Below, one piece after another: positions 1-64,000 of a stretch of 64,000 nt of DNA. This DNA comes from Planctomycetota bacterium (lineage in GTDB: Bacteria > Planctomycetota > JACQVV01 > JASMLP01). Positions within the stretch are counted from its first letter, which is position 1. Each line of letters begins with the position of its first letter. The notes under the pieces are model-generated. The model was not told the DNA's origin. It searched no databases and worked only from the letters and a program-made list of their open reading frames with translations. The DNA lies in contig JASMLP010000001.1 of assembly GCA_030748635.1 (NCBI GenBank), positions 77,986-141,985 on the forward strand. The letters are read 5' to 3'. Both the position numbers and the translations under genes were made by a program.

Positions 1-247
1 TCATCGCTACAAATCTATTGTCAGAAAAACCGCCAACCCCCCTTCCGGGAAGTTGACGAAATACACTTCGCAACCGACCCGAAAAAAGCCCCGCATCCAG
101 AGCGCAGGATGACCAACCTCTGTGAAAACAGGGAAAATCCCGTAGTGCCCGAATCGGGTAGCCCCTTTCCTGACAATGCGGAACCTCAGGTTATGGAAAG
201 GGTTAGTTTATGTTGGCTACCAGAATACTGTCAAGCGCCCGAAGAGA

Positions 248-3145
248 TCAGTCCGCGCAACATTTCTTGTATTTTTTTCCGCTACCACAAGGGCAAGGGG
301 AATTCCGACCGACCTTGGGCTGATCCCGGCGAATCGGCTGAACAAACTCATCTCCTCGATCTTCACGAACCGCTTGCTCAAAACTTTCCCGGTTCGACTG
401 GAATCCGCTCAACTCCTGGTGCTGCGTATCAGATATATCCCAGATGCCAGAATCGATTTCACGCATTTCCTCGGTGTACTGCAACTTGAAAAGAAGGTCG
501 GTCACTTCGTCCTTGATCGAATCCAACATGACCTGAAACATCTCATAACCGCGCTTCTTATAGACCAATTTGGGATCCTGTCCCCCATAGCCTTCAAATG
601 ACACCCCGGACCGGAGAATATCCATCTCATGCAGATGGTCCTTCCAGCGAGTATCGATCGTCTGCAAGAGCAGGAATCGTTCCAAGGCCCTCATCGAGTC
701 CTCACCGATATCACCGGTACGAGATTCGTGTAGATCACGAACCTGCCCGAGAAGTTTCTCTCTGATTTCTGCGCTGGACAGTTCTTTCAGATCAGACCGA
801 CCGAGAGTCTCTCCGAATTTGGATGCGTACCACTCGGCTAGTTTTCCCAGCTTCCACTCATCGCGATGCAGATGTACATCCGCGTAGGCCTCGACCGCTT
901 CGCCGACCTGCTCTTCGGCCATCTCGAACACCATCTCCTTCAGATCATCACCCTGAAGAATTTGCTGACGTTGTTCATAAATGATCTTCCGTTGCTGATT
1001 CATCACTTCGTCGTATTCGAGAAGATTTTTCCGAATCTCGAAGTTTTGGCCCTCGACCCTCTTCTGGGCAGTTCCTATGGCGCGACTGAGCATCGGAGCT
1101 TGCAAATCCGCCCCATCGGACATTCCGACCCGTTTGAGCATCTGACGCATCCGCGGACTGGCGAAAAGACGCATCAAATCATCCTCGAGAGCCATGTAGA
1201 ACCGGCAAGAGCCAGGATCTCCTTGACGACCAGATCGTCCGAGCAACTGATTGTCGATACGACGGGCTTCATGACGCTCACTGCCGATAATATGTAACCC
1301 ACCCAGGTCCGAAACCCGAGTTCCCAGGCGGAGAGGTGATTCCACCTGGTAACTCCAGTGTTGTTCCAAGCGATCCCTGATCAACTCCCTAGACATCTCA
1401 CTAGGATCTTCTTCCAAAAACGCCTTGAACCAGTGGTCCTCCAGTCGTTCACTCAGGTCAGAGGGAGGCGACGAAGGCGAGATGGATTCGGGACAGAGCC
1501 CATGTCGTTTCCAGTGAGCCAGAAGGTCCTTGGACTCAAAAGACCCCAAAAGGATATCCGTTCCACGACCCGCCATGTTCGTCGCAATCGTCACCGATCC
1601 GAGCTGCCCCGCATTGGCCACGATCTGAGCCTCACGCTCATGATGCTTGGCATTGAGGACTTCGTGCGCAATACCCTCCTGCTCCAGTAAACGAGACAAC
1701 TTCTCGCTCTTCTCGACCGATACGGTACCGACCAAAATCGGACGTCCGGTCGAATGAATCGACCGGATATCCTCGACCAGTGCCCGGTTTTTCTCCTGAA
1801 TCGTTCCGTAGATCACATCATCGTGAGTGACACGAATCAGAGGACGGTTCGTCGGGATATTCACCACATCAAGACTATAAATCTTGTCGAATTCAACGGC
1901 CTCGGTAACCGCCGTCCCGGTCATCCCGGCAATCTTTTCATACAACTTGAAAAAATTCTGAAAAGTCACTGTGGCCAAGGTCTGAGATTCTTGCCGAATC
2001 CTGAGGTTCTCCTTCGCCTCTACCGCCTGATGAAGTCCGTTACTCCAGCGCCGCCCCTCCATCTTTCGACCGGTGAATTCATCGATGATGATCACCTCTC
2101 CATTTTCGATCAGATAATCCTTGTCCCGCCGATAAATCTCATGGGCTCGTAAGGACTGAGTCAGATGGTGAGGCCAATCCATATTTTGGCCGGTATAGAA
2201 ACTGCCGACTCCAGCCAATTCCTCAGCCAAAGCCTGCCCCTTGTCTGAAACAATGACATTCTGCTCCTTCTCCCTCACGTCGTAGTGGAGAAACTCTTTC
2301 TTTAGTTCCTCGTACTCCTTATCGCGCTCCTCGTAGTCCGACGCCATCTGTTCGTATTCCCGAAGCAACGGGGCGTTGGCCTGACGAAGCCGACGGGCGA
2401 CCTTGTCTGCCTGATAGTACTTATCGGTATCTTCTTCGGAGGGGCCGCTGATAATTAGCGGAGTTCTGGCCTCATCGATCAAGATGCTATCGACCTCGTC
2501 AATGACGGCAAAGTGAAGATCCTTTTGACATTGATCTTCAATCTCCGTCTTCATATTGTCCCGAAGATAGTCGAAGCCGAACTCATTGTTCGTTCCGTAG
2601 GTGATATCACATCGATACTCCTCGAGGCGCTCCTGACTGTCCATCTCGCTTTGAATCGCCCCGATTGTCAAACCGAGAAATTCATAGCAAGAAGCCATCC
2701 AGTCCCGATCTCGCTTCGCCAGATAATCGTTGACCGTCACAACATGAACACCTCGACCGGTCAAAGCGTTGAGAAACACAGGAAGGGTTCCGACAAGAGT
2801 TTTTCCTTCTCCGGTTACCATCTCGGCAATCATCCCTTGATGAAGAACCATTCCTCCCAGGATCTGCACATCGAAATGACGCATTCCAAGCGTCCGCCGA
2901 CTGGCCTCTCGGCACAAAGCGAAGGACTCCGGAAGCAAAGCGTCAAGATCCTCGATTTCCTGAAAACGTTCTTTCAATTGACGAGTGCGATCTTTCAGTT
3001 CTTCATCAGTCAAGGCCCTCATCGACGGCTCGAGGCGATTGATCTCTTGCACCTCTGTGAGCATGGAACGAATGAGACGTTGATTGCGACTTCCGAAAAT
3101 TCGAACCAACATCTTGGAAAATTTTTCGGCGACATCTTGAAACAT
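248..3145 (-). CDS. secA: Protein translocase subunit SecA
   Basis: This is the ATPase motor that drives preproteins through SecYEG at the cytoplasmic membrane. The 965-residue length is normal for the family. The N-terminal DEAD-like domain shows Walker A (TGEGKTL, near residue 111) and the DEVD Walker B followed by [14 protein letters not shown]. Further on are [25 protein letters not shown] and the [10 protein letters not shown] arginine-finger motif. The last 20 residues form the SEC-C zinc motif [13 protein letters not shown]. The ATG start is preceded by GAGGG at about 11 nt. It is the last of three minus-strand genes with dksA-like and response-regulator genes upstream; the 110-bp gap to the regulator leaves room for its own promoter. 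Confidence 0.97.
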
Positions 3146-3255
3146 GATGGAGCTATCCCTCGTGAGTAGAGCACTTCCTCAATACCGAAGTGACGAAATC
3201 TGCTCAAAGGGTAGCGATTGGACCGAGAGGACTCAACGCAATCACCCCTCGTTTC

Positions 3256-4176
3256 CTAGTCGAAACTACCCGGCTGACGACGATCAACTCGCTCTGTTCG
3301 CACCCGGGCCGCATACTGAGGGTCCGGCGCGTGACGCCTCAGGAGGACCGCTTTGCGAACATCTCCACGCAATAAATGCTGTATGTAATCGAGCAAAACC
3401 TTCCCCTGAAACGGCTTGAGTAAAAACCCATCCGCGTCCCGAATTCGTTCCATGCGCAGACTCGTAGCCGTAGTCAAAAGAATCGGAATCCCCGCCAAGT
3501 CTGGATTTTCTCTGACTTTACAGCAGACTTCATGACCGTCCATCCGAGGCATCAAAAAATCCAGAACCATCAAATCCGGACGAACCTGACTAATTTGCTC
3601 CATCACTTCCATACCGTCTCGAGCCAGAACAACTTCATATCCCTGACTCTCGAGCAAAAGAGCCGTGTTGCGAAGAATATCCTCATCATCATCCGCGAGC
3701 AAAATCCTCGGGCTATCTTCGGAGGATCGCTCTCTGGGTTCTGACTTCAGCAGCACCTGCAACGTCTGCATGGTCGGCAACCCTTCCGCCCTCCAGAGTT
3801 CCTCGATGCGATTTTTCAGAGATCGATTGTATTCCTGAATCCCTTTCCAAAAATCTCCATCCGTAGCTTCGAACAAAATATCCACTTGATCGTGAGTGTC
3901 GACCGAGAAATAGAACTCCCCAGGAACCAGATATTCCTCCAGAGATAATTTCATGTGACGGAAACGCTCGTTTCCGATCCTCAGGACGAACTTCCGGTTC
4001 TCATTTTCTCCCGGATACCGACTCTCATCTTCAAAACCTTCGAGAATTCGGGATACACTCTCTTCTTCGAAAGGGACACGAGGGTAGTGGGACTTGGGGT
4101 CGTCAGGAAATGCGCATTCGATAAAAATCTCGATCGCTCGTCGTAGCGACTGAACTTCCAAGGATTCGAGTTTCAC
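3256..4176 (-). CDS. Response regulator with unknown N-terminal domain and C-terminal REC domain
   Basis: The 306-residue protein has the unusual order of unknown domain (about 1-150) followed by a receiver domain (about 156-270). The receiver shows the acidic residues D162-D164, phosphoacceptor D206 in VLDFLMPRMDG, T235/T236 and K254 in LLKPF, so it should be phosphorylatable. A basic Arg-rich tail of about 35 residues follows. I do not recognise the N-terminal part and see no output effector such as HTH or GGDEF. The GTG start has GGAG at 7 nt spacing. It lies between dksA and secA on the same strand. No histidine kinase is adjacent, so its partner is unknown. Confidence 0.85.
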   Translation of the reverse strand: MKLESLEVQSLRRAIEIFIECAFPDDPKSHYPRVPFEEESVSRILEGFEDESRYPGENENRKFVLRIGNERFRHMKLSLEEYLVPGEFYFSVDTHDQVDILFEATDGDFWKGIQEYNRSLKNRIEELWRAEGLPTMQTLQVLLKSEPRERSSEDSPRILLADDDEDILRNTALLLESQGYEVVLARDGMEVMEQISQVRPDLMVLDFLMPRMDGHEVCCKVRENPDLAGIPILLTTATSLRMERIRDADGFLLKPFQGKVLLDYIQHLLRGDVRKAVLLRRHAPDPQYAARVRTERVDRRQPGSFD

Positions 4177-4236
4177 CGATGAACTCCAGAATTTAGATCC
4201 TGTACGTTCGAGAACAACAGGAAGAGAAAAGACAGA

Positions 4237-4635
4237 CTACCAAAGCCCCTCTTCTTCCTCGATCTTGGCCTGACACGCCACGCAGTGAGTGGTATGCGGT
4301 ATCACTCGTAGTCGTTCCAGCGGAATGGAGTTTCCGCAAGGTTCGCAGATCCCAAACGAACCGTCGGAGATCCGATCAAGAGCTTCGTTGATCTTGCGCA
4401 TTTCATCTTCAGCGCTCTCGATCAATGAGAGCGTAAAGTCCTGTTCGTAATTATCGGTTCCACGATCAGCAAGATGTAGCGGGGTATGACTCAATTCACC
4501 AGCACTGTTGGCCAGATTCCCTTTGAGGGCTTGGTCTTCCATGCAATTGACATCGCCAGAGAGGATTTGCCGCTTGGCGATAAGCATCTTGCGAAATTCA
4601 TTGATCGTTTTCTTGGCAATCTTGCGGGCGGGCAT
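4237..4635 (-). CDS. DksA/TraR family zinc-finger transcriptional regulator
   Basis: Members of this family bind RNA polymerase through the secondary channel and modulate initiation together with (p)ppGpp. An N-terminal coiled-coil region precedes a C4 zinc finger formed by CEPC and CVAC near the C-terminus. The segment HLADRGTDNYEQD resembles YteA/TraR-type proteins more than the DxxDxA coiled-coil tip of E. coli DksA, so stringent-response activity should not be assumed. I place the start at the ATG ending at 4635, which has AGGAG 11 nt upstream and gives 132 aa. A longer frame from a TTG at 4671 exists but has no ribosome-binding site. It is read divergently from the XerC-like gene. Confidence 0.88.
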   Translation of the reverse strand: MPARKIAKKTINEFRKMLIAKRQILSGDVNCMEDQALKGNLANSAGELSHTPLHLADRGTDNYEQDFTLSLIESAEDEMRKINEALDRISDGSFGICEPCGNSIPLERLRVIPHTTHCVACQAKIEEEEGLW

Positions 4636-4795
4636 CCGTGGGGTCACTCCTGGGCGACGGTTTGCTTTCAAAAACAGTTGGGGTATCCTTAAGGGTGCCA
4701 GAAAACCACAAAACCATGTGAAACAAGGGCTTACACAATCATCTGCGGGGTTCTATGCGGCCTCAACCCATCAGGAAAATCAGGTAAATATACCT

Positions 4796-5827
4796 TTGCG
4801 ATTTCAGAGTGTCAATCAACCACAAAAGTCACCGTACTTCCGGCGCTTCCTCGCGTATCTGGATGTGGAGTGCGGTCTAGCCAAAACCACGCTGGAGGCC
4901 TACGGCCGAGACCTCGATCGATTTCTCAATTACCTATCCAATTCACACCAAACAGCAGAGACAGAAATTGGTCCCGACGAGATTGCCAGCTACCTCGCCA
5001 GCCGAACACGATCCGGTATCGCAGCATCCACCCGAGCGCGTGAACTCTCGGCCATCCGAACGTTTTACCGTTTTCTCCAGATCGAAGGGCACCTGAAGCG
5101 AGATGTGGCCGGAACCATCGACTCTCCCAAACTCTGGAAGCGACTTCCTGAAGTTCTCAATACCGATGATATCCAGAAACTTTTATCCAGCCCAATGGTA
5201 GAGAGTCGAACGGGAAAAGAGTCTGCCGATCGTTCCGAAACGTCCGGACTTCTACGCCAGTCCCTCGAAATCCGGGACCGCACGATTCTCGAGGTTCTCT
5301 ACGCATGCGGACTCCGTGCCAGTGAACTGACCAGCCTGACTCGATCTTCCCTGACACGAATCGACCGGAGAGCCCCGGGAGCAGATCACAAGGCGAGACT
5401 CTACGGACAGACCTTGCGCGTCTTCGGCAAAGGCAGCAAGGAAAGAATCGTCCCGATTGGAACAGAAGCGATCTCATGGATTGAGCACTATCTCGAACGC
5501 GCCAGAAACACTCTTGCTCAACGGAACCCCATCGGCACCGACCACCTTTTTCTCTCTCGACGCGGACGCCCCCTGAGCCGCCAAGCAGTCTGGAATATCG
5601 TCAAACGCCACGCGAAAAGAGCAGGACTCGACCCCGCGGTCACAACCCATACTCTTCGACACTCCTTTGCCACTCACCTCCTCCGCCACGGAGCGGACCT
5701 GAGAAGTGTCCAGGAGATGCTTGGACACACGAAGGTCACAACAACCGAGATCTACACGCACGTCTCCGATAGCGAACAGCTCGAAGATTTTCGAGCTTAT
5801 CATCCGCGAGCCCGTCGCAAGCGCTGA
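4796..5827 (+). CDS. Tyrosine recombinase XerC/XerD
   Basis: This is a site-specific recombinase, probably for chromosome dimer resolution at a dif-like site. The N-terminal SAM-like domain (FLAYLDVECGLAKTTLEAY) is followed by a catalytic domain with all expected residues: R in CGLRASEL, K in GKGSKER, HxxR in HTLRHSF, H in LGHTKV and the nucleophile Y in TTEIYTHV. The open frame extends upstream into DNA antisense to dksA, which is not plausible coding. I chose the TTG at 4796 (343 aa) because it just precedes the conserved domain and follows AGG 11 nt away; this start is uncertain. About 40 extra residues lie between VESRTG and RDRTILEV compared with the roughly 300-residue E. coli proteins. 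Confidence 0.9.
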   Translation: MRFQSVNQPQKSPYFRRFLAYLDVECGLAKTTLEAYGRDLDRFLNYLSNSHQTAETEIGPDEIASYLASRTRSGIAASTRARELSAIRTFYRFLQIEGHLKRDVAGTIDSPKLWKRLPEVLNTDDIQKLLSSPMVESRTGKESADRSETSGLLRQSLEIRDRTILEVLYACGLRASELTSLTRSSLTRIDRRAPGADHKARLYGQTLRVFGKGSKERIVPIGTEAISWIEHYLERARNTLAQRNPIGTDHLFLSRRGRPLSRQAVWNIVKRHAKRAGLDPAVTTHTLRHSFATHLLRHGADLRSVQEMLGHTKVTTTEIYTHVSDSEQLEDFRAYHPRARRKR

Positions 5828-5845
5828 CAGATTGCTAGCCAACCC

Positions 5846-6973
5846 CTAGTATTTCAGAAAAGCGCCCACTCCATCCATCGCTTCGAGGAATCGCGGTTCC
5901 GGATTCTGGATGAATTCGACCGCGGAACGTCCTTTCTCCGCCATTTCGACCATTCGCTCGGTCAGGTCCACATCTTCGAGTTCCTCCTTGCAAAAGAGGC
6001 AATCTCCCTGATCTCCCTTTTCGAAAAGGAAGCCACACCCTCGACAACGCACACCCATGTGGCCGGACTGACTGGCGAGAATAAGAGCGTCTACACGACC
6101 TTCCTGCAGAGCGCCCAAGGTCTCTCCAACCCCCCCTACCGCCAAGTAATCCTCACGAACTCGATGCAACAATTGGGACTGAACTTCTTGGTGACTCCTG
6201 GCCTTCTCTTCCTCGAGAAGAGGACGAAGCCTCCTCACAACATCCTGACTCGATGTCGTGATATCCATGCTATCGACGATCAAGACCTTGTCGTCCAGAA
6301 ACCTGGGCAACAGTTTCCTGAATTCCGCCATAATCCGACCCTGACCCAGTAAAATAATGTTGTCAGGGGAATCTTTTCGAAACGACTTTTCGAGTTGATC
6401 CGCGACCTCCTTGAGAAAGTGCTGCACCTGGTCCCTTCGATGCCGCTGAAAACGTGGCTGCGACCATCCTCCAACCTTCACTTTCCCGGGGATCTCCTCC
6501 TCCAGACGTTTTTCTTCAATCACCCGCCAGAAGTAAATACCCAGAATTCTAGCGTGATGTGAATCCAGAAGTACAACCAGATGGTGCTGGTGATTCTCCA
6601 CGAGTTGAGCCAGTGGAGCGATATGAGGAGTTTCATCCACGATAAAACGATTTGGAAGACGAACTGAAAGCTGGAACGCGCGAAAGAAAGAACGCTCCGC
6701 GGAACAAAAAATAGCGAGTCCCCGAGTCTCTTTGGACAGCCCGTTTTCGACAAACTCTTCGATCTGCTCCAGGCTCCGACGAAATCCTGTTCGTACCTTA
6801 TCTTTGGACGCAAACATCTTCTCGAACTGGCGCACCTTTTTACGGAGAAAAGTTTTCATCTCTCGACTACTTTTTTCCTCCACCGAGGTAGACAGGAAAA
6901 GGCTGATGAAAACGGATCCGTCAGCCTTGACACGAGCCAAAATTTCGAGATCGTCTCGTTCGATAAATTCCAT
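5846..6973 (-). CDS. baeRF-family (release-factor-like) protein with zinc ribbon
   Basis: This 375-residue protein resembles the bacterial archaeo-eukaryotic release factor (baeRF/VLRF1-like) families. The GGWSQPRFQRHR motif followed by a helix (HFLKEVADQLEK) and a NIILLGQGR strand is characteristic. Such proteins are proposed to act on the ribosome or peptidyl-tRNA, but the biochemical role here is unknown. A C-terminal zinc ribbon is visible (CRGCG, then CLFCKE). I chose the ATG at 6973, preceded by GGAGG and GAGGG, over an upstream frame extension. It converges on xerC, with the stop codons 18 bp apart. Confidence 0.8.
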   Translation of the reverse strand: MEFIERDDLEILARVKADGSVFISLFLSTSVEEKSSREMKTFLRKKVRQFEKMFASKDKVRTGFRRSLEQIEEFVENGLSKETRGLAIFCSAERSFFRAFQLSVRLPNRFIVDETPHIAPLAQLVENHQHHLVVLLDSHHARILGIYFWRVIEEKRLEEEIPGKVKVGGWSQPRFQRHRRDQVQHFLKEVADQLEKSFRKDSPDNIILLGQGRIMAEFRKLLPRFLDDKVLIVDSMDITTSSQDVVRRLRPLLEEEKARSHQEVQSQLLHRVREDYLAVGGVGETLGALQEGRVDALILASQSGHMGVRCRGCGFLFEKGDQGDCLFCKEELEDVDLTERMVEMAEKGRSAVEFIQNPEPRFLEAMDGVGAFLKY

Positions 6974-7115
6974 GGAATCCCTCACCTCCGATATTGCCTC
7001 AGATGTCATCCCAGCACTCCTCCGGTTGCCCACTACGACCTCCGGAAAAAAACTTGGATCCAGGAGACCCCGCTGAAAAGCCAACTTTTCCTGGCCCAAA
7101 CGAATTCCCCACGAA

Positions 7116-7328
7116 TCAGTCTAATAAAGCTCTCTCACCGTGTGCAAGAATCAGGACGAGAGGCTCTCCGACATTCCACACTTCCCCCCTGGCCCCGATC
7201 TTCATCTCCACCAGAAAACTGTCGATCAAAAATCGCCTCAAAGCCCGAGGCGGGAGACGCAGAGCCACACACCCTCCTCCCACCGTCCCCACCTCCACGA
7301 CAACATCTCTGTGAACACTGGCCCCCAT
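7116..7328 (-). CDS. Possible small protein of unknown function (70 aa)
   Basis: This short frame lies in the 381-bp gap between the baeRF gene and the efflux adaptor and is not antisense to either one. The ATG is directly preceded by a GGGGGGAGG run. Its composition looks protein-like: alternating strands and a charged helix (PRALRRFLIDSFLVEMK), with no low-complexity stretch. I recognise no family. It could be the first gene of a transcript with the baeRF gene, which begins 142 bp downstream on the same strand. It may also be spurious, because a third overlapping frame is open here. Confidence 0.4.
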   Translation of the reverse strand: MGASVHRDVVVEVGTVGGGCVALRLPPRALRRFLIDSFLVEMKIGARGEVWNVGEPLVLILAHGERALLD

Positions 7329-7341
7329 CCTCCCCCCAAAG

Positions 7342-7347
7342 TAGAAT
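7342..7347 (+). promoter_or_regulatory. Candidate -10 box for a leaderless efflux-adaptor mRNA
   Basis: TAGAAT ends 7 nt before the adaptor ATG, and no Shine-Dalgarno sequence is present in between. A start site at the usual distance would coincide with the ATG. I see no good -35 hexamer, so the call is tentative. Confidence 0.35.
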
Positions 7348-7354
7348 CTTTCCC

Positions 7355-8707
7355 ATGATCCTCGACAACAGAATCGGAGGGGTTCTCATTCTGCTAACCC
7401 TACTCACTGGCTGCGACGGCACCTCCTATCGACGAGGCCGAAGCTCCGAGGAGTCCACGCAGACCTCGATCAATTCCAGCGCGATACCGGTTCGAGTTAC
7501 TGAGGCGGTACTCGGAACGATCGGCAAGTCCCTCGAATTTTCCTCTACCGTCCAGGTACGCCGCGTCTGGGAAGTCCACCCGGCCATTGCCGGAAATGTC
7601 GTCTCCATTCATATCGAACGTGGGGATGTCATCAAAAAAGATGATCTTCTCGTCGAGTTGGCCGACCCCGACCTCCAGAGACGGCGCAATGAACAAGCAA
7701 CTTTGAAAGATGAGCGAGCCCAGGGACTGGAAAAAGCGAACCTCCAACTTCAAGACATCCAGTCCCAAATCCGAGCGGCTCAGATGGATGAATCCGATCT
7801 TGCTCAGCAAGAACGCACTCTGGAAGCCCAACGTCGACAAGCCGAAAAAAAATACAAAGACAAAAAAACTCTTCACATTCAGGAACTTATCAGCGATAGC
7901 GAATTCGGTGATATCGAACTGGAACGCGACAAAGCTCGTAACGATTACGATGGCGTTAAATTCCGCCTGAACAAGACCCGCCTGACCCTGGACCGCCTTC
8001 GCACCATCGACCAGAAGAGATATCAGGTTGAACTTCAAATGGCGAAACTGGATCACAGTCGGCAAATTCGCCTACTGAAAGAGATCGACGAAGACCTGAA
8101 AAAGATGACAGTCCGCGCGCCCGCTTCTGGGATCATTCTTCAAGAAGATCTCCGTCTCGGAAGCCGCGTTTCTCGGGACCAAAAGATCCTCACCATCGCC
8201 CCCATCTCCGAATTCATTCTTCGTCTCCGGGTTCCGGAACAGGACGCCCGCGTACTCTCCTCAGGGATGAACGCCCGTCTTCATAGCAATATCATGGGAG
8301 CGACTTCTCCCCACTCCAAGGCCCAGAGCCCAGAACCCATTAACGGCACCGTAGACCGCGTCCTACCGCTAGTTGATGAAGACAGCGGAACGGTTGAAGT
8401 CCTGGTCAATATCACTCAGGGCACTCAGCGGATACGGCCCGGCATGCTCCTGCGCTGCGAGATCGAGGTGGAACAGAGGGAAAAGTCCATCTTGGTTCCC
8501 CGCCGCGCGATTCTTTACGAACGCGACCTGCCGTACCTCTTTGTGATCGATGAAGACAACAAAGCGCACCGCCAAACGGTCCAACTCGGTTTTGTGCAAC
8601 ACCAATCGGTTGAGATACTCTCCGGCCTAAAAGCAGGCCAACGTGTCGTGACGGTCGGACAAAAAACCCTTCGCAGCGGAACCCTCGTTCAGCTCATCGG
8701 CGGCTGA
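7355..8707 (+). CDS. RND efflux periplasmic adaptor (HlyD/MexA family) lipoprotein
   Basis: This is the membrane-fusion subunit that links an inner-membrane RND pump to the outer membrane. A signal peptide ends in the lipobox LLTGC with Cys20, so it is probably lipid-anchored. The barrel-sandwich half motif (VHPAIAGNVVSIHIERGDVI) is near residue 85. A long coiled coil of about 130 residues follows, then the second half (VRAPASGIILQEDLRLG) and a beta-barrel ending in LKAGQRVVTVG. At 450 aa it is somewhat longer than MexA. The upstream frame extension is rejected because the signal peptide starts at this ATG. The permease gene starts 14 nt downstream, so the two form an operon. No outer-membrane TolC-like gene is present in the window. 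Confidence 0.92.
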   Translation: MILDNRIGGVLILLTLLTGCDGTSYRRGRSSEESTQTSINSSAIPVRVTEAVLGTIGKSLEFSSTVQVRRVWEVHPAIAGNVVSIHIERGDVIKKDDLLVELADPDLQRRRNEQATLKDERAQGLEKANLQLQDIQSQIRAAQMDESDLAQQERTLEAQRRQAEKKYKDKKTLHIQELISDSEFGDIELERDKARNDYDGVKFRLNKTRLTLDRLRTIDQKRYQVELQMAKLDHSRQIRLLKEIDEDLKKMTVRAPASGIILQEDLRLGSRVSRDQKILTIAPISEFILRLRVPEQDARVLSSGMNARLHSNIMGATSPHSKAQSPEPINGTVDRVLPLVDEDSGTVEVLVNITQGTQRIRPGMLLRCEIEVEQREKSILVPRRAILYERDLPYLFVIDEDNKAHRQTVQLGFVQHQSVEILSGLKAGQRVVTVGQKTLRSGTLVQLIGG

Positions 8708-8721
8708 TCCGGAACTTCCCG

Positions 8722-11700
8722 GTGAAAAGCTCTTCCGCCATCCTTTCGGCCATTGTTCGTCGCCCCGTAGGAGTCACGATGGTCACGATCGCCATCCTGG
8801 TCTTCGGTGGCATCGGGTATCTTCGTCTTCCGGTAGCCCTCTTCCCTCCTTTGAGCTACCCCACACTGACCGTGCGAACCGACTACCCAGGAGCCAGTCC
8901 ACGCACAGTAGAAGCATTCTTAACCCGCCCGATCGAAGACGCGCTGGGTGTCGTATCCGGACTGGTCTCGCTCCACTCGATCTCTCGCCCGGGCACTAGC
9001 GATGTCGTTCTGGAGTTCGAGTGGGGCACCAATATCGATCGCAGGGTTCCCGAAATTCGAGAAAAGATACAATCCCTGACTCTTCCCGAAGAGGTTCAAG
9101 CGCCGCTCATCCTGCGCTACGACCCTTCCTTCGAACCGATGATGGAAATCGGACTCAGCGCGACCTCCCCCTCGACTTCCATGGAGCGGATCCGACTCTA
9201 CGCCCAGGAGCAGATCGCTCGCCCCCTTACGGCCCTCCCAGGAGTCCCAAACACCCGCGTTCTCGGAGGCAGAATCCAGGAAATCCGGGTCGAGGTTGAT
9301 GAAGAAAAGTCGGCCGCCCTGGGGCTTTCTGTACGCCAGGTTGCCGAAAGAATATCCGCTTCAAACATCAACCAGCCTGGAGGAACCCTGGAGGAGGGAG
9401 ACGCCACTCGACTTGTTCGCACCATGAGTGAACTCCAAAGCCTCAAGGACATCGAACAAGTTGTTATCGACCGGCGCGGAGACTCCCCTGTTCATCTGTC
9501 ACGGATCGCCACGGTTTCAATGGGAAGTCGCGACCAGGAAGTGCTAACCCGAATTCAAGGGCGCCCCGCGGTTCTGCTCCAGGTTTTCAAAGAAGCCGAC
9601 GCCAACCTGGTCGAAGTCGCCCACCGAGTTCGAAAGACGCTGTTGGGCTCGTCCGAGCAGCAAGCATTTGTTCGCGCTCACCCGGAAAAGCATGCGCCGG
9701 GATCGATTCGCTCTTCCCGGGAACGTCGTCTGAGAAATTTCCTTGCCCATCAACTTCCAGATGACCTTCAGATCGAAATTCTTTCCGATCGTTCCGAATT
9801 CATACGCGCATCCGTTTCCGAAGTCATTCTGACCGCATTGATTGGCGGAATCCTTGCCGTCATCGTTCTATTTTTCTTCCTGGAAAATCTCTCCAGCACC
9901 CTGATCGTCGGCACCTCGATCCCGGTTTCAATCCTGGCCACATTTGCCGCGATGCACTTAGGTGAAGTCAGTATCAACATCATGAGCCTGGGCGGTCTCG
10001 CCCTTGGAATCGGCATGCTCGTCGACAACGCCATCGTGGTTCTCGAGTCGATTCACCGATGCCGAGAAGAAGGGGATGCTCCCCATCAAGCGGCGGTGCG
10101 AGGATCGAGCGAAGTCGCAACGGCGGTGATTGCCTCCACACTGACAACCATTTGTGTCTTCTTCCCTCTGGTTTTCGTGGAAGGAGTCGCCGGACAGATT
10201 TTCCACGACCAGGCGCTCACGGTGGTCTATGCGCTGGTCGCCAGCCTTTTTGTGGCTCTCTTTCTCATCCCCACTCTCTCCGCGCTACGTCCTCCTGACA
10301 AAACGTCAGTCCTCTCCTCCTCGCCATCCCCTATTCGCCTCTCGAGCTGGAGCGACTTCGCTCAGAGCGTTCGGGCTCCAAAAACGTGGGTCTTCTGGCT
10401 CCTCTTTCCTTATGGGATCCTTCGCTTTCTCCTCCACTGCCTCTGTGAAATCCCCCTTCGTCTCCTCCAGCATACAACGGAGCGGATCGTTCTTCCGATC
10501 TTCCGTTTCTTCTTGCGAGGCTCCTCGCGAGGTCTCCAAACCCTCGTGACACCCGCCCTAAAAGGGTTCCGAAGAAGCTCCGACGCAGTCGCTTCCCTTT
10601 ACCACAAAGCTCTCATCTACGCCCTCAAGAAGCCGGGCGCCCTCCTGGGACTCCTTGCTGTCCTGGTCGCTCTGACCGCGACTCTTTCACGGTCTCTGGG
10701 CACCGAACTGATCCCCCCCATGAAGCAAGGTGAATTCTCGCTGGAACTCTCCCTGGAACCGGGAACCTCACTTGACGATACCGCTCGAATCCTTTTACCA
10801 CTCGAAAAATCCCTTTCCGAAGACTCGAGAGTTCAACTCACCTACAGCCGAATTGGAGTCGAAGCCGACGACCTCGAAGCCGCAGAGAAAGGACCTCACT
10901 CCGCGCGCATCACACTCCTGCTTGCCCCGGGGTCCTTCCGAGAAACCGAGATCTCCATCCTGTCGGACCTTCGAACTCGAATCGCTCGAATACCTGAAAT
11001 CGAAGAGATCCGAGTCACTCGCCCCACACTGCTTTCCCTCCGCGATCCGATCGCCGTCGAAGTCTACAGCGAAAATCTCGACACCCTGGCCAAAACAGTT
11101 CCTCGACTGAAGGAGATTCTGTCTTCGATCTCCGGCCTGACCGACGTGAAAAGCTCACTCAGTCAGGGAAGTCCCGAACTCGCCGTAATCTACGACCGCG
11201 ACCTCCTTTCTCGCTATGACCTCACCGTGGATGATGTCGCTCGAACACTCCGACGAAAAATTCAAGGAGAAGTTCCCTCTCGACTCCGAGTAGGAGAACG
11301 CCAACTCGACATCCGAGTTCGAGCGGCTCGAGGGAATAACGGCCAGGGACTGCAACTGGAGCGAATCCGCATCGGTGGCCCGGGCCAGGGCAAGGTACTC
11401 TCTGAACTGGGTCAAATCGTCCAGGAGTCTTCGCACAACGAAATCCGACGGATCCGTCACCGCCGAGCCGCTATCCTCACCGCGGGGGTAGAAGGACTCG
11501 ACCTGGGCCGAATGGCAGACCAGGTACGCGACACCTTGAAAGGCCGTTTCCCGGAGGTAGAGATCGAAGTCGGTGGACAGAATCGAGAAATTGCCCGGAG
11601 TCGATCTAGCCTGTCATTTGCTCTCGCGCTCGCCATTTTTTTGGTCTACGTGGTGATGGCGAGCCAATTCGAAAGTTTCTTTCACCCCCTGGTCATTCTG

Positions 11701-12147
11701 GCCACTCTCCCTTTAGCCGGAATGGGAGTGATCCTGATTCTCGCTCTACTGGGAATCTCTTTCAGCATTCTGGTCGGCATCGGAACCATCGTTCTGGCCG
11801 GCGTGGTCGTGAACAACGCTATTGTTTTGATCGACACCGTCAGCCAACTGAGATCCCAGGGGTTGGAGCGATCTGAAGCCTTGCAACGTGCCGCATCGAT
11901 TCGATTTCGCCCGATCATGATGACCACAGCGACGACCGTCCTCGGCCTGCTTCCCTTGACGGGACAACTTCCTCTCCCTCTGGGTCTAGGAGAAGGACTG
12001 GAATTGAGAGCCCCGCTGGCGCTGACCGTGATGGCGGGATTGATCACGGCGACGGGGTTAACTCTCATCGTCATCCCCGTTGTCTATCAAACCCTGGAAG
12101 AAATCATGAACCGTTTCCGGCGCCCGTCAACCCCGGATCGCTCCTGA
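8722..12147 (+). CDS. RND efflux permease (AcrB/MexB-like)
   Basis: This is a proton-driven inner-membrane exporter that pairs with the adaptor just upstream. The first membrane helix (residues 15-35) is followed by the large porter domain. The TM4 motif is GMLVDNAIVVLES, with D435 conserved but Asn where AcrB has a second Asp (D408). At 1141 aa it is about 100 residues longer than AcrB. The main extra block lies between TM6 and TM7 (about residues 530-615) and contains hydrophobic and amphipathic stretches. A second Arg-rich insertion is near residues 305-340. The GTG start is 14 nt after the adaptor stop. The substrate (drug, metal or lipid) cannot be told from sequence. Confidence 0.93.
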   Translation: MKSSSAILSAIVRRPVGVTMVTIAILVFGGIGYLRLPVALFPPLSYPTLTVRTDYPGASPRTVEAFLTRPIEDALGVVSGLVSLHSISRPGTSDVVLEFEWGTNIDRRVPEIREKIQSLTLPEEVQAPLILRYDPSFEPMMEIGLSATSPSTSMERIRLYAQEQIARPLTALPGVPNTRVLGGRIQEIRVEVDEEKSAALGLSVRQVAERISASNINQPGGTLEEGDATRLVRTMSELQSLKDIEQVVIDRRGDSPVHLSRIATVSMGSRDQEVLTRIQGRPAVLLQVFKEADANLVEVAHRVRKTLLGSSEQQAFVRAHPEKHAPGSIRSSRERRLRNFLAHQLPDDLQIEILSDRSEFIRASVSEVILTALIGGILAVIVLFFFLENLSSTLIVGTSIPVSILATFAAMHLGEVSINIMSLGGLALGIGMLVDNAIVVLESIHRCREEGDAPHQAAVRGSSEVATAVIASTLTTICVFFPLVFVEGVAGQIFHDQALTVVYALVASLFVALFLIPTLSALRPPDKTSVLSSSPSPIRLSSWSDFAQSVRAPKTWVFWLLFPYGILRFLLHCLCEIPLRLLQHTTERIVLPIFRFFLRGSSRGLQTLVTPALKGFRRSSDAVASLYHKALIYALKKPGALLGLLAVLVALTATLSRSLGTELIPPMKQGEFSLELSLEPGTSLDDTARILLPLEKSLSEDSRVQLTYSRIGVEADDLEAAEKGPHSARITLLLAPGSFRETEISILSDLRTRIARIPEIEEIRVTRPTLLSLRDPIAVEVYSENLDTLAKTVPRLKEILSSISGLTDVKSSLSQGSPELAVIYDRDLLSRYDLTVDDVARTLRRKIQGEVPSRLRVGERQLDIRVRAARGNNGQGLQLERIRIGGPGQGKVLSELGQIVQESSHNEIRRIRHRRAAILTAGVEGLDLGRMADQVRDTLKGRFPEVEIEVGGQNREIARSRSSLSFALALAIFLVYVVMASQFESFFHPLVILATLPLAGMGVILILALLGISFSILVGIGTIVLAGVVVNNAIVLIDTVSQLRSQGLERSEALQRAASIRFRPIMMTTATTVLGLLPLTGQLPLPLGLGEGLELRAPLALTVMAGLITATGLTLIVIPVVYQTLEEIMNRFRRPSTPDRS

Positions 12148-12360
12148 TCCCTCCTGAAACAAGAGGGGATGAAAACAGCCTATTTGGCCCACGAGGTAAA
12201 CCGTGGAGACGGCTGATCCGCTTCCGCCCCTTCCCCCTCCGCATCGATCAGTCAATCCGTCCGCCCCATCTGGCGTCGTGGAATCGGATTCAATTCGCGA
12301 CTCGACCGAGCCGACAGCAGAATTGGAGAGATCGCAAGAAATCGGACGACTTTCCCAGGA

Positions 12361-13377
12361 TCATCGCCTTCGGGCCAAGCTCTCCCTGGAGTGCAAAAAA
12401 CTCAGGACGTGCCGATTGAACCGATCCGGCACTTCGACCGATGGCACATGACCAACCAACGGATAGAGAACCATCCTGGATCGAGGCAGCGCTCTCCGCA
12501 ATTTCCAGGCATGCCGGACCGGAACGAGCAAATCCTGAACTCCCCAGACGATGAGAGTCGGTTGCTCGATCTGACTCAATCGATCCCGGAAATGATCCTG
12601 ATCGATACTGATGAGACAGCGTCCCAGAAGATCCACGAACAGCTCTTTCTCCTGCGGATCCCGTCGGGACATCTCGATTTTTTCTCGGATCTCTCGAGTG
12701 ATCGCGCAATCACGACGCTGCCAGATCACCAGGGGGGTGAATCCGCGAGTTACCGGAGGAACCGCCAGGCGGATCATGTCACGTTGCCTGACCCAGTTGA
12801 CGAGCCCAAGCCTCCAGGAAGCCATCCGATCCACACCGGCGGAATCGACCAGGATCAACCGTTCCACCCGCTTCGGATGGTGGTAAGCCAGAGAGAGAGA
12901 AACGTGTCCTCCCATAGAATTCCCGATCAGCGATACCTTCTCGATCCCCAGGTGATCGAGCAGAGCGATCACCGCAGCGGTAAACCGAGGGATCCCGTAG
13001 GGGTATCCCAAAACCCGACTGCTTTTCCCGTGCCCGGGAAAATCCAGAGCAAGAAGGCGAAAACGCCCCTCGAAAGCGGGCATATTGTCGTTCCATTGAT
13101 GATGATCGGCTGCAAGACCGTGCAAGAAGAGCAAAACAGGTCCCTCACCCCGGTCGACATAGTTGAGCGTCATCCCCTTCTCGAACTGAAAGCGCTTTTC
13201 CGGGTAGATCGAGGGAAAATCGAACCGGGTTTTGAACTCCGATCGAGACTCCTGAGTAAACGCAAAAGATCCACCGCTCACGATCGCGAGAAAAAAGAGC
13301 CAGACCCAAGAGGCTCCACCAGACTCTCCACCCTTGCGCGATATCACTTCAACTCCCAATTTGCGCGCTCCCCTCAT
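12361..13377 (-). CDS. Membrane-anchored or secreted alpha/beta hydrolase
   Basis: This 338-residue serine hydrolase of the alpha/beta fold has an N-terminal signal or anchor segment (WVWLFFLAIVSGGSFAF, residues 24-40), so the domain probably faces the periplasm. The oxyanion motif is FLHGLAADHHQW. The nucleophile elbow is GNSMGG with S154. The acid is D282 in WGVQDLLVP and the histidine is H310 in GHVPSVE. The triad is complete. The substrate is unknown; the overall look is close to general esterases or meta-cleavage-type hydrolases. It converges with the RND permease across 213 bp in which I see no strong terminator. The minus-strand epimerase ends 98 bp upstream of it. Confidence 0.88.
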   Translation of the reverse strand: MRGARKLGVEVISRKGGESGGASWVWLFFLAIVSGGSFAFTQESRSEFKTRFDFPSIYPEKRFQFEKGMTLNYVDRGEGPVLLFLHGLAADHHQWNDNMPAFEGRFRLLALDFPGHGKSSRVLGYPYGIPRFTAAVIALLDHLGIEKVSLIGNSMGGHVSLSLAYHHPKRVERLILVDSAGVDRMASWRLGLVNWVRQRDMIRLAVPPVTRGFTPLVIWQRRDCAITREIREKIEMSRRDPQEKELFVDLLGRCLISIDQDHFRDRLSQIEQPTLIVWGVQDLLVPVRHAWKLRRALPRSRMVLYPLVGHVPSVEVPDRFNRHVLSFLHSRESLARRR

Positions 13378-13475
13378 CTCTTCCCGTGATGATCCGGACC
13401 ACCTGACTCTATTTAACTATAAGTGGAATAATCGCTTCGGACAAGCCGCCCAGAAGAAGCAATACCAAAAAGAGA

Positions 13476-14441
13476 TCAGTTCGGGCGCAGCAACTTCGCA
13501 TGTTCACGATACCAATCCACGAAAATTTCCACCCCACGCTCGATCGGAAACCGGGGCTCATACCCCAGTAACCGCTGAGCCTTGGAAATATCCGCGAAAG
13601 TCGTCTGAACATCACCGGGTTGCATCGACAAATGCTTCCTGCGGGCTTCCTTCCCCAGGGAAGCTTCGATCAATTCCACCAGCAGCGACAGGGGAACCTG
13701 ACGATGATCACCCAGATTGATAATTTCGAACCGGAGATCGGACTGCATAGCCGCCACGATTCCATCGACGCAGTCCTCGTAAAAGGTGTAGTCCCGGGAA
13801 GTACTCCCATCACCAAAGATGGGGACCTCCTCCCCCTCATCGATCAATCGAGTGAACTTGTGTATCGCCATATCTGGACGCTGGCGCGGCCCATAAACCG
13901 TAAAGAAACGCAAACAGACGATCGGAAGCCCGTGCAGATGATGAGCCGCATGACAGAGCATCTCGCCGGCCAACTTGGTCGCAGCATAAGGAGAGATGGG
14001 CCGATCCACCCGATCCATTTCCGAAAAAGGAACCTTGTCGTTATTGCCGTAAACAGAACTGGAACTCGCAAAGACAAACCGCTTCACATCGATCCGGTGA
14101 GCTGCCTCGAGCAGATTCAAGGTTCCGCGACAGTTCACTTCCTCGTAAGCGTGAGGATCGACAATCGACGGACGGACTCCCGCACGAGCGGCCAGATGAA
14201 CCACTTTTTCATAACCGTGCTCCTCAAACATTCGATCCACAAGGTCCCGATCCAGAATATCCCCTTCCACCAATTGAAACTGGGGATGATCTTCCACCGC
14301 AGCGAGATTGGATCGTTTGATCTGAGGAGAATAATAGTCGTGAAAACTATCCAGAACATGCACGGCGTATCCCTCGCCCAGCAAACGCTCGACGAAATGC
14401 GAACCGATAAAACCTGCTCCACCAGTGACGAGTATGGTCAT
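13476..14441 (-). CDS. NAD-dependent epimerase/dehydratase (GalE / UDP-glucuronate epimerase type)
   Basis: This is an extended short-chain dehydrogenase acting on nucleotide sugars for surface polysaccharide or LPS synthesis. The NAD motif GGAGFIGSH is at residues 7-15. The active-site Ser segment is SSSSVYGNNDKVPFSE and the catalytic pair is YAATK. Other family signatures are FFTVYGPRQRPD and YCD-like DYTFYEDCVDGI. At 321 aa it is the usual length, and the closest recognisable group is UDP-glucuronate 4-epimerase. The ATG has AGG 8 nt upstream. No glycosyltransferase is adjacent, so the pathway is open. Confidence 0.92.
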   Translation of the reverse strand: MTILVTGGAGFIGSHFVERLLGEGYAVHVLDSFHDYYSPQIKRSNLAAVEDHPQFQLVEGDILDRDLVDRMFEEHGYEKVVHLAARAGVRPSIVDPHAYEEVNCRGTLNLLEAAHRIDVKRFVFASSSSVYGNNDKVPFSEMDRVDRPISPYAATKLAGEMLCHAAHHLHGLPIVCLRFFTVYGPRQRPDMAIHKFTRLIDEGEEVPIFGDGSTSRDYTFYEDCVDGIVAAMQSDLRFEIINLGDHRQVPLSLLVELIEASLGKEARRKHLSMQPGDVQTTFADISKAQRLLGYEPRFPIERGVEIFVDWYREHAKLLRPN

Positions 14442-14516
14442 GAAAGTGACCTCATGCTAATCGGACTGGAACGCATTGCAAGACCAACCCGACAGCAATG
14501 ACTCCAACTCCGAATC

Positions 14517-14546
14517 AAAAAAGGCCGCTCTCCGAAGAGAGCGGCC
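14517..14546 (-). terminator. Rho-independent terminator of groEL
   Basis: On the minus strand a perfect 10-bp stem (GGCCGCTCTC with GAGAGCGGCC) closes a TTCG tetraloop and is followed immediately by TTTTTT. It begins 31 nt after the groEL stop codon. This is the clearest intrinsic terminator in the window. Confidence 0.93.
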
Positions 14547-14576
14547 TCGAAATCGAACCTCAAGACAGGCTATCGA

Positions 14577-16199
14577 TCAGTACATGCCGCCGGGAGGCAT
14601 CCCCGCGGGAGCACTCGTTTTCTCCGGAATCTCGGAGATCAGAGCCTCGGTCGTGAGGAGTAGAGTGGAAATCGATGCCGCGTTCTGAATGGCGGAACGA
14701 ACCACCTTGGTCGGATCGATGACACCCGCCTCGACGAGATCAGTGAATTCACACTTGTCAGCATTGTAGCCTTCACGGGGACTTTCCGACCCCTTCAGGC
14801 GCTCGACAACAACGGCTCCCTCGATACCAGCATTTTCGGCAATCTGGCGGATCGGAGCGGAAAGAGCCCGACGGACGATGTCCACGCCGATGGCTTCATC
14901 AGCGCTGACATCCAGATTGTCCAGAATCTGGATCGAACGGAAGAGAGCCACACCACCACCGGGCAGGATCCCTTCTTCGACCGCCGCACGAGTCGCGTGC
15001 AAAGCGTCCTCGACGCGAGCCTTCTTTTCTTTCATCTCGACTTCGGTGGCAGCTCCGACATTGATCTGAGCCACACCGCCAGAGAGCTTGGCGAGACGCT
15101 CCTGGAGCTTCTCGCGATCATAATCGGAGGTGGTCGAGTCGACCTCACCCTTGATCTGCTTGATGCGCCCCTGGATCTCCGTAGCTTCACCAGCACCCTC
15201 GACGATGGTCGTCGAATCCTTGTCGATAATAACCTTTTTGGCACGCCCGAGATCCTCGATCTTGAGGCTCCCCAGATCGATACCCAGGTCTTCGAAAACA
15301 GCGCGCCCACCGGTCAGGACCGCGATATCTTCCAGCATGGCCTTGCGACGATCGCCAAAGCCAGGAGCCTTGACGGCTGCGGCCGGGAACGTACCGCGCA
15401 ACTTGTTGACCACGAGAGTGGCCAAAGCTTCGCCCTCGATATCCTCGGCGAGGATAAGGATCGGACGCTGCTGCTGAGCGATCTTCTCGAGAACCGGAAT
15501 CAGGTCCTTGATCGCACCGATCTTCTTTTCATGAATGAGGATGTAGGGGTCCTCGAGAACACACTTCATCTCATCGGTATTGGTCACGAAGTGAGGAGAG
15601 AGATAGCCCTTGTCGAACTGCATCCCTTCCACCCACTCAACGCTGGTATCGAGGCTCTTGCCTTCCTCGACCGTGATCACGCCATCCTTGCCAACCCTTT
15701 CCATCGCTTCAGAGATCATGTCCCCGATTTTGATGTCGTTGTTGGAGGCGATCATCCCAACCTGAGCGATTTCCTTCTTACCTTCCACCGCTCGGCTCAT
15801 CGACTTGAGGTTCTCGACCACAGCCTGAATAGCGTGCTCGATCCCGCGCTTGATCCCCATGGGGCTAGCGCCGGCAGTCACGTTCTTCAAACCCTCGACG
15901 AAAATTGCTTCTGCAAGAACCGTGGCAGTCGTGGTTCCATCACCAGCGACATCCGAGGTCTTGCTGGCAACTTCCTTCACCATTTGAGCACCCATGTTCT
16001 CATACGCATCCTCGAGTTCCACTTCCTTGGCGACCGTCACACCGTCCTTGGTGACGGTTGGGGAGCCAAAAGACTTCTCGATGATGACATTGCGACCTCG
16101 GGGCCCGAGTGTCACTTTGACGGCACGTGCCAGCTTGCCGACACCGTTACGAATATTGTCACGCGCTTCGAAATCGAAAGCGATTTGCTTCTTGGCCAT
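14577..16199 (-). CDS. groEL: Chaperonin GroEL (Cpn60)
   Basis: This is the 60-kDa chaperonin subunit that forms a double-ring folding chamber with GroES. The 540-residue sequence is full length and contains the ATP-binding motif [11 protein letters not shown], the [11 protein letters not shown] start region and GILPGGGVA. The C-terminal tail is short (MPPGGMY) rather than the long GGM repeat seen in E. coli. The ATG has AAAGGA 5 nt upstream. groES is 100 bp upstream on the same strand, a wide spacing for this pair. A strong terminator follows. I see no CIRCE inverted repeat between the genes or before groES. Confidence 0.98.
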
Positions 16200-16299
16200 T
16201 TCGATCCTTTCTGATTGCTAATTACTACTCGCCAGATGAACCTAATAAGGTTTCGGGACGAGTCGGTTTTATGTTTGTATCCGAGTCCAAAGAACTGTT

Positions 16300-16605
16300 T
16301 CAGCCGATAATGGCCAGAATGTCGTCCTCGGAAAGGATGAGATATTCTTCTCCATCGATCTTGACCTCGGTTCCCGCATAGGAACTGAAAAGGACACGAT
16401 CGCCCTCGGAAACCTGAAATTCGGAACGGTTTCCGTTCTCGAGAAGCTTGCCATCACCCAGAGCGAGAATTTCTCCCTCTTTGGGCTTTTCCTTGGCGGT
16501 ATCCGGCAGGAAAATCCCGCCCTTGGTGGTCTCTTCCGCCTGAACTCGCTTGGCGAGAATCTTATCGGCCAGAGGCTTGATCCGCGGCTTGGTGGCTGTC
16601 GCCAT
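16300..16605 (-). CDS. groES: Co-chaperonin GroES (Cpn10)
   Basis: This 101-residue heptameric lid protein for GroEL has the expected [12 protein letters not shown] beginning, the mobile-loop region [18 protein letters not shown] and the [14 protein letters not shown] end. AAGGAG stands 10 nt before the ATG, one of the best ribosome-binding sites in the window. The 66 bp before it hold no CIRCE (TTAGCACTC) repeat. A weak AT-rich element (TTGATC with AAATAA about 17 nt later) might act as a promoter; otherwise the gene may be read from the response-regulator gene upstream. Confidence 0.97.
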
Positions 16606-16671
16606 GATTGTTTACTCCTTAATTTATCCTGAAAGGGGATTGGTTTTATTTGAAAATGAATAGTAGAAAGA

Positions 16672-17070
16672 TCAACTGGAACCGAACGATTTCACGCTCG
16701 GATAACACTTTTCAATGATTCGATCGACCGTGACATGAAGCATCTCCAGGTCAAACGGCTTGGTAATCATGGTCACGGCCCCGGCTCCGAGAGCCTCCAT
16801 ACGACGCTCCTTGGTCGGGTTTTGCACCACCAGGACGCATGGTAGAATGGGTGTCCGCCCCATCAGCAAACGAATGGTTTCGATCCCACCCATTTCGGGT
16901 ACGCGATCATCCACGATCGTCAGATGGAAACTCTGGTCTCCAGCAATCTCGAAGGCCTCGTGACCGCTTCCCACCATATGAACCTGGTAGCGCCCAGTCC
17001 GGGCCAGATCCTGATATCGAGTACGATAGTCTCGATCCTGATCGGCAACCAACAGTGAGAAGTTGTTCAA
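16672..17070 (-). CDS. Single-domain response regulator (REC only)
   Basis: This stand-alone receiver domain of about 132 residues starts at SLLVADQDRD, which supplies the acidic pocket. The phosphoacceptor Asp is in TIVDDRVPEMGG and the conserved Lys is in MITKPF. No effector domain follows. The open frame runs 64 codons further upstream, but that part (hydrophobic and Phe-rich) does not look like a receiver N-terminus. I therefore place the start at the TTG ending at 17070, six residues before the first strand. It lies 66 bp upstream of groES on the same strand, which may mean cotranscription. No histidine kinase is nearby. Confidence 0.78.
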   Translation of the reverse strand: MNNFSLLVADQDRDYRTRYQDLARTGRYQVHMVGSGHEAFEIAGDQSFHLTIVDDRVPEMGGIETIRLLMGRTPILPCVLVVQNPTKERRMEALGAGAVTMITKPFDLEMLHVTVDRIIEKCYPSVKSFGSS

Positions 17071-17329
17071 GAGATCACTCGAGTCAAGCAGAAGAAAAAA
17101 GTCAGAAAATCTAAAGACTCTAAGCAAAGTTCGTGCCCAAGCGAAAAACACCCCCCACCAAGCAATACAAGTCGTTTCATAATAAAAACTTAAAAACTTA
17201 ACGACCTTCACGATTCTCCTCCCAGAATCGCCATAGGATGTCATTCTGGCAGAATCCAGCAAAGCCCCCTCGCGGTACCTGCCAGATTGACAGTGACCCG
17301 CTTGCAGAAAGGAAAACCGTCCTCAGATC

Positions 17330-19624
17330 ATGAAACGCCGAGAGTTTCTCATCCACCAGATCCTGCTACTTTTGGCGATCATCCCCTTTCTTCCGGCCAT
17401 CCTGGGAGGAGACACCCTCTTCGGCCACGATGCCCAGGCTCAATTCCAGATCTGGCAGGGCCATGCCGCCCGCGAAATCCTCAGCGGCACTTTTCCGCAG
17501 TGGAACCCCTACATTTTCACCGGCACCCCCTTGAGCGCGAATCCGCAACTAGCCGTTTTCTACCCCGGTAACCTCCTCTTCCTCCTCCTCTCACCGGCCC
17601 GAGCGATCCTCCTGTTTTTCATTCTGCACGCCTACCTTTCCCTTCTCGGTTGCTACCTGTTCTGTCGCTGGCAAAACCTCTCCTCCCTCCCGAGCCTGTT
17701 CGCGGCCACGATCTACGGATGGGGAGGATTCACTCTGGGACACATCGCCGCGGGACATCTCACCATCGTAGCCTCCTTCCCCTGGATTCCGTTGCTCCTG
17801 GGCGCCATCGAACGCTGGAGCGAAAGTCGACGCCCTCTCTGGATCATGAACGGCACCCTCTTCGCCGCTCTTCTTCTCCTCAGCGGACATCCTCAGACCC
17901 TCTATCTGGGAGGCCTTCTGGCGATCGCTTACGGAACACGAAAAATATTCCTGACTAGCCAACGGCTTCCCACGGCGGCTGGACTGATAATCATGGCATC
18001 CATCGCCACCCTCCTGGTAGCCGTTCAATGGATCCCTTCGGCCTACTTCCTCTCCGAAACCGGACGAGGTCATACCCCGACCGGATCCTTCCAGACCGAA
18101 TCGAGCCTTCCACCAGAGAACCTAGCCACCTACCTGATTCCCGATCTCTTTGGCGGACTCGACCCCAATGTGAACAAAGATTCCCATACGACTGGCCTCA
18201 CAGAAGCCATTCCCACCTACGCGGGACGAAGTTCCTGGTGGGAGGTGGGGACCTACTTCGGAGTGATTCCGTTACTGCTGCTCTTCCTCTCCTTCTGGCC
18301 TTCGACCGGGAAGCGACAACCGGGTGGACGCTTCTTCGCCGGAATCGGCATTCTCTCTCTTCTCTTGGCCCTGGGGAATGCCACCCCTTTCCATCAACTG
18401 GCGATCAAATGCGTTCCCGGGCTCTCGCTCTTTCGTGTTCCAGCCCGAGCGCTACTTCTTGTCCAACTTGCAGTCGCTTTTCTTGTCGCCCTGAACGCCG
18501 AACGCCTGATGAAGAACTCTCCGTCGATCGGCACCATTCTGGGCTCGGCCTGCCTACTGATATGGACCGCCCTTCTTCTCACATGGACTCCCCTCCACGC
18601 AACCGATCTGGGAGTGAATCCGGTGTACCATGCGCACCTGGTTTGGACTCTCGGGGGAACTCTCGGATTGCTCGTAGCCAGCCTCCTACTCTTCCTTGCA
18701 CTCAAACGAGGTTTACGCCCGGATATCTGCCTGATCCTTCTTTTATCACTGACAGCAGCCGACCTCCTCGCTCGAGCCGCTCCCCGATTGATCGCGCACG
18801 ATTCACAGGAAGAGCGATGGCCCAACTGGCTGGTCGACTACCTTCAAACCGATCAAAGTCCACAAGAGAGACTTCTCATCCTGATCGGGAACCGTCTTTC
18901 CGATCTCAACACTCCACTCACCTACCGGATTCACAGCGTCGGAGGTTATGACCCAGCCATCCCTCGCTCTTTTCACGATGTTGCTCATCGGTGCATGCGC
19001 GCGAGCGCCGCTCCCCTGACCGTAGTCGCTCCTCACGTCATGGGGCCCTGGCTACAAGCGATGTCTGTCAGTCATATCCTCCTCCCTCCCGGAGCGACTC
19101 TGGGCAATCGATTCGCGAAGGAGTACCAGATCGTCCCCCCCCCTTTCCCTCCCGTACCCAGAGCACGTCTCGCTCATCGAGTCCGAGTGCTCCAACCGCA
19201 ACAGATTCTGGACCGAATGAAGAGCGAAGACTGGGATCCGAATCAGGAGATCCTTGTAGACCGTGCCCCCCCCTTTCCACTACCGGAGAAGGGAGCGGAT
19301 CTTCCCGCAAGTCCGGTCCGATTTATCCTCGATCGTGCGACCGAAATCCAACTCGAATGCGTCACCGACCGCGCAGGACTCCTGGTCTTATCCGACACCT
19401 TCGCTCGAGGGTGGACTGCCGAGGTCGACGGTATCACAACTCCGATCGTCCCGGTGATGCACTGGGCTCGAGGAGTCTACATCACTCCCGGCTCCCACCG
19501 GATCCGCTTCACTTACCAAACCCCCGGACTGAAGCTAGGCGCCTTGTTCACTCTCCTCGGTGGAGTGCTATGGGCACTCGGCGCTCTGGGATCTATTTTT
19601 TCGGGTCAACGCCGAAGTTCCTAA
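17330..19624 (+). CDS. YfhO-like polytopic membrane protein
   Basis: This 764-residue integral membrane protein has many predicted helices in its first 470 residues and a hydrophilic C-terminal region. The last helix (about 735-755) is followed by a basic tail. The early luminal loop motif DAQAQFQIWQGH plus FPQWNPYIFTGTPL is typical of the YfhO/GT-C-like group, which takes part in cell-envelope glycosylation in Firmicutes. A C-terminal beta-rich segment (LVLSDTFARGWTAEVDG) is also a YfhO hallmark. It probably transfers or helps transfer sugar from a lipid carrier, but substrates are unknown. C9 and C8 homopolymer tracts occur near 19135 and 19266. Its stop codon overlaps the stop of the convergent STAS gene. 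Confidence 0.82.
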   Translation: MKRREFLIHQILLLLAIIPFLPAILGGDTLFGHDAQAQFQIWQGHAAREILSGTFPQWNPYIFTGTPLSANPQLAVFYPGNLLFLLLSPARAILLFFILHAYLSLLGCYLFCRWQNLSSLPSLFAATIYGWGGFTLGHIAAGHLTIVASFPWIPLLLGAIERWSESRRPLWIMNGTLFAALLLLSGHPQTLYLGGLLAIAYGTRKIFLTSQRLPTAAGLIIMASIATLLVAVQWIPSAYFLSETGRGHTPTGSFQTESSLPPENLATYLIPDLFGGLDPNVNKDSHTTGLTEAIPTYAGRSSWWEVGTYFGVIPLLLLFLSFWPSTGKRQPGGRFFAGIGILSLLLALGNATPFHQLAIKCVPGLSLFRVPARALLLVQLAVAFLVALNAERLMKNSPSIGTILGSACLLIWTALLLTWTPLHATDLGVNPVYHAHLVWTLGGTLGLLVASLLLFLALKRGLRPDICLILLLSLTAADLLARAAPRLIAHDSQEERWPNWLVDYLQTDQSPQERLLILIGNRLSDLNTPLTYRIHSVGGYDPAIPRSFHDVAHRCMRASAAPLTVVAPHVMGPWLQAMSVSHILLPPGATLGNRFAKEYQIVPPPFPPVPRARLAHRVRVLQPQQILDRMKSEDWDPNQEILVDRAPPFPLPEKGADLPASPVRFILDRATEIQLECVTDRAGLLVLSDTFARGWTAEVDGITTPIVPVMHWARGVYITPGSHRIRFTYQTPGLKLGALFTLLGGVLWALGALGSIFSGQRRSS

Positions 19625-19956
19625 CCGACGGCGTTGACGCCTTCTTCCAGGCTCTGATAGATCGAAAAATGCTTGTCGAGGTGAGTCATCCGAAACACTT
19701 CCATGACCGTTTCGGAGAGCCCCGTGAGCACCATGGTTCCCTTGAATCGCTTCGTGCCCTGGTAGCACTCAACCAGAGTCGCCAGTCCTGAACTATCGAT
19801 ATAGGGGACGAGACTGAGATCGATGAAAATAGGCGATTTCGAATCGGAAACCAAACGCTGCAAGGATTGACGGAGCTCGGGCGCAGTGCTCATATCCACA
19901 TCGCCTTCGATCACCACAACCGTGGCGCCATCTCGTTCGTCAACTTCGATCTTCAT
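19621..19956 (-). CDS. Anti-sigma factor antagonist (STAS domain, SpoIIAA/RsbV-like)
   Basis: This 111-residue STAS protein shows the phosphorylatable Ser pair in YIDSSGLATLVE (residues 52-63). Unphosphorylated relatives bind an RsbW/SpoIIAB-type kinase and free a sigma factor or other target. The ATG is chosen by GAGGAG 7 nt upstream; a longer open frame to 20043 has no such site. The likely partner ATPase is encoded 6.6 kb away at 26531-27052, but the pairing is inference. It overlaps the convergent YfhO-like gene by 4 nt at the stop codons. Confidence 0.9.
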   Translation of the reverse strand: MKIEVDERDGATVVVIEGDVDMSTAPELRQSLQRLVSDSKSPIFIDLSLVPYIDSSGLATLVECYQGTKRFKGTMVLTGLSETVMEVFRMTHLDKHFSIYQSLEEGVNAVG

Positions 19957-20024
19957 CTCATTCTCCTCATTCGATCGGGGCACATTGTAGCCAAGGGATT
20001 GCTCAAGTCCACTTTCCTCCTGAA

Positions 20025-20054
20025 TTGACGCCCAGGAATCCAACCCCCTATACT
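20025..20054 (+). promoter_or_regulatory. Candidate sigma-70 promoter for the Ig-repeat gene
   Basis: TTGACG (20025-20030) and TATACT (20049-20054) are separated by 18 bp. The predicted start site near 20061 would give a leader of about 45 nt before the ATG at 20106. Confidence 0.5.
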
Positions 20055-20105
20055 CTCGATGTGCCGGGCCCCCACAGAACCCCGATCACCGGAAAAACCT
20101 CATCT

Positions 20106-22706
20106 ATGCGCCTTTTCGCACTATTCAACATCCTTTTGCTGGCCACGCTCAGCACCGAATCGAACACCCAGGAAACCCAAAAAACTCCTGAAAATTCTTC
20201 GAATCCAGCGATCCGACTCCAGATCAAGCCCACCCGAATCCAGCTAGATCCAGGAGAATCGATCCTTCTTTTTCCCCAACTGCTATCCGGAAAAACCGCT
20301 CTACCGACCTGGCCGGACGAATTCGTGTACAACATTTCTGGCGGTTCCCTTCAAGGACATCGCTACGTCGCGCCCGACCACCCCGGTCGCTTCCTGATCA
20401 CCATCGGACACCCCCGAGTTCCCGATCTGCTCGTCCGAGTCGAAGTGGATATTCCTCTTCCATTCACCCCACGAGAGGTCCAAATCGAACCGGAAAATCA
20501 GACTCCGCACCCAGGACAATCGATCCTCTGCCGTCTTCTCGCCTACCCCCCCGAAGGGAAACCGATGGAAGTTCCCGCGATCTGGTCAATCGAAGGGCCT
20601 GGATCCATCGACCCCGCGACAGGAATCTATCAAACTCCTGAAAACCACGCCCAATCCCAAGTGACTCTGGTCGCTCACGGACCCGGAGACATCCGGGCCA
20701 CAGACACTCTTTCCATTACCCAAAAAATCTCCTCGCTCCAGAAACTAATCATCCAGCCCCAGAACGTCCGTGCCGAACCGGGAACCCGAATCGTCTTCCG
20801 GGCGACTCTGTTCGTGAACAACCGACCGCAAACATTCGAGCCCTGGAAACTTTCCTGGCAAGCGGACCGAGGGACTTTCGACGGCACAAGTTTCCTGGTT
20901 CCTGAGGGCGAGGGGTTGATTCCCATTCGCGCCACACTCCACTCCACCCTCCACGCCCAGTCGACCGTCGAAGTCATCGCCCCTCCCCGCACACCAACCC
21001 GCATTGTGATCACCCCGGCAACGACACAAATCGAAACGGGAAAAACCCTGTCGTTTCATGCTCAAGTCCTGGACCAGAACGATCAACCGATGAAAACCCC
21101 CCTTACTTGGTCGTCCGAGGGAGGACAGATCGATGACACCGGACGCTTCACTGCCGGCACCCAGACGGGCCAGACATTTCGCATTCGGGCTCGTGTTCAA
21201 GGTGGAAAGATAGAGGGATTCGCCCGGATCGAAATTATTCCTGAACCGAAGTGGACGGTTCACATCCAGCCCTCCGCCAAAACAGTTCGGGTTGGATCCA
21301 GCACTCCACTCACGGCCTGGGTGGAGAAAGATGGAGTCCGGGAAAAATCCTCGCCCACCGATTTCCATTTCGAACAAGAAGGTAAACAACTTCCGGGCGA
21401 TCGGTTCATCGCTCCGGCAACCCCTGGCGCCTACCAGGTTGAGGCTGTCCACCCACGTGGACGCGCCCGAGCCTCGTTTCACGTGATCCCCATTTCCAAG
21501 CCGCCCCTCAAATGGCGCCTCGAGATCCTTCCCTCAACCATCAAGGTCCACCCTGGTCAGATCGTTCCGTTCAAAGTGCGCCTCCTGGAAGGCGAACGCG
21601 AAGTTACCCTCAATCCCTCTCAGCTCGAGTTTCACGCCGACTCCGGCACCTTCTCGGGATCCAGGTACCACGCTCCAAAGACGACCGGAGTCGACCGCGT
21701 AATCATCCGCCACCCCAAAGCTCGAGGGGAAGCCCGAATCCTGATCGTGTCAGCCGCCCATACCCCCCCCCAAAAAACCACGCCGACATGGGAACTCGAA
21801 GTTCGTCCCACCGCCCCCGTCCTGTCTCCGGGGGGAAGTGTTCAGATAGAAACCCGGCTCTTCCATCGAGGCGAACCCGCCACTCTCTGGCCCTGGGATA
21901 TCCAGTTCGAGCCCCTTGATGGCGGCTCTTTCGCCGGCTCCCGATTCACCCCTCCCTCTCGTCCCGGACAGTACCGGGTCCGTGTCAAGCACCCTCGAAC
22001 CAACCGATTGATCACGGTCACCGTTCAAGGCTCGCCGGCCACTCAACTGACCCTGGTGCCGAAATCGTTACAACTCGAACCGGGTGAAAGTGTGCGGTTC
22101 CATCCTCGGCTGAAGGACAAGAAGGGGCAGTCGATCGATGGTCGATATACGTGGTCTGTTTCCAAAGGGGCGGGGCACATCGACCACGATGGAACTTTCA
22201 CCGCCAGCCAGACAACCGGCCGTCACACCGTCAGCGTACAGGAGGTACACTCTCGCCTCCAAGCCCACGCCACAGTGGATATTGTGGTCGCCGATTCAGC
22301 ACTCTTCCGAAGTCGGGGCCAAACATGGGGCGAGCACCTGCGCCTCGGGACCCGCTCGAAAGAAGATCTGACCCTGGAAATGATCGCCTCGCTCTTCTTT
22401 CGCGATCAACAGGCAATCGACTCGTTCCGAGCCGGTTTCCTAGAAGCGTATCGAGCCCCAGACTCTCACTCTCTATTCGAGTCTTGCTGGCGCAATGTCC
22501 TCCTGGAATATGGACGCAACCACGGAGGAGCCTTATTACGCCGGGAATGCAACGAGGAAGAGGTGATCCGCTTCCTTCGAAATTGCGTACTCCGCTTCAA
22601 AGGCGGTGAACTGGACTCCTTCCGAGAGGGGTTTGCTATCGGATTCGGCCCCAATGGAGCTTCCGTACTCGAAGCCCTCCTTGCTCGCGCCCGTCGCTCT
22701 CGATAG
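20106..22706 (+). CDS. Exported Ig-like (BIG2-type) repeat protein
   Basis: This 866-residue protein begins with a signal peptide (MRLFALFNILLLATLS). It then carries about eight to ten tandem beta-sandwich repeats of roughly 85-95 residues. Each repeat opens with a strand such as IQPQNVRAEPGTRIVF and closes with a GxFTAxxxxGxxxIxA pattern, as in bacterial Ig-like group 2 domains. A distinct helical C-terminal region of about 130 residues (from SRGQTWGEHLRLG) has no Ig character and contains two related FREGF/FRAGF helices. It is probably a surface or periplasmic structural or adhesion protein. An in-frame C9A6 run lies at 21763-21777. The family is clear but the specific function is not. Confidence 0.75.
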   Translation: MRLFALFNILLLATLSTESNTQETQKTPENSSNPAIRLQIKPTRIQLDPGESILLFPQLLSGKTALPTWPDEFVYNISGGSLQGHRYVAPDHPGRFLITIGHPRVPDLLVRVEVDIPLPFTPREVQIEPENQTPHPGQSILCRLLAYPPEGKPMEVPAIWSIEGPGSIDPATGIYQTPENHAQSQVTLVAHGPGDIRATDTLSITQKISSLQKLIIQPQNVRAEPGTRIVFRATLFVNNRPQTFEPWKLSWQADRGTFDGTSFLVPEGEGLIPIRATLHSTLHAQSTVEVIAPPRTPTRIVITPATTQIETGKTLSFHAQVLDQNDQPMKTPLTWSSEGGQIDDTGRFTAGTQTGQTFRIRARVQGGKIEGFARIEIIPEPKWTVHIQPSAKTVRVGSSTPLTAWVEKDGVREKSSPTDFHFEQEGKQLPGDRFIAPATPGAYQVEAVHPRGRARASFHVIPISKPPLKWRLEILPSTIKVHPGQIVPFKVRLLEGEREVTLNPSQLEFHADSGTFSGSRYHAPKTTGVDRVIIRHPKARGEARILIVSAAHTPPQKTTPTWELEVRPTAPVLSPGGSVQIETRLFHRGEPATLWPWDIQFEPLDGGSFAGSRFTPPSRPGQYRVRVKHPRTNRLITVTVQGSPATQLTLVPKSLQLEPGESVRFHPRLKDKKGQSIDGRYTWSVSKGAGHIDHDGTFTASQTTGRHTVSVQEVHSRLQAHATVDIVVADSALFRSRGQTWGEHLRLGTRSKEDLTLEMIASLFFRDQQAIDSFRAGFLEAYRAPDSHSLFESCWRNVLLEYGRNHGGALLRRECNEEEVIRFLRNCVLRFKGGELDSFREGFAIGFGPNGASVLEALLARARRSR

Positions 22707-22737
22707 GGCCCACCCGAAAACAGCTCGAATCTCGAAA

Positions 22738-23754
22738 CTAATCTTCTAGCAAGAGTGTCGCGAGTTCATTTCTGAGGGCCCGAGGACTTTCGAAAAGTAC
22801 TCGCGCAGCCTGTGCGTCCCGATAATGACGCTCGACATCGTACTCCTCGCAATATCCATAGCCGCCAAAGATCTGCACCGCGCGATCGGTCACCTTCTGC
22901 GCGATTTTTCCGGCAGCCAGACGAGCCTGAAGAACTCTCCGAGACACCGAGGGGCCCCCGCCCGCGGCCATTTCGCGGGCCACATCGAAAAGAAGAGCCC
23001 GCACGCTAGCCAGCGAAGAGGACGACTCGGAAAGGTAGATCCGAATTCCACCAAAAGAGCCGATCGACTGGCCGAACTGAAAACGTTCTCTCGCCTGCTG
23101 GAGAGCCCGCCGCAAAGCGGAATCGGCGAGGCCACAAAGCAGGGCCGCATGACCCAGTCTTGGAAGATCGCGCGACACGGTCTTCCAGAGTTCTCCTGAC
23201 CCGAACCCCGAAATGCGCACGTCGCAAAGCCCGGCTGCCCGCAACCCCAGAACCCGACCGGAATTTTCGATGGAGAAAGGGGTCTGAGAATCCACGAGAC
23301 GTACCTCCTCCTCTCCAACCACGACCACCAAGGGACAGTCCGTAATCACGGGAACCGCAGAGACACACACCTCTCCGTTTCCCTCGACTCCAGGAGGAAC
23401 CACTGCCACCGAAGCCAATCGCTCTCCGGTAGCCAGAGCCTCCGCCATGGAGGAATCGTTGGCTGCGGCCGGCGCGGCTGCCCAGGCCACATGTCCCAAA
23501 AACACCGCGGCCGTGGAAGGACAGACACGCGCCAATTCCTCCACCGCCAGGACAAATGCCACCGGGCCGGCATCGAAGCCCCCCACAGACTCCGGAGAAA
23601 GAAGACCGCACAGCCCCAATTCAGCCAGATCTCCAAAAATCGTCCCCAACCAACCTGGACTTCCTCCCGTGCCGCGCACACGCGGCTCGAGTTCTTTCGA
23701 GGCGAACTCGGCCACCGTACTACGAATCATCACCTCTTCGTCGCTGAAACCCAT
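22738..23754 (-). CDS. Acyl-CoA dehydrogenase family protein, reduced middle domain
   Basis: This is a flavoprotein of the acyl-CoA dehydrogenase fold. The N-terminal helical domain (FSDEEVMIRSTVAEFASKEL) and the C-terminal domain (RERFQFGQSIGSFGGIR, IFGGYGYCEEYDVERHYRDA) are well conserved. A Glu in VLFESPRALRNE sits where the catalytic base of medium-chain enzymes lies. The middle beta domain is shortened and lacks the usual TEPxAGSD flavin-loop motif. The protein has 338 residues against about 380 for the family. GGAGG lies 7 nt before the ATG at 23754; a GTG one codon earlier is possible. Both catalysis and substrate are uncertain because of the reduced middle domain. Confidence 0.85.
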   Translation of the reverse strand: MGFSDEEVMIRSTVAEFASKELEPRVRGTGGSPGWLGTIFGDLAELGLCGLLSPESVGGFDAGPVAFVLAVEELARVCPSTAAVFLGHVAWAAAPAAANDSSMAEALATGERLASVAVVPPGVEGNGEVCVSAVPVITDCPLVVVVGEEEVRLVDSQTPFSIENSGRVLGLRAAGLCDVRISGFGSGELWKTVSRDLPRLGHAALLCGLADSALRRALQQARERFQFGQSIGSFGGIRIYLSESSSSLASVRALLFDVAREMAAGGGPSVSRRVLQARLAAGKIAQKVTDRAVQIFGGYGYCEEYDVERHYRDAQAARVLFESPRALRNELATLLLED

Positions 23755-24005
23755 CACTTCGCCTCCAACAAATACTACCGGTCCGGCCGAATTGTAACCC
23801 TCCCAAGAAGCTCATCCAACCGCCAAGAACTCAGCTTGTGAATCGCTTTCTATTCAACGAACCGGAAAGCGGTCACATCCAGCTTCCGGTCCCAGAAAAT
23901 ACTCAGGATCCGTTCAGGAGTTGGATCATAAAGAGTCGGGTGGAGTCAAACGACACGGGCCGCAACTTCGTTCAGATCGAAGAGGGGGGAATTCGCTCTT
24001 TTCCC

Positions 24006-24524
24006 TCAGATCAGCTCTTCGAATCGAGCCAGAAAAACGGCTTTGGCTTCATCCATCGCCCAGGGCACGATCACTTCCTCCAGCGGCTCCACCTCCAGTC
24101 CCCAGGGAACGGGTGGGGCCACGAGAAGATCTCGGGCCTCGGTGACCAGAAGCGCGGTATCCGCAGCATCCACCTCCATCGGGATGGGCCAGCGAAGTCC
24201 ATACCGCCGAGCCACGACCTTCAGCAACTGATTCTCCAGGTCTCTGTAGACCCCGATCTGATCCTTGATCGGGCGCGGCAGATCGGTCAAATAAGCCTCA
24301 CCCGCATCGTGAAGAAGTCCCCACAGAGCGTGAGTTTCTGAAACCGCCCGGGAAACCCGCACCGCGTGCTCCGCAACAGAGTAGAAATCCCGGCAGTGCC
24401 CGTTGAATCGGCACTGCCGACTCAGCGAGTGGGCAATATCTTCGATATCCAGATCGTCCTCTCGTGGATCGAGCGGGAAAAATTGCCTGCCCGTATAGGT
24501 CTGAATCCACTGCACGACAATCAC
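24006..24524 (-). CDS. HD-domain phosphohydrolase (YfbR-like)
   Basis: This 172-residue metal-dependent hydrolase of the HD superfamily has H53 in SVAEHAVRVS, the H72-D73 pair in LLHDAGEAYLTDLP and a later Asp in EVDAADTALL. This spacing resembles YfbR-like 5'-deoxynucleotidases and phage-type HD hydrolases, so a nucleotide substrate is likely but not shown. The GTG start overlaps the TGA stop of the upstream epimerase as GTGA, which predicts translational coupling. The 251 bp between its end and the acyl-CoA dehydrogenase hold no convincing gene. Confidence 0.85.
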   Translation of the reverse strand: MIVVQWIQTYTGRQFFPLDPREDDLDIEDIAHSLSRQCRFNGHCRDFYSVAEHAVRVSRAVSETHALWGLLHDAGEAYLTDLPRPIKDQIGVYRDLENQLLKVVARRYGLRWPIPMEVDAADTALLVTEARDLLVAPPVPWGLEVEPLEEVIVPWAMDEAKAVFLARFEELI

Positions 24525-25657
24525 CCCTTTACCAGAAAAGATTCTTCGAGATATCGGCGAACGGTTTGAAGTCCCTCCTCATATCCGACCTCGACCGAAT
24601 GGCCCAACTCTTCACGCACTCGGTCGCTGGAAATCCGATGATGAGATCCCACCAAATTGAGCGCTTCCCGAGTCACAGGAGGTCGATCGGAAAGACGAAG
24701 TCGATTCCACGCACATTCACAAAGACACGCCGATATCCGGGCGATAAAGCGAGGGATATTCCTAGGCCTAGGGGCTTCGAGAATCGAGGCGAGATCGCCA
24801 AAATACCGCTTCCAGGTAATATCCAGCGTGTCGCAAGCGTTGTAGGTGCGACCCCTTGCCTGAGGGAGAAAAGCGGCGCGCAAAAAGATATCGACCACGT
24901 TTTGAACGTGAGCCAACCCCGCATTCTGTTCGCCCCCTCCTACCAGCGCGGGGTAACCCCGAAGAAGTTGCTCGGAAACCTTGTCCACCCACGGCACACT
25001 CCCTGGGCCGTAGACATTACTCGGCCGGACGATCGTCAAAACGAGCCCTTCGGTTTCCTCCAGGTGACGAGCGACCTGTTCTTGCATCTGTTTCGAACGG
25101 GTATAGATCCCCGGCGCTCGACCGTGCGGAGTTTCTTCGTCACAAACCTCTCTTCCCACCCGATCCCCATACACGACAATACTCGAGGAGAGAACTGCCC
25201 GAATCGATTCCCTGGCCGCGATCCCCAGTACATTTTCTGTCCCTTCCACGGTCACCCGACGATAACTCGACGGTTCCCCCCAATCTCCAACCATCGCCGC
25301 CAGATGAATGACCGTATCAATCCCCCGAAGGGACTCTTCCACCTCCGAGCGGTTGGTGATGTCTCCCACGAACACCTCCACCTTCTCTCCCCAGCTCGGA
25401 GGGATCGGGTCGCCCGGTAAAACCAACGCCCTGGTTACGCATCCCAACTCCACTAATCGAGTGACTAGGGGACGTCCAATAAAACCGGTTGCCCCGGTAA
25501 CCAAAACCGATCCAGAGCAGGAGAAAGAGACGTTTGCTTCCGATGAGCTCGAAGACGAAGAGATCACGATAAATGTTTCACCATGGTACCTGATGCCCAC
25601 CGGAATCGAAGCGAATAGATCGACAGCCCCAACCCCCCGGATTACAATTTGACGCAT
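24521..25657 (-). CDS. NAD(P)-dependent sugar epimerase / extended SDR
   Basis: This protein has the extended SDR fold, with GATGFIGRPLV as the nucleotide-binding motif and SSSIVVYGD as the Ser segment. The catalytic Tyr/Lys pair is in YTRSKQMQE, followed by IVRPSNVYGPGS. The NAD motif starts only at residue about 54. The first 50 residues, including a run of seven Ser, are unlike other SDRs. The start is nevertheless supported by AGGAGG 5 nt before the ATG at 25657. A GTG at 25567 would remove most of the extension but has no good site. The ATG shares its CATG with the start of the divergent plus-strand gene. The HD hydrolase is coupled downstream. The substrate is unknown. Confidence 0.85.
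   Translation of the reverse strand: MRQIVIRGVGAVDLFASIPVGIRYHGETFIVISSSSSSSEANVSFSCSGSVLVTGATGFIGRPLVTRLVELGCVTRALVLPGDPIPPSWGEKVEVFVGDITNRSEVEESLRGIDTVIHLAAMVGDWGEPSSYRRVTVEGTENVLGIAARESIRAVLSSSIVVYGDRVGREVCDEETPHGRAPGIYTRSKQMQEQVARHLEETEGLVLTIVRPSNVYGPGSVPWVDKVSEQLLRGYPALVGGGEQNAGLAHVQNVVDIFLRAAFLPQARGRTYNACDTLDITWKRYFGDLASILEAPRPRNIPRFIARISACLCECAWNRLRLSDRPPVTREALNLVGSHHRISSDRVREELGHSVEVGYEEGLQTVRRYLEESFLVKG
25620..25648 (+). promoter_or_regulatory. Candidate promoter giving a leaderless MBL-fold mRNA
   Basis: TCGACA (25620-25625) and TACAAT (25643-25648) are spaced 17 bp apart, each one mismatch from consensus. The ATG follows 7 nt after the -10 box and no Shine-Dalgarno sequence is present. 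Transcription would start at or next to the start codon. The element also lies inside the first codons of the divergent epimerase. Confidence 0.5.
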
Positions 25658-26522
25658 GACATCCTCCTGGACGCACGGTCCGTTCGAGATTCACCTCCTG
25701 TCCGACGGCATCTTCCGCCTCGACGGGGGAGCCATGTTCGGAGTCGTTCCCAAAATCCTCTGGGAACGCTTCTATCCCTGTGACGAGAAAAATCGGATTC
25801 AGCTGGGCACAAACTCCCTTTTGATTCGATCGGATTCACAGACCGTCCTGGTCGAAGCCGGTATCGGAGAAAAGTGGAACCAGAAGTGGCTCGACATGCA
25901 CGCAGTGGAACGCGAAAACGGCCTCTTCGACAAACTCGAACATCTGGGGGTCGCTCCCCAGGAGATCGACACGGTCATTCTGACCCACCTCCACTACGAT
26001 CATTCCGGCTCATTGACGCGAGAACGGGAAGGAGAAATCGTTCCGGCATTCGAAAACGCCCGTCATATCGTTCAGAAAACCGAACTCGACATGGCGCTCT
26101 CCCCTCCGGCCCGGGTCGCTCCCAGCTACCTTCCCGAAAACCTCCAACCGGTCCAGGATGCCCATCTTTTCGACCCGGTCGACGGCCCCTCCGAAATCTT
26201 GCCGGGCTTAGAGGTCGTTCCGACTCCAGGTCACACACCCGGCCATCAGAGTCTCCTCCTTCGAGACGGGGATCGTACCCTCGCCTTCTGGGGCGATCTC
26301 TTCCCCACCCCCCAACATGTCCACCCCCCCTATGTGATGGCTTTCGATCTCGATCCAGCTCGAACCCTGGAAGAGAAGAAAAAGTGGCTCGCTCGAGCTA
26401 CGGATGAACAGTGGGACTGGATCTGGACTCACGCACCGACCCCGTTCATCGGACGGGTCGCGCTGGATGGCCGAAAACCGGTAATCGAATCCCGCTCGGG
26501 ATCGATCACCCCTGATTCTTAG
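25656..26522 (+). CDS. Metallo-beta-lactamase-fold hydrolase
   Basis: This 288-residue MBL-fold metalloenzyme has the zinc motif THLHYDHSG (H111, H113, D115, H116). A further His is in TPGHTPGHQ, and an Asp in FWGDLFPTPQHVHPP probably bridges the metals. The N-terminus (FEIHLLSDGIFRLDGGAMFG) matches the lactonase-like or quorum-quenching-like branch of the family, so the start at 25656 is well placed. The reaction is probably hydrolysis of an ester or lactone, but the substrate is not known. It is divergent from the epimerase with overlapping start codons, and convergent with the RsbW-like gene, leaving 8 bp. Confidence 0.9.
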   Translation: MTSSWTHGPFEIHLLSDGIFRLDGGAMFGVVPKILWERFYPCDEKNRIQLGTNSLLIRSDSQTVLVEAGIGEKWNQKWLDMHAVERENGLFDKLEHLGVAPQEIDTVILTHLHYDHSGSLTREREGEIVPAFENARHIVQKTELDMALSPPARVAPSYLPENLQPVQDAHLFDPVDGPSEILPGLEVVPTPGHTPGHQSLLLRDGDRTLAFWGDLFPTPQHVHPPYVMAFDLDPARTLEEKKKWLARATDEQWDWIWTHAPTPFIGRVALDGRKPVIESRSGSITPDS

Positions 26523-26530
26523 GAAAAGAG

Positions 26531-27052
26531 TCAGTTCGATTCCAGATCGGAATCCTTGTATTTGACGATTTCCAGGATATTTCCTCGTCCCAGGTGACGC
26601 ACGTCGTCGGCCATCTGACGAATCATGTAAAGACCTCGACCAAAAGAAAGCATGTGCCGCTCCTCATCGGTCGGATTGGCGATCCCTTCCGGATCAAATC
26701 CGCGCCCCTCGTCTTCGATTCGCAGGCGAATTTTCTCCTCATCGACCTCGTAGTCGAGAATGACCTGACGCTGATTGAAATCCGGATCGTTCCGTCGCCT
26801 CTCCACCAGCCCAGGATCGGCCAGAAGACCCTCGCTCGTCAATTCGTAGTTGCCGTGCAAAATCGCGTTCGCCAGCGCTTCGCCCAGGATGGTACGAACA
26901 ACAAAACCGACATCGGAAGCGTAACCGAGTCCCTCCGCATAGGAACCGATATCCGCCGCGAAATCGCGACCGACGGTGGCGTCGGCGTGAAGGACCACGG
27001 TCCGCCGAAGCTTGTCCCTGCCCTTCCTCTCCTGATCCGTGTGTTCAGCCAC
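26531..27052 (-). CDS. Anti-sigma factor / serine-protein kinase ATPase (RsbW/SpoIIAB-like)
   Basis: This GHKL-type ATPase of 173 residues has the N box GEALANAILHGN, the G1 box EDEGRGFDP and the G2 box FGRGLYMIRQMAD. Relatives phosphorylate a STAS antagonist and sequester a sigma factor or other output protein. The GTG start has GGAG 8 nt upstream. An acidic, Arg-rich insertion of about 25 residues follows the N box (near NYELTSEG to NQRQ). A STAS partner candidate lies at 19621-19956, but no sigma factor gene is in the window. Confidence 0.88.
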   Translation of the reverse strand: MAEHTDQERKGRDKLRRTVVLHADATVGRDFAADIGSYAEGLGYASDVGFVVRTILGEALANAILHGNYELTSEGLLADPGLVERRRNDPDFNQRQVILDYEVDEEKIRLRIEDEGRGFDPEGIANPTDEERHMLSFGRGLYMIRQMADDVRHLGRGNILEIVKYKDSDLESN

Positions 27053-27165
27053 CCAAGCTACTCCAGAAAACGAGCCACTCGCTCAATCCAAGCTATACAT
27101 TATTCCTGACGTTCTCTGAAACGTCCATCCCAAGAACCGACCGACCCGAAGAATAAATCCATCAC

Positions 27166-29070
27166 CTATTTCTCACCCGGAACAGAAACCGGATCCGAGG
27201 GCTGATGCCGGGTTCCGTTAAGAAAAAAGCCCAGCCACGTATGACGAACCAGTAGCTGATAGCTCAGCAGCAAAAGCCCCGTCCCCACCCCACAAACCAG
27301 CGTAAACTTGAATATCGGCGACATCTCCCAATCCCGAACCCCCCACTGAGCCAGCATGATCAGAGGCAAATGAGCCACATAGAGCCAGTACGAGGAGTCG
27401 GACAGGTACCGAATGAGCTTGGACTCTCGGTTCAGCAAGGTACGAAACAACCCCATCAGCCCGAAGGTCATCATCCAGGCAAAAAGAACCTGAAACAGAC
27501 CGGAAACCGGGCGATAGAGTCCCGGACTCATCCAATTCTCACGAAAGCCCCAGATTCCCAGAGAACACTCCAGACCGACCGGAAAAACAAACAGCAAAGC
27601 CACGGGTAAGCTCAACCACCACCAGGCCCCGAGACGCCCAGCACCATCCTCACAGTGATAGTAGAGAGCCCCAAACCCGAAAAAGAGTCCGTAGTACAGG
27701 AAAATGTGGGGCATGAGGAAAAGACCGGTCGAGGTGTCGGGACCAAAACCGCCTGTGGGCCCCATGACCCACTGAGGCACCATGGTCAGAGGAAGTAACC
27801 ACACAAACCGAATCGGCGAAACCACCCACCACTCCGAAGCCACTCCCCAGGAAAAACGTTCGACCGCCCAGGCAACCACGACAAAAACAACAACCAGCCA
27901 GCAGAGAAACCAGAGGAACCAGAGGTGATGAAAAATCGATTCAGTCATTAACTTCGATGAACCGACCCACTCCCAGTATCGAGCCCGAACCCCTTTCCTG
28001 GCGCGGGTTTTTCGGTCGAATTTTTCCCGGTTTTGAATCTCCGACCTCTTTCCGGGCTTTTGAACTCCCAGAAGAGCGATTATGCGGAGGCGCCCTTTCT
28101 CGACAACCTCTCTCGTCACCGGAATCCGCAGAATTTTTGCGATATAACTCGTGATCTTCCAGTCCACACGTGCGCTATCGAACGGGGTTTCTCCTTTCCG
28201 GTTCTTCGCCAGAGGGTCCGCCCCGTTTTCGATCAACAATTCCGCGACTCTCTCCCGCCCAAGAAATGCGGCCCCATGCAAAGGAGTCGATCTCTCTTTG
28301 TTCCGAGAGTCCACCTCAGCTCCCGAAGCGATCAATAGCTCGACCACCCCCGATTGCCCCAGAAAAGCAGCCGAATGTAACGCGGTCCCCCCATCCCGAT
28401 TTCGAGCCCCGACATCTGCCCCTTTTCGGATCAGAAAACGAACCGCTTCTTCCTTGCCGAAAACCGAGGCCCAAGCCAGTGGCGTGATTCCCAGTTTCGG
28501 ATCCGGAGCATTCAGGTCCACATTTTCTTGCTCCGCCAACTGTCCAAGAAATTTGATGTTTCCCGACGCGGCAGCGCCCCAAAGATCCACCGCCTTTCGA
28601 GACTCCGAGGAGGATTCGAACTCACGACTCGCCGACCTCATCGCCAGAGCGCTGACCAGACTGACGGCGGGAGCCACGGTGAGAAGACCGGCCAGACAGG
28701 GAAGAAGGACTCTCTTGAAGCGATGAGATATCAGCGCCTTCAATCCACGTCGACGCCACAACATCGCCGTGAAAAATCCGCTCATCAAAAAAAATACCGG
28801 CATTCGGAAGCCGTGGACGACAAAGAAAAAGAGGCTGAACCCCTCGTGCTGCATCCGATCCTGAATAGGCCACGGAAAAGCCACAAAGGAGAGCGCCCCG
28901 TGCAGAGCGATCCCCAGAAACATGGCAAACGCGCGCAGAGCGTCCAGATCGTTACGGCGTGAAAATCCAGAAGAGACGATCGGCTCGGCCTTCAAAACAG
29001 TCCCCTTGCCTCCCCATTTCGTAGACAGGATCCCACTCCAGAAATTTTCACGGCTTTTCATCGTAAACAT
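27166..29070 (-). CDS. Acyltransferase-3 family membrane protein with inserted ankyrin repeats
   Basis: This is an OafA/OpgC-type integral membrane O-acyltransferase. The opening RRNDLDALRAFAMFLGIALHG carries the conserved Arg and His, and about ten hydrophobic segments follow. Between the third and fourth membrane segments is a soluble block of roughly 140 residues. It holds four ankyrin repeats, recognisable as GGTALHSAAFLGQ, STPLHGAAFLGR and GADPLAKNRKGETPF. A basic linker follows before the remaining helices. The frame is continuous, so this is a genuine fusion. The start is uncertain among TTG 29094, ATG 29070 and ATG 29061; I use 29070. The acyl acceptor is probably a periplasmic glycan. 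Confidence 0.85.
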   Translation of the reverse strand: MFTMKSRENFWSGILSTKWGGKGTVLKAEPIVSSGFSRRNDLDALRAFAMFLGIALHGALSFVAFPWPIQDRMQHEGFSLFFFVVHGFRMPVFFLMSGFFTAMLWRRRGLKALISHRFKRVLLPCLAGLLTVAPAVSLVSALAMRSASREFESSSESRKAVDLWGAAASGNIKFLGQLAEQENVDLNAPDPKLGITPLAWASVFGKEEAVRFLIRKGADVGARNRDGGTALHSAAFLGQSGVVELLIASGAEVDSRNKERSTPLHGAAFLGRERVAELLIENGADPLAKNRKGETPFDSARVDWKITSYIAKILRIPVTREVVEKGRLRIIALLGVQKPGKRSEIQNREKFDRKTRARKGVRARYWEWVGSSKLMTESIFHHLWFLWFLCWLVVVFVVVAWAVERFSWGVASEWWVVSPIRFVWLLPLTMVPQWVMGPTGGFGPDTSTGLFLMPHIFLYYGLFFGFGALYYHCEDGAGRLGAWWWLSLPVALLFVFPVGLECSLGIWGFRENWMSPGLYRPVSGLFQVLFAWMMTFGLMGLFRTLLNRESKLIRYLSDSSYWLYVAHLPLIMLAQWGVRDWEMSPIFKFTLVCGVGTGLLLLSYQLLVRHTWLGFFLNGTRHQPSDPVSVPGEK

Positions 29071-29214
29071 GAATTTTCGAATCCCATCTGTCAAGCCCGG
29101 AAGACACCGACCGGAACGGGTCGAAATCGACCAGATCCGCCTCCGACAAACTCACTCAACTGGAAACCGAGTCCCTTTTCCAATCCCCTGGAAACGAGTA
29201 CCGTTTGCGAAGAC

Positions 29215-30009
29215 ATGAATCGACTCCGATGGACCGACACTCACTGCCACCTCGATCAGATCGAAGACCCACAAAAAGCTCTCGAGGACGCGCTCACCTC
29301 AGGGGTGGAGCGCATCGTCGCGGTTTCGGAGGGACCAGAATCGATCGAATCGATTCTTCACCTGGGTTCTCGATATCCCGACCGTATCCTGGTGGGCCTG
29401 GGGATCCACCCCGTCTCGGCGGTTCGCCTCAGCCGAGAAGTCGTAGAAGAGACACTCCAAACGATCCAAGCGCGCCTCCCAGAAGCTCAGGTCTTGGGTG
29501 AAGTCGGCCTGGACCATAAATGGGCCACGGACGAATCTTCCCAAACATGGCAACTGGAGGTTCTACGACGCCAACTCGACTGGGCCGCCCACGAACGAAT
29601 TCCAGCCAATTTCCATTCTCGCCGATGCGAACGAGCGGTCATGAACGAAGCGATCCGATTTCACCAGGAGACCGGCCTGGGAGCCCAACTCCACTGGTTC
29701 ACCCATTCCAAAAAACTGATCCGAATCACCAACGATGCCGGCATATTCATCTCCGTCGGTCCACGGATTCTCGACTGTGACGAGACCCAAAAAGTCGTCC
29801 CGACCATCGACATGGACCTCTTGCTCCTCGAAACGGACAGCCCCGTACCTTTCGGCGGCAAATCAGCTCGCCCTGAGTGGATCCACGAGGTCGGTCACCA
29901 TGTCGCCCAACTCCTGGGCATCGATGTCACCGAACTTTCGATCCGGACCGAAGCCAACTTCGACCGCTATCTTTCCATGGGGCGAGATTCCAAGGAGGTC
30001 CCCCGATAA
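29215..30009 (+). CDS. TatD family metal-dependent hydrolase (putative DNase)
   Basis: This 264-residue TIM-barrel hydrolase has the metal ligands of the TatD family: H10 and H12 in TDTHCHLD, Glu in GEVGLDH, His in the strand after IPANFHS, His in LHWFTHS, and Asp in LLETDSPVPF. Relatives are 3'-5' DNases/RNases and D-amino-acyl-tRNA deacylase-like enzymes. It is slightly more divergent than E. coli TatD, with FHSRR where FHxR is usual. It stands alone between the divergent acyltransferase and the convergent kinase gene, and no Shine-Dalgarno sequence is evident. Confidence 0.9.
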   Translation: MNRLRWTDTHCHLDQIEDPQKALEDALTSGVERIVAVSEGPESIESILHLGSRYPDRILVGLGIHPVSAVRLSREVVEETLQTIQARLPEAQVLGEVGLDHKWATDESSQTWQLEVLRRQLDWAAHERIPANFHSRRCERAVMNEAIRFHQETGLGAQLHWFTHSKKLIRITNDAGIFISVGPRILDCDETQKVVPTIDMDLLLLETDSPVPFGGKSARPEWIHEVGHHVAQLLGIDVTELSIRTEANFDRYLSMGRDSKEVPR

Positions 30010-30044
30010 ACCGTTTCAGAGCATACTCGAGAAACCGATCTTGC

Positions 30045-33000
30045 TTATCGGTTCCTCGATCTCCCCAGTTGATCTAGCGCTTTTCGGGCCCACGTCTGCA
30101 CCTCTGGGAGACGGCGAGTTCCACGATTTTCCAGCACCGCGCGATAACTTTCCTCAGCCCCATCCGAGTCGCCATCCTCGATTTCTCGTTTCAATCCGAT
30201 CAGATAGGCGAAAAGGTCCGGATACGAACCTCGTACCTCCCCGGCGACTAAATCCTTTTCACTCCAGTGCTTGAAAAACCGATAGATCCTTCCGGTCGCT
30301 TCCTGACGATCTACCAGCGATTCGAAACGGGTATCGAGAACATTTCTGTAAACCTTGAAAGATCTCTGATCTCCGATTCGTAGGGAAAGATCGCAAAGAC
30401 GCAATACCGCCAACCACGTCCACGGATTGCTGAATTCTGCATGATGAAAAAGGATCGGCTTCAAAGTCGCTATCCGAAGCTCCGGATCATCCTGCTGATC
30501 CGCCAGCTCGAATTGGACCGCAGGGCCCTCACCGACCGCCACCCAGTACCCCTTCGCACCCACGAACACATAGCACTCTCTGCGTTCCCGAAAACCGATG
30601 GTGTCCAGATAACCTGGATGTAACGTTCCAACCTTCCACCAGCACTCGCGCGCCTCCTCTTCTCGACCCAGCGACCGAAGAGCAACCCCTCGATATAGGA
30701 AAGGCTCGGGCCAACCCGGGAGCAAATCACCCGCTCTCCCCAACTCCACCTCCGCCTGCCCCCATATTCCCAACCCCAACCAGGCCATGCCGGTATACAA
30801 ACACGCTCGAGGAAATAGAGAAGACGTTTCAGAAATCGGCTCGAGCAGATCGATCACTTTGCGAATCGACTCCCGACGCTGCTCCCGGCGTCGATCGGCC
30901 AGGCGAAGAAGGATCCAAGCTCGTTTCAGTCGGTCCGAATCCCCCCGAATCGGTTCGGCCAGATAGGCGGTGACCGTGTCGAACTGGCCCCTCTCCAAAG
31001 CAAGATCTATTCTCAGGTCCCGTTCGGCATCTCCGCCTTTCCCCAGAAAAACGCCAACTGTGGAAAGCACCTTGGAAGCCTCTTTCCACGCTCCGGTAAT
31101 CAAAAAGAATCGGACCCCAGCTCGAATCGCTATACGAATATCCTCGGCGGCAAATCGCCCCGAAGAAAAGTCTGCGAGAAGACGGGTTCGATCTCGATAT
31201 CGAGAAAACTGTTCCTCCAGCGGCCCCTGAATCTGTCGGAAAAAACGTTCGCTGAGCTGATCTACCAACGGTTTGAGAGGGGCTATCTCCACGACAACAT
31301 CCCGATTCGACACCTGCCCCCAGGCAGTATCACTCCGGTTCAAGTTGAGCATGATCAGAAGTCGTTCACGCAAAGCGAACATCAGGAAATGGTCAGAATC
31401 CCCCTGCGCTAACCGAAACAATCGATTGTCAAAACCCAGATTCTTTTCCACATCGACCTGATGCTGCAGCAATACCAGCGAACGCTCCATCTCCCCCAAA
31501 GCGTCCCTCAGTTTGCCCGAGTCGAAATAGGACAGCGACCTCAGGAGAGCCACCGCCCAGTTCCGAGGCAAGGCCTCCGCCAAGCGGTTCAAATCCTCCA
31601 GAGCTTCCCGAGCGTAACGCTCTCGATACACCCCCTGAGCACTTCCGGCGGCCAGCATCCCACCCATGACCCGAAGCATCCGAAGAGATTCCAGGCCTGG
31701 ATAATTTTCACACAGGTCTCGAAGCCGTACCAACGCCTCACGATCCTTGCCGGTATTGAGATCGACCAGCACTCGATTGAGTCCCGCTGACAGTTTTTGA
31801 TAGGGACGAACCTCACTCGTAACCACCCAGCGTTCTCGTAATTTCTGGTATTCACGCATGGCTCCCAACCAGGCTTCTGACTCTTCGAGGATCTTCCGAA
31901 CCCCAGCATGGTCGCCCCGATTCACCCCCAAATCGACTCGCTCTCTCACCTCCCGCAACAGATCCTGACGACTCTGATCCACACCTCGAATCGCCCCGGC
32001 ATGACTCGGTTCGATCGCAAGAGCCTTTCGATAGGCTTCGATCGCCTCTGCATAGCTCCCCTGCTCCCGCGCGTACCCAGCTTCCTGAAGACATTCGACC
32101 AGGCTCCGGGAGCGCGAAAATCGATTCCCAACCAGAATGCCGTACGTCATGGCCAACAGCAGAGCCAACAACAAAGAGGCGGACAATGTTCGATTTCGAC
32201 CGACCCATCGACCAAAAGCTTCCAAAGCCCCCGGGGGCCGGGCTTTGATCGGGTGACCGGCAAGAAACCGAGAAAGATCTTCACCCAGAGTCAAAGCGCT
32301 CCGATATCGGCGAGATGGATCCTTCTCCATGCAACGCAAACAGATCGTCTCGATATCCCTGGAAATCGTCGGATCGATTTTCCGTAAAGGTGGAGGAGTG
32401 GTGTGAAGCACTTGCTGACACACATCGAAAGGATCGTCTCCTCGGTAAGGTGCTTGACCGGACAACAGGTGATAGAGGGTCGCCCCCAGGCTATACACAT
32501 CACTGCGAGCCCCGATCGTCAGACGCTCCCCCCGAACCTGCTCCGGAGACATGTAAGGAGGTGTACCCATCGCCGTACCGGTCCGGGTTAACTGAACACT
32601 CGCCTCGAAATCCGCCGCGAGTCCGAAATCACTCAGAAAAGCGGTACCACAACGATCCAGCATGATATTCGAGGGCTTCACATCGCGGTGCACTATGCCG
32701 GCCCGATGAGCCGCATAGAGCGCGGAACTGATCTGCTGACAGATCCCAGCCGCCCGGCGAGGAGACAGAGGACCGGATTCCTGAACCTCCTGAGCTGCCG
32801 ACTTCCCTTCGATGAATTCCATCGAAAAATAGTGTCGACCGTCCACCTCACCCGTATCGTGAACCGCGACGATATTTGGATGATTCAGCTTCCCTGCCGC
32901 CTGAGCCTCTCGACGAAAACGCTGAATCAATTCCTCCGAAGCATGCTCCCCCGCGATAAGAACCTTGAGAGCCACCCTACGTCCCAGATCGACCTGACGA

Positions 33001-33920
33001 GCACGATAGACGATTCCCATCGCTCCCCGACCGACCTCTTCGAGCAGTTCATAATCGCCTAGCCGATCGAGAACGACCGATGGGGACTTGGACTCTGCGA
33101 CCTCCAACGATTCGATCGGTAAGACCGAGTCCGATCGCCATCCCGAACCTTCCTGAACACCCTCGGACTCATTCACCAGATCCCGAAGCGTGCCACGACA
33201 AAAATCCACGATTTCCGTGTCGAATCCGGAAGGAAGCGTTCGATCACAGATATCCGGTGGAGGAGCCTCCTGATCTTCTTCGAGAGCAGAGCGTCCTCGA
33301 CGACCGAAATATTTCGAAACCCACTGTTCGATCTGATCAATTTCCAGGCGGGAGCGATTTTGAAGCAACGCCGTCACCCGTTCGGTGGTATGAGTTCCGT
33401 ATCGGAAACGAAGGAGTTCAAAAACCACCTCCATATCGATCAACGACTGCTCGAGCCCGAGCCGACACAACCGCAGAAAAGGACTCTTCAGTTTATGTGG
33501 CGCAGACTCCCGAACCTGCTCGAAGGATTCGAGAATACGGGCTGAACGCTCCTCCAAGCCCCCCTTCTCAGCTGGAGACAATTTCGCTCGCTCCAGACAC
33601 CGATGACAAAGCCAAGCATTCTCTTCGGCCCGCGGGTGAGCCAAAAATCCGATGAAATCGGGTTCACTGAGATGGCCCGACACCAGCAGTAGGTGAATCT
33701 GCAGCATGGCCGGGTCGACCGGTGCGTAGGGCCACCCTTCCCTCAACAGGCGATCGGAGTGGGCGGTTCCTATTTGACCCTCTCGACTCAGAATCGAAGC
33801 GAGAGTCGTACCGTGATCCTGAGACCTTCGCCGGTCTCGAATCGTGGCCATCATGTCGTCCGCGGTCAACAGACCCCGCCACAGGATCGCACGACACAGA
33901 TAAAGATCTTGCAGGAACAT
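30045..33920 (-). CDS. Large Ser/Thr protein kinase with N-terminal GspE-like module and TPR-rich C-terminus
   Basis: This 1291-residue Hanks-type kinase is anchored by one membrane helix (about 580-597). Kinase landmarks are VGRGAMG (297-303), K319, HRDVKPSN (H411), DFG (431-433) and GTPPYMSPEQ, so it should be active. The first 60 residues (AILWRGLLTADDM and LASILSREGQIG) resemble a GspE/MshE N-terminal repeat. Residues 60-290 are unrecognised and helical. The roughly 690 residues after the helix are probably periplasmic and include TPR-like helical pairs such as ARNQGSYAEAIEAYRKAL-type units. No cognate phosphatase is adjacent. It converges with TatD, leaving 35 bp. Confidence 0.9.
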   Translation of the reverse strand: MFLQDLYLCRAILWRGLLTADDMMATIRDRRRSQDHGTTLASILSREGQIGTAHSDRLLREGWPYAPVDPAMLQIHLLLVSGHLSEPDFIGFLAHPRAEENAWLCHRCLERAKLSPAEKGGLEERSARILESFEQVRESAPHKLKSPFLRLCRLGLEQSLIDMEVVFELLRFRYGTHTTERVTALLQNRSRLEIDQIEQWVSKYFGRRGRSALEEDQEAPPPDICDRTLPSGFDTEIVDFCRGTLRDLVNESEGVQEGSGWRSDSVLPIESLEVAESKSPSVVLDRLGDYELLEEVGRGAMGIVYRARQVDLGRRVALKVLIAGEHASEELIQRFRREAQAAGKLNHPNIVAVHDTGEVDGRHYFSMEFIEGKSAAQEVQESGPLSPRRAAGICQQISSALYAAHRAGIVHRDVKPSNIMLDRCGTAFLSDFGLAADFEASVQLTRTGTAMGTPPYMSPEQVRGERLTIGARSDVYSLGATLYHLLSGQAPYRGDDPFDVCQQVLHTTPPPLRKIDPTISRDIETICLRCMEKDPSRRYRSALTLGEDLSRFLAGHPIKARPPGALEAFGRWVGRNRTLSASLLLALLLAMTYGILVGNRFSRSRSLVECLQEAGYAREQGSYAEAIEAYRKALAIEPSHAGAIRGVDQSRQDLLREVRERVDLGVNRGDHAGVRKILEESEAWLGAMREYQKLRERWVVTSEVRPYQKLSAGLNRVLVDLNTGKDREALVRLRDLCENYPGLESLRMLRVMGGMLAAGSAQGVYRERYAREALEDLNRLAEALPRNWAVALLRSLSYFDSGKLRDALGEMERSLVLLQHQVDVEKNLGFDNRLFRLAQGDSDHFLMFALRERLLIMLNLNRSDTAWGQVSNRDVVVEIAPLKPLVDQLSERFFRQIQGPLEEQFSRYRDRTRLLADFSSGRFAAEDIRIAIRAGVRFFLITGAWKEASKVLSTVGVFLGKGGDAERDLRIDLALERGQFDTVTAYLAEPIRGDSDRLKRAWILLRLADRRREQRRESIRKVIDLLEPISETSSLFPRACLYTGMAWLGLGIWGQAEVELGRAGDLLPGWPEPFLYRGVALRSLGREEEARECWWKVGTLHPGYLDTIGFRERRECYVFVGAKGYWVAVGEGPAVQFELADQQDDPELRIATLKPILFHHAEFSNPWTWLAVLRLCDLSLRIGDQRSFKVYRNVLDTRFESLVDRQEATGRIYRFFKHWSEKDLVAGEVRGSYPDLFAYLIGLKREIEDGDSDGAEESYRAVLENRGTRRLPEVQTWARKALDQLGRSRNR

Positions 33921-34031
33921 CGAGGCGTCCCCTCCCGGAAGCGCTCAGAGGCGAAGAAGTATAGGTCAGCCCTCCCGGAGAGTCAAAAATCCCGCCCTCC
34001 ATCCAGCCGAAACCTCGAAAACAGCAGAAGT

Positions 34032-34229
34032 TCAAGAAGAGCGGGGGGAATTATCCGGTTCGACCTGCTCGAGTTGCTGAATCAAAAGGTTGATCGCCTC
34101 GACTTCTAGCGAAACCCGGTGAGCCTTCTCCTCAAACTCCTCGGCCAGATCCTTCAACTCCATGTACTGCTGGATGAGAAGATCCCTTTTCTTGCAATAT
34201 TCTTTCAAATTGTCGATTTCGGGTTTCAT
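34032..34229 (-). CDS. Small coiled-coil protein coupled to lgt
   Basis: This 65-residue, highly charged protein is predicted to be almost entirely helical with heptad character, from LKEYCKKRDLLIQQYMEL through EFEEKAHRVSLEVEAINLL. I do not recognise a family. The ATG overlaps the lgt stop codon as ATGA, and GGGAG lies 7 nt upstream, so it looks like a real, translationally coupled gene. Its role is unknown; a partner or regulator of a neighbouring process would be guesswork. The kinase gene begins 111 bp further downstream on the same strand. Confidence 0.7.
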   Translation of the reverse strand: MKPEIDNLKEYCKKRDLLIQQYMELKDLAEEFEEKAHRVSLEVEAINLLIQQLEQVEPDNSPRSS

Positions 34230-35074
34230 GATGAATCTCCCAGCGCCTCACGCCACCTTTCTTCGCGCACCATACCCAATCGTCTCAGTATGCACCACCC
34301 AACAAAACCGAGACCTATGAACAAAAGACTCGTCCACTGCCCGCTCGTCAACTGCAAACTGAGCCCCTCATATTGTGGGGTGTCGTCACGAAACATCTCG
34401 AGCGTGAACCGATAAATTCCATAGAGGACAAAAAAAGAAGCGAAAATCTCTCCGTGCTGCCGACGCCGCTTATAGAGCCAGGTCAACAGGAGAAACAGCA
34501 CAAGACCGAGTACCGAAGCGTATATCTGACTTGGATGAACAGGAGGACTTTGCAACGCGCTGGAAGCGATACTTCCCCGCTCGACATGGGCCATGTAAGG
34601 CAGTGTTCCGGGGTCATATCGAACCGCCAACGGAAAGTCAACCGAGCAGACGCCTCCCCAGCAGCAACCGTTGAAATAACAACCCAGTCGTCCGAACGCG
34701 AGTCCGATCGGGAGGGAGGGAGTCAGCGCGTCCGCGGTCTTGAGCACCGGCAAATGACGACGCTTCATCAAAATAATCGCTCCCAGAGCCCCCCCAAAGA
34801 ATCCGCCGTGAAAAACGAGTCCTCCTTCCCAGATCTTGAAAATATCCATCCAGCCATCCAGTCGTTCGTAGTACTGACACACATACCACGTCCGAGCTCC
34901 GAGGATCCCACAGATCATGGCCGCCAGAGCCAAATCGTAGATATGTTGTTCCTCGATCCCGATCGTTCGTGCTCTGCGGGTAGCCACATGAATCCCCAGA
35001 ACAAATCCCAACATGATCATGAATCCGAACGAATGGATGGGAATCCCGAATATTTCTATCAAAGTCTGGCGCAT
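34226..35074 (-). CDS. lgt: Prolipoprotein diacylglyceryl transferase
   Basis: Lgt transfers diacylglycerol to the lipobox Cys of prolipoproteins in the inner membrane, the first step of lipoprotein maturation. The 282-residue polytopic protein has the HGGFFGG motif and the signature GRLGCYFNGCCWG, with Cys residues in place of the NF/E of E. coli. It also has the conserved HPSQIYAS motif and RFTLEMFRDD. The window contains several lipoprotein substrates (at 7355, 43719 and 51369). A 65-aa coiled-coil gene is coupled to its stop codon. A TAAGAT box 9 nt before the ATG, with no Shine-Dalgarno, may be a weak leaderless promoter. Confidence 0.93.
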   Translation of the reverse strand: MRQTLIEIFGIPIHSFGFMIMLGFVLGIHVATRRARTIGIEEQHIYDLALAAMICGILGARTWYVCQYYERLDGWMDIFKIWEGGLVFHGGFFGGALGAIILMKRRHLPVLKTADALTPSLPIGLAFGRLGCYFNGCCWGGVCSVDFPLAVRYDPGTLPYMAHVERGSIASSALQSPPVHPSQIYASVLGLVLFLLLTWLYKRRRQHGEIFASFFVLYGIYRFTLEMFRDDTPQYEGLSLQLTSGQWTSLLFIGLGFVGWCILRRLGMVREERWREALGDSS

Positions 35075-35220
35075 GAGGGCCGTATCTTAGCACTCCACCA
35101 TCCGAAACGACCAGGCAACAAGAATCTATTCTTGACCCCGAGACCGCAGATCGGTTCACTGTCGTACCTTTCTCTTCACCACTCGAACCTTTCAAACCGA
35201 CAACCCCAGGGACAACAACC

Positions 35221-35991
35221 ATGAAGGGCATTATTCTTGCCGGCGGAACAGGATCCCGGCTTCATCCCTTGACCAAGGTCACGAACAAGCACCTCCTCCC
35301 GGTGGGCTCGGTGCCGATGATCTATCATCCGATCCAGGCGCTGGTCAATGCGGGCATCGAAGAGATCATGATCGTGACCGGCGGAAACTCCGCCGGTGAC
35401 TTTCTTCGGCTACTGGGAAACGGGAAAGACTTCGGACTCAAACATCTCGACTACACCTTCCAGGAGGGTGAGGGGGGGATCGCCGCCGCTCTCCGACTCG
35501 CCGAACACTTCAGCGAACATCAACGGATCGTGGTCATCCTCGGAGACAACATCATCGAGGGATCCATTCGAGACGCGGTCGATCGTTTTCGAAACCAGCC
35601 CGAAGGCGGGCGAATCCTTCTCAAGGAAGTTCCCGACCCCGAACGGTTCGGTTGTCCGGTCTTCGATGGAGACCGGATCGTCCGGATCGAAGAAAAACCC
35701 GAAAATCCGGCCTCTTCGTTTGCCGTTACGGGCATCTACATGTACGACAACAAGGTTTGGGACATCATCTCCACCCTGGTCCCCTCCGGGCGTGGAGAGC
35801 TCGAAATCACCGATGTCAACAACGCCTACATCGAAGCGGGAACTCTGCACCACGACCTTCTAGAAGGATGGTGGACCGACGCCGGCACATTCCCCTCCCT
35901 CCTGCGAGCCAATCTCCTCGCTGGGATGAAAGAGGGAATGACCGAGGAACTGGATCTCCCCTCTATTTTGCCGACCCCAACCTCCGACTGA
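35221..35991 (+). CDS. Sugar-phosphate nucleotidyltransferase (glucose-1-phosphate thymidylyltransferase-like)
   Basis: This 256-residue Rossmann-like nucleotidyltransferase has the NTP loop GGTGSRLHPLTKVTNKHLLPV, an ILGDN metal motif and IEEKPENP. It should make an activated sugar such as dTDP-glucose. It is shorter than RmlA (about 290 aa) and lacks the usual C-terminal helices for the allosteric site, so the exact sugar and nucleotide are uncertain. A GGGA sequence lies about 9 nt before the ATG. No rmlBCD genes are adjacent. It is divergent from lgt and convergent with the ubiA-like gene (10 bp between stops). Confidence 0.87.
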   Translation: MKGIILAGGTGSRLHPLTKVTNKHLLPVGSVPMIYHPIQALVNAGIEEIMIVTGGNSAGDFLRLLGNGKDFGLKHLDYTFQEGEGGIAAALRLAEHFSEHQRIVVILGDNIIEGSIRDAVDRFRNQPEGGRILLKEVPDPERFGCPVFDGDRIVRIEEKPENPASSFAVTGIYMYDNKVWDIISTLVPSGRGELEITDVNNAYIEAGTLHHDLLEGWWTDAGTFPSLLRANLLAGMKEGMTEELDLPSILPTPTSD

Positions 35992-36001
35992 ATCGACCTG
36001 A

Positions 36002-36874
36002 TCAGCCCCAGAGATACATCCAGCACAGACCGAGATGAGCAACGAGGAGGTGGAGATACATCCATCTCCAAGCCGATCTCGACCGAGGATTTCGCAGGCC
36101 CCAAACCCCAGGCAAACCCAAGATCATCAGCCCCCCCGCCAGCCAGAAGGCTCTTTCCAGGTCGAGTTGAATCACTTCGAGCCAGGCGCCTAGAGGCCAC
36201 CCCAAAAAGGGGATCAAGAAGAAGGGGGCTACAACCCGAACACTCCGATCCAACCCCCAGACCACCGGCAGGGTCTGGTAACCCACCGCACGATCTCCGT
36301 CGAGATCACCCAGGTCCTTGGTGACATGCGTTCCCAGAACGTAGAGCACAAAAATGCCCCCCAGCCAGAACGGTTCGATTCCGCTTTGCCAGACCGGAGA
36401 GACCAGGGACCAGCCCAAGCAAAACACCCCCAAACCTCGGCTCATAGCCAAAACAATCGCGGCACGGCCCCATCTCCGCCTCAATCTCAAGGGGGGACAT
36501 GAATAGGACCAGGTGGAAACGAGCAGAAATAACAGCCAGATCCAGCTCGTGCCTCCGAGTCTTCCGATCAAGAAAGTCGCCCCGCCCAAAGTTATCAGCG
36601 CAAAAGTTCTCGCCTGCTTGAGACTCAAAAGACCGCAAACGAGTGGACGATCCGGATGATTGATTCGATCGGCCTCCAGATCCCAGATCTGATTCCAAGC
36701 ATTCGATCCGGCATTCAAGAGCATTCCCCCCAGACCGGCCCAAACCACAACTTCCAGAGGAGGAAACGCTTCCAACCCGACACGAGACGCAATCAGAGCG
36801 GCAGAGATGATCCCGACCGGAGGAAAGAGAAGCGTCCGAGGCCGAGCCAGCCGAAGGAGAGCAGAGACCGTCAA
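36002..36874 (-). CDS. UbiA family prenyltransferase
   Basis: This 290-residue polytopic membrane prenyltransferase has the first Asp-rich motif NQIWDLEAD (N61, D65, D69) and the second motif DLGDLDGDRAVGYQTLP. The length and motifs fit the UbiA superfamily (quinone, heme or chlorophyll-type side-chain attachment, or geranylgeranylglyceryl phosphate synthase-like). I cannot pick the acceptor. Translation starts with TTG overlapping the yraN stop as TTGA, with GAGGG 6 nt upstream. It is the last gene of the ruvA-trmD-rplS-yraN operon. Confidence 0.9.
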   Translation of the reverse strand: MTVSALLRLARPRTLLFPPVGIISAALIASRVGLEAFPPLEVVVWAGLGGMLLNAGSNAWNQIWDLEADRINHPDRPLVCGLLSLKQARTFALITLGGATFLIGRLGGTSWIWLLFLLVSTWSYSCPPLRLRRRWGRAAIVLAMSRGLGVFCLGWSLVSPVWQSGIEPFWLGGIFVLYVLGTHVTKDLGDLDGDRAVGYQTLPVVWGLDRSVRVVAPFFLIPFLGWPLGAWLEVIQLDLERAFWLAGGLMILGLPGVWGLRNPRSRSAWRWMYLHLLVAHLGLCWMYLWG

Positions 36875-37239
36875 TCCATGCCCTCACCCAGGAATGCTCC
36901 GGGGTACTGTCGACATTCGAAATCGTTCCCCGAAGCCCAAACAGCCACGACATCAAAACGGACTCCCCGCTCAGGAACCTTCTTTCGGCCGGCCAAGTAC
37001 CAGAGAGCGACGCTCTGGATCCGACGCTGTTTCGAAACCGTTATCGCCTCTTCTGGGCACCAACCGGTTCCGGCCCGCCGGGTCTTCACCTCAACAAAGA
37101 CCAGAGAGGTGCCATCCCGAACGATCAGATCGATCTCTCCCCGAGGACACCGATAGCGACTCTCGAGAATCTTGTAACCGAGAGAACGCAGATACCGGGC
37201 GGCAGCCTGTTCGCCCGCCACCCCGAGTTTCTGCCTCAA
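36871..37239 (-). CDS. YraN/UPF0102 family endonuclease-like protein
   Basis: This 122-residue protein has the restriction-endonuclease-like core of the UPF0102 family: E10, GEIDLI (E35, D37) and FVEVKTRR (E50, K52). Relatives are often encoded near rplS, as here. The cellular role is unproven, although a DNA nuclease or Holliday-junction-type function has been suggested from the fold. The TTG start has GAGG about 9 nt upstream. It sits 12 bp after rplS and overlaps the ubiA-like start. Confidence 0.9.
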   Translation of the reverse strand: MRQKLGVAGEQAAARYLRSLGYKILESRYRCPRGEIDLIVRDGTSLVFVEVKTRRAGTGWCPEEAITVSKQRRIQSVALWYLAGRKKVPERGVRFDVVAVWASGNDFECRQYPGAFLGEGMD

Positions 37240-37251
37240 AATCGATCGCCT

Positions 37252-37692
37252 CTAGGCCTGGGATCCTTCGGTCGCCCCGTCTTCGGCAGCACCCGAAGAC
37301 GTGGGAGCCTGGGCCTTGCTCTTGGAGCCGGCCTTGGTGTCCTCTTTGCGCCAGATCTTTTCCTTGACCCGAACCCCCTTGCCCACCCGATCCCTCAGGT
37401 AGTACAAGCGAGCCCGTCGCACGTCGCCACGACGCTTGACGGCGATATCCAGAACGCTTGGAGAATGAAGAGGAAAAGTTCTTTCAACCCCTTCACCCTG
37501 AACAATTCTTCGAACCGTAAAGGTTTCCCGAACTCCCGCACCCTGACGTTTGATGACCGTGCCGTTGAATATCTGCACACGCTCTTTTTCACCTTCTTGA
37601 ATGCGCACATGCACATCAATGGTGTCCCCGACATGAAATTCGGAGATTTTTTCCTTCATGTTTTGCGCTTCGAGTTCATCCAGAATTCCCAT
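37252..37692 (-). CDS. rplS: 50S ribosomal protein L19 (bL19)
   Basis: This ribosomal protein lies at the 30S-50S interface. The core FHVGDTIDVHVRIQEGEKERVQIFNG and the RVGKGVRVKEK end are typical. A C-terminal extension of about 30 residues rich in Ala, Ser, Gly and Glu is not part of the conserved fold. I start at the ATG at 37692, preceded by AAGGAG at 7 nt, which gives 146 aa; six extra codons upstream are unsupported. The gene overlaps the end of trmD by 17 nt, as expected for a coupled pair. Confidence 0.97.
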   Translation of the reverse strand: MGILDELEAQNMKEKISEFHVGDTIDVHVRIQEGEKERVQIFNGTVIKRQGAGVRETFTVRRIVQGEGVERTFPLHSPSVLDIAVKRRGDVRRARLYYLRDRVGKGVRVKEKIWRKEDTKAGSKSKAQAPTSSGAAEDGATEGSQA

Positions 37693-38431
37693 CACGACAC
37701 TCCTTTTCACGACCCCCGATGGAGGGCCTCATGGTTTCTTGTTCTTTTTGATAACGCTCCCAAAGACGAGGTCGCCTCGATCGAGTGCGTTCTTCTCGCT
37801 GCTGCTCTCGCCAGCGACAAATGGCACCGTGATCTCCGCTACGCAGGACTTCAGGAACTTCCATTCCACGGAAACGTGGAGGACGAGTGTAATGAGGATG
37901 ATCCAAAAGTCCATGGGAGAATGAATCCTCTATCGCACTTTCTGGGTCTCCAAGTACCCCGGGTAGGAGCCGAACAACACTATCGATGAGGATCATCGAA
38001 GGCAGTTCACCCCCCGTCAAAACGTAGTCTCCGACCGAGATTTCCTCGAAATCCAGCCCCTCCCTGATCCGCTCGTCAAATCCCTCGTAATGACCGCATA
38101 ACAGCAACAGATGATCCGATCGAGAAAGATCACGAGCACAAGCCTGGTCGTAGGGTCGGCCTTGAGGAGAGAGGAGAATCCGACGAACCGGTCGGTCGAC
38201 AGGAGAAGTCAACGATTCCACCGCTCGATAGACAGGCTCCGCGCTGAGCACCATTCCGGGACCGCCCCCATAGGGCCGATCGTCCACACTCCGATGACGA
38301 TCGGTTGAGTAATCTCGCAAATCGTGCACTTCGATCGACACCTTCTCAGCCCGCTGAGCCCGGCGCAAAATACTCTGTCCCAGCACCGCGCCGAACATCT
38401 CTGGAAAAAGGGTCAAGACATCGATCCGCAT
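37676..38431 (-). CDS. trmD: tRNA (guanine-N1)-methyltransferase TrmD
   Basis: TrmD methylates G37 of tRNAs and so prevents frameshifting. The SPOUT-knot sequences are present: YGGGPGMVLSAEPV, LLCGHYEGFDERI and SVGDYVLTGGELP. The start is the ATG at 38431 (251 aa), matching the canonical MRIDVLTLFPEMF beginning, with AAGGG 8 nt upstream. It overlaps ruvA by 19 nt and rplS by 17 nt. The usual partners rpsP and rimM are absent; ruvA takes their place. Confidence 0.97.
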   Translation of the reverse strand: MRIDVLTLFPEMFGAVLGQSILRRAQRAEKVSIEVHDLRDYSTDRHRSVDDRPYGGGPGMVLSAEPVYRAVESLTSPVDRPVRRILLSPQGRPYDQACARDLSRSDHLLLLCGHYEGFDERIREGLDFEEISVGDYVLTGGELPSMILIDSVVRLLPGVLGDPESAIEDSFSHGLLDHPHYTRPPRFRGMEVPEVLRSGDHGAICRWREQQREERTRSRRPRLWERYQKEQETMRPSIGGREKECRDGNSG

Positions 38432-39033
38432 CGCCTCAACCCTTCCCGAACCAACAACTCCAGCGTGGGAACTGTCGATTCCGACCACTCTTTTTGTACA
38501 GAAACGAGAACCCGGTCAGCATCCGACTCGCTGATTCCCAGAGCCACCATCGCCCGGATACCGTCCTCGTGCAGACTCGAAGTCGAGCTTCCAGATAACG
38601 ATTTCTCAGAGGAAGAGGAGTCTCCCCCCGCGTTCAGGATCAAACGTCCCGAAAGTTCGACAAGAATTCTCTCGGCAGTTTTTTTGCCAATCCCTTTGAT
38701 TCGAGTCAGAGAAGCCACATCACGATCCCGCAACGCGTCCACAAAACGATCCGGAGTCGTTCCTGAAAGAATCTGGATCGCAAGGCGTGGCCCCACTCCC
38801 TTGACTCCAATCAGCGCCCGAAAAAGCCTTCGCTCCACCTCCGTGGCAAACCCGTACAGAGCGACCTCATTTTCGCTCACCTGATGGTGCAACCAGACAA
38901 ACGCCTCTCCCCCTTCGGGCAGATCGCTATAAGTCGAAAGTGGAATCTGTACCGAATACCCCACACCCGCCGCTTCCACGACAAGCAATGTAGGCAAACG
39001 ACGAAAGATCTGTCCTCTCAGGAACTCGTACAT
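38413..39033 (-). CDS. ruvA: Holliday junction branch-migration protein RuvA
   Basis: RuvA binds Holliday junctions and recruits the RuvB motor. The 206-residue protein has the OB-fold start MYEFLRGQI, the helix-hairpin-helix segments GVKGVGPRLAIQIL and IKGIGKKTAERIL, a Ser-rich linker (about 140-155) and the C-terminal RuvB-binding domain. No ruvB or ruvC is adjacent. Instead it heads an operon with trmD, rplS, yraN and a ubiA-like gene, an arrangement I do not recognise as standard. Confidence 0.96.
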   Translation of the reverse strand: MYEFLRGQIFRRLPTLLVVEAAGVGYSVQIPLSTYSDLPEGGEAFVWLHHQVSENEVALYGFATEVERRLFRALIGVKGVGPRLAIQILSGTTPDRFVDALRDRDVASLTRIKGIGKKTAERILVELSGRLILNAGGDSSSSEKSLSGSSTSSLHEDGIRAMVALGISESDADRVLVSVQKEWSESTVPTLELLVREGLRRCGSMS

Positions 39034-39084
39034 CCAAGCAACACTCTCTAGGCCGATCGTTCAGAGCCGACACGGTCAGCTCGA

Positions 39085-40386
39085 TCAGCTACCATCCTTG
39101 AGTTTCAAACCGTGCTCGGCGAGCTTCTGCTTGATTTCATTCATGGATGTGGAACCGAAATTCTTGACTGAGAAAAAATCGGCTTCACTTCGAGAGACGA
39201 GATCTCCAACCGTTCGGATGTCTAGTGAGTTGAGGGCTTTACGGCTACGTATCGAGAATTCGATCTCGGTGATGGGCAAGCTCAAGGTCTGCTCCTGATC
39301 TCCATCAACAGGCGCGACAGCCACAGCCTCCATCTCGTCCTCGTGGAACATCCCCAGACGCAACCCCTTCTTGTTGAGAATCTCGCGAATTTCGAAGAGA
39401 CTCGTTTCCCCGAAATTCTTGTAATTCAGCAATTCCTGTTCGGATTTACGACACAGGTCGCCGAGGGTTCGAACATTCATCTTTGCGAGACAGTTCTTGC
39501 TTCGAACCGAAAGCTCAAAGTCGGTTATGGGGATCCGAAGGATCTGGTTGCGCTTATCGGCACGCCTTTCCTGATCTTCATCGAAAAACATCCCTAAACT
39601 TCCTACCGCATCCTTGCGAAAGAGAAGTGCGCGTTCGTGGTCAGGCACCGCTCGTAGAATTCTTTCATAACATTCGACGGCATCATCGTAGCGCCCGGCA
39701 TCCTCGTACAAAGCCCCCAGGTTGAGCAGCGTACCCACATGCCAGGCCTCTTGGTCCAGAATCGCCTCATAACCTGCCACCGCCCCCTCAGAATCACCCA
39801 TCAATTCTTTACGAAAAGCGACCCGAAACTGGGTCCCTGAGTGGTTCGAATCCAGACCAAGAGCACGGTCGTAACACTCCTGCGCCTCGGCATATTCACC
39901 TTCGCCCTCGTGCAGCATCCCCATCAAGTACTGAAAGTCAGCCTCTTCGGGATACTTCTCCTGAAAACTGTCGAGCAACTTTCTCGCCTGAGTCATCGAA
40001 CCCGTCGCGATCGTCGCTCGCACCTTGCCTACCAGTAAGGGAACATTGTTTCGATCGGACTTGGCGAGTTCGGTAAACAGCTCCAAAGCGTCTTCTGGCC
40101 GATTGGCTTCCAGGAGGCAGAAAGCGTAAAAAGATTGCGCGACCTGATCCGAGGACGCGGATTGCAAAATTTCGATCGCCTCAGGAAATCGATTCATCAG
40201 TGTCAAACCGATCCCGCGCTTGACTCGTTCGGGCATGCTGGACGCATCCAGTCCCGCTACAACATCCTCAAAAGCGCGAAACCTCGACTCGCTGGAAAAT
40301 ATCTCCTCCCGAAGAGCAAAGTATTCTTCGCGATCAAAATCTCTGGCAGTGTATTCATCGACGAGACTGGCAGTCAGGGTAGACAT
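39085..40386 (-). CDS. TPR protein with two RNA polymerase alpha-CTD-like domains
   Basis: This 433-residue soluble protein has TPR units over roughly residues 60-255 (for example PEEADFQYLMGMLHEGEGEYAEA and AWHVGTLLNLGALYEDAGRYDDA). Two helix-hairpin-helix domains homologous to the C-terminal domain of the RNA polymerase alpha subunit follow, at about 285-346 and 369-431. The first keeps the residues that contact UP-element DNA in E. coli alpha (R295 and N298, equivalent to R265 and N268). The second keeps R380 but has Lys at the Asn position. This architecture is known to me mainly from Planctomycetes. GGAGG precedes the ATG. A transcription-related role is inference. Confidence 0.88.
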   Translation of the reverse strand: MSTLTASLVDEYTARDFDREEYFALREEIFSSESRFRAFEDVVAGLDASSMPERVKRGIGLTLMNRFPEAIEILQSASSDQVAQSFYAFCLLEANRPEDALELFTELAKSDRNNVPLLVGKVRATIATGSMTQARKLLDSFQEKYPEEADFQYLMGMLHEGEGEYAEAQECYDRALGLDSNHSGTQFRVAFRKELMGDSEGAVAGYEAILDQEAWHVGTLLNLGALYEDAGRYDDAVECYERILRAVPDHERALLFRKDAVGSLGMFFDEDQERRADKRNQILRIPITDFELSVRSKNCLAKMNVRTLGDLCRKSEQELLNYKNFGETSLFEIREILNKKGLRLGMFHEDEMEAVAVAPVDGDQEQTLSLPITEIEFSIRSRKALNSLDIRTVGDLVSRSEADFFSVKNFGSTSMNEIKQKLAEHGLKLKDGS

Positions 40387-40529
40387 ATCCCCTCCGATTC
40401 GGGTGGTTCAGGACACCCCATGAAAACGCATCGGCTTTAGTTCACAGGAAAAGCTGGGGAGTCTACCCAAGGGCAACGACGGGGTCAAGTCCCCATGGAC
40501 GCGGAAGATGCGCTGCCCGAGCAACCTGT

Positions 40530-41714
40530 TCAGTCCGCGTCGGTACTCGAAAACCGAAATGAATGTCTCTGGGTGGACCACCACCTCCTCCACAACTCGG
40601 ATTCCAGCCCTAAATCCTTGCCGGTCAAGCGAGTAAGCAAACCGTATCCATAAAATCGGTGGAATGCGTTGGCATGATCCAGCCACTCGATGGCGTGATC
40701 GATCGCCCGAGGGGATTTCTGCATTGCCAGAGCCCGCAGCGCAGCTCCAGCCACACGAGCATCGGAATCTCCCACCCGAGATTCGAGCGCTTCCATCGGT
40801 AGTGAGCGGCCGTGACGCCCCAGAGCCAGCAAAAGAGCTCGAACCCGATCGGAATCGCCCCCTTTCTCCATCTGCTCCAGAAGCCAGACCTGATCTCCCA
40901 GACGCGCCAAAGACTCCGCCGAAGCCAACCGGACGTAATACACGGGATCCTCTACACGAGACCGTAACAACTCCCGGCTTTCCCGATCCCCCAACTCCCC
41001 CAGAGCATGAGCCGCCGTGGCCACCAGAACCCAGTTCTTGGAGTCACGGAGCCCCAACGCCTTACGGGCCAACGGACGCGCAGCTTCCGGATCCAGACGA
41101 ACCAGGCTCCTCAGCAACGCGGCCTGAACATACACCCGATCCTTGTTCTCCGGCGCTTCGACCATTTCCCGCAAACGTTTGGAATGCTTCGGCTTGCCGA
41201 TCGCACCCAAGACGTGAGCAGCTGTACCACGAACCGAATCATCCGGATCTCGAGTCGCCCGCACCACCAGAGCCAGATCGGAGGTCAGTTTCAACCGCTC
41301 CAGAGTGCGTAAAGCGACCCGTCTCACCGAAGGGTCGATGTCCTGGCAAGCCCTTCGAAGCAAGCGGTGAACATCAGTATCCTCTGCAGTGGATAAACCT
41401 CGCAGCGCGGAAATCCGAACCGCTGGATCCGGCGACAGCATCGCCTCCAGAGAAACCGATCCATCCTCCGATCCGGGCGGAACCAACCAATCGTAAAGAG
41501 CGACCCAGATGTCGTAAAAAATGAACTTGAGTGGGTAATAGACAAGAGCCCCGATGGCGATAAACGGAGCCTTCATGACATTCAAAACCTTTTGCCAGGT
41601 CGTGAGGTCGGCCTCGAAAGCCCCGGACTCCTGAGCGAAAACGGGATTCCAGCACCCCATCACTGCGACCATCACGAGCAGAAACCGGATAACCCAATTT
41701 TTTTTTCGATCCAC
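40530..41714 (-). CDS. HEAT-repeat protein with signal sequence
   Basis: This 394-residue protein has an N-terminal signal or anchor (VIRFLLVMVAVMGCW, to about residue 27) and a second hydrophobic stretch at about 55-75. Roughly eight HEAT repeats with DPDDSVRGTAAHVLGAIG-type units follow. Such repeats make protein-binding superhelices; no catalytic motif is seen. It probably resides in the periplasm or at the membrane as a scaffold. I prefer the GTG at 41714 because GGAGG lies 7 nt upstream; a TTG two codons earlier overlaps the CCA-transferase stop codon. Confidence 0.8.
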   Translation of the reverse strand: MDRKKNWVIRFLLVMVAVMGCWNPVFAQESGAFEADLTTWQKVLNVMKAPFIAIGALVYYPLKFIFYDIWVALYDWLVPPGSEDGSVSLEAMLSPDPAVRISALRGLSTAEDTDVHRLLRRACQDIDPSVRRVALRTLERLKLTSDLALVVRATRDPDDSVRGTAAHVLGAIGKPKHSKRLREMVEAPENKDRVYVQAALLRSLVRLDPEAARPLARKALGLRDSKNWVLVATAAHALGELGDRESRELLRSRVEDPVYYVRLASAESLARLGDQVWLLEQMEKGGDSDRVRALLLALGRHGRSLPMEALESRVGDSDARVAGAALRALAMQKSPRAIDHAIEWLDHANAFHRFYGYGLLTRLTGKDLGLESELWRRWWSTQRHSFRFSSTDAD

Positions 41715-41716
41715 GC

Positions 41717-42952
41717 TCAATCCTCCCGCGACCGAATCCAGGAAATCGCTTCTTCTCGGGAATAGAGATTCCCCTCGAGCACCCGATCCTCCACCGCATC
41801 CAAGATTTCTCGATACCGCGGACCCGGTGGGATTCCCATGCCGGCCAGATCTTCTCCATTCACGGGCACCGAAGGGAACAATCCCACTCCATCCGCTTCA
41901 AACCGAGCCCGATCTCGCTGACAACACTTCAATGACGCATCCAACGGGGACCTGGGCTCTTTCTGTTGTTCCGAATCCAATCGGAACAGTTGCATGACCT
42001 TTTCGATCTCATCTTGTCTCAGAAAACGCTTCTTTTGCGCCAGAGTCAACTCCCTATATCTACACAACATCCTCTCCTGAGAGACCATCCAGACCACCTC
42101 CTGAATCACCCTCGTGCTACGACGCAAAGATTTCAATGCCCGCTCCACGTTCGCGCCGATCCGTTCCAGATCCAAAACAAGTGCCCCCAACCCCACCGCC
42201 AGATCTGTCCCAGGCTCCATCTCTTCCAGACGCCCAAGGGTCTGCTCTAGGGAAGAAGAGGAAAGTTCACCCATTGATGGGAGGATTTCCTTTAACAGTC
42301 CGGTTTCGGAAAGGAGTCGTCCCCCCAACCCGGGACGAGGTCCAGTGAGGATTCGCTCCAATTCATCGCCGATCCGCTCCCGACTGATATTTTTCAGACA
42401 AGCGGCTTCTTCCACCATGGCTCTTCGAGTGTCTTTTTCGATCCGAAAATCGAGTTGCGCCGCAAACCGAACCGCTCGAAGAAGACGCAGATGATCCTCC
42501 CGGAATCGTCCACAAGGATCCCCAATCGTCCTGACAAGACAATTTCGAAGATCGTCCCCTCCCCCCACATGGTCGAACACTTCACCCGAATGAGGATCCA
42601 TGAAAAGACCGTTGATGGTGAAATCCCTACGTTTCGCATCCTCGATCTCGGTTCCAAACGAAACCGAGTCTGGGCGTCGCCCATCTCCATACTCCCCGTC
42701 TCGTCGAAAAGTCGCGACCTCGTAGGATCCACCGGCTTCCAGAACCACCACAATGCCAAACTTACGCCCCACCGCATGAGTGCGAGAGAACAACGACTCC
42801 ACAGCTTGGGGTGGAGCGCTGGTGACAATATCAAAATCTTTCGGTTCTCGTCCCAGCAGAGAATCCCGAACACACCCTCCACAGAAAAGAGCCCGATACC
42901 CGGCACGGACCAATCGGTCGATAATCGATACTGCAACCTGAAAATCAGCCAT
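41717..42952 (-). CDS. CCA-adding enzyme / poly(A) polymerase family nucleotidyltransferase
   Basis: This 411-residue class II tRNA nucleotidyltransferase-type enzyme has the catalytic motif GGCVRDSLLGREPKDFDIV (D39 and D41). The RRDFTINGLFMD motif and the RNA-binding region RFREDHLRLLRAVRFAAQL follow. It could add CCA to tRNA 3' ends or poly(A) tails; the sequence alone does not separate these. It sits between an orphan CbiE-like gene (12 bp upstream) and a HEAT-repeat gene (downstream, overlapping or abutting), so the three probably share a transcript. Confidence 0.92.
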   Translation of the reverse strand: MADFQVAVSIIDRLVRAGYRALFCGGCVRDSLLGREPKDFDIVTSAPPQAVESLFSRTHAVGRKFGIVVVLEAGGSYEVATFRRDGEYGDGRRPDSVSFGTEIEDAKRRDFTINGLFMDPHSGEVFDHVGGGDDLRNCLVRTIGDPCGRFREDHLRLLRAVRFAAQLDFRIEKDTRRAMVEEAACLKNISRERIGDELERILTGPRPGLGGRLLSETGLLKEILPSMGELSSSSLEQTLGRLEEMEPGTDLAVGLGALVLDLERIGANVERALKSLRRSTRVIQEVVWMVSQERMLCRYRELTLAQKKRFLRQDEIEKVMQLFRLDSEQQKEPRSPLDASLKCCQRDRARFEADGVGLFPSVPVNGEDLAGMGIPPGPRYREILDAVEDRVLEGNLYSREEAISWIRSRED

Positions 42953-42964
42953 GAACCGATTGCT

Positions 42965-43591
42965 TCATCTTGGATCTAATTCCGTAAAAAGGACCACTCC
43001 GTCTTCCGCGTCATCCTCGAGTAACCCGAAAAGATCTTGCTCCACACACGACTCCTCTGTCGACCCCAAGGCACGAAATACACTCGCACTCCGATTGGCG
43101 CACCGGTTTCGGAAAAGACAATCCGCCAGCTCCGAAAGCTTGACATGCCCTTCAAGACAAACCGCGAAAGGTCGAACTCCCTGCCCCTCATCCACAATCC
43201 GCGAGTCCAGCCCAAGAATCGTCGACAGGGTAACCCATCGAGCTGAATTCTCTCCAAGTCTGGCGCACGCCAGAGAAACCGGATCGATTCCCGGAACGAC
43301 CCCCCCGACCAGCGAAGAGGCCCGCTCTCGCAACCAGGCGAGCAAAGGGCTGTTCATCCCTTCCCCAGGGACCAGCAATGCGATCTCTTCCTCCTCCGCC
43401 TGTTGCAAGATTCGCTCCAGACGATCGACCGTCCAGCAATCAAACTCCTCCCGTTCCGCCCGGACTCGTGAAAAAAGAGCCATCTCCTGTGGTCGACCAA
43501 GAAGCCGGACGCATCGCCTAGCCACATCACGAGCCACCCGGGGCAAATACCGATCCAGCCCTAGCCCACAACCTACAATCTGAAGGCTCAC
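42965..43591 (-). CDS. Orphan tetrapyrrole-methylase-fold protein (CbiE/precorrin-6Y-like)
   Basis: This 208-residue protein resembles the CbiE half of precorrin-6Y methyltransferase. IVGCGLGLDRYL stands where IVGxGPGD is usual. The other landmarks are LLVPGEGMNSPLL, VVPGIDPVSLACARLG, a TLSTILGLDSR strand and an LEGHVKLSELADCLF end. The SAM-binding glycine loop is altered, so activity is uncertain. No other cobalamin gene is in the window; it precedes the CCA transferase gene by 12 bp. I chose the GTG at 43591 (GAGGG about 7 nt upstream) over a GTG two codons earlier. It could have been recruited to a different methylation. Confidence 0.68.
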   Translation of the reverse strand: MSLQIVGCGLGLDRYLPRVARDVARRCVRLLGRPQEMALFSRVRAEREEFDCWTVDRLERILQQAEEEEIALLVPGEGMNSPLLAWLRERASSLVGGVVPGIDPVSLACARLGENSARWVTLSTILGLDSRIVDEGQGVRPFAVCLEGHVKLSELADCLFRNRCANRSASVFRALGSTEESCVEQDLFGLLEDDAEDGVVLFTELDPR

Positions 43592-43718
43592 ACCCACCCC
43601 TCTCGAGAAAAATTTTCTCTCCTGAATCCAGACAACAGACTCCCCTTACTTCCCCTTGCGAGCCTCCAGGTTTCGAAGCGAAATGATCGACCGATCAGAC
43701 AAACTGAACCCGAGAGGT

Positions 43719-44702
43719 CTATCGTTTTTCCTCCAGCACCCGCGCGTCGAGCCTCCAGACATCGAACCAGCGAAAGACCTCTCCCTCAAACCCCTCGTCG
43801 ATCAACATCTTCGAAAGCGTAGATGCCGTCCCCGTATCTACCAGAACCCCCAGTGTCACCGGAAGCGATGAATTTGAAATCGTGGACTCCATCGCCTTGA
43901 AAATAGCGCGGGCAGACACGCCTTTCCCTGGACCTCCGAAGTTACCCAGATCTCGCTCAATCCCCTCCAGAAGCCGATCGATCTCGAGAAACTGAGCTTG
44001 AGGCCAGGAACGGATCGCGCCCTGCAGAAGGACTCGAACTCTGTGGGTAAATTCTCGGAGCCCTTCAATCGGTGATCCACTCGAATGAACCAGACTTCGA
44101 GCGTATTGATGCTTCAAGAAGTCCTGAAATCGCTCGACCGGGAAACGGACAAGCATCGGCTTCCCGATCGCTTTCATCTTCTCGAGTGCCCTCGAAATCC
44201 GACCCATCGGATCATCCGACATCCCTTGCAAGTCAGCTTCCTGACCCTCCTTCAGGCAAACACGCCAGGGGAGATCGGACAAAGCTTCGAGTGCTGTCAA
44301 AGGAGTCAACCCGAGAACCGAGCCGACCATTTCAAAAAGCAGATCTTCGGTCTTTCGATTCCCTCCGCCAGGAGCCGCTCCTACATGAAAGGCGATGTCC
44401 ACCCCCTCAAGCGCTCTTTTGATCTCCCAGACCGTTTCGAGATCGACGAGACGAGGCATACCGAGTAACAGAACCTCCCCCCCTCCGGAAGGAACTCGAA
44501 ATCGGGTCACAGAACCCTCGAGGTCTCCAGCCACATTGTCATAACCGTCATACCGCAGATGAGACCCGGGCCCATATTGAAAGTTCGTGGATCGCCCCTC
44601 AGTCTCGACCTGGCTTCGATATTGCACCGAACACCCCATAAGACCCCAGCATAGAGACAGGATCAACCAGCGAAATCGTCCAGTCAAAACAGGCCGAAAC
44701 AT
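43719..44702 (-). CDS. Hypothetical lipoprotein
   Basis: This protein of about 327 residues has a lipoprotein signal peptide ending in GLMGC (Cys24). I do not recognise a family. It has an alpha/beta look, with recurring strand-helix units such as EVLLLGMPRLVDLETVWEIKRAL and PVTLGVLVDTGTASTLSKMLIDEGF. This could reflect a Rossmann-like periplasmic domain, possibly CsgG-like. The ATG at 44702 has GAGG 6 nt upstream; a GTG four codons earlier is less likely. It is divergent from the TPR gene across a region with an inverted repeat. Confidence 0.65.
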   Translation of the reverse strand: MFRPVLTGRFRWLILSLCWGLMGCSVQYRSQVETEGRSTNFQYGPGSHLRYDGYDNVAGDLEGSVTRFRVPSGGGEVLLLGMPRLVDLETVWEIKRALEGVDIAFHVGAAPGGGNRKTEDLLFEMVGSVLGLTPLTALEALSDLPWRVCLKEGQEADLQGMSDDPMGRISRALEKMKAIGKPMLVRFPVERFQDFLKHQYARSLVHSSGSPIEGLREFTHRVRVLLQGAIRSWPQAQFLEIDRLLEGIERDLGNFGGPGKGVSARAIFKAMESTISNSSLPVTLGVLVDTGTASTLSKMLIDEGFEGEVFRWFDVWRLDARVLEEKR

Positions 44703-44735
44703 AGAATTCCTCACATAAGCATTTTGAAAAATGGC

Positions 44736-44757
44736 GGGACATGTATTCTACATGCCC
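44736..44757. promoter_or_regulatory. Inverted repeat between divergent genes (candidate operator)
   Basis: GGGACATGTA, a 3-nt spacer and TACATGCCC form an inverted repeat of nine pairs with one extra A. It lies between the start of the lipoprotein gene (minus) and the TPR gene (plus), where a regulator could control both. No regulator gene is adjacent. Confidence 0.4.
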
Positions 44758-44855
44758 TGCCCAGTGACGGAAATGTATCCTCCACAGCAAAAGAGAAATC
44801 GATACCCGAGAAGAATCGGAGTAAAGTGGCCGACTCCACATCAAAAAAGTTAGAA

Positions 44856-44861
44856 TACAAT
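44856..44861 (+). promoter_or_regulatory. Candidate -10 box for a leaderless TPR-gene mRNA
   Basis: TACAAT ends 8 nt before the ATG at 44870 and no Shine-Dalgarno sequence is visible. I find no good -35 hexamer 16-18 bp upstream. Confidence 0.35.
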
Positions 44862-44869
44862 TCATTGTC

Positions 44870-45928
44870 ATGCTTTCTCGCACTCCGCAATTCTTACTTT
44901 CCCTCCCTCTACTTCTGGGGGTCAGCTTCTCCATCCTTGCCCAGGACGCTCCGCCCGTTGAACTCAAGCTCATCGGCAACACGACGACCCCTTACTCCGG
45001 AGTCATCCTGGACGCTAACGAGAAGCAAGTGGAGATCCGCCTCGTTCGAGGAGGCAGGCTAACCCTTGAAACCGATCAACTCGACCCGACCAGTCTTCAG
45101 CATGTGTATCAGTACCTGCTAAAAAACTGGGACCTCGAAAATCCGGCCCAACGCATTCGGCTGGGTGACTTTTGCAAATCCATAAATCTCTTCTCATTTG
45201 CAGAAACTCACTATCGAGCTGTTCTGTCCTTAAAATCAGATTCCGACCCAACCGAACAGATCTCCCAAAAACTCAAAATCCTCGAACAGGCCCACCTCCA
45301 GCATTTACTTCAAACCGCTCTCGACGCCCTTTCCGCGGGCCGCCAACTGGAAGCCGTTCGCTATCTGCGACGAATCTCCCAGAAAGCCCCAGCGAGCCCA
45401 GAAGGACAAGCCGCTCAGAAAATCCTGGCCGGAATCGAGGTTCGCCCCTCCGAAGACGAGGAAAAGCCTGCGGCCCCGGACCCGGTTTCCCCCTCTCCTT
45501 CTCGATGGACCCGAGCGATAAAGCAACTGGTCCTCCCCCCGGTCCAGAAAGCTCACACTCTCCACCGCCAAGGCCTCAACCTTGAAGGGAAGGGGCAAGC
45601 GACTCGAGGTGCCCAATGCTACAAACAAGCCGTGGACTCCCTGGATCTGGCCGAGAAAAGAGCAAAGCTCGTAGAAAGGCACTGCCACAAAAAAGCGGAC
45701 CTTCCTGACGCCGAGGAGCAGCAATCCTACCAGAACCTACAAACCGATATACGTCGATTGCGAATCCAACTCTACCTGGCACTCGCGAATCATCACGCCG
45801 CGGCACGACGCCTGGAACGAGCTCGCGAATTCACTAACCTCGCCCTTTCGGTCGACCCGGACGAACCGAGCGCTCTAACACTGAGAGACCGGATCACAGA
45901 CGAGATCCTTCGACGTGGCGTTCGTTAA
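44870..45928 (+). CDS. Exported TPR-like protein
   Basis: This 352-residue protein has a clear signal peptide (LLSLPLLLGVSFSILAQ). A short beta-rich segment (about 28-75, SGVILDANEKQVEIRLVRGG) resembles an SH3-like strand set. Helical TPR-like pairs follow, for example LFSFAETHYRAVL and RLERAREFTNLALSVDPDEPSAL, separated by a Pro/Ser-rich linker near 190-210. No catalytic residues are evident. It is probably a periplasmic scaffold. It opens the long plus-strand block that includes two membrane kinases with similar TPR-like extracytoplasmic parts, but a functional link is inference. Confidence 0.72.
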   Translation: MLSRTPQFLLSLPLLLGVSFSILAQDAPPVELKLIGNTTTPYSGVILDANEKQVEIRLVRGGRLTLETDQLDPTSLQHVYQYLLKNWDLENPAQRIRLGDFCKSINLFSFAETHYRAVLSLKSDSDPTEQISQKLKILEQAHLQHLLQTALDALSAGRQLEAVRYLRRISQKAPASPEGQAAQKILAGIEVRPSEDEEKPAAPDPVSPSPSRWTRAIKQLVLPPVQKAHTLHRQGLNLEGKGQATRGAQCYKQAVDSLDLAEKRAKLVERHCHKKADLPDAEEQQSYQNLQTDIRRLRIQLYLALANHHAAARRLERAREFTNLALSVDPDEPSALTLRDRITDEILRRGVR

Positions 45929-46246
45929 CAAAACAGAAACCCCTCACGATCGATACGGCTCATTTCGCTCTGGCCCCGAAGCTCCCCCAAAAAACACAAA
46001 AAGCTGGCGCCCGGAACGATCTGGGCAAAAACCTCCCGGCTTCGGACCGAAATCGGCGTGCACAAGGACAATACTCTCCGGATTTTCCCAGGATCTCCCA
46101 TTCCGAATTCCCTCGTAAACTCGCCCAAATCCTCCCTCTCGAACCGACTCGGACACGAACTCTTAGCGATTCGACAATCTGGTCTCCGATTCCTGAACTC
46201 CCTGCTATGAGAAGGAATTGTTTTTTCGAGGATGATCGTGGCTCCC
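45929..46246. other. Intergenic region without a convincing gene
   Basis: The 397-bp interval between the TPR gene and the zinc-ribbon membrane protein holds only overlapping short frames on the minus strand. None has a ribosome-binding site or a recognisable domain. Its distal part contains the promoter and palindrome listed separately. Confidence 0.5.
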
Positions 46247-46276
46247 TTGACTCCGGGTCGGCGTCCGACCGATACT
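46247..46276 (+). promoter_or_regulatory. Candidate promoter with palindromic spacer
   Basis: TTGACT (46247-46252) and GATACT (46271-46276) are separated by 18 bp. The spacer contains a perfect 6-bp inverted repeat, GGTCGG-CGT-CCGACC (46256-46270). A start site near 46283 would leave about 43 nt before the GTG at 46326. The promoter would serve the small membrane protein and the downstream kinase. Confidence 0.4.
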
Positions 46277-46325
46277 TCTGAATAAGTAAACCCTAACTAA
46301 TATTTTTCGTGCTAAGAGCCTGACC

Positions 46326-46739
46326 GTGCAACCCATTCATTTTGCCCTCGGTGTTGTGTTCTTCGGAAGCCTCCCCATCCTGGGCTCCACTCACTTCATC
46401 CTGCAGTGGTGCAGCCATGACCTTCCCAGCGCTAGATCGGCATGGAGAAACACACTCCTGGGCGCTGCAATCCCCTTCTCCTTCTCTGGTTGGTGGATCT
46501 TTCAAAAGGTTCCTTTTTTCGACTCCATCGACGGCCTGTTACAATTTCATCCTCTGGCTAGTAGTCTTCTCTACATTTCGTTCCTGGTTTTGATCTGCAC
46601 TCTTCACTACGCGGCGAGAAACCCGTTTCGCCAGGGCATCCCGACCCGATGTCCCGCTTGTAACAACCGACGTCACCTCGACACGCCACTGTGCATCCGC
46701 TGTGGCATCTTCCTTCTTCCCAAATCTCCGAAACCATAA
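46326..46739 (+). CDS. Small membrane protein with C-terminal zinc ribbon
   Basis: This 137-residue protein has three likely membrane segments (residues 5-25, 45-62 and 80-98). A cytoplasmic-looking C-terminal zinc ribbon with CPAC and CIRC pairs follows. I do not recognise a family. It starts with GTG and ends 5 bp before the ATG of the kinase, which itself carries a zinc ribbon, so the two genes are almost certainly cotranscribed. The role is unknown; a membrane sensor or assembly factor for the kinase would be speculation. Confidence 0.65.
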   Translation: MQPIHFALGVVFFGSLPILGSTHFILQWCSHDLPSARSAWRNTLLGAAIPFSFSGWWIFQKVPFFDSIDGLLQFHPLASSLLYISFLVLICTLHYAARNPFRQGIPTRCPACNNRRHLDTPLCIRCGIFLLPKSPKP

Positions 46740-46744
46740 AGCTC

Positions 46745-49700
46745 ATGGGCGAATCAACCGACAACCGCTTTGGTGAAATTGCCGTTCAGAAAGGATGGGT
46801 CCAGCCGGCCCAGATCGAAAACGCCCTCCAGCAGATCCAGTCGAACACCTCCCCCCGCAAAATCCGCCTCGGGGAAGTTCTTGTTCAGGAGGAGATACTC
46901 TCCCCGAATCAAGTGGTTTCAATACTCGAAGAACAGCAAAAATGCCTCATCTTCTGCAACGGATGTGGAGTCCGATACAACTTCCCACGATCCATGCAGG
47001 TCGAAAAGCAAAAATGCCCCCAGTGTCAGGACGCCCTTCGCCCCGCGACCACCGTTCGCCTCCTGGAGGACGTGGTGGTTTCGGGCGATTTCCAGAAGCG
47101 CCCCCCACAAAAAGCGAGTAAAAAACCACAAACGATTCCGGGGACCATGGCCCAAACCCGTGTCCTCGCCGACCCGAATTTCGCGAAAACAGCACTCGCC
47201 ACCAAACCTCCCGACACCTTGATCGGCCGATCTCTCGGTCGAGCCCGACTTCGCCAACTGATCGGACAAGGGGGAATGGGGTCGGTCTATATTGCACTGC
47301 ACGAAGCGCTCGACCGAGATATCGTGGTGAAAGTTCTCCCCCCGGAACTCAGCCGGGATCCAAACCTGGTGAAACGTTTTCGAGTCGAAGCCCAGTCTTG
47401 CGCCCACCTCAACCATGAGAACATCGTCCACATATATGATGTTGGCTCCACAGAAGACGGTGTCCACTACATCTCGATGGAATTCATCGACGGCATCACC
47501 CTCCAACGTCGTCTGATCGATTCCGGAGGACAACTACGTATTCCTGAAGCCCTCGAGCTTATTCAGCAAATAGGACGAGGTCTCGAGGCGGCGCATCGAG
47601 AGAAAATTATCCATCGAGATATCAAGCCCGAAAACATCATGATCACCCACGAAGGCAAGGTGAAAGTGATGGATTTCGGCCTGGCCAAGAGCCTCACCCG
47701 GGACAGCGGCTTGACGGCCAGCGGCCAGATCCTCGGAACCCCCTACTTCATGAGCCCAGAGCAGTGTGACGGACGCAAGGTCGACCATCGCAGCGATATC
47801 TACAGCCTTGGGGTCGTCCTTTACTACCTACTAACCGGTCAACGCCCTTTCACCGGCCCATCTCCCGCATCGATCATCGTCAAGCACTTGAACGAAGCCC
47901 CGAAGCCCCCGAGCCGACTCCTGAATGATCTGCCTCGTCCACTCGAAAAGATCATCCTACGAGCCATGGCCAAAACGGTAGAAAAACGCTACCAAACCAT
48001 GGGAGAGTTTCTCGAAGATCTCACCCGCTTCGAAAGCGGCGAACTCGACAGTAAAGTCGACCTTGCGGTGGTCGGTGGGTATGCCAAAAAAGTCGGCCCT
48101 GCGGGATGGATTACAGGCGCCGCCCTGATCGCCACGGTACTCCTGTTCCTGGCGATGATCGGCTCGAACCCCGAGTCCCCTCCGGACGAACCGCCCGAGA
48201 CCGCATCCAACCCCCCAACCCCCTCCGTGATCCCACCCCCCGAAACAACAGATCCCCCCAAGGCAGAGTCCAAAACGGAACGAGTACTCAACATACTCGA
48301 CGAGGTGAACGCCAATCTCGGCAACGGCGCCAAGGTCGATAGAATCCGAAGACACATCGGGGGAATTCGACTCGACGTCATGAACGGCAATCTGAATGAA
48401 GCCCATGCGAACTTGCGCGAACTCCGAGAACGAGCCCTGCAACTAAAGCACCTCCCTAGATCACCCCAACTCCGAGAGAAAATCGAAGAATTGATCGATT
48501 TGCTGGCTGCCCAGACTCCGAATCTTGCCCCCCAACCATCTGTCGACACGATCTCTCAAGCTCAGAACGCGTACGAAAAGGGAGATTATGATGCCGCTCT
48601 AAATCTCTTCAAAAAAGCCCGGAAGCAAGCACAAGACGCAAAAGATCCTGATCAGGAAAAATTGGCCTTCCAAGGGACCACGAACTGCCTACTGAACAAG
48701 ACCAAAGCGCGAGCCAAGCTGGCGTGGGAAGTGATCCAAGACGGTGAAATCGAGAAAGCCGCAGGTATCTTGCGGGAAATCACCATTGAGTTCGAAGACA
48801 TCGACCCTCAAAGATCTGAGTCTATCCGTCAGGTTGCCGACAACGACCTATATTCTTATCAGAATTTACATCGGAATCTCCAAGCAGAAGACCTGCTACA
48901 AAATCCACCCGAACAGATCGAAGCGCAACTCCGTGCAAAATTCTCTCCCATCGCCTGGTACTACCACTGGAGAATTCGAAAATCAAAAGATGGCGTGGGC
49001 TCAGCCCTCGACCAGATGAAAGAATCTCGAGTACAAAGTCTCGATCAGCGTTTCGTCGACGCATTCCGCGTGAAGTCCTGGTGCTCGAACCGATCTGGTC
49101 CGCGCGATCAATCATCCTCCTCGACTCAGAAAAAAACGCTACTAGATGCCTACTTCAAAGGGGAAAAAGTCACGTTAAGTTCGAGACAGCTCTTTTCCGA
49201 CGGTTTTTTAAATCTCGGCGGAAAATCCAAGGAACTTATAGACCATGTGATCGATCGCCCTCCACCGACCGGTTTCCCCATTTCCTTTCCATTCCTCGGC
49301 GACCAACTCCGCGTCCAGAAACTCGAGGGACGAATCCGCATCCAGACCGTCCTGTTCATTCCGCCTCACGAGCGCATGCATGGATCTTTTGAAAATATCC
49401 CGTTTCTCTGGCTCTTGCTCGATGCCGACGCGGCCACCATTCCGGCCATTCGTTTTCGAGTCATTAGCGACAAGAAGAACCGGGACACTCGGGTTTTTGA
49501 ATTCCAGTTGATCGCCGTGACCAAAAAAAGCCCCCGCCTATTGACCCGATCGACAATGAACACGATGAAATCTACTCTCTCGGGCCTAGACTTCGAGAAT
49601 GAACTGGTGATCCAAACCCAACGATTTGATTCTTCGAACCGCCCTCTGGGTCCCCATCGGCGCCCCCAAGAAACCTCGCTATACATGGAATTTAATTTTG

Positions 49701-49921
49701 ACGAAAACCGGATGAAAGCTTTCGTCGCCATCCGAGGTTTAGATGGGGTCTCAGATCAAAAACGTGAACTCTCATTAAGCGACGACTCAAACAACCAAAC
49801 CCTTTTAGATCTCCATAAAAACCGAACCCAACTCCAGGCGATCCTTATCCCCTCTCCTTCAAGAGGACGGCCCCTTTTCCTCTTACGGGAATTACAGATC
49901 TCCGGGACTCCTTGCAAATGA
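46745..49921 (+). CDS. Membrane Ser/Thr protein kinase with N-terminal GspE/MshE-like module and zinc ribbon
   Basis: This 1058-residue Hanks-type kinase begins with a GspE/MshE-N-like repeat (RFGEIAVQKGWVQPAQIENAL, then RLGEVLVQEEILSPNQVVSIL). A zinc ribbon follows (C71, C74, C91, C94). The kinase domain is complete: GQGGMG (174-179), K196, HRDIKPEN (H290), DFG (310-312) and GTPYFMSPEQ. A single membrane helix is at about 454-472. The extracytoplasmic part has a Pro-rich linker, TPR-like helices (near YEKGDYDAALNLFKKA) and a final beta-rich domain of about 250 residues. I start at the ATG at 46745, which directly precedes the conserved module. Confidence 0.9.
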   Translation: MGESTDNRFGEIAVQKGWVQPAQIENALQQIQSNTSPRKIRLGEVLVQEEILSPNQVVSILEEQQKCLIFCNGCGVRYNFPRSMQVEKQKCPQCQDALRPATTVRLLEDVVVSGDFQKRPPQKASKKPQTIPGTMAQTRVLADPNFAKTALATKPPDTLIGRSLGRARLRQLIGQGGMGSVYIALHEALDRDIVVKVLPPELSRDPNLVKRFRVEAQSCAHLNHENIVHIYDVGSTEDGVHYISMEFIDGITLQRRLIDSGGQLRIPEALELIQQIGRGLEAAHREKIIHRDIKPENIMITHEGKVKVMDFGLAKSLTRDSGLTASGQILGTPYFMSPEQCDGRKVDHRSDIYSLGVVLYYLLTGQRPFTGPSPASIIVKHLNEAPKPPSRLLNDLPRPLEKIILRAMAKTVEKRYQTMGEFLEDLTRFESGELDSKVDLAVVGGYAKKVGPAGWITGAALIATVLLFLAMIGSNPESPPDEPPETASNPPTPSVIPPPETTDPPKAESKTERVLNILDEVNANLGNGAKVDRIRRHIGGIRLDVMNGNLNEAHANLRELRERALQLKHLPRSPQLREKIEELIDLLAAQTPNLAPQPSVDTISQAQNAYEKGDYDAALNLFKKARKQAQDAKDPDQEKLAFQGTTNCLLNKTKARAKLAWEVIQDGEIEKAAGILREITIEFEDIDPQRSESIRQVADNDLYSYQNLHRNLQAEDLLQNPPEQIEAQLRAKFSPIAWYYHWRIRKSKDGVGSALDQMKESRVQSLDQRFVDAFRVKSWCSNRSGPRDQSSSSTQKKTLLDAYFKGEKVTLSSRQLFSDGFLNLGGKSKELIDHVIDRPPPTGFPISFPFLGDQLRVQKLEGRIRIQTVLFIPPHERMHGSFENIPFLWLLLDADAATIPAIRFRVISDKKNRDTRVFEFQLIAVTKKSPRLLTRSTMNTMKSTLSGLDFENELVIQTQRFDSSNRPLGPHRRPQETSLYMEFNFDENRMKAFVAIRGLDGVSDQKRELSLSDDSNNQTLLDLHKNRTQLQAILIPSPSRGRPLFLLRELQISGTPCK

Positions 49922-49972
49922 TGATGGAGGGAACTACTTGAAACCCCCTTTTCTTCCAGTAGGCTTAGAGCA

Positions 49973-50545
49973 ATGACCGATCCAGGTGATTCCAAACTCG
50001 ATAGCCTCGAAACTGTCGAGGTCAAACGAATCGCCGGCCCGATTGACGGGACCGGCGCCGCGCTCTTTCTCGGGAACGAAACCAAAACTTTCGTCATATT
50101 TGTCGGACTCTTCGAAGCCAGCGCGATAGTCAAAGAGATGCACGAACAAAAAAGTGCGCGTCCCATGACTCACGACCTCATGGGATCTGTCCTCCTCGGT
50201 TTCGATATCGAGGTGAAACGGGTGATCATCTCCGACATCATCGATAACACTTTTTGCGCCACCCTCATTCTCGAACAAGGAGTCGACGGCGAGGACTCCG
50301 AGTGGATCGGCAAGCGAAACGAGGTCCGAATCGACTCGCGCGCCAGCGACTCGATCATCATCGCCCTCAAATCCAAATGCCCGATTCAAGTCAGCCAAGA
50401 GGTCTTTGACCAGGTCGATGACATCTCTACGAAGATCGACATCGAAACCGGCGCTTCCCCGGATCAGGCCCACGAGCTGGATCTGGGCGAGGTCGATTTC
50501 GATCTCCGCCTCGATGAAGACGAAACCGATGAACAGGACGACTGA
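49973..50545 (+). CDS. Bifunctional nuclease family (DUF151) protein
   Basis: This 190-residue protein has the DUF151 core over residues 15-145. Landmarks are LGNETKTFVIFVGLFEASAI, RPMTHDLMGSVLLGF, RVIISDIIDNTFCATLIL and RIDSRASDSIIIALK. Plant members were reported to have nuclease activity; bacterial roles are poorly defined. A C-terminal acidic tail (about 165-190) is variable. The PTS IIA gene starts 3 nt after its stop codon, so the two are tightly coupled. It lies 51 bp after the kinase gene. Confidence 0.87.
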   Translation: MTDPGDSKLDSLETVEVKRIAGPIDGTGAALFLGNETKTFVIFVGLFEASAIVKEMHEQKSARPMTHDLMGSVLLGFDIEVKRVIISDIIDNTFCATLILEQGVDGEDSEWIGKRNEVRIDSRASDSIIIALKSKCPIQVSQEVFDQVDDISTKIDIETGASPDQAHELDLGEVDFDLRLDEDETDEQDD

Positions 50546-50548
50546 TCC

Positions 50549-51028
50549 GTGAATTTCTCGAAACTGGTCAAACCCAACCAGGTCGTTTTTCTGGATGTTT
50601 CTACCAAAAACGATGCGTTGCGTCGGGTGTCCGAAGTTCTGGCTGAAACCCCTGAGGTTGAAGATCTGGAAATCCTCTACGAAGCCATGCTCAAGAGGGA
50701 ATCGATCCTCTCCACGGGTGTAGGTCTTGGACTGGCCGTTCCTCACGCCAAAATGGATTCTATCCGGGAGTTTGTCGTCGCTATCGGTGTCCTCCGGACC
50801 CCCGTCGAATACGATTCGATCGATGGTAATCCGGTACAAATCATCGTCATGGTGGGCGCTCCAGAGCAACGCCAAGAGGAGTATCTCCGTCTCCTGGCAC
50901 AAGTTATGGAAATTCTTCGCATAGAGGAGAATCGCCAACGTATTCTCGAGGCTCCAACCCCAGAAACGGTGGTCGAAGTCTTCCGAGGAGTCCAGGCGCC
51001 CTCCCCGGAAAAAGCCCCTTCCACCTAA
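50549..51028 (+). CDS. PTS IIA-like nitrogen/fructose regulatory protein (PtsN type)
   Basis: This 159-residue EIIA type 2 domain has the phosphoacceptor His66 in GLAVPHAKMDSI, the usual context for fructose/mannitol EIIA and PtsN. Sugar-specific EIIB and EIIC parts are absent, as is HPr in this window, so a regulatory role is more likely than sugar uptake. GTG is the start codon, 3 nt after the DUF151 gene. A short Pro-rich tail follows the domain. Confidence 0.88.
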   Translation: MNFSKLVKPNQVVFLDVSTKNDALRRVSEVLAETPEVEDLEILYEAMLKRESILSTGVGLGLAVPHAKMDSIREFVVAIGVLRTPVEYDSIDGNPVQIIVMVGAPEQRQEEYLRLLAQVMEILRIEENRQRILEAPTPETVVEVFRGVQAPSPEKAPST

Positions 51029-51108
51029 AGACTCTGATGCCTCCTCTTGACTGCATCCCACACCCTAGGAATAATACGGCCTTCCATACTCGGTGCCCGG
51101 GGATTCCA

Positions 51109-51372
51109 ATGGGACCGTCCACAGACGATTACCAGGAGTTCATGACAAGCCTGACCGAGGAGGATCTCCTCCTCGTAAGGTTAGCTCGTGACTTGTATTG
51201 CGATGACTGGGATGCCATGGTCGAAGATCTCAGAGATCGACAACAAGGACGAGCATACGTCTTTGAAGTTCCTGCCGATCGACTGGGGGATCACCTACGA
51301 CGAATCGAACGACTCCAACAATTCGAGATGCGTTTCTCGATCAAGATCAGCTCGCTCCTGAAGGGAGAATGA
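51109..51372 (+). CDS. Small protein of unknown function (87 aa)
   Basis: This acidic, mostly helical protein has segments SLTEEDLLLVRLARDL and RLGDHLRRIERLQQFEMRF. No family is recognised. The ATG at 51109 follows a GGGG run; the frame extends 24 codons upstream, but that part is Pro/Cys-rich and unlikely. Its TGA stop overlaps the ATG of the beta-propeller lipoprotein gene (ATGA), which argues that it is translated. Confidence 0.62.
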   Translation: MGPSTDDYQEFMTSLTEEDLLLVRLARDLYCDDWDAMVEDLRDRQQGRAYVFEVPADRLGDHLRRIERLQQFEMRFSIKISSLLKGE

Positions 51373-52472
51373 CCATCATGTTTCGACGGACTTTACTCAC
51401 GGTAGCCACGAGTTGCCTCCTTTTTGGCTGCAATCAGCCAGCACCCCAGTCCCTTAACCACGCCTCGATCCCGAATCGACGAGCCGAGCTTCAAAACACG
51501 TTAGCTCGTGTTCCCCTGGCGGAATCCTGGGACCTCATCCTCCCCCGAACCACCCTCCACCGACTCTATCTGGAAGAGGACATCCTCTTCGCGGAAACCC
51601 AAAGTGGATGGGTCTATGCCATCGACTCCAATAGCGGCAGAACCCTCTGGACGCTGGAACTTTCCGACTCCGATACCGTTCGCCATCTCGATCATCGACC
51701 GGGCCTCTCCAGCACCCATGTCGCCCTCATCTCGAGCGGCGTTCTTCATATCGTCAAAAGGAAACACGGAGAGCTCACCCACAAGGTCGTCCTCCCCTTT
51801 GCCGCCATGTCTCCAGCGACCCCGGTAGGCAACCGCGTTTATGTTGGAGGACACGACAACTACCTCTACGCGTTCAACTACGTCAAGGGAATCCGCGACT
51901 GGCGCTTCTCTACCGATGGAGACATCATCACCAAGCCCCTTTATAAGGCTCCCTACATCTATTTCGCCTCCGGCGACAAACGGATTTATCAGATCCAGGA
52001 AACCACCGGAAAACAGGTCTTCGCTCTTCCGACCATTGGTGAAGTTGGGGCCGATATGACCACGGAAGGCCCGTCCGTTCTGGCTACAACTCTCGACAAC
52101 CGGGTCTACAACATCACCAACGGCATCCTCCAGTGGAAATTTTTCTCGGACCACGAACTCAGAACCCCTTCAATTGCCACCAAAACCGCGGTATTCGTGG
52201 TCGACCGGGCACCGACTCTCTACTGCATCGACCGTGGACACGGAACAGAGAAGTGGCGTGCAGGCGACATTCGCCAGTACCTCTTTCGGGGGACCCAACA
52301 CGATTTTGCTCTGCAAGGGAAGCACTGGCTGGTACGACTCCACTCGGAGGACGGAACCATCGATGGCCGATACGATCTTTCAGCCTTCGACTTCTTCTTG
52401 ACCAATCCGGACACCAACGCCCTCTACGTCGGCACCCACGACGGCGCTCTTTTCTGCCTGACCGAGCAATAG
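51369..52472 (+). CDS. PQQ-like beta-propeller lipoprotein
   Basis: This 367-residue exported lipoprotein has the lipobox LLFGC (Cys21 counted from this ATG). PQQ/BamB-type propeller blades follow, recognised by GWVYAIDSNSGRTLWTLEL, RVYVGGHDNYLYAFNYVKG and LYCIDRGHGTEKWRAGDI. No PQQ-binding catalytic residues are evident, so it is probably a binding or scaffold protein; a BamB-like assembly role is possible. The start overlaps the upstream gene as ATGA. A second ATG nine bases later has better spacing to the GGGAG site. Confidence 0.82.
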   Translation: MTIMFRRTLLTVATSCLLFGCNQPAPQSLNHASIPNRRAELQNTLARVPLAESWDLILPRTTLHRLYLEEDILFAETQSGWVYAIDSNSGRTLWTLELSDSDTVRHLDHRPGLSSTHVALISSGVLHIVKRKHGELTHKVVLPFAAMSPATPVGNRVYVGGHDNYLYAFNYVKGIRDWRFSTDGDIITKPLYKAPYIYFASGDKRIYQIQETTGKQVFALPTIGEVGADMTTEGPSVLATTLDNRVYNITNGILQWKFFSDHELRTPSIATKTAVFVVDRAPTLYCIDRGHGTEKWRAGDIRQYLFRGTQHDFALQGKHWLVRLHSEDGTIDGRYDLSAFDFFLTNPDTNALYVGTHDGALFCLTEQ

Positions 52473-52564
52473 GCCTGGACCGATCTACGGCCCCCTTACC
52501 CGCCGGGATGCCTCACTTTGACAAGGTGTCCCCGGGACGATTTTGATCCGACCCGAAGCCTGCC

Positions 52565-53266
52565 ATGCCTGCCACCCGACCTCGACTTTCTGACAATCTT
52601 CACCGTATCCGTGAACGCATAGATCGAGCGGCGAAGCGGGTGGGTCGGGATGTGTCCGAAATCCGTCTGATTGTCGTCACCAAAACAGTGAAAGTTGAAT
52701 GGTTCGACAATCTGGCAGAAGTCGGCGTCACCGAGATCGGCGAAAACCGAGTTCTTGATGCGCGTGCCAAGAAGAAAGAAACCTCGAGCCCATTTCTGTG
52801 GCATTTGATCGGCCACCTGCAGCGCAATAAAGTCAGCCCGGCACTGGAGACTTTCGATTTTTTCCAATCGATCGATAGTCATCGACTGGCCCGGGCCGTT
52901 TCCCAAGAGGCCCAAAAGAAACAACTCCCTCCCCCCCCCTGCCTCATCCAGGTAAATGTCAGCGGCGAATCCACCAAATCAGGATTTTCACCTCCAGAGC
53001 TACCCGATTTTTTTGCCCACGCGTCGGAGCAATCTCTACGGCTTGACGGATTCATGACCATGGCTCCGTATCGAGCGGACGAAAAAGAGTGTCGGTCCAT
53101 TTTCAAAGAACTCGCCCGCATCCGGGACCAGTACACAAAACAGCACCCCCAACATGATCTGAGTCAACTATCCATGGGAATGTCCCGGGACTTCGAACTC
53201 GCGATTGAAGAAGGAGCCACGATGGTCCGAATCGGATCGGCTTGCTTCGAGGGAGTTGAAAGTTAG
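52565..53266 (+). CDS. YggS/PROSC family PLP-binding protein
   Basis: This 233-residue protein has the alanine-racemase-like N-terminal barrel of the YggS family. It keeps vitamin B6 and amino-acid homeostasis in balance and has no known enzyme activity. The PLP Lys is K40 in LIVVTKTVKVE. Other landmarks are EIGENRVLDA, WHLIGHLQRNK, LIQVNVSGESTKSGF, LSMGMSRDFELAIEEGATMVRIGSA. A C9 tract is present at 52931-52939. It ends 3 bp before the FHA kinase gene, so the two are probably cotranscribed. Confidence 0.95.
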   Translation: MPATRPRLSDNLHRIRERIDRAAKRVGRDVSEIRLIVVTKTVKVEWFDNLAEVGVTEIGENRVLDARAKKKETSSPFLWHLIGHLQRNKVSPALETFDFFQSIDSHRLARAVSQEAQKKQLPPPPCLIQVNVSGESTKSGFSPPELPDFFAHASEQSLRLDGFMTMAPYRADEKECRSIFKELARIRDQYTKQHPQHDLSQLSMGMSRDFELAIEEGATMVRIGSACFEGVES

Positions 53267-53269
53267 GCC

Positions 53270-55972
53270 ATGCCCGTACTGGTAGTCGAACGAGGAGCAC
53301 TCAAGGGGAGAACCGTCAACCTGACCCCGGGCCAGGAGGTCACCGTAGGCCGGGAAACCAGCTGTACATTAGAAATCGCTGACAACTTTGCCAGTCGAAG
53401 ACATTTCCAACTCGTCTGCATGGGACCAGACGAAGTCCGCCTGACCGACATGGGCAGCATGAACGGTACGGTAGTCAACGGCGAACAGGTCACTGGGGAG
53501 ATCGAGCTTCAGATCGGTGACTCCATTCAGGTGGGTGATACCCTCTTCAGCATTCTCTCCGGCCAAAAACAGCTGGGAAAAGGGGAACTCTCCCAGCAAG
53601 TCATTAGCGGATACCAGGTGGGAGATCGAATCGGCCGGGGAGGCATGGGAACCGTTTACAAAGCGACCCAACTCTCACTCAACCGAACCGTCGCTCTCAA
53701 GTTCCTCTCCAAGGAACTCGTTCAAGACAAAACATTCATCGACAAATTCGTCCAGGAGGCTCGCTCGGCCGGATCGCTGAATCACCCCAACATCATTCAG
53801 GTCTATGATGTCGCGAGCGAAAAAGACGAGACCCTGCACTACTTCTCCATGGAGTACGCTCCGAAAGGGTCGGTTGGAGAAAAGCTAACCGCAGAAGGTC
53901 CTCTCTCCATTCTCGATTCCTTGAAGGTTTGTCTCGACTCCGCGCAAGGCCTCGAATACGCCTTTCGAAATGACATCGTCCACAAGGACATCAAGCCGGA
54001 CAACTTGATGATCGGCGAAGATGGGACTGTAAAAATCGGGGACATGGGACTGGCTGAACGGATCCAAAAGGATGCTGGCCCCAAAAAGCAAGAAGCCAAT
54101 CTGGGAACCCCCCATTACGCCAGTCCGGAGCAGATCAAAGGGAAAGCGGTGGACATCCGGTCCGATCTCTACAGTCTGGGAGCCACCCTCTATCACATTC
54201 TCTCCGGCCAAACTCCCTTCAGTGGCGACAACATGCGAGCCATCATCATCCAGCAAATACGGGATATGCCTCCACCCATCCAGGAAATCCGCCCCGAAAT
54301 TCCCGAAATCATTGTCGATATCATCTACCGATTGATGGCCAAAGATCCTGCCGATCGATACCAGACTCCCCGAGAGCTCATCGAAGACCTCGAACCGATC
54401 TACGAAAAGTACCTTATCGAAGACCTCCGATCCAAGCCTCTTCCTCCCCTGCGTCGAATCGGAGCTTTCACGAGCAATTTCTCCCGATACTTTTTGCCTA
54501 TTTTCCTCATCGGCGTTGGACTGGTCGCGATCCTGATCTTCAAACCGTTCACCTCGACATCGCCCGCCCCTCCCCCTTCCCACCCTCCCACCCCTCAGGC
54601 TCCGACCAAAATCCAGGAAGCGATAAAGCGCTACCAAAAACTTGTCAAACGCCACCAGGAGGAAGGGCCCACAAGAGAACTCCTCCAGGCAATCCAGGCA
54701 ATCGCCAAGGAATTCCCCGAAGAAGAGGTGGGGAAAGTCGCCGATCAATCAGCAAAAAGAGTCGAATCAGCTCTTAAAAAAACGGCTGAGAATCGACAGT
54801 ACAAAGCGAGCCAAGGGTTAAAAAGAGTCCAATCCCTGCTCCGAAGAAAAGTTCACATCGAGCGCGCCATCGATCTGCTCGAATCGATTATCAAACAATT
54901 TCCAGAAACCTCCGCCGCAGCCGAGGCCAAAGAACTCCTGGAGAAAGTTCGTAAGGAACGGGACCTTCAGAACCGTTGGAGCAAAACATCGGAGCAATCC
55001 CGAAAAAAGATCAACACATGGATCGGCTCAAAGCAGTTCGGAAAAGCCCGGGAAGCGCTCGAGTCTTTCAAAAAGGAGATCCCCAAGGGGATTACCACCG
55101 ACCTCCCCGAAGAGCTAGACAGATCGATCCGAACGAAAGAGAAAGAAGCCTACGAATCGATCCGAAATCAAGTTCGGGACGCCTCCAGTCGACGCGAATA
55201 CCAGAAGGCGATTGAAATCCTGGAGAGAGTACGCGAGTTCGACCCCAAGAAATGGAATGAAACGGTCGATCTACAGATCCAAAACCTCCGAGATGAAGAG
55301 AAATCGTGGAAAGCCAACAAAGAGCGTGATCGAATCGAAGCAGCCCGACGCGCCATGGAGAAGTGTCGCCAGGAGGTATTGAACTCCCTCGCCGTTTACG
55401 ATTTCAAAAATGCCCGATCGATCTTCAGGTCCTACTCCAAGAGATCGTGGAATGAGAAACAAAAATCCGAACTGGACCAACTCTCGATCCAGATCGAACT
55501 GATCGATCAATTTCTGGACGATTTCGAACAACGTCTCGAACGACGCGGCCAAGTCGACGATTACAATATTGACGTGCCAAAGTCGTCCATAAACCGCGTT
55601 AAAAAGTTCGAATCAACCCATCTGGGTTCTCTTCAATCCTCCCGACTGGGTTCTTTCAATCGCTCCGAATTGAAAGTTCAGATTCTTCTCAAATTCCGAA
55701 ATGGCGAATCGGGGATCACAGTCGATCTGAAAGAACTCTCCAGAGAGGAAAGTTACCGGATCTTTGTCGGTACTACGAAACCTCTGGGGCGGTGGTCCTT
55801 GGAAGCCAAAGACGCTCTTCGACTCCTGGCGCTTTCGGATTCTCTGAATCAACAGGAAGAGTGTCGAGATCTCATTCTTTACATCGAAAAAAACTATCGG
55901 GCCGCAACCCACTCGTCCGCCCGACAGGCCACCAATGCGCTCCCTTATTACAAGGCACGACTTTCTCAGTGA
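53270..55972 (+). CDS. Membrane Ser/Thr kinase with N-terminal FHA domain
   Basis: This 900-residue protein has an FHA phosphothreonine-binding domain at 5-95 (VTVGRETSCTLEI with R28, and GSMNGTVVNG). The kinase domain spans about 115-380: GRGGMG (122-127), K144 and GTPHYASPEQ. The catalytic loop reads HKDIKPDN rather than HRD, and the metal motif is DMG rather than DFG. A single membrane helix (about 408-425) precedes a Pro-rich linker. A mainly helical, highly charged region of about 470 residues follows, with coiled-coil character and a small 8-residue repeat near 55622. Activity is plausible because the catalytic Asp and Lys remain. The DUF167 gene overlaps its stop. Confidence 0.9.
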   Translation: MPVLVVERGALKGRTVNLTPGQEVTVGRETSCTLEIADNFASRRHFQLVCMGPDEVRLTDMGSMNGTVVNGEQVTGEIELQIGDSIQVGDTLFSILSGQKQLGKGELSQQVISGYQVGDRIGRGGMGTVYKATQLSLNRTVALKFLSKELVQDKTFIDKFVQEARSAGSLNHPNIIQVYDVASEKDETLHYFSMEYAPKGSVGEKLTAEGPLSILDSLKVCLDSAQGLEYAFRNDIVHKDIKPDNLMIGEDGTVKIGDMGLAERIQKDAGPKKQEANLGTPHYASPEQIKGKAVDIRSDLYSLGATLYHILSGQTPFSGDNMRAIIIQQIRDMPPPIQEIRPEIPEIIVDIIYRLMAKDPADRYQTPRELIEDLEPIYEKYLIEDLRSKPLPPLRRIGAFTSNFSRYFLPIFLIGVGLVAILIFKPFTSTSPAPPPSHPPTPQAPTKIQEAIKRYQKLVKRHQEEGPTRELLQAIQAIAKEFPEEEVGKVADQSAKRVESALKKTAENRQYKASQGLKRVQSLLRRKVHIERAIDLLESIIKQFPETSAAAEAKELLEKVRKERDLQNRWSKTSEQSRKKINTWIGSKQFGKAREALESFKKEIPKGITTDLPEELDRSIRTKEKEAYESIRNQVRDASSRREYQKAIEILERVREFDPKKWNETVDLQIQNLRDEEKSWKANKERDRIEAARRAMEKCRQEVLNSLAVYDFKNARSIFRSYSKRSWNEKQKSELDQLSIQIELIDQFLDDFEQRLERRGQVDDYNIDVPKSSINRVKKFESTHLGSLQSSRLGSFNRSELKVQILLKFRNGESGITVDLKELSREESYRIFVGTTKPLGRWSLEAKDALRLLALSDSLNQQEECRDLILYIEKNYRAATHSSARQATNALPYYKARLSQ

Positions 55973-56301
55973 TCCGCATGAAAGCTAACGAACAAGGCAC
56001 CTTACTGCCCCTGCGTGTTCATCCAGGATCCAGGCGGGAAGGACTGGACGGGACACACAACGGCGCACTCCGCGTCCGCGTACACACCGCCCCGGAAAAA
56101 GGGAAGGCTAACGACGCGATCTGTAAGCTTCTGGCCAAGATCCTGGATTGCCGAAAAAGTTCTCTACACATCGTCTCCGGACAGAACTCGCGCAACAAAA
56201 CGGTCTTGATCGAAGACCTAGGCCCCTCGATCGTCCTGCGAACCATTCACAAACACTTGCCCCTTTCCAAGGAGATTGTCTTCGATGACCCCTCTGTGTG
56301 A
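55969..56301 (+). CDS. DUF167/YggU family protein
   Basis: This roughly 110-residue protein has the DUF167 core LRVHPGSRREGLDG, LRVRVHTAPEKGKANDAI and LHIVSGQNSRNKTVLIED. Its function is unknown, although the family is widely conserved. The GTG start overlaps the kinase stop codon as GTGA; an ATG three codons later is an alternative. The upstream frame extension is antisense-like kinase sequence and is rejected. It overlaps the start of the purine nucleoside phosphorylase gene by 17 nt. Confidence 0.88.
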   Translation: MIRMKANEQGTLLPLRVHPGSRREGLDGTHNGALRVRVHTAPEKGKANDAICKLLAKILDCRKSSLHIVSGQNSRNKTVLIEDLGPSIVLRTIHKHLPLSKEIVFDDPSV

Positions 56302-57112
56302 TCGTATCGAAGAAGCCGCGAACGCTCTTCGAGCTCATTCCGACCAGAACCCCCAAATCGGGATCATCCTGGGAACAGGCCTGGGAAACCTCGCGGAGTC
56401 GATCGACGTGCGAGCGACTGTCCCCTTCCAAGATATTCCCCACTTCCCCGCCTCCACCGCCACCAGTCATGTTGGTAACCTTCTCTTCGGTCAACTGGAG
56501 GGAAAAGAAGTGGTGGCCATGCAGGGAAGACTTCATGCCTACGAAGGATATACCGCCGAGGAGATCACCCTTCCGGTCCGAGTCATGAAAGCGCTGGGCA
56601 TGAATACCTTGCTGATTTCCAACGCCTGTGGAGGACTCAATCCTCAATATCAGGCCGGAGACATCATGTTCATCGAAGACCACATCAATCTCCTGGGAAT
56701 CAATCCCCTTGTGGGCCCCAACGACGACCAGCTCGGCCCTCGATGGCCCGATATGATCGAGCCGTACAACACCCAACTCATCGAGTTAGCAGAGCGACTC
56801 GCACTCGAGGGTGGCCTCAAGACTCAACGCGGCGTCTATGTCGCAGTCCTGGGTCCTAACCTGGAGACACGGGCCGAATATCGATTCTTGAGGACAATCG
56901 GCGCCGATGTGGTGGGAATGAGTACTGTCCCCGAGGTCATCGTCGCCGTTCACCAAGGCACCCGGGTTCTCGGCTTTTCGATCGTAACGGACATGTGCCT
57001 TCCTGACGCTCTCGAACCAGCCAACGTGGACAAGATACTCGCCGTGGCGGGAGAAGCGGAACCCCGACTCACCCTCCTGGTTCGTCAAGTGATCCAGAAT
57101 CTTGCGACCTGA
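56285..57112 (+). CDS. Purine nucleoside phosphorylase (trimeric class)
   Basis: This enzyme cleaves purine nucleosides with phosphate to free base and ribose 1-phosphate. The 275-residue sequence has ILGTGLGNLAE, H84 in MQGRLHAYEGY, NACGGLNP, PNLETRAEYRFLR (E194) and VGMSTVPEVIVA. In the purine-binding loop the usual Asn (human N243) is replaced by D236 (SIVTDMCLPD), which may widen specificity to 6-aminopurines. The ATG at 56285 follows AAGGAG by 10 nt; the TTG at 56276 is too close to that site. It is the last plus-strand gene and converges with the TPR gene (6 bp). Confidence 0.93.
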   Translation: MTPLCDRIEEAANALRAHSDQNPQIGIILGTGLGNLAESIDVRATVPFQDIPHFPASTATSHVGNLLFGQLEGKEVVAMQGRLHAYEGYTAEEITLPVRVMKALGMNTLLISNACGGLNPQYQAGDIMFIEDHINLLGINPLVGPNDDQLGPRWPDMIEPYNTQLIELAERLALEGGLKTQRGVYVAVLGPNLETRAEYRFLRTIGADVVGMSTVPEVIVAVHQGTRVLGFSIVTDMCLPDALEPANVDKILAVAGEAEPRLTLLVRQVIQNLAT

Positions 57113-57118
57113 TTTCGA

Positions 57119-57763
57119 TCAGTTCGCAAGAGAGATGAGAAGTTTTCGAACCGCCATCAACCGGGTCTGATCCTTTGCCTCCGGATAGAGTTCGTTATAA
57201 CGACGGAGATACTTGAGAGCCTTGTCATACTCTTCGAGCCGATAAAAGCAGGTCACAATATCGAGCAAGACCTCTCCACGAATCCCTTCTTGTTCGAGAA
57301 CTTTTTTGTAGTTCTCGATCGCTTTCTCATATTCCAGGGTTTCGAAATAGGTGATCCCGAGATTGTAGGCAATATCCACATTTTCAGGGTCCAGCGCCTG
57401 GGCTTTTTCGAACACATGAACCGCTCGAAAAAGTTCGCCGCGACGTCGATACACATTCCCAAGCTGATTCCATGCTTTTGAATACATGGGCTCGATCTCA
57501 ACGCAGCGCTCCAGGTAGAGAACCGCATGATCCAGATCGCCGGTCCCCATATGAGCCAGTCCGAGCATGGAGAATGCTCGATAGTTGTCTCGATTGAAAA
57601 AGACCACGTTTTCAAGAATCTCGATCGCCCGGGGATACTCTCGACGAGAAAAGCATTTCGAGCCGACCTGATACAACAGACGGACTTTCGCTCGAACCTC
57701 CTCTGTCAGCCCCTGGAGTGCGGAAGATGCGGATTCGGGAACATGTCCTGCGGATTCATTCAT
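57119..57763 (-). CDS. TPR-repeat protein
   Basis: This 214-residue soluble protein is composed of about five TPR units, such as AFSMLGLAHMGTGDLDHAVLYLE and VDIAYNLGITYFETLEYEKAIE. It lacks a signal peptide, so it is probably a cytoplasmic scaffold. It overlaps the end of the small SH3-like gene upstream by 8 nt. It completes the rseP-dxr operon, so it may serve envelope-stress or isoprenoid functions, though this is only context. Confidence 0.82.
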   Translation of the reverse strand: MNESAGHVPESASSALQGLTEEVRAKVRLLYQVGSKCFSRREYPRAIEILENVVFFNRDNYRAFSMLGLAHMGTGDLDHAVLYLERCVEIEPMYSKAWNQLGNVYRRRGELFRAVHVFEKAQALDPENVDIAYNLGITYFETLEYEKAIENYKKVLEQEGIRGEVLLDIVTCFYRLEEYDKALKYLRRYNELYPEAKDQTRLMAVRKLLISLAN

Positions 57764-58037
57764 GAAGAAGATCCTCCAGGGGGCTCACAGAAACAATCGT
57801 CGCGATTCGAATCCAGGCCGAGTGTCGATTGATCCTCTTACCCAGGCGCGCAGAACTCATCAAGTAAACTTCCTTGGTCGATGAAACATCGGAAATATCC
57901 TGAACATCTACATCTCGCAACTTCAATACCGTATCCGTAGCCTCTTCAAACCGCCCAATATAGAGGTAAGGCGTGGAGGTATCGACCACCACATCTTTCC
58001 CCGCCCACTCCCTCAGTTCTTCGGCCATGGAGACCAT
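57756..58037 (-). CDS. Small SH3/Sm-like beta-rich protein
   Basis: This 93-residue protein has five to six short strands (KDVVVDTSTPYLYIGRFEEA and DTVLKLRDVDVQD) that suggest an Sm/SH3-type barrel. The family is not recognised. The ATG at 58037 has GAGGG 6 nt upstream; the long frame upstream of it is antisense to no gene but overlaps rseP and is rejected. It lies 11 bp after rseP and overlaps the TPR gene by 8 nt, so it belongs to the same operon. Confidence 0.68.
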   Translation of the reverse strand: MVSMAEELREWAGKDVVVDTSTPYLYIGRFEEATDTVLKLRDVDVQDISDVSSTKEVYLMSSARLGKRINRHSAWIRIATIVSVSPLEDLLHE

Positions 58038-58048
58038 AATCTTCCCTC

Positions 58049-59836
58049 TCAGAGCCCAAACATCAAGCGCCGAATATCGTGAAAGGTCACAAATATCAGC
58101 AGTGAAACGATGAGGACAAGACCCAGCATCTGAGCACCGATCAAGACCGAAGAGGGAACGGGTTTGCCCCGGATCTTTTCGATGGCCAGAAAAAACAGAT
58201 GCCCCCCATCGAGCACCGGAATCGGAAGGAGATTGATAATCGCCAGGTTGATCGATAGTAGGCCCAAGAAATAGAGAAAACGGCCAAAACCGAGCTGACT
58301 CACACTCGAATAACTCACCTGAGCGATCAAGATGGGCCCCCCCAGGTTTCGAGCGGCCACCCGACGAGTCATCAAACCTTTCAGGGTCATCAATACCCAC
58401 TTGAAATTGTTGATGGAATGCCGGAACCCAACACGAGAAGCTTCAATTATGCCGTATTGAATCGGGGCAGATCGAAGAGGTGAGACGGAAAGTCCCATCG
58501 GCTGTACATGCAACGATTTTTCCGGCTTGAGCCGAACCGAATCTTCGACCGAACCGCGTCGGTAGCGAAGTTCCAACTCCCGCCCTTCCGATTGACCCAC
58601 CGCGAGAACCAGATCTTTAAATTCGGTAAGCGGCTTCCCATCGATAGCCAAAAGCACATCTCCGACCGCCAAACCGCTTGCTGCCGCGGGCAATCCGGAA
58701 GTCAGGTATCCAATTCGAACCTCTTCGAGAGAAGGGAGGAAAGATTCCAGCACATCCAAGGTGTCGGCTATCGACAGAGGTCCCAAAGTCCTCGACTGAT
58801 CGTTCCGGAGAAGTTCGATCTCGACCATTTTTGATTCTGAAAGCCCCAGCAAGTTTTGCCGAGCGGCCACCAAACTGCCCACTTTTTTCTGATCGATACG
58901 AACAATCCGATCTCCCGGCTTCAAGTCGAGCTTGGCTCCGATTGAATCTTTTTGAATCGACTCCACCTGAAGACTTCCCTGAACAATACCCAGTTGGTAA
59001 CCGCCGTCCATCCGCCCCACAGAGACTTTGGCCTCCCCCAGCTCGCCTTCCCTTTCGTATCCGATCTGATACGAATCTTGAGGATTCATCCGAGGGTAGA
59101 ACTGCAGATCCCGAAAGCGCTTCACAGCAACCGAGTCGATCGAGACGAGACGATCTCCTGTACGCAAACCTGCCTGAGCCGCGGGAGAGTTTTCAGTAAC
59201 ATTCAACACCAAAGAAGCGGCGTTCTGAACACCGATCGACTGAAAACCTCGCCGCTCGTTGTAAACCGGATGAACTCGGACCGGAACCATCTGCCCCTTA
59301 CGATCCACCACGAAATCCATCCCCTTGGGATCCCCAAAAGCGACCTGCAGCCCGACTTCGCTGAACGACATGATCGGGGTGTCGTCGATCGAGACGATCC
59401 GATCTCCTGCTCGCATCCCTCCTTGCCAGGCCGGACCTCCCGGAACCACCTCTCCCACCAAGGGCTCGACAAACCGAACTCCAATCTGAAATGACCAGAC
59501 GCTGATCAAAAATCCGAATAGGAGATTCATGACAACACCCGCCGAAAGGATGATTGCTCGATTTCGAGGGGATTGGCTCGTGAACTCATCCGGAGCACCG
59601 ATGGTCTCCTCACCTGGCAATTCTCCTGCCATCTTCACAAAGCCCCCCAGGGGTATGAGACTCAACTTATAATCAGTATCCCCGTGCCGAACGCCCAGCA
59701 ACTTGGGACCAAACCCGATACTGAACGCTTCGACCCGAACTCCCGACCACTTCGCGGCGAGGAAATGTCCGAGCTCATGCACGAAAATGAGGAAACCGAT
59801 CCCGATTGCGATCTGCAATATGATCAAAACGAACAT
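58049..59836 (-). CDS. rseP: RseP-type site-2 intramembrane protease with four PDZ domains
   Basis: This zinc protease cleaves transmembrane anti-sigma factors or signal peptides in the inner membrane. The active site is VHELGHFLA (H20, E21, H24) in TM1, with LDGGH (D543) near the C-terminus and LGGFVKMAGE between. The protein has 595 residues, against about 450 for E. coli RseP. The extra length comes from PDZ domains: I count four (about 122-190, 200-270, 285-355 and 370-440), each with a PGDRIVxID or similar motif. AGGAG lies 8 nt before the ATG. It overlaps dxr by 13 nt. No RseA-like substrate is in the window. Confidence 0.93.
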   Translation of the reverse strand: MFVLIILQIAIGIGFLIFVHELGHFLAAKWSGVRVEAFSIGFGPKLLGVRHGDTDYKLSLIPLGGFVKMAGELPGEETIGAPDEFTSQSPRNRAIILSAGVVMNLLFGFLISVWSFQIGVRFVEPLVGEVVPGGPAWQGGMRAGDRIVSIDDTPIMSFSEVGLQVAFGDPKGMDFVVDRKGQMVPVRVHPVYNERRGFQSIGVQNAASLVLNVTENSPAAQAGLRTGDRLVSIDSVAVKRFRDLQFYPRMNPQDSYQIGYEREGELGEAKVSVGRMDGGYQLGIVQGSLQVESIQKDSIGAKLDLKPGDRIVRIDQKKVGSLVAARQNLLGLSESKMVEIELLRNDQSRTLGPLSIADTLDVLESFLPSLEEVRIGYLTSGLPAAASGLAVGDVLLAIDGKPLTEFKDLVLAVGQSEGRELELRYRRGSVEDSVRLKPEKSLHVQPMGLSVSPLRSAPIQYGIIEASRVGFRHSINNFKWVLMTLKGLMTRRVAARNLGGPILIAQVSYSSVSQLGFGRFLYFLGLLSINLAIINLLPIPVLDGGHLFFLAIEKIRGKPVPSSVLIGAQMLGLVLIVSLLIFVTFHDIRRLMFGL

Positions 59837-60984
59837 GAAGTCATCTCCTGGCGAACTTGACGGTCCACCTCGAGGATTTGTTGAAGATTGGGGTCGAAAA
59901 TTGTTTCGTGACGATCCAGTGCGCCCTCGACCAAGAGAGCAATTTGCTCGAAGGAGATCTCACCGGCAAGAAATTTTTCTACCGCCAGTTCGCTGGCCGA
60001 GATGAAAGCGGCTCCGGAAGATCCTCCTTCGCGCGCCACCCTGTACCCCAAAGCTAATGCCGGAAACCGACTCAGATCCGGAGGAAAAAATTCCAGGCGG
60101 TGGTTGGAACTGAAATCAAAATAGGTCGCAGGTGATACCCATCGATGCGGATAACTTAGCGCCCACTGGACAGGAACACGCATATCTGGGTTTCCCATCT
60201 GGGCAAATATCGACCCATCCACCATTTCGACCATTGAATGAACGATGGACTGGGGATGAACGACCACTTCGATTTTCTCCAGGGGCACCCCAAAAAGCCA
60301 TCGGGCCTCGATCACCTCAATGGCTTTGTTTAGCATCGTCGCACTATCGATCGTGATCTTGGGACCCATGTTCCAGGTGGGATGAGCGAGCGCTTCTTCG
60401 GCGGTTACCTCGGGAAACCGAGCAAGAGGAAGATCCAGAAAAGGCCCCCCACTAGCAGTTAGAATGATGCGGCGGACCTCCTCGATAGGGAGGCCTTCGA
60501 GAACCTGAAACACCGCGCTGTGCTCGCTATCCACCGGGAGGATCCGTCCACCGGAAGCGGATGCCAAAGCCATCAGCCACTCTCCACCCAAGACGAGGGA
60601 CTCCTTGTTCGCCAGAGCGACGATCTTTCCCGCCTTCAAAGCGGCTACGGTCGAACGTAATCCGGGACCACCTGCAATGGCCTGCACCACCCGATCGACT
60701 CGATCATCCGAGACCATTCGGTCGATCGAATCCAGACCTCCCTCGATCAACTCACACCCCGAACACTCCGGAGAAGACTTCAAGTCCTCGAGAGCATCCG
60801 GATCCGAAACCGCAACTCGAAGAGGTTGATACTTCTGGACCTGCTGCCGTAACCGCTCACCCCCTTTACCTGAGGCCAGCCCGACCAGTCGGAACCGATC
60901 TGGGTGATGCTCGACAACTTCCAGAGCCTGACACCCCACAGAGCCGGTGGAACCGAGAATGACAATATTCTGAACCTGATTCAT
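59824..60984 (-). CDS. dxr: 1-deoxy-D-xylulose 5-phosphate reductoisomerase
   Basis: Dxr converts DXP to 2-C-methyl-D-erythritol 4-phosphate in the MEP isoprenoid pathway, using NADPH and a divalent metal. The NADPH motif is ILGSTGSVGCQAL. The substrate and metal region includes NKESLVLGGEW, VDSEHSA, TASGGPF, THPTWNMGPKI-type ATWNMGPKITIDSA, and QSIVHSMVEM. I begin at the ATG at 60984 (386 aa), just before the first strand; the frame extends 20 codons further without support. The end overlaps rseP by 13 nt. Confidence 0.97.
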   Translation of the reverse strand: MNQVQNIVILGSTGSVGCQALEVVEHHPDRFRLVGLASGKGGERLRQQVQKYQPLRVAVSDPDALEDLKSSPECSGCELIEGGLDSIDRMVSDDRVDRVVQAIAGGPGLRSTVAALKAGKIVALANKESLVLGGEWLMALASASGGRILPVDSEHSAVFQVLEGLPIEEVRRIILTASGGPFLDLPLARFPEVTAEEALAHPTWNMGPKITIDSATMLNKAIEVIEARWLFGVPLEKIEVVVHPQSIVHSMVEMVDGSIFAQMGNPDMRVPVQWALSYPHRWVSPATYFDFSSNHRLEFFPPDLSRFPALALGYRVAREGGSSGAAFISASELAVEKFLAGEISFEQIALLVEGALDRHETIFDPNLQQILEVDRQVRQEMTSCSF

Positions 60985-61080
60985 CGGCGAAATGGGAGAT
61001 GTTCTGCTGTATGAAAATGGTGACAAGAGACCGGAGTATAGCAAAGCGAACTCACGGAACCGACCGGAGGACTCAGAACC

Positions 61081-63003
61081 TCAGGGCTTTTCCCTCAACG
61101 AGACAGCCTCGATCTCAGATCCATCCCCCTTCAACTGATAGATCACCGCGACCAGAGCATCATGAATCTGCAGGTAATGGTCCCCGATACAGATGGTAAC
61201 TCCAGGGTAGACAGAATCCAGCACCGTCAGAGTCCCGAGCTCTCCCTGTTCACTCTCCTCGACCGGGACATCCAGCGCCTCCGATTCGGCTTCCATGGCA
61301 TCGAGCCGAGAAAAGAGTTGTCGGTCGGAGTGAGAAAGGCTCTCGAAAACCGTCGGCTCCATCTCACGTCCAAACCGAGCCCGAAGAGGTGCCAGGATTT
61401 GCTCTACTTCCCGAAGACGCACTCGATTTTGCTCCTTCTTTTCTGCCGAGGATCCGAGAAACACGCGAGTAGGTACATTGGCCTGTGAACCCAGGTTTCG
61501 GACCACCAGATCTCCATCCACAGAGATCCTACCTCCAACAATGCGCCCCTGAGCGCCCTCCACGGTCATATTGCCACCCACCTGGATGTTCGAGTTGACG
61601 ACCCCACCAGGAATGGTCAGGTCTCCACCACATCGAATGCGGGCGTTTTGAGCAAATGCAGCCGACACATCCCCAGACGCGTCAATACTTCCATGACGGC
61701 CGTGAACCACCCCGCGAGCACAGATAAATCCTCCTCGCGATACCACTCGACAATCTTCAGTCGTGCCATCGACCAGAACCGGGCCGCCAGCACTGAGCAA
61801 AAATGCGGAGCGCACACTTCCGTGAACCACGATCGCCTTTTCGCCGACATCCACATTGCCGGTCTCCGCTCCAACGTCGCCATCCACCTCGAGAGTCTCA
61901 TAAACCGCAAGAACCTGCTTTCCCTTGCTCGACTGCAAGGTAACTCGCCCCTGAGTCTTGGCACTGAAAACCCGACCATCCTCACTCAAATCCGCTCCAG
62001 GCCCGACTTCGCAGATCACCTCATCACCGACCTCTGCCGGCACCGCACGACCACGAAGGTCCTCACCATCCACCCCGTCCTCGGGAGGGAACAGAAGCGC
62101 AATCTTCTGCCCTGGCTCCACCACGCTCTCGGCCCAACCTCGATCACGAAAATTCATCTGTCCGGTTTCATCTACCGTCCCCGCTCGCAAACCGATCGGA
62201 ACCCATAACTCCAATCGACCGTCCCGACCATGCTCCGGAGGAGTCCAGGACGCAATGGCAACCTCCTCGATCGCCTCCCCGGAACCTGCCCTCTTGACCA
62301 CCTCCTTCATCGACTCCTCATCGAATCCGCAGGTCAGCCCTTCAGACTCGAGTAAACCCACAAGGTATTCCTCGGTGACCCCAGTCGTCTCCGGAGGACA
62401 GGACACATGCGCGAAATGAAAAGAATCGTCTATCTCCAGAATAGGAAGAACAGAAACCGAATCTTCCTCGAACTCAACCCGACCGGAACAGGTCGACTTG
62501 AAGCCCAATCCGGAATCAAACGATTCCACCCCTTTTCCCTCCAGGCAAGTCACTTGCTGACCCCGTTTGGCCACAATTTCTTCGCCCTTCACCGTCAACC
62601 CGTTGCGACCGGTTCGAGGGGCCAGAACCCGACAGATCAAGTCATCGACCTCGACGACATGACCGGGTTTGGCTTCCCACTCGATCACACCATCCTCACC
62701 CTCCTCGACCGAAATCCCCGAAACGACCCGGACCGGTTCGGGAGGATAGGGATCGGATTCCCGAAGAATCAAAGATCGTTCTATCTGACTGGCCTCCATC
62801 CGAGTGGTGACCCCAATATCCTCCAGAAAAAGGATGACTTCTTCAGGCGTGGGCAATTCCTCAGGGTCCGGACGTTTCTCTGGCCAGATCATCTCGACCG
62901 CTTCACCTCTTCCGACCATACGAAATCTCAAAGGAGGTAAAGACAGACCGTCCTCTCGGCTCTTTACTTTCTTCTCGGCTTTACGTCGTCGGAACAGCAC
63001 CAT
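61081..63003 (-). CDS. FapA (DUF342) family protein with duplicated N-terminal region
   Basis: This protein of about 640 residues belongs to the FapA/flagellar-assembly family. A beta-helical polymer-forming core (about 400-520: VDGDVGAETGNVDVGEKAIVVHGSV, DVSAAFAQNARIRCGGDLTI) is followed by a coiled coil (about 525-600). Two copies of the DUF342 N-terminal domain are seen, one near 90-190 and one near 270-370. The role is unknown; such proteins are proposed to bind polymers or act in envelope processes. The ATG at 63003 has AGGAG 3 nt away, and a GTG one codon later has better spacing. It is the first gene of the dxr-rseP operon. Confidence 0.85.
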   Translation of the reverse strand: MVLFRRRKAEKKVKSREDGLSLPPLRFRMVGRGEAVEMIWPEKRPDPEELPTPEEVILFLEDIGVTTRMEASQIERSLILRESDPYPPEPVRVVSGISVEEGEDGVIEWEAKPGHVVEVDDLICRVLAPRTGRNGLTVKGEEIVAKRGQQVTCLEGKGVESFDSGLGFKSTCSGRVEFEEDSVSVLPILEIDDSFHFAHVSCPPETTGVTEEYLVGLLESEGLTCGFDEESMKEVVKRAGSGEAIEEVAIASWTPPEHGRDGRLELWVPIGLRAGTVDETGQMNFRDRGWAESVVEPGQKIALLFPPEDGVDGEDLRGRAVPAEVGDEVICEVGPGADLSEDGRVFSAKTQGRVTLQSSKGKQVLAVYETLEVDGDVGAETGNVDVGEKAIVVHGSVRSAFLLSAGGPVLVDGTTEDCRVVSRGGFICARGVVHGRHGSIDASGDVSAAFAQNARIRCGGDLTIPGGVVNSNIQVGGNMTVEGAQGRIVGGRISVDGDLVVRNLGSQANVPTRVFLGSSAEKKEQNRVRLREVEQILAPLRARFGREMEPTVFESLSHSDRQLFSRLDAMEAESEALDVPVEESEQGELGTLTVLDSVYPGVTICIGDHYLQIHDALVAVIYQLKGDGSEIEAVSLREKP

Positions 63004-63124
63004 CAACTCCTAATGCAGATACATACTCAACACCATATTGTCGAGTCATGCCACTGCATCTTACCTATTCGTGTCCTCACCTGACCACAATCCCATCACT
63101 CTTATCCCATTCAAAAGCCGAAAA

Positions 63125-64000
63125 TCAACACCCCAAGGACTCCAAAACCTCCCAGGCTCCGTGCGCTGCCCCCACCACAGCGGCATCCTTTTTGAGCTCA
63201 GTTCGGACCACAGAGACCCCGCGCGAACCCAATCCCAAGGAGTTCGAGGAAAGCTCCTCCATGAGAAAAGGGCTGAAAAAATCCCAGGCGCCACTCACTC
63301 CCCCGCCGATCACGACGCAGGACGGGTCGAGTGAGAAACAGATAACCCGTACACCTCGTGCAACCCAGCGGCCAAGATCTTCCAGCAACTGGCAGGCCAC
63401 CTGATCTCCCCCCCCAGCCGCCTCATAAATCTCGTAGGCGGAAGAAAATGAAGAATCAGGACACCTTCTCCCGGCTTCTGCCATCAATCCGGTCGCGCTG
63501 GCAAAAACTTCCCAGCACCCTTTTTGTCCACATGAACACTCCGGACCCAAAGGATCGAGACTGATATGGCCAAATTCTCCCGCCGTCCCCGTAACGCCTC
63601 GCCAAACTCTTCCTTCCAGAACGATACCGACTCCGATTCCAGTTCCCAGAGTCACGGTAACCACGGAATCGTGCCCTTCACCCGCCCCTCTCCACGCCTC
63701 ACCCAAAGCCGCGCAATTGGCGTCATTATCCAGATATACCGGACAACCCCACGTATCTCTCAACTCCTTTTGAAGTGGAATTCCATCCCAACCGGGCAGA
63801 TTCGGTGAGGACAAAATAGCCCCTTCACCAAAATCGATCAGACCGGCAAACCCCACCCCCACAGCGCGTACGTTCTGGTTCTCCAGAAATGAATCCCCCA
63901 GCACCCGAAGATCCTCCATGAGAGCGCTTCTCCCCCGTTTCGACCCGGTTGGAATCTCCCTATTTTCGAGGACCTCCCCATTTCGACCGACCCGACCGGC
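63125..64000 (-). CDS. ROK family sugar kinase (glucokinase-like), 5' end missing
   Basis: This ROK sugar kinase is cut by the right edge of the window. The frame is open to 64000 and reads RNGEVLENREIPTG there, matching the region just after the missing N-terminal phosphate-1 motif. Visible landmarks are DNDANCAALGEAWRGAG (catalytic Asp), VTLGTGIGVGIV (phosphate 2), GEFGHISLDP and the zinc signature CSCGQKGCWE. VIGGGVSG is present near the C-terminus. It probably phosphorylates glucose or a related sugar with ATP; ROK transcription repressors are excluded only if no HTH lies upstream. Confidence 0.92.
   Translation of the reverse strand, partial: AGRVGRNGEVLENREIPTGSKRGRSALMEDLRVLGDSFLENQNVRAVGVGFAGLIDFGEGAILSSPNLPGWDGIPLQKELRDTWGCPVYLDNDANCAALGEAWRGAGEGHDSVVTVTLGTGIGVGIVLEGRVWRGVTGTAGEFGHISLDPLGPECSCGQKGCWEVFASATGLMAEAGRRCPDSSFSSAYEIYEAAGGGDQVACQLLEDLGRWVARGVRVICFSLDPSCVVIGGGVSGAWDFFSPFLMEELSSNSLGLGSRGVSVVRTELKKDAAVVGAAHGAWEVLESLGC

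Follow-up and report, generated by a model that had tools for sequence, protein, structure and literature searches.

The gene under study lies within the window, a 64,000-nucleotide stretch of a Planctomycetota genome, at positions 39085-40386 of the minus strand, and is complete, encoding a protein of 433 amino acids whose family alignment comprises 69 sequences; we refer to it below as the TPR-2xCTD protein. The open reading frame starts with ATG, preceded by a ribosome-binding-like motif (GGAGGGG), and a promoter scan returned chance-level results. The minus-strand order in the window is cca, HEAT-repeat protein gene, TPR-2xCTD gene, ruvA, trmD, rplS, and yraN, with ruvA (38413-39033, minus strand; TIGR00084, 180 bits) as the next gene downstream after a gap of 51 bp. 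The HEAT-repeat protein encoded directly upstream (40530-41720, minus strand; HEAT_2, 106 bits) was not found as a direct neighbor in the other genomes examined. The window also encodes large serine/threonine-kinase proteins (46691-49921, plus strand; 30045-33920, minus strand, the latter with TPR matches), as well as three proteins giving no Pfam match at E <= 1e-5 (43719-44714, minus strand, 331 aa; 44870-45928, plus strand, 352 aa; 49934-51061, minus strand, 375 aa).

In bacterial RNA polymerase, the alpha-CTD is the tail classically known for contacting DNA and activators. The sequence-only reading of this locus had described a TPR protein ending in two alpha-CTD-like domains (hereafter D1 and D2), and profile searches bear this out: PF03118 (RNA_pol_A_CTD) matches two separate stretches of the protein with 139 bits (E = 4e-41; curated cut-off 23.8 bits), D2 by itself scores 70.9 bits (E = 7e-20), and, among many TPR families matched, TPR_19 (77 bits) and TPR_2 (66 bits) score above their Pfam cut-offs. 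The Pfam scores rule out a chance similarity to the alpha-CTD. Exactly three PF03118 matches above cut-off occur in the source genome, one in the true rpoA and two here, which confirms that description; the true rpoA resides on a different contig (C49) and is distinct from the TPR-2xCTD gene. NCBIfam rpoA models align with the protein at their CTD positions only and below cut-off (TIGR02027, 131 versus 227.8 bits), and in these comparisons the alpha-NTD, which serves dimerization and assembly with the beta and beta-prime subunits, was not encountered. A truncated or duplicated rpoA is ruled out by the lack of the alpha-NTD together with the presence of rpoA elsewhere in the genome, and, since the alpha-NTD is absent, the protein cannot replace alpha in the polymerase.

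As modeled by AlphaFold, and with the domains themselves identified by profile, the chain runs from a TPR solenoid (residues 1-250; 39637-40386, here and below on the minus strand) into a long connecting helix (residues 251-283; 39538-39636) with conserved R252, A253, D259, M266, and D269, which leads directly into D1 (residues 284-346; 39349-39537) and is followed by a variable acidic linker (residues 347-369; 39280-39348) and D2 (residues 370-432; 39091-39279). The model, built from 69 aligned sequences, has a mean pLDDT of 92.7, reaching about 97 in both CTDs and falling below 50 at linker residues 356-361; its pTM of 0.69 means that the individual parts are more reliable than their arrangement relative to one another. 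The linker is predicted to be flexible; its length varies across the family from 16 to 76 aa, with a mean identity of 15%. The D1-D2 pair, when folded with no alignment as input, yielded an uninterpretable model (pLDDT 39).

The predicted superhelix (residues 1-265) is shared with solved TPR solenoids, including the OGT TPR domain (1w3b) and TPR subunits of APC/C, with VIA-align Z values of about 16-21 (top 20.8). These matches cover the repeat part only, and none of the entries in the lists is titled as carrying alpha-CTDs; the lists of the PDB fold searches were filled by TPR proteins. The TPR-2xCTD protein differs from RpoA in lacking the alpha-NTD and in carrying two CTDs per chain. Among proteins with alpha-CTD-like domains outside RpoA, the NCBIfam models PRK07758 (39 versus 115 bits) and BREX PglW (28 versus 990 bits) match the CTD part weakly, far under their curated cut-offs, and their architectures are different. 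Our literature search found no paper describing the family; the domains are nothing new, and annotations of the genes presumably exist in databases.

The TPR-2xCTD gene is a single-copy, near-universal gene of Planctomycetota. Among 392 genomes sampled evenly across the phylum, 369 encode the protein, with one match each (E <= 1e-30), and so do 214 of the 217 good genomes; for G031, G142, and G300, the good genomes in which no match is listed, gaps or divergence are likely, since their families contain other members that do encode the protein. Its earlier designation as a lineage marker thus holds within Planctomycetota. PF03118 matches were present in all 39 genomes tested and usually numbered three, one in RpoA and two in the TPR-2xCTD protein. 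A single-sequence scan of genome contigs reached only one planctomycete MAG, whose relative is 49% identical, and a scan of viral contigs found no relative. Matches in plasmid and phage records were partial and fell on the alpha-CTD part; many of them carry an RpoA annotation, and 80% coverage of the query was reached in none of the plasmid records.

Conservation is distributed unevenly along the protein. Mean pairwise identity across the family rises from 22% in the N-terminal half and 36% in the C-terminal half of the TPR part to 43% in the long helix and 69% in D1, with 48% in D2. D1 is the most conserved part of the protein and surpasses even RpoA's own alpha-CTD: in 29 matched genomes, mean pairwise identity is 72% for D1, 54% for the RpoA-CTD, and 51% for D2. 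At the eight DNA-determinant positions the mean column entropy is 0.16 bits in D1 (1.03 elsewhere), compared with 0.34 in the RpoA-CTD and 0.78 in D2. The alignment thus places the putative DNA-contact positions of D1 under very strong constraint, part of which may be structural in cause. In a domain tree, all D1 sequences group together (support 0.99), as do D1 and nearly all D2 (support 0.82), which suggests that an alpha-CTD was acquired in a single transfer and then duplicated within the protein, prior to the radiation of the phylum; the tree rests on short domains, and two D2 sequences are placed elsewhere.

DNA binding by the alpha-CTD of Escherichia coli depends critically on R265 and N268, which touch the backbone and the minor groove (PMC11434276, PMC3828302). 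The retention of this arginine and asparagine in the first domain, noted when the sequence was first read, is confirmed, as R295 and N298 of D1 correspond to them, and N324, G326, S329, and E332 correspond to N294, G296, S299, and E302. These further positions we take to belong to the DNA determinant as well. D2 retains five residues of the 265 determinant (R380, N409, G411, S414, and E417), so that both domains share R265, N294, G296, S299, and E302 with RpoA and D1 alone also has N268; the N268 position of D2 is K here and K/R in most homologs. Six columns are invariant across the 69 homologs (N222, R295, L300, N324, G326, and E332), and four of these are the E. coli DNA-contact positions 265, 294, 296, and 302. 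Both D1 and D2 carry a positive mean net charge (+1.3 and +1.2, respectively), compared with -0.1 for the RpoA-CTD.

Two positions of D1 depart from the E. coli pattern. K298 is replaced by T, but the same T occurs in 28 of 29 RpoAs of the phylum, which rules out reading the change as a loss of DNA binding. At position 297, which adjoins the DNA-contact loop, 73 of 77 D1 domains have E, and 23 of 29 RpoAs have K/R; this glutamate, particular to D1, suggests an altered rather than a copied function, and unchanged UP-element binding is not to be assumed. It is the main caution in what follows, as it could mean weaker DNA binding or a protein interface. The acidic positions D259 (kept in 68 of 77 D1 domains) and E261 (71 of 77) are better conserved than in the phylum's RpoA.

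We consider there to be an even chance that this planctomycete core protein works as a DNA-binding adaptor, most likely with a partner in the transcription machinery. In the manner of RNA polymerase's own alpha-CTD, D1, aided by D2, would grip A+T-rich DNA at its minor groove, and it would also present alpha-CTD-like docking surfaces. The TPR groove would dock another protein, with RNA polymerase, sigma, and regulators as the likeliest candidates, and the whole would in effect provide a trans-acting alpha-CTD. The AlphaFold model did not identify the partner; a transcriptional one is more likely than a recombinational one because the modules are alpha-CTDs with the conserved acids at 259 and 261 plus a DNA surface. 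The extreme conservation of the D1 DNA-contact positions is consistent with the original suggestion that such a protein could compete with, or extend, alpha-CTD function. In favor of the adaptor count the two strong PF03118 domains on a TPR scaffold, the confident model, the invariance and low entropy of the D1 DNA-contact columns, the T at 298 shared with the phylum's RpoA, the higher identity of D1 than of the RpoA-CTD, the positive charge of both domains, and the presence of the gene in nearly all good genomes. Speaking against it are E297 in D1, K/R at the N268 position of most D2 domains, and the identity of the conserved neighbor, which is ruvA and not a transcription gene.

This neighborhood is the reason why we keep as the main alternative, though an unlikely one, an accessory role at Holliday junctions or in recombination, in which the alpha-CTDs would hold DNA and the TPR part would recruit or regulate RuvA or RuvAB. 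Downstream of the gene, at a distance of up to about 300 bp and in the same orientation, ruvA is present in 40 of 77 genomes; since the sequence at certain of these 77 loci ends too early for a decision, this is a lower bound. Where the downstream sequence extends for 5 kb or more (38 loci), 19 loci have ruvA and lack ruvB, five have both, and 14 have neither, and the source genome has ruvA beside the gene but ruvB and ruvC on contigs other than this one; the bond of the TPR-2xCTD gene to ruvA thus often seems longer-lived than that between ruvA and ruvB. Many lineages, however, keep the protein without ruvA linkage, so that support from linkage for a role in the RuvABC pathway is partial, and operon neighbors are not required to interact. 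In two genomes the gene is followed by ruvA-ruvB-spoIID-tgt-yajC, several loci without ruvA retain the tgt/yajC part, and some unlinked genes continue with spoIID/tgt/yajC; the gene apparently became part of an old ruvAB-tgt-yajC cluster, from which its position may be inherited. We also know of no alpha-CTD that binds junctions, which counts against such a role.

The alpha-CTDs might instead be purely protein-interaction modules that do not bind DNA, acting, for instance, as a decoy for sigma region 4 or activators or as an assembly hub. The alpha-CTD of RNA polymerase also contacts sigma, and it contacts activators as well (PMC8321222); the conservation of D259 and E261 and the charge reversal at 297 likewise speak for protein contacts. 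Nevertheless, it is the DNA-contact positions that are constrained most strongly, R265 and E302 being invariant among D1 sequences, and both domains are more basic than the RpoA-CTD, which leaves this explanation doubtful and, in our estimate, on a par with a recombination role. Still less probable is a general nucleoid- or chromosome-organizing protein whose two CTDs would bridge DNA: tandem putative minor-groove binders on a flexible linker of 16-76 aa, encoded by a single-copy, near-universal gene, would suit it, but the present results indicate neither abundance nor bridging, and the presence of a TPR solenoid points to a specific partner.

For Planctomycetota, which seem to retain a second, polymerase-independent set of DNA- and activator-binding modules, such a core protein would imply a different organization of promoter or activator recognition, or of some other DNA transaction. 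The implication comes from the two alpha-CTDs on a TPR scaffold in a protein found throughout the phylum, and from the tighter constraint on D1 than on RpoA's alpha-CTD. A bolder version, in which the protein is an essential, phylum-wide, trans-acting alpha-CTD factor and a standing part of transcription, reading promoter DNA and activators beside or instead of the RpoA CTD, appears rather unlikely. The main text of the paper reporting the genome-wide transposon essentiality map of Planctopirus limnophila mentions neither TPR nor RuvA (PMC10632474); with such a map at hand, the role of the TPR-2xCTD protein could be tested directly in P. limnophila.

A few further alpha-CTD matches were observed in the phylum. 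Small open reading frames of 155 aa (G166:C1:4088706-4088888) and 137 aa (G120:C4:337088-337279) carry alpha-CTDs distinct from RpoA and from the TPR-2xCTD family, and alpha-CTD-like matches within open frames of about 1,400-1,500 aa (G016:C152:129220-129378 and G120:C4:1479137-1479304) possibly belong to PglW-like proteins.
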